Part shown: positions 1 to 64,000 of the stretch, in pieces | Position numbering within the stretch: the stretch's first letter is position 1 | How the letters are laid out: each line of letters opens with the position of its first letter | DNA from: Dicyema japonicum | Taxonomy: Eukaryota > Dicyemida > Rhombozoa > Dicyemidae | Reading direction: 5' to 3' | NCBI GenBank assembly: GCA_011109175.1 | Contig: RDEW01000013.1 | Coordinates: 597,221 to 661,220 of the forward strand | Length of the DNA stretch: 64,000 nucleotides | Translations under genes and position numbers: made by a program | Notes under the pieces: generated by a model | The model's database searches: none | Told to the model about the DNA's origin: nothing | The model's input: the letters and a program-made list of their open reading frames with translations, nothing else

Positions 1-660
1 AATGCGAAAAATTGTGTATGGGAAATCGGGAATCATCCCGTACTACAAACGTTTTACTGGCTATATATTGACTCATCTATTTCTATGCACGTTAATTAGT
101 TTGGTTTTACCGTGGTCTTGGGTTAAATAAATAAAAAAATCAAAATTTTCTATGCACGTGCCCCATGGGGGCCTCCGTGCCCATGGGACCACTAATTTTT
201 AATATTTCATACTACACTTAATGTTATTTATCTCACCTTAGGAAGAACTCGTACTTTATTTAAGGAATAAGAACACTCACGATGATCCGAGACATTAAAA
301 ATGTTCTTTACTTTTCGTTCTTATCTTTTGGTTTATGTTTGAGTCCAAAAGACAATCAGGTCCTTGATTCCGCTGAACTTACTTCTTTTAGATACTCAGC
401 AGTGCTCGCTGCTGAAACCGCGCGCAACGATGACTTGAGCAACTTCCCATTATAGAAAGTGTCCATGCACGCTAAATCCCAAGCAAGACGCCTCTCTTAG
501 CTCCATGTCATGTCTTTGCGCCATCCGGCCTCTTGCCACCACCTCTACTAAAACCGGCGTGTTCTAGATGGCAAGTAAAGCCGTCATGATTATCGAATTT
601 AATATTGCGTTACGAGGAAATCTCCAGACTCTCCGTCAGAATGACAGCGGATGTGGTCCT
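1..660. other. Gene-free repeat-derived stretch
   Basis: I see no coding region here. Positions 108–147 carry a tail reading ACCGTGGTCTTGGG followed by AAATA-type repeats. The same tail recurs near 25,918, so it is probably the 3' end of a dispersed LINE or SINE. A short C/G-rich block with two CCCATGGG-type palindromes lies at 160–190. Confidence 0.4.
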
Positions 661-770
661 TTCCTGTCAACTATCGTTCCAGACAGAGCTAAAGGGGGCC
701 AATTAAATATTAGGGGGGTCGAAAAAAGTAAAGGGGTCGACGAGTAAAAAAAGGCTGAGAACCCCTGCGC
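661..770. mobile_element. hAT-type transposon right end
   Basis: The sequence ends in GCTGAGAACCCCTGCG. On the other strand this begins CAGGGGTTCTCAGCC, the characteristic outer end of hAT elements (CAGNGGTTCTCAACC type). The preceding run of AGGGGGTCGAAAA and AAAGGGGTCGACGAG is also typical of hAT subterminal sequence. No transposase is recognisable next to it. Confidence 0.5.
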
Positions 771-2280
771 TAAAGGATGCGAAAATATAAGAAACTGGGA
801 TTACTCCAATATCTTTTTTCATTGTGGTCCGAATAGTCTATTGGAACATAACTTGGGTCACTATAAATCACAATTTCTTGGTTTTGATGATTTTATATAA
901 ATAATCACTTTAAGCTTTAAATCTTGATTTTTACTAACAAAATGACTGAACGCCATGGAAATGAAAGAAATTTAAATCATATAATCAAGTTTTCATGGCG
1001 AGGTGGCGACTTGTCTCGTTTCTTAATTGGACAAAAATTAAAAGAATTGTCTGGGTGTCAAATACAGGGATGTCTTGAAATTGGAGTTTGTTATGTTCAA
1101 CACCAGAGAAATTTTGATGTCATCATAATATAGTATTTTATTGTATAGTTATTTAATTTAAATTAATTTCACAGTCAATTGAATTTATCCTATTTGAATT
1201 TTTTAATATTATATTTATTAGATTGCATGTTAATTGCGTCTTTTATTTCATGAGCCCCAATTTTTTGAATAAGTGAAAGTTTTATGGCCAACTGGCCACC
1301 ACTGATCTATTTGGCTATTTTTACCTCCCAGCATAGGTCTTCTTTATATAAGGGTAACCACTTTACAACATCAAAATCATTATATTGTAGTTTTTCTAGT
1401 TAATAGTGTTGTGTATTGTCAGACATACGAGTTGAAGTCACATTATCGCAAGTTCACGCGCATTCCAAATACTCGACCCAAAGAGTCAAACCATTAAAAG
1501 TGACAGGACTTGTAATTAAGTCCCATAACTTTTATCCATGACTATCGAAATGTGAGAAACTCTACTGCCATGGCCTACATCCATTTGAAACACATTGGAC
1601 CTAACAGACTCGAGGCTTTCAAGGCCATTTATGAATTACCAATCACTCCCTACTCAAAACAGTAAAACTTTTTTTATTTAGAACAGACAATTCTAAGTAA
1701 AATTAGTTAACTATCTAAAATGAATTCATTGTTAATAATCAAACAAAAAAAGTATATACTCGATGTTAAGTTGGTATCTTAGCATAAATCTATAAGAAAA
1801 AAAAGAATTAACTACCAATGGGATCCATGTGATTGATATTTTTACCAAAGATTCAAGTATCTGGCACTATTTGTGTTATTTTTAAACGAATATCTCCTCA
1901 AATGGACACATCCAATCTGTTTCGTTCTTTATTTACAATTCGATGTAAAATGCTAAATCCGCATTCAACACAGTATGATGTCGGAAAATAGAGTAGCAAT
2001 TCTGTCCACAATTTTGGATAACTCTCACTTTCATATTTTGCCAAAAAATAACAGGTGATTGTGAATCATTATAATATAGTTTTAATTCTGGATTGAATTT
2101 TAGCATAATTAATTCTCTTAGGAACTCTCATTTTTGGAATAATCATTGCAAATTATAGGATGCAATTAGTCCTAAATATAATTTAAAATAACGACAACTA
2201 TTGTTTCTTTCAATACTATTTGTAAAAACAGTGTCAATCGTTTTTTTGTTTACGAAAAAAATCCTTTAATTTGTCAAAAT
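771..2280. other. AT-rich intergenic sequence
   Basis: No recognisable gene. A 69-codon open frame at 924–1133 (plus) resembles nothing I know and has no coding context. The stretch is mostly low-complexity A/T runs and may be the decayed interior of the hAT element whose end lies at about 2,684. Confidence 0.35.
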
Positions 2281-2684
2281 ACTCTAATGGTTAATCCTTT
2301 TTATTCGAATGTTTTCTTCTAAATGAACCAACAATTTGGAAGGTTTCATTGCATCATTTGATAATGACTTATAACACAGTAAGCATATGGTCTATTATCA
2401 AAAGAATTTTTTATAAATAAATCCAAATATTCATTTTTATATTGACGAATTTTTAATGTAGAAGGACTCATACACGAACAAAAACAAGCATGGTAATTTA
2501 AAAATTTTAAATAACGAAGGTTTACCATTTTAAAAATAGACTAACTTAATTTAAAATGAAAAAATAAATGTATTAAATTTATTTTCGACCCCCAAATATT
2601 TCATTTTTGACCACCTTACGATCGATGTGGATTGATTTTAAACTCCTGGGAATCGAATCGACCCCAGGTTGTGAACCGCTGCTT
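2281..2684 (-). mobile_element. hAT element 5' end with transposase N-terminus
   Basis: The outer end at 2,660–2,684 reads CAGCGGTTCACAACC on the minus strand, a hAT terminus. Inward on the minus strand an open frame (2,346–2,528) contains RQYKNEYLDLF and a degraded cysteine segment, NRPYAYCVI. These match the N-terminal BED-finger part of ZBED5/FAM200-type hAT transposases. The frame stops after 60 codons and no complete finger is left, so this is a relic. Confidence 0.5.
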
Positions 2685-3352
2685 TAGCGAACCCTTCTCC
2701 TATAATTATTCACGACGAATCATCTATTCTGCGAGGAAGGATAGGAAATTACCACATAGGGACCATCAAAGAAGTATTAGATCAATCACACCCAATGGAA
2801 GTATCCCAAGAATAAATACCATAACCACTACGAGTTATCTGTACAAAAAATCATGCCTAACAGAAGTAAAGAGTAAAATATTCACAATCAAAATCTATTC
2901 AGTCCCTTGTTCAACAAGCATCCTCTTCTCATATGACTTTGTCTTCCTTATGTAACCCATATTCCGGTTGATAAGCTCCACAATTGATGGATTAACTACC
3001 AAACTACTGTCAATCGGTATTGTTGCATAACTAGGAGACGAGTGCCCAAACAATGCCGTATGACTGTCATCCTCCTTCAATTCCTTTGTGAAAATCAGCC
3101 AACGTATCTTCTTTCCAACACATTCCTAATCTCCCACAGGAAATACTCGTTTGGCGGGAAAAAACGCCGATACATCTACTTCGGACTCCAACAGAGTATT
3201 CTTACCCTTCCAGTTATGTGGCTCACTAGGCAAGACAGTCGGCTCAGTAATACTGAGTAAGTTTACAGAAGAAATGGTGGGCATGTTTGTTGATCATGTA
3301 CTTTGAGTTCTAACAAGGTCTTCACATCTTCCCGATCACGTGGGTCACCAGA
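2685..3352 (-). other. Possible downstream exons, unassigned
   Basis: A minus-strand frame at 2,895–3,080 contains SYATIPIDSSLVV and looks codon-like. A neighbouring minus-strand stretch near 3,130–3,200 reads LLESEVDVSAFFPAKR in another frame. They could be 3' exons of the JADE-like locus just upstream or a separate decayed gene. I cannot assign a family or a confident splice path. Confidence 0.3.
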
Positions 3353-5130
3353 CTAAACAGAAAACTCAGTAGCATCGGGAGACAATACAGAAAAAATGGT
3401 GTGCATTTCAGTTCGATTACTGACCCGTTTTTGTCGCCTTTTAAACTGTTTGGCAATGGTGGAAGGAAATTGGCTGACGGAAGCAAGTTTGGTAGGTTCC
3501 TTGGTAGGTTCCGAGTCAGAAAGATCTGAGAACAACTCTGTGTAGGTTCTCTCTCCAGTGTCTACTTCCAGACCATCATAAGGAGTCACATAACGAGCAC
3601 TCACTGTCTCATAGTGGTTGTGACTGACTGGATTGGTGACCCTGTACATAAACAGGTTCCAGTCAGTCTCCACAAGCCCCGCCTTCTTACTTTCCCTTTT
3701 TCTCCACCAAGTAAGCCAGGTTGCGGACATATAATAATGGAGACCCTCACCGAGTCCAACTGCTGTCTAAACTTTATTGAACGCTTAATCACTCTGAACT
3801 GCCTTCTGTAGTACTCCCTCATCGGGTCACGTTCCTGTTTGAGTAAAGGACAAAAAAAGTTCGCCTAAAATTAATCCAACCCAAACAGTTCGTTTCAGCT
3901 TTCAATAGTCACAAATATCTCCCACCACCTTCAATGGAACAAATAATTTTTTCAGCTATGTCCTCCACGTGCACAAATTTGTGGAACTCCATCATAGACT
4001 GTCTGTTATCGACCTCCTCACGAGTTCTATTGGCGAAAGAGCTGCTGGAAACCATCTTACCATCCAGTTACATCCCCCTATTTCCAGTGAGGGATCTAAA
4101 ATCCCCCGTATGGACTTTACAGTACGCCTACAATAAGAAAAGAGCATACTCTTAGGCTCACATCACTCCTCTCCACCATAGTCAACATCTCTAGGCTGTG
4201 GCTGAAAGCACAGGACACATGGAAGGCAGTCTAACAAATCTCCACAGCACATTGTAGACAAACCCCCGACCGTTGTCGACAGAGGGAGCATCTGAAGCCA
4301 TACCGCTTGGATGGGATATCCGCCACCCCAACCACAGGTTCCATGAGCACGTGGTCAGCGACTGAGACTTCGGGGGTCCATAGAACACAGCTCAGGTGAA
4401 ACCAATTCTCCTTCCCGTCGGAGTTGTAGGCCCCTGTTTTGCCGCCACATAAAAAGCACGTGGGTTTGGTGACATTGGCGGCACAAGGAGCGCAAAAAAA
4501 GCGGTCCTCGGGGATGACTTGGAGTCCGTAGCATGCCTGGTGGATGGCCACGTTACAGCCATCACAGAAAACGATCTCATTTCCCTCCAAATTGGACGAC
4601 TGGAATGATAAAAACACTACATCAAGACACACAGCACAGACGACCTCCTCAGGAAGATCTTCATTGACTCGTTCTGTTAGATTTTTGTGCTGCATCAGGT
4701 CCCTACACTGCTCCTCCAAGGCTTCCATCACATCTTCAAATAAATTCGGCTCAATTTTCTCACTTTCTGCTTAAATTTAAATATATACTTTTGCTGCGAT
4801 TGTACTCGATGAGGAAAAGTTGGTCAAGACTGTCAATTTCATAGGTAGGGATGAAAAAATACTCCAATAGTTGTACGTTTGTCGGAGCTTGAAGTGTGGA
4901 TGGAGGTAGGTTAAGGGGTTTATGAACGAAATTTGAGGGTGTCGGGTTAAGATCGTTTGGAACCTGAACTCCTTTGTCGTACTTTGACTTCTATTTGTCC
5001 CCCAGATATACGTAATCGTTCTTATCAAAAGGCTGAGTGTCCATCTGTCGCATAGCACTAATATAGTCTTTGCGATGTAGTTCCACTTGGGCATTCTTGG
5101 AGAGCTTTTCCTTCTATACTGGCATCCCAC
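3353..5130 (-). pseudogene. JADE-like PHD/extended-PHD protein, apparently decayed
   Basis: JADE proteins are chromatin readers that act as scaffolds for HBO1 histone acetyltransferase. Read on the minus strand, this locus has in order: an N-terminal segment with RKDYISAM and YDKGVQVP (about 5,090–4,960); a PHD finger with CAVCLD, VFCDGCNVAIHQACYG and FFCAPC; an extended PHD with CFLCGG, WFHLSCVLWTPEV, CSLC, CLQCAVEIC and TAFHVSCAFSHSLEM; and a later segment resembling VRNLCYMV of JADE. Introns of 21–27 nt fit, for example 22 nt ending GTAG near 4,127–4,148 and a 21 nt in-frame intron inside the PHD. Several defects argue against function: in-frame TAG at 4,991–4,993 where the family has Trp, TAG at 4,231–4,233 inside the extended PHD, TGA at 3,909–3,911, a 22 nt intron at 3,729–3,750 ending AT instead of AG, and a frameshift near 3,700. 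BRPF is a less likely family. Identification is strong; the pseudogene call is moderate because assembly errors could mimic some lesions. Confidence 0.7.
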
Positions 5131-6229
5131 AGTGATAGAAAATATTTATTTATTTAGTATTTATTTATATTATTAATTATTATAAAACAAATAAAATAAA
5201 GTTATATAAAATCGGGGTAATAAGCAAACTATTTGGTAGTTGCATGTTAAGAGATATTGGTAGTTGGTAGTTTCTTAACTAACAAAAAAATAGACGTAGG
5301 CCTTGGCTTAACACAAATAAAAAAAGAATTATACCTACCCTTAACCATTACAGAGCTCATTCAGTCGCACTAAAAATGATCCTTGACTGGGTTTCCACTA
5401 ATGCTTGAATCAACAACTTCTGGGACGTCTTTCTCAGATCATTGATGGAAGTAAAGCTTTCTTACATCTGGGAGTACTTGCCATTTGTCATGCCTTCTTC
5501 GAGCTCACCATAAGGGTTTACAAGACTAATGAACAGAATCCCTATGCCTTTTCTGCCTTCTAAAAAACCAGAAGACGGATCTCTCCTACTATTCTCCAGG
5601 TCCGCCTTCAATTTCTCCACACATAAGATGTACCCGACGGTTCTTCAGTAGCCTCCGCTTTTGAGTGTCACTCTCCAGATATCGACCCTTTTCCTCACTT
5701 TCCGAATCCTAAAAATGTGTCTCCCGTCAATTCGGATGACAATTACGAACATCTACACCTCCTCCAACCCGATGTGGTGACTCCCCAACATCCCTATCGT
5801 TCCTTCTCATGCAGCTTGCAAATCCTCCTACGAAAAGGTACGACGTCCTTAGCTCCACGTTTTCCTTCCGAACAAGTTCTCCTGAAACATCAGAAAGTAA
5901 TTCCAGAGAGCTAAATGACTGGTCGATGAGGCATTTACTACGACATTGTCAAATAACGAGGTTCAATCTGCTATCTTCAAAAGTCAATAGTAGAAGACTT
6001 CGATGAATATCATGAATATTACAGGCTAATCCTGTTTCCTTTTGACTGCAGACTGTGAACATGATTGTGCATAGGGACTTACATGCTCGAGTATTCCGTT
6101 GACCGAATAAGCTTTTCTAATGTACATTCCTCGTTTCTAAAAATTTGTAAAAACTAGATATTTTCACGAGGACCTTTTAGTATATTGAGCTCTCATCTTT
6201 TTTTTTATCGGGGGTGATTAAATGTCAAA
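5131..6229 (-). other. Possible decayed coding stretch
   Basis: The minus strand at about 5,440–5,690 gives gene-like peptides in alternating frames, such as KLKADLENSRRDPSSG and GIGILFISLVNPYGELEEG, and further upstream YLESDTQKRRLLKNRR. No domain is recognisable. It lies upstream of the JADE-like locus on the same strand and may be its lost 5' part or an independent gene. The plus-strand frame at 5,717–5,914 is probably a shadow of this. Confidence 0.3.
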
Positions 6230-6430
6230 ATCGGAGTACGAAAGAAATGTGAATATTTTAGCTCTCGTGGAGACTTTTTGGACACGTCCTGAGGTTGGAC
6301 CCGAGGGATCTGACTAAGAACAGAAAAGCCTGAAACAAGCTAACTCTTTCTCTTGTCTTTTTTGCTGCACATGTGGGGCTATAAATATTATGGCTATCGT
6401 GAAAGTGCTAATAATATCAATAATATGTGC
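6230..6430 (+). mobile_element. LINE 3' end remnant
   Basis: The plus strand encodes a short LTKNRKA-stop C-terminus, then a 3' tail with GCTATAAATATTATGGCTAT and a run of AATAAT units. The same C-terminus and tail occur at 9,370–9,720 in a longer copy, so this is an internally deleted LINE end. Confidence 0.55.
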
Positions 6431-6844
6431 TATCCAGTAACACTATGATCCTTTTTCGTGCCGGCCTGGCACTGGGCGTCACCTAGACAAGTGGATCACA
6501 TGACGCCACTCTAATAGGAAGAGAGAAGAGGAAGAGACAAGCAAGCAGAAAACGTCAACCGATTAACCACGCAGCACCACATTGCGCCACGCGGCTAATT
6601 CAACTGGTTATTAATTAGAAACGAATCTGTCTACAGGTAAAGCATGGCTTGAAATTTTGAAAGGAATTCTAGAAGGGAATTTAATTCTAAGATCATATTC
6701 AGACGTACCACGTGGTCGAATAGCTTTAAATATTCCTGACTATACGACTGATGGATGGAAGAGTCATTCAACATATGATGATAAATATTAATGAAATATT
6801 CATGTACATATTCCTTCTATAAACTTATATAATCATCTATTACA
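6431..6844. repeat. Dispersed repeat fragment
   Basis: Positions 6,450–6,610 contain GTGCCGGCCTGGCACTGGG, GTGGATCACATGACGCCA and ACGCAGCACCACATTGCG. Related phrases recur at 18,366–18,610, 20,985–21,275 and 49,150–49,400, so this is a member of that dispersed family. The rest, to 6,844, is AT-rich with no gene. Confidence 0.5.
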
Positions 6845-7876
6845 TTAGTGAACCATGAGGGTTACACCACTTTTAAGCATTAGACTATACCTTAAATGAT
6901 TTTAATAGTTGTAATTAATCATTTTGGATGTGTGTTCTTAGAGAGATTGGAAGCGAAATCTGTCAAGGCTGAGAGATCCACGGGAGCGACGACGGTTCCA
7001 AAAAAGGCTCGGAATTCTAATCGTTTGTGGCATTGCTTACTGTCTCTTCGCAGGTAACATATGAATTGCTTCTTTTGTCCAAAAATAAATTTGATATCAT
7101 TTTTGACTGAATTTAAAAGTATAAATATTTATTATTTTAGATTATATTATGCCCACATGATTACAGACTAACCATGTCTGAATTTAAGAGGAAAGAGCAT
7201 TCATTACAAATCAAAGAACAAATAGTACGAGAGATAGTAAAGGATATTGAAAGCTTTCGAAAATATTTGAATCAGCTCAATAAAAACATTATTATAAGAT
7301 ATAATCGATTTGGTATCGACATTAGTTCACCAGGTCAGGAGCAACGTTCTCGATTTTTTACTCATTTGAAAAGCTACCCAACAGCCTCAGAAAATAAGAA
7401 AAGAATTATACTAAGATTTAAAAATGGTAGGCACAATTGTATCTCTGCGAACAATAACAACACATGGCCAAAGAAGGACTAAAATAAAGACCTCAAAAAC
7501 TCTCTTCTTAACGAAAACATGAAAAGGATAGATTACAATCGAGAATTTTTTAATTGAGAGAAGATGATTTTATTAAGCAAATTCTTGAAAAAAGTAGAAT
7601 TGTTGGGAAAATATACGTCTTTATTTTGGAGAAAACTAAATACAGCATATCAACCATAATATAATGCAACTGTAAAGTGTGGGGGAGGAAGTATCATGAC
7701 TTATTGATAAATAATGAATTTTTTCAAATATTGCGACATATAGAAGAATGTCTGCTCAAATTCGCAGAGAATCTGAATTTAAACCCAAATGAATAAGTAT
7801 TTTAACAAGAGCCCAAAACATACTTCAAAAATGAACAGAAAATGGATTGAAGATGATAATACAATATTCTTAAATG
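6845..7876 (+). mobile_element. Truncated Tc1-like transposon, copy 1
   Basis: The element starts with GTGAACCATGAGGGTTACAC. An open frame at 7,174–7,482 (MSEFKRKEHSLQ…) has the length and position of an N-terminal helix-turn-helix part. Downstream in broken frames are NATVKCGGGSIMTY (Tc1 VKHGGGSIMVWG motif) and, near 7,800–7,870, PKHTSKMNRKWIEDDNTIF (Tc1 DPKHTSK… motif). It ends abruptly at ATTCTTAAATGG, before the third catalytic residue, where an unresolved base (N at 7,878) and an antisense LINE begin. A near-identical copy lies at 10,085–11,050. Confidence 0.75.
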
Positions 7877-8295
7877 GNAGGGAGGTCCGGACTAATGGCG
7901 GATAGTACCAATTTTTCAAGAAGTTTTGATAATGTGCTGGTTAGGGTGATCGGCCTGCATAAAACAGGTCCATCCCGTTTTCCAGCTTTCAAAACTGATT
8001 TGATAACAGTTCTTCCAAATCTTGGGAATAATATTGTAGTTCGCGATAAAAGTCTTTTGGACAAATCCACGTCAACGAAGTTACTGAAGCCAGACCAATC
8101 AACTTTCCTATAGTTCTTTAATCTTTTCACTTCAGTCTGCAGTGTCCGGCGTCGTAGTAATCCTCTTGAACCATAACTCACTTCCATGAAGCAGAATGAT
8201 GTGATTGTGGTTACTGGAAACCATAACTCACTTCCATGAAGCAAGTCCTGATAAAGGGGGGGGGGCATAAACTTAAATCGAGAGATGTGCTGCAA
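7877..8295 (-). mobile_element. LINE reverse-transcriptase fragment
   Basis: A 141-codon minus-strand frame contains KRLKNYRKVDWSGF followed by KAGKRDGPVLCRPITLTST and LSKLLEKLV. This is the linker and the first RT blocks of a non-LTR retrotransposon, the usual SYRPISLLSTLSKLLEKL region. It is cut at 7,876 by the junction with the Tc1-like element. A phrase of ~23 bp (CCATAACTCACTTCCATGAA) occurs twice, near 8,172 and 8,221. Confidence 0.7.
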
Positions 8296-8429
8296 TCGGT
8301 GCTTCTTAATGGGTTTCTTGTGTGTAATTTAGAGTCATTCAAAATAATCATCCTCGACTGTCAGAGGACTGAGAAGCAAAACAAAGGTGGTGTCGCGAAT
8401 TAAGGTCGCCGCATATTAAAAAGTTCTTT

Positions 8430-9299
8430 AGTTCTGAAAGGAAGGGGTATATTTGGGGCATGATCCTTTTGGCGGAATGTATAAATTGATCAAATTAATC
8501 CATAGAGAAGGGAATAGTTGGATTTTGATGGCAATCTGTTCAATGGTATTGTCAGAACCCAAAAGCTCTGAAGTCCGTTGACTTACTTCCATGAAGGATT
8601 TATATATAAACATTATACTCTTATATCCATAAAACGTGATGAAAATTCTAATCTCAATTCCATAACTGTTTGCATATTCATGGACATTGGTAGGATTCGT
8701 AGAAAGAAAATTCACATAATGCGTCATATTTCTTTTTGCAGCTATAATTCCCACAACTTCAATTTCTTTTCAAAAGCAGTGATTTGGGAATAAATTTAGT
8801 GTATAAAATAATTACTTCCCTGCAGTTTCAAATTTAGGTCATTTAGATGCGAAGTTATATCCACAAAAATACCAATTTGGAAATGTTAACAATATTTCGG
8901 AGAAATATTCGAAATTCCCAAAAGCGTTGTTAAAAGAGAGATTTAAAGATTTTCTGCTACTGCAATTAGGCATTCTTTGATAAATTCGCTGTCTGTAAAT
9001 GATTTCATTCGTTTCGTAATTATCATTGTAATTTCGTAGCTGGTACGTGTGTCTTTTTTACAACTCAAATTATAGAAAAATGTCCAGTCTCTAATTTCCA
9101 TTAAGTGTGACTCTCCTGCAAACTTGAAATTTTCGTAATGCCAAGTTTCATAATGTCGCATGATGTTATAAAGTTTTGGGACAGCAACTTTATCGGAGCA
9201 TAGGTTTTCCATAAGAAATAGTCGAGTCCAATTTGCATTAAATGTAAGAGTTTGATCTTTCATTCTTTTCGAATAATTCGGCATTTTAATAGACAACAA
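8430..9299 (-). mobile_element. hAT transposase remnant, N-terminal part
   Basis: The minus-strand frame 8,943–9,299 contains FNANWTRLFLMEN, LYNIMRHYETWH and TRTSYEITMIITKRMKSFTD followed by EFIKECLIAVAE. This is the N-terminal region of GTF2IRD2/ZBED5/FAM200-type hAT transposases. Further downstream (8,428–8,930) the frame is broken and only scattered hAT-like peptide survives. Another hAT piece, the C-terminal domain, lies at 32,290–32,598. Confidence 0.7.
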
Positions 9300-9369
9300 A
9301 AAATTATTAACCGTGTGGAAATTTATTTAATTTTTAATAATAGGTAAAATAAATATAAAATATTTTACT

Positions 9370-9720
9370 AATTGGCCCGCGACTGTACACCAATGAGTCT
9401 CGAGATCATAAGCTCTTGTTGGAGACTCTTTTGACTCGTCCTTAGGTTGGACCCGACATCGAATATCGTCATGGAAGATTACCACTCCCCCATGTAAAAC
9501 GCTTTCGTGAAAGACCAAGAACAACTCTCCCGGTCGTTTTAAAAACGATTTTAAAGGCGTAAAGAAAACATTGGCATCTGGTGACGACCTGGACACACTG
9601 AGGGATCTTGCTAAGAACAGAAAAGCCTGAAACAAGCTAACTCTTTCTCTCATATTTTTTGCTGCACATGCGGGGCTATAAAAATTATGGCTCTCGTGAA
9701 AGTGCTAATAATAATAATTG
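9370..9720 (+). mobile_element. LINE C-terminus and 3' tail
   Basis: The plus strand encodes SFKNDFKGVKKTLASGDDLD, then TLRDLAKNRKA and a stop. This is the end of an RTE-like polyprotein, compare EDLDDLRAVARNRGG at 17,465–17,791. It is followed by a 3' tail, GCTATAAAAATTATGGCTCT, and AATAATAAT repeats. The 108-codon minus-strand frame over it is a shadow. Confidence 0.6.
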
Positions 9721-10084
9721 GGTCGCTAGGGACCATTTTCGACTCATGTTGTAGATAGACGAGGGAATTAGTTAGAAGAGCAAACCATAATGTCCGGATG
9801 TCTACCATTTTTATGACCAAAGTGGTTAATTGATATCACATGGGGTAAGTTGTGTCTTGTATTGATGAGTAGATGCAATACTGGAGAACATTGCTTTCAT
9901 GTTGGATCACTCAATGTCTAATCCTTTGGAATATCCACACATATGTTAACTTTCCCAGTAAGTTTTTGAATAGAATTGCTAGTCGTATTGACGTATAGTG
10001 AGAAATTCCTTGTTTGAAACGTATGTAATCTTATATACGTTCGAGAACTATCGATTCTGCTATATCAAAGGATATATCATGTAG
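9721..10084. other. Intergenic, no feature seen
   Basis: AT-rich sequence between a LINE tail and the second Tc1-like copy. I recognise no coding or structural signal. Confidence 0.4.
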
Positions 10085-11050
10085 TGAACCATGAGGGTTA
10101 CACCACTTTTAAGCATTAGACTATACCTTAAATGATTTTAATAGTTGTAATTAATCATTTTGGATGTGTGTTCTTAGAGAGATTGGAAACGAAATCCTGT
10201 CAAGGCTGAGAGATCCACGGGAGCGACGACGGTTCCAAAAAAGGCTCGGAATTCTAATCGTTTGTGGCATTGCTTACTGTCTTTTCGCAGGTAACATATG
10301 AATTGCTTCTTTTGTCCAAAAATAAATTTGATATCATTTTTGACTGAATTTAAAAGTATAAATAATTTATTATTTTAGATTATATTATGCCCACATGATT
10401 ACAGACTAACCATGTCTGAATTTAAGAGGAAAGAGCATTCATTACAAATCAAAGAACAAATAGTACGAGAGATAGTAAAGGATATTGAAAGCTTTCGAAA
10501 ATATTTGAATCAGCTCAATTAAAAACATTATTATAAGATATAATCGATTTGGTATCGACATTAGTTCACCCAGGTCAGGAGCAACCAAACAGCCTCGGAA
10601 AACAAGAAAAGTATTATACTAAGATTTAAAAATGGTAGGCATAATTGTATCTCTGCGAACAATAACAAACATATGGCGCAAAGAAGGACTAAAATAAGAG
10701 ACCTCAAAAATTCTCTTTTTAACGAAAACATGAGAAGGATAGATTCGTGAATTTTTTAATTGAGAAAGAAGATGATTTTATTAAGCAAATTCTTGAACAA
10801 AAAGTAGAATTGTTCGGGGAAAATATACGTCTTTATTTTGGAGAAAACTAAATACAGCATATCAACCATAATATAATGCAACTGTAAAGTGTGGGGGAGG
10901 AAGTATCATGACTTGTATTGATAAATAATGACTTTTCCAAATATTGCCACATATAGAAGAATGTTTGAATGAGTATTTCAACAAGGCCCAAAACATACTT
11001 CAAAAATGAACAGAAAATGGATTGAAGATGATAATACAATATTCTTAAAT
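10085..11050 (+). mobile_element. Truncated Tc1-like transposon, copy 2
   Basis: This is a near copy of 6,845–7,876, starting with the same GTGAACCATGAGGGTTACAC and running collinearly, with small indels and a ~30 bp deletion inside the N-terminal frame. The TVKCGGGSIMT and PKTYFKNEQK/SKMNRKWIEDD segments are recognisable in shifted frames. It ends at ATTCTTAAAT, within a few bases of the first copy's end, and is again joined to an antisense LINE piece. Confidence 0.75.
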
Positions 11051-11186
11051 TTCGGGAGTTTTGTCTCTTGAATTATGGGAACGTCAATCGTAAGTTTAGT
11101 CAAAAGAGAACGTAGTTCAAATAACTTCCCTCTTATTCCGTTGATGTTTAGTTGTAACACAGTGGTCAGTCTCTTGCTTACTTAGA
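11051..11186 (-). mobile_element. LINE endonuclease N-terminal fragment
   Basis: The minus strand encodes LQLNINGIRGKLFELRSLLT followed by IDVPIIQETKLP. This is the opening of an APE-type endonuclease of a non-LTR retrotransposon (NVNGLRGK…, IQETKL with the catalytic Glu). It breaks off at about 11,050 against the Tc1-like element. Confidence 0.7.
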
Positions 11187-12190
11187 TTGTCCATAAGAAA
11201 CAAAGCTGAAAGACTGAAAGAGTTTCCAAGTTTGGCTAAGTTTTATTCTTCTATTAATTACCTCAAGATGACGCGCTCTCGCAAAAAGAAACTGAAAGTC
11301 AAGGCGTTCCCATTTTGTCAATACAACTCATGTACCTCATCACAAAAGGACCTGATGGTCTTAGTATCTTCCACCTGAAGAATGAATCCAAGTGTGCTTC
11401 CACTTATGCGATTTACGATTCAGACATCTTCCAAGTGGGGTTCTGTTTTCTCCCCAAGCTTTTTCAACCTTCATCGATTATTTCAAATTGAGCCCAATGT
11501 TCTGGGAGAGCCATTGTGTCATTCTAGGCTTGTCTTCCGCAGCCCGCCAAGTAGTCCGATTAGCCTGATCAATTCAGACGTGCTCAGGTCATTAACGCCA
11601 GACGTCTCAACGGAGACTTCTGGAAAACGAACTGGTAACCAATGCCGGCGTACTTCCTTCTCTTCAAGTCTTCATATAATAAAATGTCCTTAATTTATTT
11701 ATACTGTGTTGATTGAAAAAAGCTGATTCTCTGATGTGATTGTAACACAAAATATTCTTATTGGCTGGTATCCCAACCAACTGAAACCCTGTGGTCGATA
11801 TGTCCCTCTGTGGTCGATTATCTTACATGTAATGTCCGACATTGTTTCTCATGCGATTACACCCAATTTTGGTGGTACTCAAAAGACTTGATGCCTCCGT
11901 TTTTTAATTTTCAAAAAGTTATCGAGTATAGATATTTTGTTCTCTGATTTCGCGGTTGAATGTTTTACCACCGAAAAACAATCGATTCTTCTATCCCTAG
12001 TTAGTACCCTCGGACGTCTAAACTCTCATTATAAAAATAAATTCCTTATAAAAACCGAAATCGTCTACGATCAGTCTAAAAAAATAAATAAAATAAAATA
12101 AATAAATTAAGCGGATTTTAATCCAGATTGCTGGTAATCCCTATTCTTCTTTTCTTAGAAAAAAGTGTGCCATAAACTCCCTGTTATTCC
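11187..12190. other. Unassigned sequence with one open frame
   Basis: A plus-strand frame of 103 codons (11,382–11,693) is Ser/Pro-rich with no recognisable domain, and I doubt it is a gene. From 11,700 to 12,190 the sequence is AT-rich with simple A/T repeats near 12,080–12,110. Confidence 0.3.
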
Positions 12191-12409
12191 CTATCTCCAC
12201 ATCAGATTCAATTGAAATATCTCTTTTAAAGTCCAGTGGGCTATCTCACGGCATGCCAGTTCTACAAGTTGGGAGGCAGCTGAGGCGTACTCTTCATCGT
12301 ATACCTTCATCCCATGCTTATGTTCAGTGAGCATACTTTCAAGCGGTCTTTTCAGCACAACCGATTGGATGTAAGTCCTCGGTGATTCTTGAATAAATAA
12401 TTTATCCAT
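12191..12409 (-). mobile_element. R2/R4-type LINE C-terminal fragment
   Basis: The minus-strand frame contains QSVVLKRPLESMLTEHKHGM followed by a 35-residue tail. The same phrase, in the diverged form ESMLIEHKHGM, occurs at 62,360–62,500 downstream of a recognisable LINE. This is therefore a solitary C-terminal piece of the same family, inserted just upstream of the formin gene on the opposite strand. Confidence 0.55.
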
Positions 12410-12547
12410 ATGATTCTTGTATATTCAAAAATGGAAATTATATAATTTCTAAAAAAAGTCAGAATATCCCTCATTTTTAATCGTAAAATATTTCCTTTTA
12501 TAGTGTACAATCAAAGATAAATAAAATATTCGTAAATATATCCATAA

Positions 12548-15500
12548 ATGTCTTCAGCCAACAATAGAATTTCTTGTGCTCTCACAAAATTGAAAATTCA
12601 CGAATTGGTATTTTCTCATTTACCATTTGAGAATGAACCTCAAGACAAAGTGAACATCTTGAGTAACCAACGAAAGTGCCAGGTTTGTTTTGATAGCTTA
12701 GTACAAAACAGCCAACATTCAGAGTACCAATCGATATTCTAATCGACGAAATATCTGTCATTTTGCACAACAAAGTATAAACCGTTACAACTTTAGAATT
12801 GCAAGTTCCACGCTTTGTTGGACAAATTAAAGGCGATGGACCTTCTCGTGAGAAACGACACAAATTTGTAATTTTTGGTTGTAACTCAGATTTATTTATG
12901 ACTTTATTTCTGCCAAGGTGAACGGGATTTACTTTCTCTCGAAGATTGTCGGATTTTTACTCATCGAATTGTATTTCGATATTTTACGTAAAGTGGCAAA
13001 TTCAAGGATAGCAGGCAAAACTCAAAATCTCTTAAAAAGGGAGAAAGTATCGTCGACTGCACGTGTCTTCTTGTCGACATATTTAGTGAGATGGTCGATA
13101 ATTCCGTAATTTGTTGGTTTCACTTCAGGTTGGGCTTTCTCAAATCAGAAAAATTGAGAATCTCCTACAAATTTTTCTGATGCTTTTATTCGCCGGAAAT
13201 ACCAGGTTTGCCAAAAAATGAAAATTTAGAATAACAACTTCTGTTTTGAGATTTCTGACAAGACTCTGCCTCCAGAATGAAGTGAACCTAGTAACCTGTG
13301 GAATCATTAACTTATATGAGGTCCCAAATATTTTATTCCAGGAAAACTGTGAGAAGTATAACTTCACAAAAATTTACGAAACAGCGGATAAGCAGAATGT
13401 GAGTTTATCAGTAATTTTCACTTTAATTTGAGATTTCGTTAGTAAAATTCGTCGAAATACTGGTGGACCGACAGGAGGTTCACTCCACTCGAGTGAAGCT
13501 GAAGCATCACTTAAACTACAGTCGTTATAAGCATACCTTGAATGTGAGTCTGAACCGTAATTTTAGAAACTGAAAAAGACTTTGAACAAAAATTTAAAAA
13601 TGAAAATATCAGAAATCATCAATAAGAGTGAAAAATTCAAAATCAAAAATATCCCAATCGACCATCTACAGAATGAACTCCTAAGCCTTGAGAGGGAGTA
13701 CTCTAATGTTTGATTACTTCTAATTTAAGTCTTTGTGTATTATTGATGAGATTAAAGGCTCCACGAAACTTTGCAATTCTGCGAAGGACCATATTTTTCT
13801 TAACTTTGTAGTTTTTGTAAATTACATAGGCGAAATCGAAACCCAAAAAAATGAGTGAATTGAGTATCTCAGAGTGCCAATCTAAAGAATCTCATGAAGA
13901 CGAGTCACAGAGCGAAGAGGATAACTGTCTGAACATAAATCCAGACATTTTTACCACAGATGACGAAATTTCAAACTTTATAAGAGTTCCATTAAAAAAG
14001 GAACCTTCTAATGCCGTTGTTGAAGGTTCCCAATATTGCAAAATCTGAAACTATCAAAGAAATCATTACAACCTCAAGAAATCAGTACTTCTGAAGATAT
14101 CGACACCACCTTCATAAAATCCAATGCCTCCAAAGAGATCACTTCCAATGGATTGAATCAAACAACAATACGATTGAAGACATAGGCGACAAGATACAAG
14201 AGAATATCAGCGATGTCTCAGTCAAGAATGATAAAACATCCCCACAAGAAAAAAATATGAATGTTAAAGAATGTCTGATTCTGCCAACTCTTAAAATTTT
14301 CCTTCCCCCACCGCCTTTGCTAGGGAAAAGCATCAAAAAGGTGGAAAGCAAGAACAAAATCCTGACCCCTTCCACGGCAATGAAAATAGATTCAGACGTC
14401 TTAACCTCAGATGACGAAATTTCAAACTTTATAACATCCCCGTTAACAAAGGAACCTTCAAATGCAGTTGTTGAAGGTTCCCCCAATATTTCAAAATCTG
14501 AAACTATCAAAAAAATCAATACAACCCCAGGAAATTATACGTCTGAAGATATCGAGACCACCCTCATAAATTCCAATTCCTCCAAAGAGATCACTTCCAA
14601 TGGATTGAATCAAACAAACAATACGATTGAAGAGATAGGCAACGAGATACAAGAGAATATCTGTGATGTCTCAGTCAAGAATGATAAAACATCCCCACAA
14701 GAAAAAAATATGAAAGTTAAAGAATGTCTAATTCTGCCAACTCTTAAAATTTTCCTTCGCCCACCGCCTTTGCTAGGAGAAAGCATCAAAAAGGTGGAAA
14801 GCAATAACAAAATTCCGACCCCGTCCAAGTCAATGAGATTATTCCACTGGACTTCAATTATTTCCGACGAAATCAAAGACACCATCTTCTACAACAACAA
14901 CGAGGATATGCTCTATAAAGTTTAAATTCGATTTTACCTAGAAAATTGATCTAAAGTCGTTCACGGACAGTTTTTACTCCCAAGTCAACAGCATTGAAAA
15001 AGAATCAAAGAGAGATTTCAGCTCAAAGAAAATGTCTCTTCTTTCTGCAGACAGACTTCGTAGCATCGGTTTTGTCTTAAGTAATTTAAAGCGATCGCCA
15101 AACGAACTGTAGGCAACCACCTATTCGGAGACCTTGAAGCAATCAACAAATGTGATTGGAACTACTGCCGAATTGGTGATCTCGAAGTTCTCAGACAAAT
15201 CATTCCGACAGAAGATGAGGTCATATTATAACCTGATCCCTAGAAAGCTCTCTACAAGGACTATATAGGAAAACCAGCGCTCATAGAGACACTTTCTGAT
15301 AAAGACAAATTTTTCATTCGAGTAATTTTCCATTGGTTTACTTAGCTTGTCGAAATTGATGACTTTGAAGCTAAACTGAAGTGTTTGTTCTTTATGGCGT
15401 ACTTTGATGATTCCTACGGGTCTCTACTAAAGGTACCATAGTAAAATCATCTCAAGGAAACTGAAATGATGAAAAACGTTCTAAATAGTATAATCAGGTC

Positions 15501-16143
15501 CGAGAAACTCCCGGAAGTTATGAAAGTAGTCTTATCGTTAAATTAGATAATCCTGGCTTTGGGGAATTTCATGAACTACGGAAAGAAGGAAACGATATCA
15601 GGATTCCGCATTAAATGCTTAGAAAAGGTGACCCTCCTCTTTAAATCTCTAGATGGTCACGATCAAGTCCCCAAATCAAGAAACAACTTTTTTGGATTAT
15701 CTAGTGAGGCTCATCAAAAGATCATTCAACCACCTATACGAGTTTTGTGATGAATTTTCTGAGTTATCGAAAATGCTGGCTTCTGGCTGTATGCATTTGT
15801 CCTTATTGCAGTGACGGTCGAAAATATTGCCGCTAATTTTCAGGAAATGAAAAGTTTTTATGAAGTTATAAAAAATAAACACAAGGGAGACCAAAACTCA
15901 GCGAATTTACATACCTTCGTAGCAGCCAACCAAGACTTGATGTCTTCCTTAGCCCTAAAAGTGATGGAAGTGAAGGTAGATTGGCCATAATTTTGTAGAA
16001 TTTATCGAATCAAGTAATTTTTTATTTTGGGGAATCTCCCGAGAAAACAAAACTGGCGGAGATTTTAAAGAGTCTCGAATTTTTTATTGAGCAATTTAAA
16101 GTTTTAATAGTAATTATTGTAGCAATCTCAAATCAGATATAGA
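12548..16143 (+). CDS. Formin (FH1–FH2 protein)
   Basis: Formins nucleate and elongate unbranched actin filaments through the FH2 domain, fed by profilin-actin on proline-rich FH1. Exons joined by 21–25 nt GT–AG introns give an N-terminal regulatory region (FMRFLTRLCLQNEVNLV around 13,240), a charged linker, an FH1-like region with two LPPPPLLG/RPPPLLG stretches, and an FH2 domain from about 14,830. FH2 landmarks are MRLFHWTSI, LSADRLRSIGFVLSNLKRSP, LRQIIPTEDE, LKCLFFMAYF, IILALGNFMNYG, GFRIKCLEKVTLLF, TTFLDYLVRLIKRSF, ELSKMLASG, NQDLMSSLALKV and FYFGESPEKTKLAEI. Example introns: 14,920–14,941 (22 nt) and one of 21 nt before IILALGN. Two breaks remain: near 15,106, where NEL meets TAG and no canonical intron restores frame, and in the first copy of the FH1 duplication. 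FH1 is short. Exons before about 13,200 are uncertain. The FH2 call is firm. Confidence 0.8.
13940..14860 (+). repeat. Tandem duplication (~452 bp) in the formin FH1 region
   Basis: Two consecutive copies share the order TTDDEISNF, KEPSNAVVEGS, SKEITSNGLN, SVKNDKTSPQEKNM, KECLILPTLKIFL, PPPLLG and SIKKVES. Matching landmarks are offset by 451–453 bp (AGATGACG at 13,958 and 14,409; GTTAAAGA at 14,263 and 14,716). The second copy is open throughout. The first has small indels relative to it and stops at 14,048. Confidence 0.85.
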
Positions 16144-16594
16144 AAAGACTACCTCAAAAAATAAAGTATTTTCTAAGTAGATTAATTAATTATAAATAAT
16201 TCTGTTATTTTTCGATTTATTTTGTGTCACAGTTCTATAAATCGCTAAAAAATTTATTTAAATATAGGTTTGCCATTAAAAAATTGCTTTTGTTTTGTAC
16301 CGGTGGCAATCGAAACGTCTGGTGCTGCGGGGAGTATCACAGCCTCTTTTCTGAAGGAAATCGGGGGGAAATTGGCCCATCGTAAAAAAACGTCCTGGAA
16401 GCGGTCTGGCTAAAGCAGCGAATTGGGATTGCAATACTTTGCTTCCATACTCCTCGTATACCTAATATGAAATTTTTAACTCTATAAAAATTATTCTTCT
16501 ATATTTTCGCCGCCATTTTCAGGTTCTATGCAATAAATCGGATAATTTTTCTCCACTACACAGTATTTCGCAGCATCCAAACCATCATGCAGTG
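16144..16594. other. Formin downstream region
   Basis: AT-rich sequence with AATAAA-like motifs near 16,160 that could serve formin polyadenylation. I see no gene. Confidence 0.35.
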
Positions 16595-17112
16595 CAGTGG
16601 TTCTCTACCTTTTTTAATCGACTTTTATCTTCATTAATTTGATCCCCAGAACTGTGAAAGGTTTTCACTCTTGAATTTGATTTTGACTTCATTTTTTAAT
16701 TCAATTAATTCTTGAAATTATTCGTCGCAATTATACGAATCTGGTACAAAAAGATTAATCATCTAATCTGAACATTTTAAATTTATCAAGTCGGAAAATC
16801 TTTTTTTCAAATTACGGGCCAAAGATTGTTCAATGTCATACATTTCATCAATTCTTCCTATTGTGTCATTGCTTAATGGGATGGTCTTCAGTATGTTTGA
16901 AGAATCTTTTTGTAAATTTCGAAAATAAATGAATCTAAACAAAGGAGAATAACACTCTCTGCTATCGAATGAGGATTACCTACAAATTAAAATAAGTTAA
17001 ATTACCATTTTTTGCAATTATCTCTGCAACTTTGCATGAATAAAATAGTCCAGAAACATTTTGAAGTATACTTTTATTATTATTAATAGCATGTCCTAAA
17101 CACTGAACAATC
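16595..17112 (-). mobile_element. hAT element fragment
   Basis: The left boundary reads CAGTGGTTCTCTACC, a hAT terminus. The minus strand encodes, in broken frames, GHAINNNKSILQNVSG, PLSNDTIG, RIDEMYDIEQSLARNLKK and DLINLKCSD. These are central parts of the GTF2IRD2/ZBED5-type hAT transposase (PLSNDTV…RIxxMAxDI). No catalytic domain survives. Confidence 0.65.
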
Positions 17113-17380
17113 TTTGAGTCGGGTGGCATAGTGGTTAGGTGTCGGGCTAAAGTGGCTTAGTCACGAGTTAGATTCTCACTGCTGTGCACCTGGTGGAAGG
17201 TTCCACGCATCTACGATGCGAAAAGGGCTTGAAGAGTGACGCCGTCATCAGTGGAGATTCACTGCGGAACTGGATAGTCAAAAGGACATACACACAAGAA
17301 AAAGAAAAAAACAAAGAAGAGAAGATCATTCCTTGGTTCTCCCTCTACGATTAGTTATAATAACTTTCTTTACTTATTAT
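17113..17380 (+). mobile_element. tRNA-derived SINE
   Basis: A Pol III-like A box (GTGGCATAGTGGTTAGG, 17,123–17,139) is followed about 40 bp later by a B-box-like GAGTTAGATTCTC (17,165–17,177). A body follows containing GACGCCGTCATCAGTGGA, GCGGAACTGGATAGTC and ACACACAAGAAAAAG. It ends in ACGATTAGTTATAATAACTTT and an A/T tail. The body and tail recur at 50,570–50,700 without the tRNA head. The neighbouring LINE (17,465) may share the tail module. Confidence 0.65.
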
Positions 17381-17464
17381 TTAATGTCCGCGAAACCAGA
17401 ATAGTGAACTAATTCGAGATTCCAATTTTGCCATGCATCTATGGATACGCGCTGTAAGTCGTTT

Positions 17465-17791
17465 TCATCCTCCTCTGTTTCTCGCAACCGCCCTCAGGTC
17501 ATCCAGATCCTCTCCTGTTTTCAGCTTTCTTCTTATCAAAGTGAGTCTTTGTAGAGCGTCGACGGCAACTGTCCTTTGTCGACCTCGATAAGTTGTTTTG
17601 TTTAATATAGAGAAGTATGATTCCATGGCCTGATTGGCCGCTGCCAATTCCGAAGGTCTTAGGATATGTCCAAAGAGCTGCCATTTCGCCCAAGTCACTT
17701 TATTCCCAATCTGTGTTGTTTGAGTGAGTCTGTAAAGCTCGTCGTTGGTCAGGTGGTGACGTGCCTTTTTTCCACAAGATGTCTTTTTCAT
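17465..17791 (-). mobile_element. RTE-like LINE C-terminus
   Basis: A 108-codon minus-strand frame contains HHLTNDELYRLTQTTQIG, KWQLFGHILRPSE, AANQAMESYF, YRGRQRTV and KTGEDLDDLRAVARNRGG. This is the conserved tail of RTE/BovB-like non-LTR retrotransposon polyproteins. It matches the plus-strand copy at 9,370–9,720. Confidence 0.8.
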
Positions 17792-18365
17792 GAATTCAAT
17801 CTTCCATGTTCTCTATTGGATCATTCAATGTGAGAGGACTAACATCATACGAAAAAAGACTTTACTAAAAAAAGTTAAAATGTTTTTATTTTCATGATTT
17901 TTTTAATTTAACAAAAATTCTGTTTTTTTTACAATTGAATTGGGATGTTTTAGCTGTTCGATTAAGCGATGTCTTTGTTGCCTCATTAGAAAAGACTGTA
18001 CCACATTGCAAAAAATAGGTTTATGAGGATCCTGAGGATTTTTAATAAATCCAAAGAAATAGCAAGTATTAAATTCTCATTTAATAATTTGTCGTCTTCA
18101 CACAACTTAACTTGTGCTCAGTCTAAAATTAATCTAAACGATTTAATTACTCCAATGGATTTGAGTTTCAACTCAATATTTTCAACACAAAAGAATCGTA
18201 ACTGCCCCTATAATGAGTTCCTTCTTCAAAAATAAAATTTCCAGCTATTTTCGTTAAACGATCCCTTTCTCGTCTTGAGATGTTTAATTCCTCCTTCATT
18301 TCCTTTATTTTTTCCTTGGTTTCTCTTAAAATTTGCACCAGACGCATTTCAGCACGCTTAAATTA
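17792..18365. other. Intergenic, no convincing gene
   Basis: Contains a 70-codon plus-strand frame (18,023–18,235) without recognisable features, and long T runs. Confidence 0.3.
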
Positions 18366-18610
18366 AATTATTCCAAAAACCAAGGGTAACCAAACTAAAT
18401 AACTCCTCGATCCTGACTAGTTCTAGCGTTCCAGAACTTGTCTCCAGGTAACGGATAGTGGATCCTCTTGATGCCGACCAGGCACTGGGAGTCTCCTCAG
18501 TAAAGTGGATCCAATGACGCAATCAAAGGGATGGAAAATAATTTTTGACATACTAGCCACATGGCACCACATAGAGCCACACAGCCAAACGCTAATTTAA
18601 TTAATTAATT
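18366..18610 (-). repeat. Dispersed LINE-tail-like repeat
   Basis: Begins CCAAGGGTAACCAAACTAAA, then CGATCCTGACTAGTTC, GCGTTCCAGAACTTGTCTCC, GTGGATCCTCTTGATGCCG, GGGAGTCTCCTCAGTAAAG and CATGGCACCACATAGAGCC. Close relatives are at 20,985–21,275, 31,310–31,500 and 49,150–49,400. On the minus strand the unit ends in a GGATC…TTAGTT…ACCCTTGG module like other LINE tails here. Confidence 0.7.
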
Positions 18611-18639
18611 TTATATACATTTATTTATCAATTAATACT

Positions 18640-19960
18640 ATTTGTAAATTCCAATGGTTTTTAAATATTCTTAATATTTTTTAATTCATTCTGTGGACAG
18701 TGACGATTTATCAGACTGTGACATTTTTTACTAAACTTGATTAATTGATTGTGACCGGTTGAGAATGTGCCGAGGTTATTAAGTCGATATTTAGTAATAG
18801 TTGCATTATCTACTTGGCAGGTGCTAGTTTGAATCTCGCTGTACATTCTCTCATTGATCTACTCAAAATAAGTTGTGTCCTGTCTGGGAGGACCTATAGC
18901 TAACATGGCTCTCCGTAAAGTGCAGTAACTACTTCTCAACATAAAGTCAAACGTAGCGATGGTTAATTTTATTACCAAAGGAAAGTAAGAATGTATTTTG
19001 GTTTCTTGTAACACAAGTCCTCCCATAGCTTGGAGTCTCTTCTGCGACCTCATATCCCTCTTATGCTGCGATATATGAATCAATGATCGCATTTCTTTTC
19101 AGAAACTTTGCCATCCTTTTCTCTGATCGACACTAATATCCGATCTTCATCTTCATCCAAAGTCTCGACGAGCCTTTTGTGTAGGGAAATCTTGATCCCT
19201 GCTCTCCTCGATTTTTCAAGAACTGAGATAACATGCTCCTTGTATTCAGTGTAATTCCATCCTTAAAGTCCACAAAAAGCGTTGGAATGATGTGGAAAAG
19301 ATCACATGGTGTACTTTCTCCTTCGGAGGTTAAGTCGTATAACGTACCCCCAGTTTTCTCAAAAGCTGTTAAAGATACTTCGGGGATTTCACAGTATTGA
19401 TTCCACATAGAGAACTTTGCTAACGATTTTTTTCATTTCGATCGAAAAACTGTTTTTCATTAGATTTTTCTGACAACTTCAATCCTTAGAGACCGCATCA
19501 GTCTCCTACCTCTTCCATATATACATTTAGTCTCCTGTCCAAGGTCACACTCGATCTCGACTAGTCAGACAGTAGTACATCGTCTGCGTTTATCAGCGAT
19601 CTATTACATGGTGATTCGAAAATGGGGGACCTGCCATCAGAAAGTTAAAAGGATCAAATGGATCCTACTGACTCCTTCGGCCTTCATGTCAGAGACAACT
19701 GATCGATTATGGCTCAGTGGCGATTATGGCTCATTGTCAAACGCTTTTGACATATTCAAGAATTATTTGTAGTCTCTGGCTTTGCACAACTTGGAGTCCA
19801 TACAATCGTTTTCTTCCACTTGTGTGGAATATGACCAATCTTCATGATTGCTTTGAACATGTTTGTGAGAAATTTGAATAGATTTGAGGTTCGACAGATT
19901 CGCCGTGGGCTCCGACGTCTTCATTACTCTTGGTCACATAACGTTGACACTAACTAATTA
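18640..19960 (-). mobile_element. Probable LINE remnant
   Basis: Minus-strand frames at 18,859–19,092 and 19,133–19,408 look codon-like (TLYDLTSEGESTPCDLFH, MGGLVLQETKIH). Upstream, near 19,575–19,595, the minus strand reads INADDVLL, a degraded YADD reverse-transcriptase box. I therefore read the region as an antisense LINE in decay. An unrelated small gene at 18,859–19,408 is not excluded. Confidence 0.4.
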
Positions 19961-20984
19961 CGTACAATGCTGTGAAAATAGTCCCCTCGATGATAAAGTT
20001 ATAACTTATGGCGTCCAATAACTAGTCTTTGACCTGTGCAACAGAAAGCTTTTTGTAGAATCAATGACAATTGGTCCGGTGGAGCCCATATTCACTTAAA
20101 CCTTGTATAGGTCTCTGACATTTACATTCACTACATAACTGAAATTAAGTATCCATTGATTCCATTGACATCTATCCTCCTCTGTCTTATTTTTTAAAAG
20201 CAAGAGTTTTTTAAACTTTTGTAGTCGGGATTATATGCCGATATCAATATATGCATTTATCGAATGGTTTTAACGTGTCATTCAATATTAACATGTTAAT
20301 GTGTAAATTATTTAATTTCTGAGTTTTTAGTCAATTTCTCTCGCTAGAACTAGTCAGTTTTTGATTCAATTTTTAAATTTTGTTATCTCAGTTTGTTTAA
20401 CCAAGACAGTTTTCATGTGGCCTAAGAGTATTTCGGCAGTCAGAAATGAATTGGACTACTTTGACTAGTGAGTTATGGTTAAGTGTAGAAATCATGTTGA
20501 AAGGGGTAAGTGCGATGTATTTGAATATCTTTTGAAGGAGCTGTTTTTCCAAAACACCAGAAAGTACAGGGATAGTGAAGACCGGTAGATAAGAGGAGAG
20601 AAGGTCGGAGGTTTGCTTTTGAAAGAAAATGACATATATGGTTTATTTGTAAGCGGTTATTATGTTTGAAGGATTTTCATCTTCTCAAGGTAATGACAAC
20701 ATTACTTGGTGATATGTGGCTACTTCTTATGTTCCTCTTCTTTCCTTTATAATAGAGTGACGTGATAGGATGGCATGTAAAAGACCATTTGTTTTCCTCC
20801 ACTACACTGGAGGGTTTCAAAAATGAAAGTAATGGATGTGTACCTTGTCATTGAAGGACTATTTCTGTGACAGTGGGAACTGATAAACTTAATTAGTTTT
20901 GTTAACTGTTTACTTTTTTTGGTGTATCTGGGGTTAATAATAATCTCCTCAATGTGGATATACCTCTTGTCTCCTTTTAAATAA
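19961..20984 (+). other. Mostly unassigned; LINE tail at the end
   Basis: I see no gene. At 20,915–20,950 TTTGGTGTATCTGGGGTTAA with AATAATAAT matches the 3' tail of plus-strand LINEs (compare 28,985–29,010), so the preceding few hundred bases may be a decayed LINE. Confidence 0.4.
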
Positions 20985-21290
20985 AATTATTTCAAAGACC
21001 AAGGGTAAAACAAACTAACGCGTTCCAGCATAACTTTCACCCAAGAACAGTGATCCAGAGGACGATGGCTAGGAAGCTGAGGTCGACTCCAGAGCTCGTC
21101 GCCAGTGAACAAAATTGTCTCCCGGTGGAATGAATAGTTGGATCTTTTTAAATGACGGCCAGGATCGGGTGTCTCCTATGTAAAGTGGATCCAATAACGC
21201 AATCAGAGGAAAGGAAGAGAAATTTTAAACCAATTACCCACATGGCACCACACGACTTAAAAAACTTAATAAATCTTATAACGGATTCAA
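20985..21290 (-). repeat. Dispersed LINE-tail-like repeat, second copy
   Basis: Starts ACCAAGGGTAAAACAAACTA and continues GTGATCCAGAGGACGATGGC, GTCTCCCGGTGGAATGAATA, GGTGTCTCCTATGTAAAGTG and ACATGGCACCACACGA. It has the same order as the copy at 18,366–18,610. Confidence 0.7.
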
Positions 21291-22239
21291 CCTATGACAC
21301 ATGGCACCAACGTTAGTGTGGTGCAATGTAGCTACTAGAATTGAAGGTTTTTTGTTTGCTTCTTCTGTTACTCCTCTTCCCTTTTGCTCCAGGGAACTCG
21401 AATTGTTATGCGTCATGTGGTTCTTTTCGGTTTTATTATTTTTCATGATTAATTATGACCAGACATCAAATGCCATTGAAACAAATTGGTATTTTGACTA
21501 AATAAAATAGAGTCAGGAAAAATGTTATAAAAATACTAAAAAATTAGATGGAGTTCCACGTACGGACGGTGACACTATATATGGGGGAACTTTAAAGTAC
21601 AGATTTTGAAATGCAAAATGAACTACGTGAAGCACAAAGTAACGGTGGAGTTCTGCGTGAATAGGACCAAGGTCAAATCAAACAGCGTCGTATCCTAACT
21701 TATAGAGAACGTTTATGAAGTTCCAGTAGTGGTCACAGAGAGAAAAACCTACATGGGGTCACATTTCATTCTAACTGTAGTTTTCTCTAGTACATTAAGA
21801 TGTGGGTTTTATAGTGCCAGAAGACGTATTTCCAATTTCATATAGGGCGTCGGATCTAAATGAATTTTTTGAGGGATTCAAGGACTCGAAAGAGGTCTTA
21901 AAAAAATTTTGGAAGATTCAACTCACCGAATCTGAAAAATGAAAGAGGACGATTTCAAAAGTAAGAAAAAATTTCCGACGACTTTTTCCTTACAATGCTT
22001 AATAAATCTTGTTCACGATTGATTTATAGCGCCCAGCTACAATTGTCGGGCACTCCCATAAATCCTTCATAGAGAGGGGGCCTAAACTAACGAAAATCCC
22101 ATTTGAGGCGAGGTTTCTTGAGCAAGTAAAGTGATTATACTTGGAATATTTGGATGTGGGTTCTTTCTTAAGGAGGGTCCGGGGAAGCTGATCTCCAGAG
22201 TCTGTGAACAATATTCATTAAAGATCAAATTTAGTATTA
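21291..22239. other. Short open frames, unassigned
   Basis: A 66-codon plus-strand frame (21,301–21,501) and a 70-codon minus-strand frame (21,999–22,211, TLLKKEPTSKYSKYNHFTC) are present. The second lies directly downstream of the long minus-strand gene and could be a 3' exon or the start of another gene. No family recognised. Confidence 0.3.
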
Positions 22240-25200
22240 TTACACATTATTAGATATTTCAGAGGTAATCATCTCCCTATATTTTTGTTCGACATTCTCG
22301 ATGACAGGAAGTAATTTTTTGAAGCAAAGTCCGTCAAATTTTCCCTTAAGCAGCCACAACTCCAAATCTCCGTCTCTGTAATGCCTTCTTATTCTGTTCT
22401 CACAAAATGCCAGTATAGCGACAAACAGACACACCTAAATCACCACAGAGTCTACCTCCGTTTGGAGACCATGTACTAAGCAGGCATTTAGAAAATGCAA
22501 GATTTGATGGAAATCCGCGTAATTCCACAGAAGCTGAGTTTGCCAACGTCTAACAACCGCCACAATTGACACGAAGCTGGACTTCAAGGCAATACTCACT
22601 TCAGGGAGTTCAATCTCTGTTATTTTCTCTACCAGACTCCCAACAAAGAGGGAGTCGTTCATAGAATGACTCCAAAACAGATTATGTTGAGGATCATCTC
22701 TCATTCTAACGATTAAAAGAGGATCTCCACCTTAGTAGACATTTCATGGTATCAGAAGGATCTCCCCTTCGTGCTATGAACACGGTCGCAGCAATCCAGT
22801 CGTATCCAGAGGAAATTAAGCTTTTATTATAAAGAGTGAAGATTATTCTCATTAAGTTGTCCACGTGGTTTTCCATTTTTAGATTTAACTGAATATTAAT
22901 ACGAAGGTACCAATCCAAGTCGTTTTCCGTATTCCACGGCGATTTGACTTCCCGTGAGACAGAAATTGTCATTTAATAGATCACTCAAGACCACGTGGTT
23001 GGTGGACTTTGTGGAAAGAACAAATTTCAGAAAATTGATTGAAAGGAGGCAATCCATATCGAAAATCTCACTCAATGTCTAAGAAGACTATAAGCTGTAC
23101 CTTTCCAAAACCTCCTTTTTTTGTGGATTTCTTACTAGAACCATTTGGGTGACAAATAATCTTGTCAGTGGGTCCCCCAACAAAGTCTATTTGCTGAATT
23201 ATTTTCTGTCTTTTTTCGTACAACTCATCGATGACTTCATTTGCCTGAGCAACAAATAAAGCGACAAACTTTCTGGAGACGTCTCATAGGACTGATAAAA
23301 TGGTGATTTGACTCCAAAAAACAAAACATGTCCAAAGAAGAGATCAGGGAATCGAGGATAGAAAGAGCCACATAAAGACTGTCCTCAAAATAAACGACCC
23401 ACTAGATTATTGGTCAATCACAAACGTCGGGGCAATCCACTGTGGTACATAGATGAATAATCTTTGATATATTCCGACTATCCACCAATACAAGGTAGAG
23501 GGAAGGGTAGTGAAACTGAATCGCCTCTATTTGGTTGAAAAATGGAGTTCTCGGATTTTGCAGGACTGTTTCCCCCGGTTGAATGTTCTCGGCTATCAAA
23601 AAAAGTGACCTCATTTTCGCACGTGTCGAAGATATTGGTCGTCAGATATTCAAAATACGACAAATCTTGCATACTTTTCACGCATTTTTTGTTCAAGGCA
23701 AGTCTGGCCAGCAGATTTGTTTGTGTTTCCTTAAATTAACGGAAAGCAGACTTTGTGGGCTGTTTCTTGGAAAAGAATATATTCCAAGAGACTTTGCCTG
23801 AGATTCTCGTCATCTAACAAAATTGATTCCGACGAGGGAAAACGAGAAATAGCATCCACAATGAGGTCCTTCCAATGTTGAAGTTGTTCAAATTCGGTAA
23901 AACCAGACTTCCATAAGTTATAACCTCTACCAAGTCATCAGCAATGGGAGTCAGAGACCTCACGTCTTTCTCCGATAGTCTATTCCACATAGTCAGCAAG
24001 AATTCAATGTATTTTCTCAGAAAGTCTGAATTATCACACAGAATGTCAATTTCGTTAACAATTCGAGGAATGAGAGCTGACATATTAAGAGAAAACCAAC
24101 ACAGAAAGGAATATCCCCCATCACCGTAGTTGTCCAAATCAGCAAATATTTTCATAAAGTAGGATGCGACTGTTTTGTAGAATATGCAAAGTTCCTGCTT
24201 ATTTTGTTCTGTCCCACGTGCTATATGGAGTACAAGTCTCAGATAATATTCGATTTGGTCGTTTCTTAAGGCTGGAATAGAAAATCACGCCTACTCATCA
24301 AATCAGTGTCCCCGTCGGCCGTAGTTTGAAGTGGTTTCAAAAAGTGCTCATTTTCAGCCAAAGATGGCAAAATCAAGGAAGCAGTCTACCAATCAATGAA
24401 CACTCAGCCTTGTTGTTTCCAGATATCGAGATCAGGTAAGATTCCACGTTGGTTCTCATGCTCACAATATCACAATCGGTGTTTTCCGTTATTGCTACGT
24501 TATTTATCTGCAGAATGACAGATTCTAGTGAATTCCCCATTTTACGACACTACAAATACAGAAAACCCCTACTTCTGCTTGGATGAGGCTTATCCCCTTG
24601 GAGTACGAGATCAGGTAGAAGAGAACGTTTACCATAAAGTAATATTTCAAGTAAGCGGACTGTTGTGGGCTATATCTCCCGATAATACGGTCTAATAGAT
24701 TAAAGCTGAAGTTACTGTCAATATTTGCAGTTCCAGTGAAGAAATTAATCAGATTCTGGACGAGGGATGAATTCTGCAGCAAAAAATTGTAAATTATGGT
24801 TCTAAAATGCTACCAGTCATTACCTGCTGTAGTTCACGTGAAGCCATCTTTTCAGCCATTTGACTTCGCAATCAACCAAAGCCAATGGTAACACGTGTTC
24901 GTCACAGGAAAGTACTTGTTTCATTTGTAAGCAAATTACTCGTTCAGAGAAACTAAAAATTACACATTTTGTACTTTCTAGAAAGTCTCAACCACATGGA
25001 GGGTAGCTCAGTGCAGTACCGAGATACGAGATACGCCATTTCAATGCACTCAAAGTCACTTGATCCAAATGTGTCAATATTATTAGTGAGGATCTCGAAC
25101 ACATCGGCTGATTGAATGGCCATACTGGAGAGACATTTGGTTAAGAATTTAAGGGATAGTCTGGAAGTCGTAGGTGATGATAAATATTGCCGCAAATAGT

Positions 25201-25813
25201 CGACAATGTCCCCCCATCGCTCAGAAGTCATCACATCAGAGGTCAGACATCGAATGAGCATCTTCAAGGCGTTCCGTGGGTCCTTTTCAAGCAGATGTAG
25301 TAAATGTTGAAGATTTGAGGGAGTCAGGAATATGTTGTTCTCGTCCTCCGTGTGAGTTTTGTACCGACAGATTCGTTCCTGGCGTATTTATCATGAAAAA
25401 CGTTAAATAGATGGCGATCATCATTCAATAGTTCAAGAGAGGACAAAATGAACTGAGAAAGACGCTCCTGAATTTGAGAAAATTGGCTATAATTAGAACT
25501 CATCATGATTGCTCTGCTTTTACTAATCATATTGCGTTTATTCATGTTAATTATAGTTTTCTGGTGTTGCCGCTGACAAAAATGGCGGGAAATTTTGTCG
25601 ATTTCATGTTGTAACTGAAAAATTATAACACAAAACCCCATTAAAGAATTCAAATCTATTTAAATTTTGATAGTTGGAAAAGAAAGATTCCATTGACGAG
25701 AACCAGTCATCCATGGTCGAGGATTTAGCCAAAAATGAAATAAGACATTCAATCAGTCGTTTGATCGACTTGCTTACAACTTGAGTGTACGGCTTGTCTT
25801 CAAATGAATCCAT
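22240..25813 (-). CDS. Long helical protein of unknown family, many 21–25 nt introns
   Basis: I do not recognise this protein. It starts MDSFEDKPYTQVV at 25,813 and, with about fifteen GT–AG introns of 21–25 nt removed, gives roughly 1,050 residues ending EISNN near 22,240. Example introns, minus strand: 22 nt before LQHEIDKISRHF, 23 nt before DENNIFLTPSN, 22 nt before FSERVICLQ, 23 nt before TLRNDQIEYYL, 23 nt before SGFTEFEQLQHW, 25 nt before MRDDPQHNLFW and 21 nt before VCLFVAILAF. The sequence is mostly amphipathic helix with leucine-rich stretches, suggesting a HEAT/ARM-like solenoid. A Lys/Gly-rich loop (GSSKKSTKKGGFGK) precedes the last third. A karyopherin or other large scaffold is possible but no signature supports one. 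One junction near 24,385 is not resolved by a canonical intron. Coding status is strong; function is unknown. Confidence 0.75.
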
Positions 25814-25849
25814 ATTTTGTATTTCCTTGGAAATAGTATATTTCTGGAA

Positions 25850-26729
25850 TCATTAATATATTTGTTTTATTATTTTTATTTTAAGTTATAATTTAGATTT
25901 TTTTAAATTTAAAATTTTTACCGTGGTCTTGGGTGTTAAATAAATAAATAATAAAAATTAAAAACATTTGAGGTTTCATAAAACCTATCCTTATAATTCG
26001 GTACACATGTAATCTCAAAACTTGAGGAGAAAAGCTCGACTCGCGACATAGAAGATAACCATGGTCCCTTTTAGAACGGAATCGACCAATGCGGAAGGTT
26101 TATATAAAAAATGACCCACAGGATTCATTTACAAGGTACTCGGTAAATATCGTTACAGAGGAAAGATTGTGTGGACTTTACGCATGAAGTTTCCATGGAA
26201 GAGCAACTTTTAAATGAAAAATAATGAGGGTCTCAAGTCTGAAATCAAATCGCAGTCATCGTCGTGTCAAGTATTTTAAGAGGCTAGAAGACTATATTGC
26301 AATACGTACAAAATGAGTTTATTGGAGGGATTCATATTTCAGGATTTTCCCATACTCCTTTCTATCTGCCTCTTCTCTGGGGAGTGTATTGACGTCAGCA
26401 ACCTGCCCCACAAATGGTGCCACATATGAACGTCCCAAAAGAGTGATTTTTTATGGGGGTGTAGAAATAATGATATCCCATCTGTTTTGGACGGAGACGA
26501 TGGGAAGAGCATAATTAAGAAACATCTAAAACTAACAGGATTATCATCATTTACTATGTGACATGGGCAACCTGTTACATTTTTTGACCTTGTAAAAATC
26601 CTTTGATTATCCGACATTTATTTATTTTTATATCCGATTTCAATCGTGATTTCTATGATGCTGGATTATTTTTACTTCATAAACGTTATGATTCTAAAGA
26701 TTTTATTTTTATAGCGGCAAACCTAAATT
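25850..26729. other. Repeat tail and unassigned frames
   Basis: A dispersed tail (TTACCGTGGTCTTGGG with AAATA repeats) at 25,918–25,960 matches 108–147. A 92-codon minus-strand frame (26,339–26,617) is unrecognised. Confidence 0.35.
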
Positions 26730-27640
26730 TTCAGGGTGATATCTAGCGTGGAAGATTATTCTGTTGTAATTGGTTCTTACAAGGGTTATGTGAAAGACTG
26801 CGTGGAATATGAAATTTTAAAGATGCTTTGGATAATAAATTTTCCAAAAAACTTCAGAGGCACCGAAAATATCGCCTTGTTAGAAGATAGAGATTTTTCT
26901 ATTATCAATGAAAGGTATTGTAAATTTGCAATAAATGTACAGACTACATTTTGAATGCACTAATCCCAAGTTAGTCATATTCCTGGATAATGAAACCCAG
27001 ATGGAGCTCGTGGCGAAACCATTACACGAGTTTTCAAACGGAGGAGTAAATAAAATTGAGTATGGATGTCGACAAAGATACTTCACTGTCAGAAAAGTCA
27101 TTCCAAATTGTCAAGTTTGCAAATTTACTGGTCCTTTAAAAGTTTAAGATTTTTTTTAATTGTAGATTGGAGATATAAATCACCATGTGTTCGCTTCTTG
27201 TCCAAATGAACGTTTTCAGGTAGAAAAGATTTTAACAGTAAATCAAAATTTCAGATGGATTTTACTGGTCATTGACAAATATAGTAGGTTGGCTTTTTAA
27301 AACAATTTTTTAGATTTGCATTTGTGAGACCACCCTCTATACGTCTGGAAGAGAGGTGTTTGAAAACCTAAGATTTTTGTTTTATCTGAATCAGCCGTGC
27401 AAATTTCTTCAGTCTGAATTCATAAATCGAGAAATAACAAATTTTTCACTGATTTCAACAGCAAATTCATGGAAGGCCTAACAATCCTCGGGCACAAGGA
27501 ATTGTCGAAAAATTCAATCAAACGAGAAAGTTGTCCAAAATGCTGGTAAACAGTGAAAAAGTGGAATGATAAATTAGAAAATGCTGTGCACAGTTATAAC
27601 ATATCTGTCCATTCATTTTCTACCTAAAGTCCTTTCTAAG
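26730..27640 (+). mobile_element. Integrase-bearing element, copy 1
   Basis: Frames on the plus strand contain a zinc-binding-like head (LHEFSNGGVNKIEYGCRQRY…CQVCKF; the histidine–cysteine pattern of an integrase HHCC domain). They are followed by the remains of an integrase core: LLVIDKYSR-like, then FAFVRPPSIRLEER, and GRPNNPRAQGIVEKFNQT. The last is the classic end of the core with the catalytic Glu. Frames are broken many times. A gypsy-, Ginger- or KRBA2-type element is possible. A second copy starts at 31,660. Confidence 0.6.
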
Positions 27641-27659
27641 ATATCCAGGAATAAGCACC

Positions 27660-29015
27660 TAGGCCATCGAGCCCTGGAACTATTAGCCTATATATTCAAC
27701 CTATCCATTAACACGAATAAATCCCTGAAATATGGAAGAAGTCTCTAATCAAACCTATTCGAAAACCCAACAAACCAATAGATGAACCATCTTCCTATCG
27801 CCCAATATCTATTCTGAGTCCGGTCTCAAGGATCCTTGAAAGGCTTGTTCTGGAAAAAGTACAAGACTCAATCTCAATACTCTCGACCCAGCACGGATTC
27901 CGGACAACCATTCTACACAACACACCTCACAGCCATCGCACAATTCATCGCGGGAAGATTTAACTCCCCAAACCCCATCAGAGGACAGTACTTATATCCG
28001 TGGACATCACAAAAGCGTTCGACACAGTCTCTAGGAAACTCTCACAAAGAAGATATTGAAACCAACATCTACCCGAACTTGAAACTTTGGCTTGGAAACT
28101 TCTTTAATGGAATACAAGCACAAGTACTCTGCAACAAAATCAAATCAAGATCTCGCTATTTCCCAAATGGAGTCCCTCAAGGCCCCACTATCACCCCTAC
28201 TCTTCAATCTCTACATAAACGACATGCCACAAACCTGTAATGAAAACTGTCTAATCCTCTCTATGCCGACGATATCATTCTTGCCTCCAAGACAGAAGCA
28301 TTCAATCAGCGACTCAGTTGGCTCAACAAATGCTCGACAACTTGGAACTATGGCTCTCGAAGCGGAGACTTGACACATCAGCAGCAAAGTCCTTTGTCAC
28401 ACTGTTTACCACCTACAAGAGACAGCTCTGTATCGAACCAAAAGTCTTTATGAAGAACGAAGCTATCTCTATTAACAAAACACCGAAGATTCTGGGAGTA
28501 ACCTTTGATCAGGGACTCACCTTTATCCGGCATGTTGAAAACAGAGTAACTTCTGCTCTGAAAAAATGAGAATTTTAAAAGTGCTCTCAAAAATATTTAG
28601 AGATCAAACTGGGATCCTTGCTACGATTTACAAACAATTATCCGACCAACGATGACGTATGCAAGTCCTTCATGGGCAATGCAAATGTCACGATCTTCCA
28701 CATTGAAGTTATCTGCAATCGAGGAGACAGCAATAAGGTTAATTGGATCAGAACACAAAATCCAGCACATTGAAAATTTCTTAATCGATTTACAACGAAA
28801 CTCTTAAAGGATGCAAGTTTACCCAGCTGCCCTCTATTTCATACACTATTGAAATATCTACAATCATACAGAAATCATTTCCAATAAGAAGAGCTGTTCA
28901 GGATTCTCGCCCCCGCCTGACTCGTCCTCTCCTTTGTCGGTCTGGGATCACTTAGTTGGATGAGAACTTTATTTCTTTTTCTTTGACCCAGTATCCTGGG
29001 GTAATAATAATTGTA
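27660..29015 (+). mobile_element. Non-LTR retrotransposon (reverse transcriptase), decayed
   Basis: Reading across frames gives the RT order: KPIRKPNKPIDEPSSYRPIS, SPVSRILERLVLEK, STQHGFRTNHST, VDITKAFDTVSRK, FPNGVPQG, LYADDIILASKTE (YADD at 28,262–28,273) and KTPKILGVTFDQGLTFIRH. Frameshifts and stops separate these, so it is inactive. The 3' end (28,900–29,010) carries CTCCTTTGTCGGTCTGGGAT, CACTTAGTTGGATGAGAACT and a CCTGGGGTAATAATAATTG tail. An independent 3' fragment of the same family is at 57,850–58,262. Confidence 0.85.
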
Positions 29016-29289
29016 ATATCTGCAATAAATTTTAGTAAAAAAACAATCCTTGTAGACAACACAAGTTTTTGATGCGAATTAAGAACCATTTGACCGATTC
29101 CACTGCATTATTCCTTTAAGGATAGTCTTAAATAGACCTGAGTTACTTTCTTCATTTGAGTTACTTTCTTCAGAAATCATCGAGGAAATATGTCATGGTT
29201 TTCTGTGTTTTTGTAAAGAACCAATAAATCTTTTCATTAACACAATTTCCTAAACAGAGGAAACTCGTTCGGTTAAAAAGAATGATACC

Positions 29290-29877
29290 CTTATCGAGTT
29301 CCTTTACAGAAGTTTTCTTCGCTTATTTATGGATGCTTTCTTTGCTAAATTGAATGAAATCAAATCATTCACACTCTTGCGTTATGATGACTCAGATTTG
29401 CTACATCAGCTATTTATGACTGGATTCAGAAAAATAAGGATTCTCAACCTCCTTGGACACTACAGCACTACGACTATCTATAAAAGTACACTAAAAATAA
29501 TTCTGGAACGCATAAATTTTCACATCTTAATTACTGATTTTGAGGAATTTACTGGAAGCTTGAACAATCCAGAGTCTTTAAAGTAGATTTTATATCAAAT
29601 TTAGGTGTTTCGTGCATACAAGTGATGGGATATTAAAAGGATGACTGTAATTTCTTTTCTCTTTTCAAAAAAGCTTACTTGTGTGAATTTATCTGGATAT
29701 TTTATTGAAAGAAGAGTATTAAAAAGTAAACAAAGTTTTGATTTTAATAATTCTAGACGAATAAGAAAAATAGGATTTAAAAAATTTCAACACTGTAAAA
29801 TTTTACATTTCAGTAAAAATATAAGCGATTCTGTATATTTTATAGAAGAATATGGATTGAGCCGCGATCATGTTTAA
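29290..29877 (+). CDS. Unidentified spliced coding candidate
   Basis: Frame 29,329–29,586 (MDAFFAKLNEIKSFTLLRYD…NNPESLK) ends at a perfect 22 nt candidate intron (GTAGATTTTATATCAAATTT then AG, from 29,585), after which CFVHTSDGILK follows. A second frame (29,641–29,877) has SYFIERRVLK-like and KFQHCKILHFS segments. The intron size matches real genes in this window, but the next junction is unclear. No family recognised. Confidence 0.4.
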
Positions 29878-30526
29878 ATAACCTTGTCTCGACTACTCAA
29901 CATTTTTATAATAAAATCAATTTTTGAGCTATACGGTTCACAAGATTATTGATTGTGGTTTTGAAATTGAAAATAAATTAGTAAAACCATTTTTCATAGT
30001 ATTTAAAATATGAATTTAGTTGCTTTGCCGGTACACGTTGATGTAAATTTCAAAAATCTTATTTACGACCGATTTCACATGCTACTTGTTGGTATTAGTA
30101 GATTTCATTCATAGCTTTATTTTTGATAATTTTCTTGAAATCATGTTCTATGATGATACACTATATGTATCACTATATCTAATTTATAGTTGTTTATCCA
30201 GCTTTTGACCTATTTTAAACTGCCCAAATATCTATTTTTGTTTGGTAATTCTTATTTTAGTTGACTGTCATTTATATTGATAAATCTTGATTACTGGTAT
30301 CAATGTTATTCACTTGATCTTGAATTAATCTTAAAAATATGAGTACAGATTTTCTAGCCTATTGTTGCCTATTCTGAAGGACTTGTCAAAGTTCATGTGA
30401 CAATAAATTTTTAGTAATGTGTTGAACATTTTAAAACAGAAGACTTAAGTAGAAATACAAAATTTCTATTATTGAATTTTCTTCTAGGTATTTAAAATAT
30501 ATTTTTTTAAAGAAAATGAAAAGAAT
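29878..30526. other. AT-rich intergenic sequence
   Basis: No gene or repeat recognised. Confidence 0.35.
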
Positions 30527-30955
30527 ATGAATTTGTTTCTCGATTTTGGTGGAATTTATTATATTTATTATTTTTTCCAAAGACATTCTGTGTCTCCAGA
30601 CAATACGTATGTCAGTTATATATTAGTTCCCGTTATTAAGATTGTCGAAAATATGGCTATAGGGCCAAACACCAGATATTTAATATGGGCGTATGGTCTA
30701 ACTAATTTTATATTGTACAATTATTGTTCTATTCAAAAGGGAAATGGACTTGCTAACTGTTCTATTCATGCAGGATATTCTATTTTAAGTTGTATCTGCC
30801 AGATATTAATTCATTCAAATGATATTTTGCCTATTTTTGTGAATTCAGATTTTAGCGATTTGAATCCATGTGAACCCATTTTAGATAAAATTGTTCACTT
30901 TATAAAAATCATCCTTTTGATTACAACTATAATTTCGATAAGTGAACATTTCTAA
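30527..30955 (+). CDS. Hypothetical multi-pass membrane protein, intronless
   Basis: A 142-codon frame starting MNLFLDFGGIYYIYYFF. Hydrophobic segments appear at about residues 4–17, 31–47, 61–76, 83–105 and 125–138, separated by short polar loops with several cysteines. No family is recognised. It is markedly AT-rich and has no intron, so it could also be a chance frame. Its length and even hydrophobic pattern are the only support. Confidence 0.4.
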   Translation: MNLFLDFGGIYYIYYFFQRHSVSPDNTYVSYILVPVIKIVENMAIGPNTRYLIWAYGLTNFILYNYCSIQKGNGLANCSIHAGYSILSCICQILIHSNDILPIFVNSDFSDLNPCEPILDKIVHFIKIILLITTIISISEHF

Positions 30956-31309
30956 TTTTTTATTTTAAGGTCAATGAAGCCGACGATAAATTTATCGAAT
31001 GCGATCACTGATGAACGAATTTGGCTTTGGGCTGTGTGGGAATGCGCTAATATAATAGAGATATATCGTTTTTCCTTATTTTTATAATAGCTTTTGAATT
31101 TATGGACTATTTTATTTCTCTCAACATTGGTATAAAAATTGAGAATATCTGTTCACAATCCAATATGAAGGAGATCCATCATTATGCTGAAATGTTTCAA
31201 GAATATTACCATGTTGTTATTTTCATAATTTAGAATTATATTAATCAGCCGTAAAGCTAATTCAGTGATCACTTTATTAATAATATTACTAATAACATTT
31301 TTTTCTATA

Positions 31310-31500
31310 ATAAGGGTAAAATCAAACTGACTAATTCGTCGATCCTGACTCATGCACAGAGATCTTAGAGTTCATTGTCCGAAAAGGACAGGTCGATGCA
31401 AGAACTTGTTACTAGGGAGCAAATGGCTTCCCGTAGAATGTAGATAAGAAATCTTTTGACTGTCGGCAATGCATTGAGCGTCTCGTAACTAGCTATACTT
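31310..31500 (-). repeat. Dispersed LINE-tail-like repeat, third copy
   Basis: Starts TAAGGGTAAAATCAAACTGA, CGATCCTGACTCATGCACAG, then AGAACTTGTTACTAGGGAGC and GGCTTCCCGTAGAATG. It has the same order as 18,366–18,610 but is more diverged and shorter. Confidence 0.6.
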
Positions 31501-31659
31501 TATTAACTAGTTGGCAATTACTATTCCTACGTTTCGCACATGTCATCTGTTGCTCATTGTTGTTGAAGAACCCACCAATATTATCTTCTCTGAGTAGTAA
31601 AGTTCTATGTTGCCACCAAAGCAATGATTTCTGGCTTGTCAAGGGAGATTCATAAGGTG

Positions 31660-32900
31660 GATTATATTAAGTAGTTGAAATATGAAATTTTAAAAAATGC
31701 TTTGGAGAATAAATTTCACCTAAATTTACCGAGGCATCGAAAAAATAGCCTTAAGATAGAGAATTTTTATATTATCAATGAAAGGTATTGTAAATTTTCA
31801 ATAAATGTACAGACTGTACCTTGAAAGCACTGATCCCAGGGTAGTCATATCCCTGGATAATGAAACTGAAATGGAGCTCGTGGCGAAATCATTACACGAG
31901 TTTTCACACGGAGGAGTAGAAAAAATTGAATGTGAATGTCGACAAAAATACTTTACTGTTAAGAAGAGTTTGCAATTTTTCGCGTTTTGTAAAGTTTAAA
32001 ATTTCTTTTAATTGTAGATTGGAGATTCTGCCCAAATTAACGTTTTCAGGAAGATCTTATAGATCTGAAAAGATTTTCAACAGTAATTCAAAATTTCAAA
32101 TGGATTAAAAATACAATTTTACTAGATTCTTATTTGTCAGACCACTCTCTAATACAGTGGTTTTCAAGAATTTTGACCCAGGGGCCAAATCAATACATTA
32201 TTTTATTTGTAGGGGCAGCCAATTTTTTTAAAACTTAATTAATATAAAAAAGCAAAAGTAAATTTATAAACCATTAATCAATTAACTCTTTAAAAGCTGG
32301 TACAATAAAGATCCGTGACAACTGACTTAGATGTATATCTGGTATTTGTTATTTTAAGCATTTTGCTGAAAATGGATTCACATACATAAGTTGATCCGAA
32401 CGTTGAAATATTCATGTATGCATTATTAACAATATTCTTAAATTTTTCTTTGGGTAGAGATTGGTACAATTCGATAAGAGAAGTGTTGGTAAAAAAAGCG
32501 TTCAAATGTAAATTGGCTGCCAAATCAGTCAATTCAATTTGGAATTGTACAGGAGATTCTTTAATTTTGACGTTGAAGGGCGTTGCAAATATTTTCATTA
32601 AGGGTAATTTATCTTTAAAATTCTAAATTTTCATATATTTGTAAATTAAATTTAGAATCGCCTTGATAAGAATAATGAATTGATTCGTGCTGTTGATAAT
32701 GTCTTTTGACGGAGTAGGCTTATAACGATTTAATAAATAACGATTTAATCGTTATAACAAAACTTTGCACTGATTACAGCATCGAGCAAATTCATGGAAG
32801 GACTAATTGGCCACAATGAATTGTCGAAAGATTCAATCAAACGATAACGAGAAAGTTGTCAAAAATGCTGGATAGCTGTGAAAAAAGTGGCTTGATAAAT
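31660..32900 (+). mobile_element. Integrase-bearing element, copy 2 (interrupted)
   Basis: Frame 31,805–31,999 contains ISLDNETEMELVAKSLHEFS and GGVEKIECECRQKYFTV, clearly homologous to 26,935–27,147. After 32,150 an antisense hAT piece interrupts it. Homology resumes at about 32,775 with the AAATTCATGGAAGGACTAAT and GTCGAAAGATTCAATCAAAC segments (GRPN…GIVEKFNQT region). About 100 bp present in copy 1 around the break is missing. Confidence 0.65.
32155..32720 (-). mobile_element. hAT transposase C-terminal piece
   Basis: The left end, ACAGTGGTTTTCAAGAATTT, is a hAT terminus. The minus-strand frame 32,290–32,598 contains SPVQFQIELTDLAANLHLNA, SLIELYQSLPKEKFKNIVNN and FGSTYVCESIFSKM. This is the dimerisation/C-terminal catalytic segment of GTF2IRD2/ZBED5-like hAT transposases (SLPEEKF…FGSTYVCEQLFS). 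It sits inside the second integrase element. Confidence 0.8.
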
Positions 32901-33429
32901 TAGATTCTTTGTGGTTAATAAATCAATAATGAAATTAATCTTAGTTCAAGGTTAAGTAACGGCTGCCCATGTGACATATTACCACACATATGAACAACTT
33001 TAATTTGGAATTGCAGGTCAAAGACTGCCTCATAACTCAGTTGTCAGATAATATAATATAACAAGCCCAAACCATCAAACTACCACCACCATGTTTGACT
33101 AATAATAATATTATTGCTTATTATTAGGGCGAATTTTTTAACCTAAAAATGAACAATTTAACCTAAAAAAATTAACTTTATTAACCTAAAAACTAAAAAA
33201 TTAACCCAAAAATTTAACTTTATAACTAAACAATAAAAACACTAAAACTTTTTGTTAGACACACAAATTACATAATTTTCTAAATTTCCTGGTAGAAAAT
33301 GCATGTTGGATCTTAGAAAATTCTTAATCTAAGAGAAATATCGTTCAACCGAGCACGAAGTTGGCTGACAATTCAGGAGTAATTAATACTCGGCAGGAGA
33401 TATATGTGAATTATTCATTTTAATTATGT
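32901..33429. other. AT-rich with short internal repeats
   Basis: Positions 33,130–33,240 repeat TTAACCTAAAAA-like units about seven times. No gene seen. Confidence 0.4.
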
Positions 33430-34200
33430 TTGAAATATCATTTTTGTAGCTTTTTATTTATGTATTCTTTAATAAATTTGTTGTCATCTCCAAATTCCAA
33501 CGATTCTAAACCATCATATGCTTGTTCAGTTGTGAAGCGTGTACTTTCAAATTTCGTAATAATATCTGCATTATTCGGAACCTGGAATGTTCGAATAGCT
33601 TCGGATAAGGTCACTAACACGTGAACACGTGGTTTTTGAGACTTTCTTTAGCTGTTCGAACTAGATATCCATCATCCGCGAATAATTCGAAAATATTTTG
33701 AACTCCGATCAGATTTTCTGAATAGTATGTAGCGGCCTTAAGCCAGGTCCCCCATCTTGTCAAATGCACACGAGGTGGAATGGCGATGTTTATGTCTTTG
33801 AATATTAGTTTTATTCTATTGTTCTTGTTAATTGTTGCTTGTACAGTAGCTATCATCAAATCAATTTCCGGATAAGAGTCTCTTATTTTCTCACAACAAT
33901 TGTGTAATAGAGCACATGTGACATGGAATAGCTTGGGTAAAGATTTTTAAGTATTTTGCCAACTAAAACATAAACATAAAATTTTACCTGACTTCATATA
34001 ATTTGCAGCATCCGAAATTAACAAAAGGAAATTTTCCCTTTGAACTAAATTATTTCCAAGTGCATCGTCGACTATCTGAGTAATGATGTTCTTGTTAGGA
34101 GCAGATTCTATCGCCTTAAACGAAGGTCAAAATAATTTTAACCTTATAATTTTAAATTTTAAACCTAATAATTTTGTTTAATATACATTTATTTAAGAGG
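33430..34200 (-). mobile_element. hAT-like transposase remnant (LTRWGTW type)
   Basis: Minus-strand frames give NFLLLISDAANYMKSG, LPKLFHVTCALLHNC, DLMIATVQATINKNN, IPPRVHLTRWGTWLKAATYY, IGVQNIFELFAD and, after a frameshift, FKST-type and YDGLESLEFGDD. These match the core of a hAT-like family with the LTRWGTWL motif (CGGBP1/ZMYM-associated hATs). Frameshifts and stops show it is dead. Confidence 0.65.
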
Positions 34201-34401
34201 GTTCAATTGGACAAGGCGCTCTCGGAGTTGTTTCAGAAGCCAGAATCGAACCTGCCTGAGGAGGCTGGCGAACAGGCAGGCGAGGAAGGTTGTTGATTAT
34301 TAAATATATTAACTTGTTATTGTTTGTTAAATAAAGTGGAATACATTTATTTATAATAAAATATAGTTAAAATCATTTTAATGATTATTTATTTACTATT
34401 A

Positions 34402-34990
34402 TTAAATTTTAACTTTTTTTAACTTAGTTCGCCCTACTATTATATTACCATGTTTGATTGTAGGGAAAATATTTTTGGGTTCTAACCCCTTATTTGGTTT
34501 TCTCCAAACTAAAAGCTTTTCATCTGAGTATGAAAAATTGTCAGAAAATATAATACTATTCAGCTTCTTTTGATCATATTGAAGCCATTTACATGCTGCT
34601 TCAGAACGTAATTTTATTATTCTTGGTGTTAACATAGGCTTTTTTATTGGTTTGTAGGATATATTTTTATTATTCGATATTCTTTTAATTGTCATAAGAC
34701 TAATTGATTTTTACCATTCTTCATTCTAGTCGAAATTTTTCTTAATGAAATTCTGGGTTTTGTTCAATTTCACAACAAATTATTCTAGAAATCTCTTCAG
34801 AACAAATATTATGACCACCACTGCCTTGTCGGCGTTCTGTGTTGTTGGTTTCAGGTGTCTTTTTTATTTGTTTAGATTAGTTGGCTGAGAGCATTCAGTA
34901 TAGAAGCAATCTGTTTTTGTTTAAAACCGGCATCTTTTAATTGAACGATTTGTGCAATTTATGTGCAGATAGTTTCATTTCTATAAGTTA
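34402..34990 (-). mobile_element. Tc1-like transposase fragment
   Basis: The minus-strand frame 34,402–34,695 contains KKPMLTPRIIKLRSEAACKW, IIFSDNFSYSDEKLLVWRKP and TIKHGNIIVG. These are the Tc1 region RP.LTP…R…A, FSDE and VKHGGGSIMVWG. Upstream on the minus strand, at about 34,890–34,985, AQIVQLKDAGFKQKQIASIL is a Tc1 helix-turn-helix. The first catalytic Asp is present, but the rest of the DDE domain is missing. Confidence 0.75.
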
Positions 34991-35220
34991 CTTTTTATTT
35001 ATACTTTACACAACAAGAATCACCAGAAATTTTTAAAATTCAAAAAATATAACATTTTTTCTGTTACAAAATATAGCATATTAAATAAAATTGACTAAAA
35101 TTATGCATTTTTTAAATATTTTGAAAATTTTTAAAAAAAATAGATAATATTTAATATCATTTTAGTGATGTAAATATTTAAATTTAATATTATCTAATAT
35201 TAAATGGTGTTTTAAAAATA

Positions 35221-38200
35221 CAGTAAACCCTCATTAATCCGGAGTTAGCAAAATTTTACAAAGTTTCCTCACAAATAGGCTTCAATGAACCGAAACTTCA
35301 TAATCCGCAATCCGAAAGACAATTATTAAAAATTTCGGATTAATTTATTTTGTTTTATCATACATTTATGTGAATTTATATTTAAATTTAAAATCTAAGA
35401 TTACCAAATTGTTTGAAAAAAGGAATATTTGTGAAATAAAAATACATCAAAAATGACTCTCAGAGAATTATCCCATATCTGTGAAATAAAAATGAACTCT
35501 TATTTGGGAATTTCTACACTTTCAGAAATTCTAAAAAACCGTGAAGTTGGAAAACTGTGAAAATACGATTAACAAGTCCAGAACCAAGTAGTAAACATCA
35601 TCAATTGATAATTCACTTGTTGAGTGGATGAAATTAATAGTTTTATCACTGAAGATATCATCTGTAATTAAAGGAATTAATTAACTATTGGTGTTTTAAA
35701 AGCACAAGAAAATATTTTTCATGAAAAATACACAAAAATGGAACAATGATCAAATAATGGTTTTTATTTATTTTTTCTATGTGCCTTCCACAACTTCAAA
35801 CTCTTGCAGTTATGGGAATCCCTCTAAGGAATGATCCAGTAGACGGTAGAACTGTATACAAAGTGACCTCTTTTCCCGCTTAAATATATTTAAATTCAGT
35901 TTTGAGTGAGACAAGGCTGCAGATTCTACACAGAGGAACTCACAAGGATACAAAAAATTTAAATAGCAAATTCGCAATTATCAATAATATAGGAACATAA
36001 ATTATATAAATCAGTACTCCTCAGGATTATAAGCCATGAAGAGGTCATGCTTTCTCTGTTGGCTGACTCGCTTTTGTTTGCACTTCTAAAGTAACCAAAA
36101 CATTAACCCGAAGGTTAGAACTTGTCATTTTATCACGTCGGTTACACGTGACATTCATATCAGCATCCTGTTCTACCTCAATTCCAAGAAACGATGTACC
36201 AGGTCGTTTTTCTAGAGTTAATACGACGACAACCTCAAAATGAACATCCGAAAAGATCTCGCGGAAGCAGAATACCTCACAAACGTAACCCAGTCCTTTA
36301 TGGGAAAGCAAGTCCCCCGAATCTTCAACTTTAAGAGGGGACATGGAGGATGTGTCGAAAACAAACAATCCAGAGATCGAAGAGATCCCCTGTGATTGGC
36401 TCGGTCTTTTTTCGCCACGTTTTTGGCAGGAATAAGCCAAAAATCGCTCAAAATTGGGTCAATTAAGCATTTTAACTCCATTAGCACGTGTTCATACTAT
36501 TATTTCAATACTGGGATACCTGATCGACATCTTTGAGTCTCTCAACTACAAGGCAGAGCATTTCGCTAGTCTTCAGCCTCATCACAACTGAATTCGTGTC
36601 ACCGGAGAAATTCTGAGCATCCAAAAGCGCCCCGAGACAGTTTTTCATCATTCTACATCACAAGAAACACAACCTCCTCACGTCAGGGACCACTTGCCAT
36701 TTGGGAGACACAGAAAATAGCAGAGACCACCCCAAAATAGCACTTTCGACAAAGTCTTTCGGAAGTTTCCTACAACGGGACATGACATCCTCAAAAATAT
36801 TCAGATTTAGCTAAAATAAGAAAAGGGAGAACCTCACGGAGATCACAGGAGACGAAGTGAAGCATAGCATAGGAGAGCTAAAATCTCAAAAATCCCAAAC
36901 TGGTAATTTAGTCACGGTCGTTCCAACGACGGTAATCAAGGAAGTAAAAATACCGTGAGTAACTTCCAAGAGGGAACTAAAGCTGACAGAGTTGGTAAGG
37001 TCGGGACCATACTGGGCACAGAGCATCACCGAGCAGTCCAAGCAGCCTACAACATCGGTGGTGGTTTTCTTCCGTGCAATGATCGTTTGCAACGTGGAGA
37101 GCAAGGACTCACAGATCCTACAATAGAGGACATGAATACGAGATATCGACAGTCCCAGGGATGTAGTTTTTGCTGAGGATAAGGTTGATGTCCTTCAGTG
37201 CTATGTCTCTATGTTTTGTTCTGAGATATGTATGCAAAAGGTACCTTTTGTCGGTCATGAGTACACGGTTGGCTTCATTTAGTCTGAGACTGAAATCGTC
37301 TGAGAGTGGATCGTCGTATTCGAGCTGAACTTGGAGATCATGTGCCATGCACATGTATCATAAAATTTTGAATTTGTAGTAATTATATAACAAATCTTAT
37401 TATTTTTTTATTAACATCAATATCTTTAATAATTAATTTTTAAATATTAATTACAATAAAGGCATTGGATATGAAAAATTGCTTTCACAATAAAATTGCA
37501 ATAAAATAGAATTATCCTAATTAGCTAAAACTGTAGGGAATGTGCTAAAATCTGATGGTGATTCTTCTGCAATTCTGTGGAAACGCTTAATTTGATATAA
37601 TGCTGTATCTTAAACAACTAATTCATCCGAGGAAGGAATTCATGGGAGAACATCTGTTTGTGTTAACCAAATTCATTTTCTAATAATCCATTACAGGCTT
37701 CCCTTCCGAAGAGAGGTGGAGAACTAGGTTCGTCCTCTTCTATTTTCATCACACGGTCGCGACTCACTTCATTTTTAGCCAGAAGAGTCTACATAATGGT
37801 TGGTCAAGGAGACAAATTAACAAGGCCTGATAATTGATTCCCACGCATTGCCTATTGATTTACCATTTTATCGACTTAAATTTATTTTTGGAAACTAATT
37901 TTCTGTATTGGGATAACTCCTAACACTAAGATTATATGTTTGCACAACAATGAAAAGACATTGTTTGCACTTTAACCAATCAAAAAGTGACAACCACAAA
38001 TATGACTGATGAGATTGTAGATGTCGCTCATTTCTACAGCACAAGAATCGAGATAGCTGAAACTTCCAACAACGATAAGTCTATTACCTGAAGCGGAAAA
38101 AATTGATTGTCAACAAGATAGTTGAAATTTCTTTAAATGCTATAAAGTTTCGTTATTCGTAGGTGAAGAGTGGATAAATGTATCTTTCCACGGATAACTG

Positions 38201-39598
38201 CCTTGTATGTCAAGAAATGAGAATCCAACACTAGTGGAGAATAATTCCGAATATATTATATAGTTAAAGGATTTTGACGTAATTTAGTTAAAATCCATAA
38301 AAAATACGTTTGCTATATTGTGAGTAGCCATTGTTGTCTACGGTGACCGAATTATTAAGCAGTCGCAAATACGAGATTCCCATTGAAAACTAAAATAATT
38401 GTAATATCTCCAAATAAGGCTGATGGTTTTACAGGTCCTCGGAATGGACATTGTCTGCTACAGGGTTTCTCAACCTTTTTTACATATGAAACCAGTTGGC
38501 TATTGATGCTATATAAGTCGATTCATCAAATTGGAGACTTATAGGGCATGGACGTGATTTAAAGCAGCCCGCAAAGTGGATGCTGGTATTCTTCCGTGCA
38601 ACGGTGGTTTGCAACGTGGAAAGCAGGGATTACAGATCCTACAAATCCAGGATTAATACGCTTCACTGTCTGAGACAAGAAATCACTAGATATATCTTAA
38701 ATTCTTAAAGATATTGTATCATTCGAGAGAGCAACCTCTTAAAATTTAGATGCGAAATCACTCCAAGAAGAATTTCTTCCATAGCGAAAACGGAGTTATA
38801 AATAATTTTATTCCTTTGAATAAACCTTCTAACTTTTGTATTTAAATTTTTATGTGTAAAGGTTTAATTTTTATTGTTCTAATTGCATTAGCACAAAGAG
38901 TTGTAGTAATCCTCACTTTTGATTGCTTTATGCCCTTTCTTTAGATTATTTTTTCTGTAGCAGAAAGATTGAAAAGAGTTCAGTTTTATCCATGTTTAGG
39001 AATACATCAGAATCGACTTCTTTGAACTAATAAATTATATTTTTTCTACTCAAATTAATTTCATTTGTGCTAAGCTGTTAGATTCTTGAAGAACTTTTAG
39101 TTTAAGACTTAATCTTCCTGTAAATTTGAGTAGCCAGCTTTTGCTAAATTCAAGATCATTGATTCCAAGTTTTTCACCGAATACCTTATAATTTAAAATG
39201 CTGATACCTTCAGTAATAAAACCATTGATTGCATCCATCCTTGAAATCCATTCAACAAGTTAATGATGTTTATTGTCTTACATTGTTAATCGTAGCTCCA
39301 GGTTTTCCCATTTTTCACGGTTTTAAAGAATTTCTGAAAATGTCGAGCCATTTTTGATGTATTTTTTATTTTTCAAATCTTTCTTTTCTTTTTCTAACCA
39401 CGTGGGACTATAAGATTTAAATTTTGAATGTAAATTAATTTAAATGTACAATAAAAACAAAATAAATTAATCCGAAATTTTTAATAAATGTCTTTCGGAT
39501 TGCGGATTAAGTTTCGGATTATTTGAAGTCTGTTTGTAAAATTTTACGACTCGTCAAAAAATTCTGATTATCGAAGTTCGGATTAATGGGGTTTACTG
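35221..39598. mobile_element. Inverted pair of pogo/Tigger-like ends bracketing a host gene
   Basis: The left end reads CAGTAAACCCTCATTAATCC and the right end, on the opposite strand, CAGTAAACCCCATTAATCCG. Both are flanked by TA (35,219–35,220 and 39,599–39,600). Homology between the two ends extends inward well beyond ordinary terminal repeats, for roughly 450 bp. It takes in AATCCGCAATCCGAAAGACA, TTTCGGATTAATTTATTTTG, ATACATCAAAAATG and the start of a pogo-like transposase. The right arm still encodes ILNYKVFGEKLGINDLEFSK followed by WLLKFTGRLSLK (CENP-B/pogo DNA-binding type, 39,050–39,238, minus). Between the arms lies an IFRD-like gene. The remaining interior (35,700–36,040 and 37,360–38,990) has no other gene; a hAT-like end, CAGGGTTTCTCAACC, lies at 38,461. 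Confidence 0.7.
36045..37354 (-). CDS. IFRD1/IFRD2 homologue (interferon-related developmental regulator)
   Basis: IFRD proteins are HEAT/ARM-like co-regulators; IFRD2 also binds idle ribosomes. The minus-strand exons start MCMAHDLQVQLEYDD at 37,354 and read FSLRLNEANRVLMTDKRY, ALKDINLILSKNYIPGTVD, then after a 22 nt intron SICESLLSTLQTIIARKK. Later come LSYAMLHFVSCDLRE, LNLNIFEDVMSRCRKLPKDF, VESAILGWSLLFSVSP (family HSAALLAWGLLLTICP), TNSVVMRLKTSEMLCLVVER and the diagnostic NVAKKDRANHRGSLRSL (family FRAKKDRRKQRSSFRDI), ending near FREIFSDVHFEVVV. Introns of 22–23 nt are clear, for example GTTCTCCCTTTTCTTATTTT then AG. The splice path in the last 300 bp is only partly resolved, and the extreme C-terminus (to 36,045) is tentative. 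It lies inside the pogo-like inverted pair. Confidence 0.75.
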
Positions 39599-40659
39599 TA
39601 TAGTTTATTGATTTTTAATTTAAAATTCACGGTGACCCCCACCCCGTTGAAAAACAATGGTGCACGGGAATGTCCACTGTCTGTCGTCAGCTGTGCACAT
39701 AGGGCTTGATATTAATTATTGGTAATATATTTAACCATTTATTCAAAGGTGGTTTGATAAATTTCCATTTTCCACCAAATCGCCAAATAAGTAGACAAAT
39801 TACGGTAAGTCTGCTAATTTAAACACAAATTAAGCATAAACAAAATCTCGTATAGAAATGAGCATTCGTCCAGATAACTTGAATTCCTATGACTCACTGA
39901 CACACAGATGTAACACATTCATGGTAGAATTCAGTCCATTATTGACAGGACAGTACTTCAGTCTGTGGATCAGAAGCTTCGACGTCAATATCTTGTTACA
40001 ATGTGCCTGTAAATAATCCAAATGGGGCAATTCAGCAACTATAATGATGATTTTGGTCTTTTTATCAATTTTGAGTATTCAGCTTATAAATTTCAGTTCC
40101 TGTGGCGTTTTTGGGGGAATGAAATATTCCAAGAGTGTCAACCAGATGACTGTCTGTAAATCGATGACAGTCAAGTCAAAGACCTGAGAATTTCGTGGAA
40201 GATTGACTTCCTTAGCTTCAGAGAAGACGGATGGGTCGAATACATTGACGAGGGGCAGTCTTATATTACCTGGGGACCAATCCCAAAATGGTGGGAAGAT
40301 TTGGAGTTGGAAAACTATATAATAACATCACGAAAGGATGCAAAGTCCTTGAACCCAGTATTTTTTGTATATTCAGACAACAACGTGGAATATACTGGTC
40401 AGGTTTATTTACTCTGTGATGATTAAATTGTTATTTTAAATACGGTACGAGCGTTTATGTCAGGGACATTTTATAATTTATGACTTATATCAATCGAGGG
40501 GGACAAATTTTACAATATTGTACGTAATTAGCAGTCAAAATTATGTGATAAAAAGACGTTGGTCAGTGCAATGTGGGTTATTCCCAAAGGATGAACTCTG
40601 ACCTATCCGATATTTTAGAGATCGCCAAAGAATAGACTAGATTTAAATTATTCAAAGTC
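39599..40659. other. hAT right end, then unassigned sequence
   Basis: Positions 39,630–39,660 (CCCCACCCCGTTGAAAAACA) read as a hAT terminus on the minus strand, so the pogo right end lies just inside a hAT relic. From 39,660 to 40,659 I see no gene. Confidence 0.4.
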
Positions 40660-41240
40660 TGCGACTAACACGCAAGTATGTAGCGAGTTAGTAAGAGTCC
40701 TAGAGGAACACGAAGGATATAAGTATCTGGGGTTAGCGAAACTCCAAAGTCCATTATAATGCCTGAGCCAAAGCGACAAATTATTAAAGGCATTCGTAAA
40801 AGAGCAGCGTTATTGTGTAAGACGTCTCTAAATGCAAGGAATTTGTTCCAAGCATTAAATGAGTATGCTGTCTCGCTGCTAAACTACTTCATATGTGTTG
40901 TGGAGTTTGAGCCCAGAGTATGATGAGATGGATGTTATGATCCGTGGAGTACTCAGAGCGAACCATGTCCATGTGTTGGCAGCCAATAAAGAGAGACTAT
41001 ATTTACCCCGTGATAAATTCGGCCGTGGACTGTGTGGAGTAGTCCAACTAAGTGAGCGTATCCTAATGCGAATGCACGACACCCTGATAGCTGGGTCAAG
41101 TGTGTCTGCTAGGAAACACGCACTATTAGACCTTTTTTGTCTGCTAAGTATGGTGTTGATGATGGTGGGCTAGTAAATGTGAAGGCGTTGATCGAATTAC
41201 AACATAATAATTTGGTGGAGACATGATCTCAAATCTGTCA
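40660..41240 (+). mobile_element. R2/R4-type LINE fragment
   Basis: The plus strand encodes, with frameshifts, EGYKYLGL, KSIIMPEPKRQIIKGIRKRA, NLFQALNEYAVSLLNYF and, in the frame 40,895–41,173, MDVMIRGVLRANHVHVLAAN followed by KERLYLPRDKFGRGLCGVVQ and LSERILMRMHDTL. This is the region just after the RT palm in R2/R4-like LINEs (ERLYLPR…GRGL…LSER). The 63,403–63,681 minus-strand copy covers the overlapping YRYLD…FHAINEYAI part. Confidence 0.8.
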
Positions 41241-42645
41241 GAATGGATTGAAATATTTATCGACTCTATGGAGCTTTGGAAATTCTCTAAAACTGTAAAT
41301 CACAATGTTCGCTAAAACTGGTAGATTTTATAGTTAATTGAAATTTTATATTTTCCACTAAAAAATAATATTTATTTTTTTATAAATAAGATAAATTCGC
41401 TGTCGTCGAGCGACGCTGGAATTCTTGAGTAGTCTAAGGAATCGGATTTCTGCATAGACAGAGATCTTCTTGAGTGCTGCTGCCCATTGTAGCGAATCAC
41501 TAGAGACAAGACTTTGTATTACCCTCTGCTGACTGATATTTTATTTTAATTAACAATTGTTTTTAAAAATTGTGTTGTTCAAATATTGAATAAGCGTTTA
41601 GACATATATGATGCTCTTATCCATATATGCTGGCAAACTAAGCCGAGCCATTAATTGCCTAAAAAAACGTAAAGATCCTAAAGTTTTATATACAAGTCTC
41701 TAACGGGACTCATCCTTATAAAACAAGTTATTTGCCCTGTATTAACACTTTCATTGGATATATCATTGTCTCGGTGCTGAGCAGCTTATTAATCTAGATA
41801 TTTACCAAATATCTGAGAGCTGCTTTACTTGTCTATTATATTTGGTTTTTCTTAAATAAGCAGTACCACCCATCAAATCCCTAAACAAGACGGGGTAATG
41901 ACGCCTTAAACAGGAAGAGAAAAACTTTTTTTTTTAATTTTCAACCTTCTCATGCAAGAAGAGTTTGGGCCTTTTCCTAACAGTTATGTCTTCAATAAAG
42001 TATCCTTCTTTTGATTGACACTCCAAGATATTTTACGGTAATGGCATCATTTATGTTCCTCAAGGGAGTTACAGTCTAGTGAATAATGGCCGCCATAGAG
42101 GATAACAGGAGTTCCAATTCAGAATTCGACTCTATGAATTCTTTCAGATTTTCAGCCAACGCCAAGGCTTGTTGGACCTTCTTGGATCCCGCCAAGTGGT
42201 ATCCGATTGAGGGACATTTTATACAACGGGAAAATTTGACTTCCTTCCCAGTGACGGATACTAAAATATGCAGATTACCGATTCTGAGGACATCAATTGA
42301 GGAGAGTAACCTGTCCTGTAGTAAACTAGGATAACTTCAAATTGAGCATTTCTTTGGAATAAAGCAATGTCTTACAGTATGAGACGCCCATCTTCGTCAA
42401 TTTTAGTATCGTTAGCCAGCTAGCTTGACATTCTTGGGTAAGTTTCGATGAAATCTTCACTTCGGTGAGTGCCTGTTCGCAAATATAACTCCCAAAGTCG
42501 TCCACGACGATCACCATTATAGATTTCAGAGTCATCACAATGAAATAACCGATTCATGTACATTGGACGACAGTAAAGATCAAAAGCCAATATAATGGAA
42601 TTCGCCAATCTGGAAGAGATCATCTTTTTAGGGATCTTCCGGTAA
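41241..42645. other. Two opposing unassigned coding candidates
   Basis: The plus-strand frame 42,086–42,334 (MNSFRFSANAKACWTFLDPA and KWYPIEGHFIQREN) and minus-strand frames at 42,326–42,623 (MYMNRLFHCDDSEIYNGDRR; IVVDDFGSYICEQALTEVK) look codon-like, and the minus pair could be exons joined by a tiny intron. I recognise neither. 41,241–42,070 shows nothing. Confidence 0.35.
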
Positions 42646-42653
42646 TAAAATAC

Positions 42654-43111
42654 AGTACGACCCCGCCCCAGTAAAACCCCGGCCTTGGATCATCTTCTGT
42701 TTTGGGGGCAATTTTTTTAATAAATTATTTTGAATGATTTTTACATTTTTTACATTTTTTTACCAATAGGAAGCCTAAATTTAAAATACAAAACCCCGCT
42801 TATTGGGGCACTTTTTCAATCGATAATATTAAAATTTATTATTTCATTTTTATCTTTATTTAATTATTTAAAAAATATTTTTAAGCATGCCTGCGAAGCT
42901 TAGTCGACACCTGAAACAGAAGATTTCCGATTCTTTAATGAAAGAAAATATGTCAGAAAGAAAAATTTGTCAATTATACAATATTGGAAAGGGAACTATT
43001 TCACGAATTAAAAAAAAATCGGAAAAGGGGTTTCAAAAACACAAATATGCTCTGATGAAATCTCATCTAAGAAGTTCGAATCAGATCATTCTATTCGAAT
43101 TGATCGATTAG
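42654..43111 (+). mobile_element. Second pogo/Tigger-like element, 5' part
   Basis: After TA the sequence reads CAGTACGACCCCGCCCCAGT, a CAGT-type Tigger end. The frame 42,887–43,111 starts MPAKLSRHLKQKISDSLMKE and continues NMSERKICQLYNIGKGTISR plus IKKKSEKGF. This is a pogo/CENP-B Psq-type helix-turn-helix (S.R.IC..Y.IGK.TISRIKK). The rest of the transposase and the right end are not seen. Its ends differ from those at 35,221 and 39,598, so it is another subfamily. Confidence 0.65.
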
Positions 43112-43549
43112 CATTCGAAGTCTAAAAATTTGAGAGAGGATGGTAAAATTTGAGAGAGGATGGGGGATGGTATTTCAGTTTCAGTATTTCTCTCTAATCT
43201 ATTGCAAAAAATTGCAGCTAATCTTGACTTTAATAATTTCAAAGCATCAAATTTAAAAAGCACATGAATTATTGTTCAAAGTAATTTCGGGTGAAATGAA
43301 CTTATGTAACTGAAATAAAGTCAAAGATTACTATTCGACACTATTGACGATTAATGTGAGGCAAATAATTGCATTTGTAGGAGAAGCTTGGAGTCGAGTA
43401 ACAACAACAACGATTGTCAATTGTTGGATGAAAATAAACGAACAGAGAACATATGGTCGTGAAATTAATATTAAAAAACATCTGAAATAATTGATAAGCA
43501 TGTTTCAGGCTTAATGGAACTTTAAATAACTGAATTGAAGATAATGGGA
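43112..43549. other. AT-rich, nothing recognised
   Basis: A direct repeat of AAATTTGAGAGAGGATG occurs at about 43,126 and 43,146. No gene seen. Confidence 0.35.
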
Positions 43550-44350
43550 CTTTGTATAATGAAAATGATGACATTGAAGGGATATGTTTAAAAAATTTAA
43601 TAATCTCCAAACTTCTTTATTCAATACTTGCCCTGAAGGGCTCAAAGAATACTGTGAATTCAGAATAAAAATTTCAAAGATTCTAAGAAATAAGTATAAC
43701 ACTGAATTCAAAATTCAAAATAACTTCCGTCTCCGAAAAGGCTCGGAGACGAGGAGCTTCTTGTGGCTTCCATGGAAAATGGTCGCAACAACGTGGTCAT
43801 CGACTTCAGCGCTTTATTTTTTTGTTTTATAGTGGCATTGCTAAGAATTCTGGGCGGAAAGGAAAAACTTGGATTTATGGAAGTATTTGTTTCTAAAATT
43901 ATAAAGGGCATACATTTGATATTTAACATCATAGCTGCCAGTGAAGGAGGCTCGAATGGAACATAGAACTCCTCACAATTACCACTACCTAGTGGACACT
44001 GTCGACCAGATTATGATTGAAATATTCGACTTTTTGAATGAAAAATCCTCAAAAGAAGTGAATTTTTTCTGTGAAGCATTCCAAGTCACTGGATTCGTCT
44101 ATAACAGAAAGTCGTGAGTTATCTTAGGCAGATCCTAACTTTTTTGGACGCTGTGGAAATGTTAATAGTTGAAGGGCATGGAATTGAATATTTTGATAAT
44201 TTCAACTCCTCCCAGGAAAAGCGACTGGACAAATTCGTAAAAAGAAGATTGTATTGTCTTTACTGGTAGTTGGTGACCGATTTTTATAAATGGATAAATA
44301 TCCACCACAAAATGTCTGATTTTGGCAACAAAGTGCTGTATTTGTAGTGA
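43550..44350 (+). CDS. Unidentified spliced gene
   Basis: Frames read NNFRLRKGSETRSF, then MASMENGRNNVVIDFS, KEKLGFMEVFVSKIIKGIHL, MEHRTPHNYHYLVDTVDQIM followed by IEIFDFLNEKSSKEVNFFCE, QVTGFVYNRKS, and, after a frame change near 44,115, YLRQILTFLDAVEMLIVEG, HGIEYFDNF and EKRLDKFVKRRLYCLYW. The alternation of open frames with GT–AG pairs is like that of the recognised genes, but I could not fix all junctions. No family recognised. Confidence 0.45.
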
Positions 44351-45398
44351 TGTTATGGCTATTCAAACTCATTTGATATTTTTATGAGAGGATAAGAGAC
44401 CTGTTCTGGTGCTCAGAAAGTCCACGATGCGAATTTCTTAATAAGTGAGCTAAGGAGCATGGAATAGGTTCTGGGTTTTTCTGATCTTTGATTTGGAGAC
44501 CATTGGGGAATATATCAACTCCCTTGAATATGGAGCTTCTCCTCACGGGTGGATCGGTGTTGGATTCGAACGGGTCACCCTGTGGACTTCCTTATTGGCG
44601 AATATTTATTAAGAAACCTTTAAAAGACATGAATAGGAACTAAAAGTGAGAAAAATAAAATTGTAAGGATTCGTTGATGAAATTTGAATGTATTTGCCCG
44701 GGACCCCAGTGAACTGAGATAGTATTATCAGCACCTTATAATCTCCATCGTCCGATGCAATCCTCACTGTTGGTGCTCCGATGCAATCCGTCTAAAAAAT
44801 GAACTTTACATTGTTAGACAATATGATGTCTCCGATAAATGAAAACTCTGTTACCAAAAAAAATAAAATCAGATATTTATTTTTTTAGGGTAATTTAACA
44901 TTTACACAGTGATAAATTGCAGAATTACAATTCCAAAAATCACATTAAATTTTTAATTTTTTTATTCAGCAAGAATTTATTTAAGAAAGAAAATAGAGTA
45001 ACGGTTATGTGAAAGCTGCCCTGACTGCGTGGCTATTCCTCTCAGGATAGCGAGCGAGATTCGCTCAAATAACCAGCAGCGCTCACGAGGGTCTCCTTTC
45101 GTGTAATTTTTTATTATAAAATAAAAATTCTCTTTTTTTCGTGTTTGTTTCTCGTTCTCTTGTTTTGTTAAATAAAATCTAATATTAAAAAATTGTTATT
45201 AAAATACAAAAAATGTATACAAGTCGATCGCCAGATAATCGCTATATAAAAAGTAGCTCGGAGCGACAAAGGTTGCCACCCCTGACGTAACCATTCAACC
45301 AAAAAACATATTTAGTGACAACTTTACAAATCGACCACTTAGAATCGTTGTTTTTTCGTGTACTTTTAGTTCTCTATCTTTGTGGCTTATTGGCCCTC
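44351..45398. other. Unassigned sequence with GC-rich block
   Basis: A GC-richer block at 44,995–45,110 contains a GCGAGCGAGATTCGCTC hairpin and is followed by a long A/T tract. Positions 45,260–45,290 (AAAGGTTGCCACCCCTGACG) read as a hAT end on the minus strand. A B-box-like TTCGAATCC occurs on the minus strand near 44,567 without an A box. Confidence 0.35.
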
Positions 45399-45985
45399 TT
45401 ACTTTACAATCGATTCAAATGTACTCTTTATAACTAATATGCGATCGGTCAAAGTTTGTAGTGCAGTCGCTAACGAACTCTCTTGGTGTCTATATAATTT
45501 AACGGATATTGACAAGAGGAAGCATAAAATAAGAATAGTGAAAAGAACGTAGGTGAATAACTCCATCATTTTAGAGTCGCTTCCGTTTGATCCATGGAGA
45601 CCATGAGCCCAGAATTTCTTGCAAAAGTCTTCCTTAGTATTCCGACCTGAATTTTTGCAGAAATTTACTGGTGACTGAATAACACCCAAGTAGAATTGTC
45701 CACTCTAAAAAGGGTATATATAGACTCAATTTGCCTCATGTTCCCATCAACGAGCTTTTGTACCATATATGTTATAGATTCGGTTCCTTAATCCTCAGTG
45801 TAAGTTATTAACAAATTATCAAGAGATCTCCAAAGTAATATAACGGACAAACTCTGATTCTCACATTCACTTATAAGAAATTTCTGTCTCGATACTGCCA
45901 GCTGATTCAATCTGTCAAAACCAGCTATTTTGTTATCGAAAATAAGCCTTATCCAAAGACTCGATAATCCATAGTTTTCTGCCAT
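45399..45985 (-). CDS. Unidentified small protein with one membrane helix
   Basis: Minus-strand exons read MAENYGLSSLWIRLIFDNKI, ISECENQSLSVILLWRSLDN, GTESITYMVQKLVDGNMRQI, a cysteine-containing linker, then MELFTYVLFTILILCFLLSI followed by SVKLYRHQESSLATALQTLT. One clear transmembrane helix near the C-terminus is followed by ~40 mostly helical residues. A TAA lies in frame at about 45,790, between ITYTED and GTESITY, and no 21–25 nt intron removes it, so the path is unresolved. No family recognised. Confidence 0.45.
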
Positions 45986-45999
45986 GTTTGAACGACCAA

Positions 46000-48380
46000 A
46001 AAAGTTTTTTTAACTGTTTGAGAAATATGGATATATTGGACCAGAGTTCCTTCCATTAAACCTTCTCTGTAGGGGATAGTGCCTTTACCATATTCCTATT
46101 GATATTAGTAAATGACATTAAACTGACACACGTGTTATTTCTATCTTGATTGGATAAAAAATATCAGCACGTTTTTTATCGTTCAATACAGATGATGTAA
46201 GACATTGAAATGCTAGTTTAAAAAATATGAATTAAAAAATATTTATTAACCGGAAAACATGAGAAAAAAGTGAAACAATGGACCACCTTCGCGAGTATCC
46301 CAGTCCTCTTTATTAGTCCTCTTTTACTTGTATACCTCTTGACGACTAATTTCCAAAGTTTAGGACCATGTCAATAAATTTGAAAAAACGATAACCAAAG
46401 TTCAGGAACGTGTCAAATAAATTTTGAACATTTTCAGACGACTTGGTTTCTCATTGAATAGTTTAATTGATGGGAGTATGTTTTTGCATTCCTTCATATA
46501 CCCAGTCATTACGACATGAGTGGAGTCAAGTGTCCCCAACGATATTTTGGATTGGTCATGTTCAATGAGCCCTTGAGGAATAATGTTCATTGGGTCAATT
46601 CTTCTTTGGGTATGACGGTTAGTCTGACAGTCTTCATAGATCTCCTGCCCATTCGAGAAACTGAACTACTAGAAAGAATCTTCTTTTGTCCATAAAAATA
46701 GCTTCCTTAGAATTATTTTGGGAGACTTATTCTCAATATCCGTAATCTTTTTGTTCTCCGTGCCAAAAATAGTAGGTACATCAAGTTTACGAAAGTTTTA
46801 GAATTCAGGGTTCAAGATGACATGGATTTTGCAGAAGGCACGTGCGGTCTTTGCCGGACACAATTGTTAAGCGTATTCACGGGTCTTATTTGTATTGATT
46901 CCCTTATTGAGTTGAGAGGATGGCTGATGTTAGTGGTCGATCCACATAGAGATATGGGAGAGGTAAATACCCTTCACCTCAAAACTGGGAATAATCTTAA
47001 TATTTCTATCTACTATTCTACTCTTAATAGACATTCTCATTAAAAAGTCCTTTAAAAAATTACAAAAATCTTAGAGACCATAAACTGATATTTTCAAGTA
47101 ATTCTGTTAAGAGATTAATATTCACTTTATCAAATAAACTTCAACTCCCAACTGCATGTGCTGAAAAATCACGTAAATTTTTCTTTAAAAATCATATTTT
47201 TGAAAGTTCTTTAGTAAGCAACAGAATTTTAGTAGTCATTGAGGTTTAAACTATCAACCAATCAATCAAATCGATGCTGCATTGGGAGAATATTTGTATT
47301 TAGTGACGCTTCCATGGCTTCATTTATGACTGGAGTATCTAGGACAGTATTCCATTATTATTATTAATCCCAGGCTTACCATTGTAAGCCCAGCACAAAC
47401 AGTCACAACTGACTAATCCAGGAAAAAACCAGTATTCCATTCAAACTCACAAAATTTTATTATTTATTTAAAAATAAATTCGCACTAAAAATAAAAGTTT
47501 ATTTTTAATGTTTTATTTTTTTAATTTTAAAATCTAAGGGGTCGTGATGTTTAGGGAACATTATTATCTTTGGTCAAACAGTTGAGCAGATGATGTAACG
47601 TCTAATTAGGTATGTAATCCCAAGTCTACATTTTTGTTGCCTTATGAGACACCCAATACAACAAGGTTTGTTAGAATCATCGAAATCCTTAACCCTAAGA
47701 ACGGACCTTAGAGTAATAAATTTGGACGAGTTTGTCTTCCCTGAGGAACTATAAGTTAATGAATGATTGTTATTAACACAGGAAATTAATTAGGGATCAA
47801 CATGAAGGACGGTTGAAATATCGTGATCCTGTCTTGGAAGGCCTAGACTCTTCACTGAAGTCCCTCTTCAGCTGGTTTAATCCATGGTTAGCTGTATATG
47901 ATGACAGATTACAGAAAGTCTTGCAGAAGGACATACTCCTCCAGTCTTTTTAAGTGTTTTCAGTAGTCCTAGTTCAATTGAAGCGAAATTTAATGAGCAT
48001 TGAGAAAAGAACCACCACTGTGGGTCAGAATGATTGTCCAAAGATTGAGAGTAAAGTCTACTTAAGTTAAATATTAACTCTGAATGTTCTCTTAACGTTT
48101 ATGTTTTTACTGAACAATCTAAGAACCCCAATAGACAACCATTATTAACATAGGCCGAGAAGTCAATGGGCTATGTGAAACACTCTGTTGCACTATTTCC
48201 CAATCTATGTGAAACACAAGAATCTGTTGAATTACCTCTCCATGTGGTGTCACGACCTGATTGTCCTATCTCTACAAGCCATCATCGACCATGAGGCAGA
48301 AAGACTCTGTACATTAAAATGGTCCAAATTTTAAAATTCAATAATAAACGTAAAGAATTTTTCGTGAGTTAAAAATTAAA
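46000..48380. other. Unassigned stretch
   Basis: Minus-strand frame 46,402–46,590 (LGTLDSTHVVMTGYMKEC) and a plus-strand stretch near 47,800–47,945 (DPVLEGLDSSLKSLFSWFNP) look codon-like but match nothing I know. A LINE-tail-like AATCCCAGGCTTACC lies at 47,367. Otherwise AT-rich. Confidence 0.3.
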
Positions 48381-48389
48381 CAGAATTAG

Positions 48390-48690
48390 TAACTCTCCCG
48401 CAGAATTCTCGTAGACAGTATTTTCGTCATAATCATAAGTATCCTCGTAAATGGAGTTTCTTTAAATATTTAATAAAAATTACGGATCATGTAATTTCTG
48501 TTCTGGTTTCGAGGATACTCTTTTTTCCCTAAAAAATCTGTAGGCCAAATAAATCTCAAGAATCACGATACCGATAATGGCAAAAATGATAACATAATTA
48601 GAATAATCTATTTTAGATGACATGCCTACCAGAGAACCCACTCGAGGGTATTTTTTCGATATCTGGAGTAACTAGTAATTATGAATAAGC
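48390..48690 (-). CDS. C-terminal exons of a single-pass membrane protein
   Basis: The minus strand reads GSLVGMSSKIDYSNYVIIFA and IIGIVILEIYLAYRFFREKR, a transmembrane helix with a basic stop-transfer end. KPEQKLHDP follows, then a 24 nt intron (GTAATTTTTATTAAATATTT plus AAAG) and NSIYEDTYDYDENTVYENSA, an acidic tyrosine-rich tail. Upstream exons (NNGNPGVDHQAFDQST near 48,800) probably belong to the ectodomain. The tail could carry tyrosine-based sorting or signalling motifs. Family unknown. Confidence 0.5.
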
Positions 48691-49149
48691 TTAGTAGAAT
48701 TAGAGGGATTAAGAAATAAACCTGAATTTAGGAATAAAATGGATTATAGTTCTCTAAATTAATATTATTAAAATACTACCCGCAGTACTTTGGTCAAATG
48801 CCTGGTGATCAACTCCGGGATTTCCGTTATTCTAAATAGTGTTTTATGGTGAAAGTACATTAACTGGAGTTCCGAATCCGATTTCTAATAGTGAACAAAA
48901 CACTACTCAGGTTTATTATGAGGAATAGAACACAGCCTGCAAATACCATTGGATTCTGACTTTTTCAAATACGCTCTGAAATTATTTAAATACCGTTTCA
49001 TCCGCGAATTATAAAATCAGGATGTTGCCATATACGCTACACGAGCTATGTATATCGTTTTTAGTATATTATGAATTATAGGACATTTTTCAGTGAAGGG
49101 TCTTTTTTTAATTATGTTTTACCTTTCAGAAGTTATAAATTGAATTTAT
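48691..49149 (-). other. Probable upstream exons of the membrane protein
   Basis: Only fragments such as GFGTPVNV and NNGNPGVDHQAFDQST are readable on the minus strand, separated by stops. No domain recognised. Confidence 0.3.
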
Positions 49150-49400
49150 TCTAAAGACCCTGGGTAACCAAACTAAATAACTACTTGATCCTGACTCGTT
49201 CCTGCGTTCATGAACTTGTCTTCAGGTAACGACATTGTCTCCTGAGGAAAGAATAGTTGGATCCTCTTGATTTCGGTCAGGTATTGGGAGTCTCCTCAGT
49301 AAATGGATCCAATGACGACATCGAAAAAGGAAAAATAAATTTTGACCAACTAGCCACTTAGCACCACATGGAGCAACACGCCCAAGTTTTTAAAAAATAA
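49150..49400 (-). repeat. Dispersed LINE-tail-like repeat, fourth copy
   Basis: Reads ACCCTGGGTAACCAAACTAA, TTGATCCTGACTCGTTCC, GAACTTGTCTTCAGGTAACG, GTTGGATCCTCTTGATTTCG, GGGAGTCTCCTCAGTAAATG and TAGCACCACATGGAGC. It is nearly collinear with 18,366–18,610. Confidence 0.7.
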
Positions 49401-49403
49401 TAA

Positions 49404-50330
49404 TTATAACACCAGAGACCATGGATACAAAAACTAACTCGTCACTTGATCACAGCACGCTCTAGCAGGAACCTTATTTTGGCCCGATGGTCCTCCCTCG
49501 ACCCCACACAAACACGTATTGATCGAATGACTGGATCTTCGCAGTCACGACGGCGCGTTCCATGATTCATTCGTAGTATCAAGGCTTCAGGAGGCATTGG
49601 TGGCTGAAACTCTCCAGAAATCCAGCGTTCCGTGATATTGGAGGCTTTTTTTCGGCTAGCTTCGATCTTCAAGACATTTGTCCAAGAGATGACCCCACAT
49701 ACCACGTGCGTAAGAGATGCATGGTTCAATGTATATAGCTTCATTGTTTGCCTTCAGTTCTACCGTCCATCCCAGTCTTGTCTGAAGTAAATAGGGTTGT
49801 GACGGACTTCTCGCTGCTGGCAGCTAGGCGATTCTTCGATAGTCATTCGTCAAGACGGTCCAGATTTTGCTGCAATCTCGAAGTGGTGATCTGGATTTCC
49901 TGATCGCGTGACGCAATTACGATGTCGTCGGCATAAGTTAGAATAATATCATTTTCGGCGTCTGGTGTGGAGGTCCGCCATGATTAGGTTGAATAAAACT
50001 GGCGACAAAGGGGATCCTTGGGGAACACCATTAGGAAGAAGCCGTGAATAATGCAGACGCGTCCCCTCCGACCACTAAGGAAGTTAGCTAGCCAGAGTTT
50101 AAGCTTTCCAGGATCTTTGGTCAATTGTTCGAGAATCTCCTTGACACCGAATCAAAAGCCTTGTGGTCGTCTATGGAGCAAAGTACAGTCTTCATAGATG
50201 TCATTTTTGGTTTTAAATGCCATAATTCGTTTTAGTTGCCATTTATTTTTATTTATTCAACCCCAAGACCACCAGGAAAGATAGGTCAAAACTAACTAAT
50301 TAGGTGATCCCAGCTTCCAGCAACATCCGG
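49404..50330 (-). mobile_element. Non-LTR retrotransposon (RT), antisense
   Basis: The minus strand encodes FDSVSRRF, PNGVPQGSPLSPVLFNLIMA, TYADDIVIASRDQEIQI (YADD at 49,924–49,935), LQQNLDRLDEWLSKN and, in the frame 49,442–49,744, NHASLTHVV and EASRKKASNITERWISGE. Frames are broken. The 3' end runs into ACACCAGAGACCATGGATAC at 49,411, a tail also present at 61,980. It is related to the RT at 27,660–29,015. Confidence 0.8.
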
Positions 50331-50569
50331 ACTCTCTTCAATTGGTCTTCTGATGATCCAACCGTTTTATTATTATTATTATTTAAGCCAAATAAACACC
50401 GTCTTAACCAATAACTAATATTCAGGTGATCCCGGCATCCAACCGTTTTTAGTTTGCCATAATCACGACGGTTAGAAATATGATTTATTTAAATCATTTT
50501 ATTCAATCATTTAATTATTTCAATATTTAAATCAATATTAAATTAGTTTATTGGTGAAATTCTTTCTGA
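50331..50569. other. LINE tails and simple repeats
   Basis: TTATTATTATTATTATT at 50,365 precedes AACACCGTCTTAACCAATAA and GGTGATCCCGGC, an antisense LINE-type tail. A similar tail is at 50,255–50,330 (CAACCCCAAGACCACC, GGTGATCCCAGC). Confidence 0.45.
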
Positions 50570-50775
50570 CGAGTGAGCCGTCATCAGTGGACTCTCACTG
50601 CGGAACTGGATTGTATAGAAAGGACACTCACACAAGAAAAAGAAAAAGAAGTGAAGATCATTCCTTGTTCTACGATTAGTTAAAATTAACTGTTCTTTAC
50701 TTAAATAAAGTGTGTGTCCTGCCTATGCGGAGCTAATACCACGGCTCCGTGAAAAAGGCTGTTATTATTATACAA
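50570..50775 (+). mobile_element. SINE 3' part plus LINE-like tail
   Basis: GAGCCGTCATCAGTGGACTC, GCGGAACTGGATTG, ACACTCACACAAGAAAAAG and CTACGATTAGTTAAAATTAA match the SINE at 17,113–17,380 from its middle onward. The following CCTATGCGGAGCTAATACCA and TGTTATTATTAT resemble the LINE tail at 9,660–9,715. Confidence 0.6.
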
Positions 50776-50914
50776 TTCTTGTGTCCATGGGATAGGGGAG
50801 TTTGCGACTTTTTTTCCAACACTTTCAAGTGAGCAGGACTCCAAATAGATTAATCCAGGACTCCAAAAACTAACCGCATGAAAAGGACTATACCATTTCA
50901 GGTTTAAAGTGGGT

Positions 50915-51080
50915 CTTACCAAAAGCAAAGTGGTTCTTACCAAAAGCAAAGTGGTACTTACCAAAAGCAAAGTGGTACTTACCAAAAGCAAAGTGGTACT
51001 TACCAAAAGCAAAGTGGAACTTACCAAAAGCAAAGTGGAACTTACCAAAAGCAAAGTGGAACTTACCAAAAGCAAAGTGG
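50915..51080 (+). repeat. Left 21 bp tandem array (8 units)
   Basis: Units CTTACCAAAAGCAAAGTGG plus a variable dinucleotide start at 50,915 and every 21 bp to 51,062. From outside inward the dinucleotides are GT, TT, TA, TA, TA, AA, AA, AA, AA. The open frames in and across it are artefacts of the 21 bp period. Confidence 0.95.
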
Positions 51081-51092
51081 AACAAAAATTAT

Positions 51093-52145
51093 TTAATAAA
51101 CCATGTCATCATTATTTAACACCGATGGGGCCAACCTCTGAATTCTAGCAATTACGGTGTTGCATAAAGATGGAGTGATTATACATAATGAATTAATCAT
51201 ACTTTCTTCTAACTTTTGAAGTCGAAACTCCGTAGTTGACAAAGCTTCTTGTCTCACACCATTCAAAATATTTTTCATATCTGTAGCAATGTGTCTTTTT
51301 ACATCAGCTTTGAAAACTGACCAAATATTCTCAATTGGGTTGAGCATAGGGCTATAGGGACCCAATCTTAAAATTTTATTTCCGATGAATTCATTATCTC
51401 TGACAATTTCTTCAATTCCTGAATGGCATGGAGCATTGTCTACTACTAGCACTACTGGAAAATTGTAAACTTCCCTGGCTTTTCGTAGACAAATTCTCAC
51501 CCATTCATGGGCGGATTCTTTATTAAAGGATCCACGTTTGAATTCATAATGCAACAATCCAAGGGACCCGATGCAACCAATGAAATGTACATTGGCACCT
51601 CGCGAACTTGTTGCAACGACATTAGCCCTTGTTCCTTTTTTTGATCGACCCTTTTTACGGGATATGTGCATGTTTATATTTGTTTCATCCATAAATAATA
51701 TTGGAATTTCCTCCGATTGATATTCCAATAATGAAGTTATAAATTTTTTTCTTTTTTCTTTATTTAATTCACTATTGCCTTTCTCTGGTTCATACCTGAT
51801 ATCTTTCAAAGAATAACAGGCACCGTCCAAGTGGACTCGAATGGTTTCTTTTGAAACATTTAAGCTGAAATTAGAATTTAAAAGAATTCTCAAGGTCTCA
51901 AGAGTAATCCTAGGGTTAATTTCGAGCTGTTCAACACAATAATCTTTATGTTTATCAAGAAATTTTTTTGCTTTTGATCCCCCTCGCTGATCAGGTTTGT
52001 TTTTGTTTTTCAACCAACGATAAGTAGTAGTTTTCGGAACATCGAGAGATTTTGCAAGTTCCCTCCAGTCACCATCTCCCTCATAAGCCCCGATAATAAG
52101 ATTTTTCTTAATTTCAGCTTCAGACTTTTTTATTTGAGCAGGCAT
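51093..52145 (-). CDS. IS630/Tc1-family DDE transposase, intact
   Basis: The transposase cuts and pastes the surrounding element into TA sites. I place the start at MPAQIKKSEAE (52,145), because the upstream ATG at 52,178 adds only a hydrophobic 11-residue leader next to the repeat array. An N-terminal helix-turn-helix (DWRELAKSLDVPKTTTYRWL) is followed by a second DNA-binding segment (NPRITLETLRILL…VSKETIRVHL). The catalytic core has Asp in ILFMDETNINMH, Asp in VVLVVDNAPCHSG and Glu in YSPMLNPIENIWSVFK. Thirty-five residues separate the second Asp from the Glu, giving a DD35E spacing. The C-terminal ~60 residues are helical. At 350 residues it is normal family length with no stop, frameshift or intron. 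The lack of 22 nt introns sets it apart from host genes. Confidence 0.92.
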   Translation of the reverse strand: MPAQIKKSEAEIKKNLIIGAYEGDGDWRELAKSLDVPKTTTYRWLKNKNKPDQRGGSKAKKFLDKHKDYCVEQLEINPRITLETLRILLNSNFSLNVSKETIRVHLDGACYSLKDIRYEPEKGNSELNKEKRKKFITSLLEYQSEEIPILFMDETNINMHISRKKGRSKKGTRANVVATSSRGANVHFIGCIGSLGLLHYEFKRGSFNKESAHEWVRICLRKAREVYNFPVVLVVDNAPCHSGIEEIVRDNEFIGNKILRLGPYSPMLNPIENIWSVFKADVKRHIATDMKNILNGVRQEALSTTEFRLQKLEESMINSLCIITPSLCNTVIARIQRLAPSVLNNDDMVY

Positions 52146-52199
52146 ATGAATAAAAAAATGAAATATTTGCGCAGACATGCAAATATATAGGTTTTTGCT

Positions 52200-52491
52200 T
52201 AGTCACTTTTGCAATTGATCTCGACACTTTTGCATGTTGCTTTGTCACTTTTGCCAATGATCTCGACACTTTTGCATGTTGCTTTGTCACTTTTGCAATG
52301 ATCTCGTCACTTTTGCATGTTGCTTTGTCACTTTTGCAAATGATCTCGTCACTTTTGCAATTGATCTCGACACTTTTGCATGTTGCTTTGTCACTTTTGC
52401 AATTGATCTCGACACTTTTGCATGTTGCTTTGTCACTTTTGCGAATGATCTCGACACTTTTGCAATTGATCTCGACACTTTTGCAATTGAA
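52200..52491 (+). repeat. Internal tandem array of CACTTTTGCA units
   Basis: Fourteen units of 19–22 bp each carry CACTTTTG. Two kinds tend to alternate, one ending CAATTGATCTCGA and one CATGTTGCTTTGT, giving a ~41 bp higher-order period. The array lies just upstream of the transposase start and inside the right terminal array, so it occupies the promoter/5' leader position. Confidence 0.9.
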
Positions 52492-52529
52492 ATTAATCTT
52501 CATCCTATAACAAAAAAATAATTTTTGTT

Positions 52530-52756
52530 CCACTTTGATTTTGGTAAGTTCCACTTTGCTTTTGGTAAGTTCCACTTTGCTTTTGGTAAGTACCACTTTG
52601 CTTTTGGTAAGTACCACTTTGCTTTTGGTAAGTACCACTTTGCTTTTGGTAAGTCCCACTTTGCTTTTGGTAAGACCCACTTTGCTTTTGGTAAGACCCA
52701 CTTTGCTTTTGGTAAGACCCACTTTGCTTTTGGTAAGACCCACTGCTTTTGGTAAG
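52530..52756 (-). repeat. Right 21 bp tandem array (11 units)
   Basis: Inverted relative to the left array. Reading inward from the right end the dinucleotides are GT (five), GA, TA (three), AA (three). The outermost unit is short by two bases (CCACTGCTTTTGG). The innermost has GATTTTGG in place of GCTTTTGG. Confidence 0.95.
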
Positions 52757-52789
52757 ACCCACTTTAAACCTGAAATGGTATAGTATGGA

Positions 52790-53069
52790 CACCGGGATCA
52801 CTTAATTAGACGATAACTTTATCCTCTTCTCGTGATTTCGGGAGTTAATAAAATAACTAATTTTCACTTGATGAATTTTATGATTGGGGGTTTGTTAAAT
52901 AAACTAATTTTGTAGGAATTGTGCTGTATTTTAGTTTATCCAGTTCAAATTTTAACATCCATGTGAATCCCGACTATACCATAATATTTAGTGGAGTAAT
53001 TAACTTGATGATTACATCTGAGAGAACTGTAAATGAATGTGATAATGGTATGGTCGAGTTATCAATTTT
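52790..53069. other. LINE-tail-like and AT-rich sequence
   Basis: CCGGGATCACTTAATTAGAC and GATTTCGGGAGTTAATAAAA at 52,793–52,850 fit the shared LINE 3' module. The transposon therefore inserted into a LINE tail. No gene. Confidence 0.45.
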
Positions 53070-53680
53070 AACGAATCAACTGTTCGATATACGAGTATAG
53101 GAAATTCATTCTTCCTCCAACTTATGATTGAATATTCTACCATTAGATTTAAAATTCGATTGGATAATTTGCTAGGATTAATTAGAGTGACTGTTCTTTA
53201 TAAAATAAAGCGTGAGTTCTGGCTAATGGAGACAATAATTCTTGACGGCAGTGTTTTTGTTGTTATATCTTCTTTTTCTCAGTTTCCTCGCCTCATCAAT
53301 TACTCAGAACTCAATTCTTTTATCGTACGCAGATGATCTCAGGATTTCAGAAAAACATCGAAGGGTCGAGGAGGAGACTTTAAACCTGGTAAGTTCTTGA
53401 ACAAAAAGAGCCTCTGTTATGCTACCTCTAAATCTATGTGGAGTACAGTAAACATATATAATTTTCCTATTCCCATTAAGAAGATCCTTTCCATCTTGGT
53501 AGTCACCTTCGACCTCCTCCTTTCACTCACACATCAATTGGATTTGGTAACCTCGAGGATCCAAAAGAAAATTGGAATTTTCAACACATTCTCCAATATC
53601 TTAACCTCCCTTCATTGCAGCTTCCATACAAACAATTTGGTCCACCTAGCCCTAGTTATCGTGAACGCAAATTAAATTAA
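53070..53680 (+). mobile_element. LINE reverse-transcriptase fragment
   Basis: The plus strand encodes SYADDLRI (53,323–53,346), KHRRVEEETLNL, then ILVVTFDLLLSLTHQLDLVT and SRIQKKIGIFNTFSNI. This is the YADD box and the following ILGV.FD…L…HI…K..R segment of a non-LTR RT. Upstream frame 53,124–53,336 probably covers earlier RT blocks in decay. Confidence 0.65.
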
Positions 53681-53939
53681 GTTTTATGCACAACTCATTA
53701 GAATCAAATTCTTTGTCATTCTTCGATAATATGAAGTATAACAATACGATGATAACTGTGATTCAAAGCTATCGATCTATCAGCCTTATCTGTTCAATAT
53801 CAGAGATGACTAATTAGCAAAAGGATTTCAAATTTGGCTAAGAGAAAAGTTTATAAGGAAAGCAAAAATCATTCAGAAATAGTCAAGACCTCGTAGCTTC
53901 TGTAATAGTTCACCAATATAGAGAATTGATTTGATGGTG

Positions 53940-54780
53940 CATTGATTCTGACATCGCGATTCTCCAAGCGGTGGAGGCATACTTCACAAAGGATGCTGGT
54001 CTCCGTCGATAAAGTTTTTGATGTATCGTCCAGATTTAAAAGAATTCTCTAAGCAAGTGGACGTAAAACATTTGTTTTCTGTAGTTCCTTTATGGCTGCT
54101 CTCTTGGAATGAGTCGTGATCAGTCTGTTTTATGTTACTCTGATAATTTTTGAAGGGTTCGTTGCAGCCACTCGCACAAGGTTAATGAAGATTCTGGGTT
54201 CTTCTTTATATCGGTGGTCTAAGGTAAATAATGCCCACGTTGATTTTATTGTCGAAACAAGGAGGTGGCTGTCAACCAGTAGATACATTCCCCAGCTTCA
54301 TTTGAGCCATGGAGCTGTGATTGACTTGGAGCGATTTCCGGTGGTTAACTCATCTGCATGGGATAATAGCAGGGAGTCTTCGTCGTCATACGTAGAAGCA
54401 TGTTGAATAGAACTGGAGACAATATGAACCCACGAGACACTCCGTTTGCTATTAAACAAAATCTTGATCTGAGGTGATTTCTCAAGCGTTGTCCTGAGAA
54501 AAGTTTGCCGACCAAAACTTTACGTAGGGATAAATGTCCAATGAGTAGATGAGGTGTTTCCTCGAAACTGTGTCAAAAGCTGGAGATGACTGCAGTTCGC
54601 ACATATTGGGAGGGACTGCATTGAAACCTTCAACAATAAATTGTGGCAGCGTTGACAGATGCGTAGTAGATCTTCGATATGAAAACCTCGATGGAATCAA
54701 TCCAAATTTTCTGTATGGTGTTGCAGTTTACAGATCAATTAAAAACCTGAGTGCAAGCCCGCCAGATTTTTAATACGACG
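53940..54780 (-). mobile_element. LINE reverse-transcriptase fragment, antisense
   Basis: The minus strand encodes FSYRRSTTHLSTLPQFIVEG, AFDTVSRKHLIYSL and, downstream in broken frames, RLLFNSKRSVSGV and SHADELTTGN (a degraded YADD). The order HGFR-like, FDTVSRK, then YADD-like is that of a non-LTR RT. The plus-strand frames here are shadows. Confidence 0.65.
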
Positions 54781-54789
54781 ATAACTTTT

Positions 54790-55651
54790 GAATTTTGTCT
54801 GAAAATAATTCCTGGTAAAGACTTCTCAATTAATGCACTTTAATGTCCATAGCGGTCTATGAAACTGATGGAACGCAATGCTTCATGATAGGACGTATTT
54901 GACACGAGGATCCGCCTTGTCCCATAAGCATTTTCCAGCAAAAAAAATATTTGTTTTAGTGATTCCAAAGAGCACTTTCCTTAATGAGAGAGTGACTAGA
55001 TAGTGTCATCTCGGGTGTACGCAAAAAAAACAGCAATTCACTTTCCATGTGATAAGTTTTTACGGAAGGAGATATACATTATCCAAAGTATTCAAAGGGA
55101 GTCGTCAACTCAAGCTTGATCGTAGTTTTTTCAATTACATGATACGACTCTAAAAGCTCTGTGATCCTTGTCGTTAAAATATAGACCGTTTTTCATATGG
55201 TTGGAGACTACAACAACTGCCGATCTCGAAGTGCAGGCGGATCACAAAATATCCAGGAAAAGATGAAAGCTTGAATTCTGTAGTAAAAGCAAGATCCAAG
55301 TGGATTTCAAAAGGAAGATCCGGAAATTAAAGGATCTTCCTTCAGTTGTAGAATTGGTAAACCTGATCCAGGATTAGACTCAAGTCACCTAGCATCAGGA
55401 TAAACAGTGAAGAATAGTAAAAAAGCCGATCGGAAGTAAAACGCAGTAAAATGATGAACCACCCCCATTCAACAATCCAACGAGGAAGGGGAGGATAATG
55501 AATTTTTAAATCCTTTTCGGATCGAATACAACCTTTTAAGACTAGTCACATGGAAAATTCCACAGACATTGCGACTATTTTATTTATTTATTAAAAAATT
55601 AAACTACAAATAAATTGTTTAAATTAATAATATTATTACTCTTGTGGTCTA
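54790..55651. other. Upstream region of the phosphatase gene
   Basis: No gene or repeat recognised. The sequence turns AT-rich from 55,570 to the start codon of the phosphatase. Confidence 0.35.
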
Positions 55652-57762
55652 ATGAAAGATTATTCAGAATTTGATGGAAACCAAATGGGAAGAGTAATGT
55701 CTTCATCAGAAAGGGACATAGACATGGAGAACTTCATGTCAGAGCACCACAGAGAGTACATCACTTATTCCAGTATGAACATAATGTGCATCACCTTCAA
55801 CGTAAATACTCGTTCCCCGAGAGGAGAGATAATAAACATGTTTATCCCCCCAAAAGATTTCAGCAAACCAGACTTGTACGCTCTCTCCCTTCAGGAGATG
55901 GACTTGGGTACAGAAGCCCTTCTCCGTGGATCGGGGATTACTAACCGCGAGCAGGAGTGGCTGAACGTAATTGCCTTGTACCTAGATCCTGGTTATTTGC
56001 GTATCTCCCGTCAGAGACTCCTTGGATTGCCCTTTTTGTACGTGGCAAAGGACTGCCGGGCCCACGTGCGGCTGAAAGACGAAAGGAACCTCGCAACGGG
56101 GCTGATGGGGATCGTGGGAAACAAGGGTGGAGTCTCGGCCACGATCAGCTACATGGACACGACCATAACATTTGTGGGGTCACACTTTCCCGCTCACGAG
56201 GAGAACGTGAGTGAGCGGAACCAGAACTTTCGTGACATTGGACGGGTCTGTGTGGGGTACAATGACGTAATCTTCTGGCTGGGGGACCTAAACTACAGAC
56301 TAACCAACGTGGGAAACGAGTATGTAAGACAGACGATCAGTTCCAACGACTTTGAATCACTGACACAGTTTGACCAACTGAACATTGAGAAGGAGTCGAA
56401 GCGGGTATTTGTGGAGTATTTTGAGCCACCGATAATTTTCCCTCCTACCTACAAGTTCGATCCTGGAAGTGACGACTATGACACATCTCCCAAATTCAGG
56501 GTCCCTGCCTGGACCGACCGGATTCTCTACTACTACTCTAACAACAATCCAGTGGAGTACTTGTACTATAACTCGGTACCCGATGTCCGATTCAGCGACC
56601 ACAGGCCAGTCCGGGCCATTTCTCCGTAACTGTGTGGGCTCAGTGAATCCCGAAAAGGAGAAAGTGATCCGTGGAAAGTTCAACATGGAGAGGACCCGAA
56701 TCGAGTCAAGGATGCAGCCGAAGGCCGAGCTCTCACAGAATGAAGTCAACTTTGGCAATGTATACTTCATGGAGATCGCGGAAAGGATCGTGGAGCTCAG
56801 AAACGTTGGAACTACCCCTCTCAGTTATGAGATTGTCAACATCTTTAACGGAGAGACCTCTTCAGCCCTCCATAGCAGCTGGCTCAGTGTGGAGCCTCGG
56901 TGTCACACCATTGAAGCAGGAAAAACAGAGCGAATCTACCTCTCCGTCCACATCACTATGAGGGACCTGGAGAAGTTCAACCACATGGAGCAGATGAGCG
57001 ATACCCTGATTGTCCAAGTGGACAGAGGATCTCATCATTTTCTGTGTGTGGACGCTTGCCTGAGACCCACCTCGTTTGGAAGGTCCCTGAATCTCCTGTG
57101 CAACACTACCAGCCATTCTCTCAGTTGGATGCGGCTGATTTGGTAGATGGTCAGAGTCAGGAACACGAATTGCCGGTACCCAAGGAGCTTTTTTACCTGA
57201 TCGACCGTTTGGTTGAACTGTATTCTAAGGGAGAGGTGGATATTACCTTGTTCAGTGAATCGGAATTGCTAAGTTCGGAACTCTCCCATATTGTCCGGTG
57301 TATCGACGGCTATTGTGAGTGCTGTTCCCCCCAGAATCTAGTTGGTAGTGTTTTCTGTAATTTAAGCCTCCTCCAACTCTCTCTTTTACTCACTGCTGCT
57401 ATTCATTGGGTCCCTGACTAGACCTCTGATCAAGAGTTCGAATATCACTCTATTCATGGACCCATCATCCTCCTCCCCTGTCAAAGACGTTTGTTTGTGA
57501 GTGATTGTAGGTCCTCGACTACCTCCCGTTCCTGGATCGATGTAATGTGCTGTATTTGATGGCGTTTTTACGATACATTTCGCAGAATGTGGAGTATGAT
57601 GATAAACTGGAGTTTGCGTCGAAGATTGAAACCTCGTTGTTTCAGACTGGTGAATGTCAGAACTCGGATGACGAAAATAAGAGGATCCTGTTTATACTGA
57701 GATTCCTGAACATGGATGATCGTTTGTTGAGTGAGTTGTGTGAGCCGGTTCAAGAGTTTTGA
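55652..57762 (+). CDS. OCRL/INPP5B-like inositol polyphosphate 5-phosphatase
   Basis: Hydrolyses the 5-phosphate of PtdIns(4,5)P2 and related inositides on endosomal/Golgi membranes and at the cilium. Three domains follow the OCRL order. The 5-phosphatase domain (55,652 to ~56,615) has ALSLQEMDL, GIVGNKGGV, SHFPAHEEN, FWLGDLNYRL, PTYKFDPGSDD, PAWTDRIL and SDHRPV; all catalytic motifs are present. An ASH domain (~56,650–57,100) has NEVNFGNVYFMEIAERIVEL, WLSVEPRCHTIEA and LIVQVDRGSHHFLCVD. A RhoGAP-like domain (~57,150–57,762) has PVPKELFYLIDRLVELYSKG, FYSLLLFIGSLTRPLI, VLDYLPFLDR and YLMAFLRYISQ. Introns at 57,124–57,146 (23 nt), 57,345–57,366 (22) and 57,489–57,510 (22) are clear. The phosphatase–ASH junction (56,600–56,640) needs a +1 frame change that no 21–26 nt GT–AG intron gives. 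There is no N-terminal PH domain, and only ~45 residues precede the phosphatase. Confidence 0.9.
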
Positions 57763-57849
57763 TATTTTGATTTATAAATTAAACTTTTTTTAATTTTGAT
57801 TGATCTTCTCTGTAAACACTTGCGGAGTCAGTTGCGAGGAATAGTTGGA

Positions 57850-58262
57850 TCACTCGTTGCCCATGGGAATTCTGGGAAGTTTGAGAATAACTAAAATCTT
57901 AAGTCCTTCGTGGGTAATGCAGATTTCACGCTCCTAATCGCATAGGCGCAATCGAGGAGACTGCAGTAAAGGTGATTGGACCAGAACACAAGATCTAACC
58001 TATTGAAAATCTTCTAATTGAATTACAACGAAAAATTTAAATGTGGTTAGTCCACCGAGCTGCATATATTACAATTATGCAAAAATTTGAAAAATATCTA
58101 CAATTATGCAAAAATTTGAGGCGATGTCATGTCCAATGAGATAAGATGTACAGGATTCTCGACCCTGCCGGAATCGTCCTCTCCCTTGTCGGTCTGGGAT
58201 CATTTAGTTAGTTGAGAACTTATATTTCTTATTCTTTGACCAGTGATCCTGGGGGTAATACA
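57850..58262 (+). mobile_element. LINE 3' end
   Basis: Collinear with 28,640–29,010: CCTTCGTGGGTAATGCAGAT, GGACCAGAACACAAGATC, GATTCTCGACCCTGCCGG, CTCCCTTGTCGGTCTGGGAT, CATTTAGTTAGTTGAGAACT and a CCTGGGGGTAATAC end. Only the last ~400 bp is present, as expected of a 5'-truncated LINE insertion just after the phosphatase gene. Confidence 0.8.
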
Positions 58263-58546
58263 CTCAATCCCATAAATGTTGACCCAATTCCCATAAATGA
58301 TGTCCATTAGTGAAGGACTCACAATACCAATTGGTCCTGCTCTCATTGGTTACTTGGTCGATGGTTTCTCTTTCTTTTTTTTCGTTCTTGTCTTCCTTTG
58401 TCCTACTAAGGTGTGATCAAATATCTCAGATGACTCCCAGTGTCAGGATGGAGTGAAATATGATTTTTACTATTTCCCAGTCCATTGGTTCTGAATGGAA
58501 TTATGTGATGTTGTAAAATTCCTGCTATGACTGTTTGAATTAAATA
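58263..58546. other. Intergenic, nothing recognised
   Basis: Contains two copies of TCCCATAAATG (58,267 and 58,290). No gene. Confidence 0.35.
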
Positions 58547-59362
58547 CATTCGACCCTCGCAAATTGGCCATTTTTGGTTCCATAGAATTTTGTGGCATTT
58601 TGAAAAAAATAAAATCAATATTTTTGAAGAACAATGAACAAAGAATTTTTTAAAATGCCTTAAATGAACAAAAAACGTATTTAAGTTTCCTGACTGTTTT
58701 TTCTTTCCAATACTTGTTTTGTACTTTCTTATTGCAGAAATTAGACTTTCTTATTGAAGAAACTTCATTCTTAACATTAGCTAAGAGTTCCCTTTCTATT
58801 GCAGTTAATCTAACTACAATATCCATTTTGTCTATAGGTCTTACATTTTTCAGATTCTTGTTCACTATTTTCTGAATCTTCTAAAAAAATTTCATTTTCA
58901 TTAAATGAAAAAATTCTGCCTTGGTTTCATATAGTAAACCACCTAGATAATTGATTTTTCGTAAAAATACCTTCAGACCCTACTACCTACATCCATTCTA
59001 CCAACTAATCTTCAAAGTTTAAAAACTTTGGTTTATGTAGAGCTTTAATTACAGTTGATAATTTTTTAGAATCTTTCTACAATAAAAGATTATTTTCTCG
59101 ATATCGTCTTACGATTCAAGTGCAAGAATTTTTTCTCGGTATCGTCTTACGATTCAAGTGCAAGGATCTATATTCTATAATTAACAATTTGAGTTTTTCA
59201 TTAAAAATAAGCCAAGTATAGCGTCCACGAGATGAATTGGAAGATAGTGTCAATTAAATTTTTATTTTTTTCCAATTTTTAAAAATTAGCCAATTAATAA
59301 GGAGAATTGGATTTTTTCCTAGAAAAATTTTCAAAATGTGGCTAATTTGCAAGGGTCGAATG
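58547..59362. mobile_element. 816 bp TA-flanked element with inverted ends
   Basis: The ends read CATTCGACCCTCGCAAATTG (58,547) and, inverted, CATTCGACCCTTGCAAATTA (to 59,362), with TA on each side. The match extends through GGCCA/AGCCA and then fades. Inside, a 71-codon minus-strand frame (58,650–58,865, MDIVVRLTAIERELLANVKN) may be a transposase relic. A 37 bp direct repeat (TCGTCTTACGATTCAAGTGC) is duplicated at 59,100–59,165. TA flanks suggest the Tc1/pogo superfamily. Non-autonomous. Confidence 0.75.
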
Positions 59363-59822
59363 TACATTTAATTAGTTGTTAAATATTAACTCTTTTCTCG
59401 TTGTACCAAGGCTTCTGATAGTTTTAGTAGATTTACAGTCATGGATTGTTTCTGATGTGATTGATAGGGCGCAGTCTCTGAAATGGTTGAATCCGAATAA
59501 TCTCCTTTTGTTTGTGATGACCCAAGGGCAATGAGCTGGATGTCCCAGCGCCAGGAACAGCATGTGGGTCACCTGCTCTTGGAGAAAACTGCCTACATTA
59601 GTATCGAACAACCCAACTTATTTCCTTACCAAGCAACTACCAAATAGTTTGATTGGTAATGGCTAAGAGTGCCAAACTACCGTTCCCATAATTCGGGGGA
59701 TAATAATAAACATGAAGAATGACAAAACACGAACATAATGAATTAACAATCACACAACGTTAATTTGAATGTCATTGTCCAGTTGACGACATTTGACTTT
59801 ATTATTTTTGCTCAGGACTATG
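59363..59822. other. Unassigned
   Basis: A 79-codon minus-strand frame (59,372–59,611, EQVTHMLFLALGHPAHCPWV) is present without a recognisable domain. Confidence 0.3.
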
Positions 59823-61266
59823 TTAATAATCGGTTATACCCAGCAGACTACTAAACACTTTGGCGGCTGTTGACTTTGAACACTTTGTAGGACATATTGT
59901 AGAAAATGTGGTTGACTGAGATGGTTCTTTCTTGCATTTCGTTAGTACAATCTCTTCAATTCTACTATGTCCCTCGCATATAAAAGATTGTGAGGTGTCT
60001 GATAAAAGTGGAACGCATGGATCACTGTCCTTATGTGTGGATACAGTATTTCTACAAATAAACACTCAACAACTCCTGGTAGGTGACTGTCTTAACGGAG
60101 ACATCCATTTGATTAGCCTCACACCTATCACAGTCGCGTCTCATCATCTCAATGCCTTGACTGACTAAACTGTTTGCTAATAGTCTGAAGGAATCTCTAC
60201 TGGCATATTCTGCATATTTGATCATTTTCTGAAAGGGTTCTCACGTAAATATGGAATATACTTGAATATTTATTAACGAATAGCTCTTTTACTTCATTAG
60301 TACTAGCCATGACAAACGATAATATCTGACATTTGTTCATGTTCTCCTTTAGTCTATCCGAACTATAATTAATTGCTGTGTCCTTTATTGTACTATTATT
60401 CTGGGGTTATCCATAAATAGTACTTTCAGTTCATCAATACTCTGCTGTAAACTAAGCCTCTTGGGGGAAAAATGGTTCAGTTCGTTAATACTCTGCTGTA
60501 AACTAAGCCTCTTGGGGGAAGAATGGTTCAGTTCATCAATACTCTGATGTAAACTAAGCCTCTTGGGGGAAGAATGGTTCGACAAATTGCTAACATGTAT
60601 AATATTGTAACCTTAATGGTCGTTTGGCGTCGTGGAATTGGAGACAGTCAATAAACTGGTTATACTCACACTCTGTGAAGGATGGTAAAAATTCGTCTTG
60701 CAGAAATGAAGTAGTCTTAATGTTCTCATCTGGTAATGATATAAGTTTGGGGTCAACACTGTATTTGTTGGTCATCATTAAAGCATTCTACAATATAAGT
60801 GAAGTGTACATATTGTGTCAAGTCTGGCATTTCATACTCATTCAATTCTAAGCCTTTAAGATGAGATTTGCAGCTCTTTTATCTCGATGAGTTGATTTAT
60901 TACTGTTGATCATAGTGTGAATCAGTTTCATCAAGTCATCTTTACTAAGCAATCTAATTTACTTATCAAAAAATCCATTTGTTTGCAATAAATTCTGAAC
61001 ATTCCAATGAATAATCTGGCTGATAAATATATGGATAGTCGGACTTTATTTCTCTCCGTTTCAATCTTAACAAGTCCACTCACGCAAGAATTCAGTTCAA
61101 TACTAAATTTATGGTCACATTGATACCAATTTTTTACGATATTTGCTTCGCAATACTCCTTTCGAGTAATTCTTGTACTTCTCGAGGCAGCCAACCTTGA
61201 ATTATCATTGCTATATTACCAGATTATTCCAAATTTTTCCTTCTTTTTGATCATAAAATTTTCCAT
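59823..61266 (-). CDS. RAD21/SCC1-like kleisin (cohesin subunit)
   Basis: Kleisins close the cohesin ring by bridging SMC3 (N-terminus) and SMC1 (C-terminal winged helix). The start at 61,266 gives MENFMIKKKEKFGIIWLAAS, aligning with the family opening FVLSKRGPLAKIWLAAHW. This reading needs removal of a 24 nt intron (61,196–61,219). The N-terminal domain continues EYCEANIVKN, KIETERNK and ARLFIGMFRIYCKQMDFLIS (family LRTSGHLLLGVVRIY…YLL), with further 24–25 nt introns. NKYSVDPKLISLPDENIKTT and FTECEYNQFID follow, then a 17-residue triplication. The C-terminal winged-helix segment is KCSKSTAAKVFSSLL (family RKQAAAKFYSFLVLK) near the stop at 59,823. At ~400 residues it is shorter than human RAD21 (631). 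REC8 cannot be excluded. The middle splice path is partly unresolved. Confidence 0.7.
60428..60580 (-). repeat. Three 51 bp repeats coding a 17-residue unit
   Basis: The minus strand repeats NHSSPKRLSLQQSIDEL three times with few changes (H/Q, D/N, S/F). DNA units begin CAGTTCATCAATACTCTG and recur every 51 bp, keeping frame within the RAD21-like gene. Confidence 0.9.
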
Positions 61267-61762
61267 TGGAATCACTTCTTTTACAAAATATTTATATTTT
61301 CCCGCTTTAAGTTTTTATTTTTATAGGCTTTCCAGCATGTAAATTTTTTATTATATTAATATTATCAAAATTGATTATTATTTTTAATCAAAATGTGACT
61401 TAAAAAGATTCTATCTGCCAAGAGTCATTTGAAACCTGGAAACAAGGAAATATTCTCTCTGCTAAGAGATAAGCTACAAATTGATTGGTATCAATTACCC
61501 ATAAAAGTGAACGGATGCTTTTACATTTCCTCTGAGACCTGGAAAAGTCGAAGTATTGTTTGAGGAAAGCAGGGATCTACGGGTCATAAAATCAAAGAAA
61601 ACTTGAAAAAATTCAGATGCCCTTTCAATGAAAAAGACTCGACATCTCATTTTTTAACTCGAAATCTCTTGTTTATGCTTTACCCTTTGACAGCCATCAC
61701 TAAACGACATTTGACTGGATCTACAATACAAGTAAAAACTAAATAATACTTGTGTTGTTTTT
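61267..61762. other. Upstream of the RAD21-like gene
   Basis: AT-rich to about 61,400, then sequence with no recognisable gene. A promoter for the minus-strand gene would lie here. Confidence 0.3.
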
Positions 61763-61993
61763 TCAAATGCAAAAAATAATCCACAGATTTTTTGAATAGT
61801 AACGATGCTTGGAAGTAAAATGTCTATTTAGTTTGCTAGAAACCATATCATCATTATCCAAAACTTCCATGCAAATTAAGCATTGAGGTAGTTTTCTTTT
61901 ATCATCGCATGTAAATCCAAATGACAAATAAGAATTTTTATATGAACGACGAACTGATTTACCCATTATAATGATAATAACACCAGAGACCAC
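61763..61993 (-). mobile_element. hAT BED-type zinc finger fragment
   Basis: The minus-strand frame reads MGKSVRRSYKNSYLSFGFTC, QCLICMEVLDNDDMVSSKLN and RHFTSKHRYYSKN. This is the N-terminal BED finger (CxxC…HxxxxH) of FAM200/ZBED5-type hAT transposases (YIKYGFT…PQCVIC…SKLKRHLETKH). Only the finger exon-sized piece is present. Confidence 0.8.
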
Positions 61994-62355
61994 GGATACA
62001 AAAACTAACTAATCACGTGTTTCCAGGACGCACTAGCAGGACACAGTTTGACAATCTCTGCTATAAGTTTTCCATCATACTTAAAGTTTTTGATATTGAT
62101 GGTTCACATAGACATTGTCTATAATTTTTTTGCCAACAGTCAGAAATAATTTCAGCATTACTCCTGCATCTGAGATTCTTGTTACCACTGATCACAAGAA
62201 ATAGATTCTCCTGAAGATTCTTTGAATTCTAATTCATGCCTCTGTTTGAATTTTGAATTTTAGTTCATTCCTCTGCTTGAATTTCTCTAATTTGAAGTTT
62301 TAAAATTGTTTCAGCCCATTTTCGAAAAAACTGTTAGTGAAATTTTTTAAAGAGT
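61970..62355 (-). other. LINE tail, then unassigned sequence
   Basis: ATAATGATAATAACACCAGA and ACCACGGATACAAAAACTAA (61,966–62,008) equal the antisense LINE tail at 49,400–49,440. Two copies of TTCATTCCTCTGCTTGAATT-like sequence follow (62,230–62,285). No gene. Confidence 0.5.
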
Positions 62356-63681
62356 TTCAGAAACTGGAGCATTCTGCTTTTCATCAGAAACATTCATCCC
62401 GTGTTTGTGTTCAATCAGCATGCTTTCTAGAGTCCTTTTCAATACAACTGACTGGAATTAAGTTCTCGTTGCTCCTTCAACAGATAGCTTATCCATAAAA
62501 TTTTTGAAGCATTTAGAGACAACTCCATCCCAAGTCATAACTAGTGGGATAATCTACCTTAAAATTGTAGAGAAGCGATAGCTCATTTTTGAGGGAGTCG
62601 ATCTTGCGACATTTTTCTACTACCCCCTGTTTTAGGAGATCCTGAAGATGTAATTGTTGAACTGTACTTTTGTTTCGGTCAGAATCGACGTATCGACCCT
62701 TATCTCAACATTCTGTGTTGATAGAATCGACTGAACTGAATGCCCCTTCAACTTTTCAGTCCCTTTGATTCCATATACTCTGCATAGATGGAGAAGTAAG
62801 CACTTTACAACTTTGTTGTGTCTTCGGACGTAATCACTATTTAACGTTATACCACACTGAGTGGCCAAGTGATCAACAGTCTTCTTGTTTTTCTTGCAAT
62901 GGCTAGATAATGTCCCCGACGTAGAAAGGAACACATTCCTGTCTAGCAAAAGGCAATACATTGCTTCACTTCTTTGACCGATATTTTCTTTTGACAACCA
63001 CCCACTGTACGTTTTTACATCAACGTTAGGTTCCTCCGTGCATCTAAAGAACACAGAATGTATTTTTACAATTAATTTTATCAAACAAATATTGAGTCTG
63101 GGTGGTCTTGAGGGACTGAATATCCATGTTGTCCTTGTCGGCAATTCCATGTTTAGAGACAAGAAATCCTGCGATTGTAGCCAATATCATTTCCTTGATT
63201 TAATTACTCGCAGAATCCCCGACCTCCGCAAACATATGTCCGACTGCCTTTACAGATTTGTATAAACCGGAAAAGCATCAGTTCACTTTTGAAAGTGACC
63301 GAAGTGAGTCCTCTCCCGAAGTCTTCCAGTTTAAATATAACCTCTCTATTTGCAGGTTTGAGATGTAACCTGAGGGTCGTAAGCAGTTGCCGTATTTGAA
63401 GGTCAATAGATTGCGTATTCATTTATTGCATGAAACAAGTTCGTAAAATTTAACTTGGTTTTTGAAAGCATGGTTATCTTCGTAACATTTTCAAAAATGG
63501 ACTCTATAACTTTATTCTTGAGAACATTACTTCCTCCATCTTCAAAAACATCCAAATATCGATATCCATTAACTCCGTCCAAAGTCTCACCGCATGATAA
63601 CGATTTAACATTTGAAGCTGACTTTTTCGAATTCATCTCCAAACCCGCAACATGAAAGAACTCGCGAAGAACTTCCATCAT
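62356..63681 (-). mobile_element. R2/R4-type LINE, C-terminal half
   Basis: From 63,681 the minus strand encodes MMEVLREFFHVAGLEMNSKK, NGYRYLDVFEDG and TKLNFTNLFHAINEYAIY (late RT). After frameshifts it continues TYSGWLSKENIGQRSEAMYC, NKKTVDHLATQCGITLNSDY and VRRHNKVVKCLLLHLCRVYG followed by TETKVQFNN (the zinc-knuckle/endonuclease region TVDHLATRC…YxRRHNEV). The tail at 62,360–62,500 (ESMLIEHKHGM) matches 12,191–12,409. Several frame breaks show it is inactive. Confidence 0.8.
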
Positions 63682-64000
63682 TTTAATAACAGTATCTTAG
63701 ATCGTCAATAAAAAACTCTGAAATCCATATTTCCACCATTTTGCTCTTCAATACAATCGACTACATCATACTTACCCCCTTTTATTTTTTGACCATCTAT
63801 TTCTGCTGACACAGACTTGAACTCTTCGAATGTTTCTAATTGAACTGATTAGGGATAAAGCTCCATTCACCCTTAGGGATCCTCCAAATCTCTGTTCCGC
63901 AGCATAAACTATCTCAGACTTAAAATTATCATAATATTCATTAAAAGTTTCTAAAAAAGATCTGTAGATCTGTAGGTCGTGGGTTCGAATCCAAAAAATG
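63682..64000. other. Window end with a tRNA-like B box
   Basis: No gene seen. The last bases (63,977–63,992) read TCGTGGGTTCGAATCC, a perfect Pol III B box / tRNA T-arm sequence. No convincing A box or cloverleaf precedes it, and no 3' acceptor pairing is visible before the window ends. It may be a SINE head or tRNA relic. Confidence 0.35.

Follow-up and report, generated by a model that had tools for sequence, protein, structure and literature searches.

Tandem 21-bp arrays at the ends of a recently active IS630/Tc1-group transposon are candidate multivalent transposase-binding sites

Introduction

Sleeping Beauty and the Bari-like transposons of the Tc1 group resemble the element described here in encoding a DDE transposase, inserting at TA and carrying secondary sites in their longer TIRs. 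They bear two or three sites per end, set a long distance apart, and are not known to have a 21-bp array. Part of this comparison is also covered in the available sections of a study of Galileo, a P-superfamily transposon of Drosophila with tandem repeats in its long TIRs, where extra THAP-domain binding sites within the TIRs were tested and a higher-order synaptic complex was suggested (PMC3688188). The bacterial ISY100, which shares with our element the IS630/Tc1/mariner transposase group and the TA duplication, is described in the accessible part of its source as having an N-terminal domain whose two helix-turn-helix motifs cover the 24-bp end and as yielding mini-transposons that, with 30 bp from each end, match the full element in function (PMC2170065). 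It has one site per end, whereas in our element sites of about this size follow one another every two helical turns.

Traveler elements (Tc1/mariner) likewise have a DD35E triad and a TA duplication but, in the portion of the source at hand, TIRs of 13-68 bp that mostly end in CAGTC or CAGCC, as against a tip TACCATTTC and a TIR of about 190 nt here; the word "tandem" is absent from the main text available for that source (PMC7093834). Tetris, a foldback element, differs in its repeats of about 220 bp, in being non-autonomous and in that its transposase was not found, as far as the available excerpt goes (PMC4079207). The open-licence PMC texts listed by the search, many accessible in part, describe no period-21 end arrays in IS630/Tc1 elements and give described relatives one or a few sites, in agreement with the original prediction that ends built as arrays are unlike those of described Tc1/mariner elements. 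Here we analyse such an element in a window of 64,000 nucleotides, the whole stretch of DNA under study (G000:C34:597221-661220), from a eukaryotic assembly of 64.67 Mb in 191 contigs.

Results

The element spans window positions 50891 (TACC...) to 52780 (...GGTA) with a TA on both sides, the unstranded target-site duplications lying at 50889..50890 (flank ACTA) and 52781..52782 (flank TAGT). Its left tip, TACCATTTCAGGTTTAAAGTGG (50891..50912, plus strand), forms an inverted pair with the right tip (52759..52780, minus strand), the ends as a whole giving a 41-nt inverted match that is 100% complementary and includes 4 nt of flank per side. Next to each tip stands an array of the same unit, CTTACCAAAAGCAAAGTGG plus 2 nt. 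On the left (50915..51080, plus strand), TRF (50906-51080, period 21, 8.3 copies) and unit-by-unit reading reveal eight units of 19 nt + 2 nt, the 19-mer perfect in all eight and each preceded by a dinucleotide, in order GT TT TA TA TA AA AA AA; on the right (52530..52756, minus strand), the same approaches (TRF 52530-52765, period 21, 11.3 copies) reveal ten full units, one with a single change, and a shortened eleventh with a 2-nt deletion. The TA-flanked architecture with mirror-image repeat ends and the counts of 8 and 11 units thus stand as first proposed, the latter with the eleventh unit incomplete. The tip (TACC-N11-AAAGTGG) and the unit (TACC-N6-AAAGTGG) have both halves in common, as if the tip were a stretched array unit.

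Between the arrays, on the minus strand at 51093..52178, lies the transposase ORF, assigned by its translation and profile matches to the IS630/Tc1 group. It counts 361 codons from its first ATG and 350 from its second (window 52145), so that the single open frame of 350 codons with a complete DD35E triad in the original prediction holds for the second start; the triad is D164, D247 and E283, with 35 residues separating the last two. The protein passes the cut-offs of both PF13358 (Pfam DDE_3; 75.7 bits vs. 28.6) and NF033545 (NCBIfam IS630; 113.5 bits vs. 100), which together with the TA duplication bears out the predicted IS630/Tc1 identity. Pfam HTH matches in the N-terminal domain are all sub-threshold, and a number of relatives carry a precomputed HTH_32 match. 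The element (family A) groups with P0001 (support 99/95) in a tree of 54 proteins, and family B, introduced below, with P0038 (97/86) on a long branch; families C and D fall outside on long branches, with a program warning on how these are joined.

Families A and C have named relatives in widely scattered hosts, namely microsporidia (Cucumispora, Dictyocoela), a myxozoan (Henneguya), oomycetes, beetles, Hydra and a nematode (Plectus), a distribution that may point to horizontal spread; Harmonia and Aphanomyces are among the eukaryotic relatives. The search pattern matched 103 stretches in viral contigs and 54 in prokaryote contigs, none of them a relative by tblastn. Transposase-like matches at G000:C22:26231-26608 and G000:C87:642644-642958 are embedded in open frames 4648 and 3613 codons long and may be captured or domesticated domains.

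The genome holds at least five near-full-length open transposase frames. Four (window, C34:833665, C87 and C68), at separate genomic places, are identical over 1083 nt; the fifth departs from these by a single substitution and a small indel close to its start, meets a stop within 18 codons when read from the first ATG, and looks dead. With up to two mismatches the 22-nt tip occurs at 81 genome sites (63 exact, 10 with one mismatch, 8 with two), and its letters reversed, searched in the same way, at none, ruling out chance as the source of the matches. Segmental duplication is likewise ruled out for the three ORF-identical copies with two tips, as their flanks differ; the fourth (L063, C68) is truncated within its 5'-side array.

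Bacterial IS630 prefers CTAG as its target. The same TA within CTAG marks the present family: WCTA precedes 55 of 58 tips in the sequence segments retrieved from the genome, as against 10.7% of TA dinucleotides in the window (binomial 8.5e-50), and among 19 two-tip elements a TA lies on both sides in 18 and CTA on the left with TAG on the right in 17, L069 and L070 being the exceptions. Insertion is at the TA inside WCTAGW, with duplication of TA. An empty site is provided by the sister copy at C34:833665, which is inserted in a high-copy repeat: the 92-nt sequence made by joining its two flanks at a single TA matches at least 40 places at 98-100%, six of them at 100% over 91 nt, among the 40 of 1457 first-look candidates that were scored, so that at this locus CTAG is the empty site and TA the duplicated dinucleotide. 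In alignments of the retrieved loci, CTAG is present in one more copy of that repeat, and other copies have diverged at the site; for the window copy, the retrieved loci hold only diverged flank paralogues (79-86%) with no CTAG at that position. The suggested genome search thus found its second copies, in the form of the 81 tip sites and four identical ORFs, and an empty site for the sister copy alone, and with the ORF identity these bear out the prediction of an intact element and show that it moved recently. The element is best described as a cut-and-paste transposon of the IS630/Tc1 group, autonomous and active in the recent past.

A very abundant genome repeat (1457 first-look candidates) has two copies in the window, at 50567-50755 and 17134-17376, and further copies of it are the landing sites of elements L062 and L068.

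Clean TA duplications in 18 of 19 two-tip elements, together with an encoded transposase, also speak against the reading that the long inverted arrays serve as hairpins or recombination substrates rather than as protein sites. The element does have the long inverted ends of tandem repeats of foldback elements, a term that describes architecture only and implies no transposase group; its arms run for 189 nt at 98% complementarity (a TIR of about 190 nt), and tandem-repeat TIRs are possible in foldback elements according to the available part of PMC4079207. A hairpin, however, would require complementarity alone, and neither a conserved core with a free spacer nor a common period, both of which are described below, and we consider this reading very improbable.

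Seven of the 19 two-tip elements (L066, L068, L074, L075, L076, L078 and L079) are non-autonomous. Their interiors, 95-99.7% alike among themselves, have no match to the transposon ORF or to the inner array, so that tips and outer arrays are the sole parts they have in common with the autonomous transposon; their 14 ends carry 3-9 contiguous units, with a mean of 6.8. They constitute a young family with a retroelement-like stretch between transposon arrays, frames in one interior resembling what we take to be a LINE-type retroelement. Going by these shared parts, the ends seem to suffice for mobility, and the common ends and common CTAG target lead us to infer that the autonomous transposase moves the non-autonomous elements; these could also carry their arrays by descent alone.

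The inner array (52202..52490, unstranded, detected by TRF) has the same period of 21 with a different unit containing the core GCAAAAGTG. It consists of alternating 21-bp units, separates the 5' side of the transposase ORF from the right array, and is present with variable unit number in autonomous copies. Its absence from all seven non-autonomous elements indicates that it is probably dispensable in cis for mobility. The same absence, with its position directly 5' of the ORF in autonomous copies, fits a reading in which the arrays, chiefly this one, act in transcription control as a promoter or in autoregulation and the tip alone provides mobility; the outer arrays, by contrast, stand at both ends and also in elements with no gene to control, and for the arrays as a whole we regard transcription control as improbable. 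It is still a good reading for the inner array, a possible autoregulatory site.

Arrays turn over faster than the transposase gene, as they differ among ORF-identical copies: the 3'-side array has 8 units in the window, 6 at C34:833665, 9 at C87 and 8 at C68, and the 5'-side array, in the first three, 11, 9 and 6, the counts of 11 and 9 each including a shortened unit. Differences in length fall largely inside runs of one spacer type, and the spacers follow one order at both ends, with GT next to the tip, then TA, and AA innermost; across the 35 arrays with at least four contiguous units, the mean relative-position difference between AA and GT is 0.51, matched in 0 of 10000 shuffles. This polarity at both ends fits local duplication of neighbouring units. 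The 19-nt core varies little: across 324 in-register units, drawn from 33 segments, diversity at the two spacer positions is 0.65 and 0.51 and at the 19 core positions at most 0.143, the unit search having allowed up to four core mismatches and any spacer letters, which gives some bias toward a conserved core; the observed core variation is well under that bound. The core is identical in 52 of the 54 in-register units of the four ORF-identical copies, the remaining two having one change in common, alongside five spacer types. Purifying selection would account for this conservation of the core; recent homogenisation that spared the spacer would be an alternative.

The number of units varies. 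Where their ends are complete, the ORF-identical copies carry 6 to 11 units and some other copies 3, and 12 of 58 tips have one contiguous unit or none, the two tips with zero including the window's right end, where the shortened unit stopped the count; no minimum number is visible across the ends of the copies. Such turnover raises the possibility that the arrays are a by-product minisatellite, a subterminal site expanded by slippage or post-excision gap repair whose copy number brings no benefit. Differences among ORF-identical copies, length changes largely within same-spacer runs and the few units in decayed copies all fit such an origin. Avoidance of the core by the variation does not, nor does a period of 21 or 20+21 with unrelated units in four families when 29 background arrays show other periods, and in sum we hold a by-product origin to be unlikely, if the most serious of the competing explanations.

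A census of six further loci with more distant transposases, small, confined to one genome and not scored blind, shows clear arrays at four, a weak one at one and none at one. Three divergent families of the IS630/Tc1 group thereby also bear end arrays, their units unrelated in sequence and their period 21 or 20+21. In family B (L027; transposase 33% identical, DD33E) the period is 41, made up of 20- and 21-bp halves; its tips, TACCATTT, stand at CTA flanks (L027 positions 545 and 3014), and a gap of some 580 bp divides its left array in two. Family C (L081 and L084; DD34E) has period 21 with 9.4 and 6.5 units, respectively, at one end and about 2 and 3.3 at the other, and its tip CACTC follows TA at both ends of L084 and one end of L081. 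Family D (L082), with an incomplete ORF and HTH_SB and Tc3 matches below cut-off, has period 21, 4.9 units at one end and a single unit at the other, and the tip CAGGG after TA at both. The repeat of L085 is weak and irregular (21-22 bp) and we do not count it as support; L083, a Tc1-like control with 159-nt TIRs, has no such array in its TIRs and carries 15-17 bp repeats directly outside them. Against NF033545 (cut-off 100), C passes (123.5) and B (90), D (74.7) and L083 (97.6) fall below, so that the array trait does not track the IS630 profile score, A and C passing and B, D and the array-less L083 failing.

Outside these transposon families, none of 29 TRF arrays has period 21 in 212 kb, a non-random sample comprising sequence around transposon matches and the window, with L081-L085 left out and with 4 of 33 unassigned TRF rows reassigned by eye to A (2) and D (2). 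Within family A, 42 of 53 TRF-called arrays have period 21, the rest ranging from 41 to 103, and copies show some 20-bp and 37-bp steps. A coding origin of the 21-bp period as seven codons is ruled out by these 20- and 37-bp steps and by the 41 bp of family B. The predicted placement of every repeat on the same DNA face accordingly stands in part: the prevalent period of 21 agrees with it, and the 41-bp period of B and the 20-bp steps of A weaken strict phasing, leaving the helical phase of the arrays approximate.

The window contains further repeats at 13930-14836, where a 453-bp tandem duplication (two copies, 89% match) overlaps an open frame, and at 60425-60580, where a 51-bp unit, a multiple of three, is repeated 3.1 times and is possibly coding. 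An exon-like frame at 55631-56629 matches inositol polyphosphate 5-phosphatase with 28-46% identity among the 120 of 930 relatives listed, which points to a fast-evolving or poorly sampled eukaryotic host.

Discussion

In light of these observations, the best explanation of the outer arrays is, in our judgement and with some confidence, that they are multivalent, roughly in-phase transposase-binding arrays on an autonomous IS630/Tc1 transposon. Each end would consist of the 22-nt tip followed by tandem 19-nt transposase sites two helical turns apart, with the N-terminal domain, probably comprising two helix-turn-helix parts, binding both tip and units. An array would thereby load several protomers along roughly one DNA face in close head-to-tail packing, and such loading would raise the occupancy and specificity of the ends and ease their pairing in synapsis. 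Cleavage would take place at the tip only and leave the array units uncut. Slippage or unequal exchange between identical neighbouring units would drive array growth and shrinkage, and purifying selection would maintain core and spacing.

Three findings lend indirect support to multivalent binding: conservation of the 19-nt core beside a variable spacer, retention of both arrays in the non-autonomous elements, and a period of about 21 bp that three other families build from unrelated units, a similar design from different motifs in distant families that suggests a crowded docking platform for the transposase. Against it count the activity of ISY100, a member of the same group, with just 30 bp at each end in the part of its description available (PMC2170065), the unfixed unit number, down to the single-unit end in family D, and the departure of family B and several A arrays from strict phase. 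More tentatively still, and with rather less confidence than we place in multivalent binding at the present element, divergent IS630/Tc1-like lineages may keep in-phase arrays of about 21 bp as the sequence changes, on which a filament-like or multi-protomer assembly could form and whose length could act as a fast dial of mobility.

Should the arrays be multivalent platforms, they would supply a natural gradation of end strength among transposons that are otherwise identical, and with it a direct route to why extra binding sites exist and how their number sets mobility. One period with unrelated units would suggest that protein geometry, not sequence, is what is conserved.

The concept of an array as a binding platform is not new, being already known from Galileo, with which our element shares tandem repeats in long TIRs (PMC3688188, available sections). 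Those sections mention neither a 21-bp period nor recurrence in several families. Galileo has a P-type transposase with a THAP domain whereas the element described here belongs to the IS630/Tc1 group, and to the extent that the source permits the comparison, what is distinct about the present arrays is this transposase group, their short, strict period and their recurrence with unrelated units.
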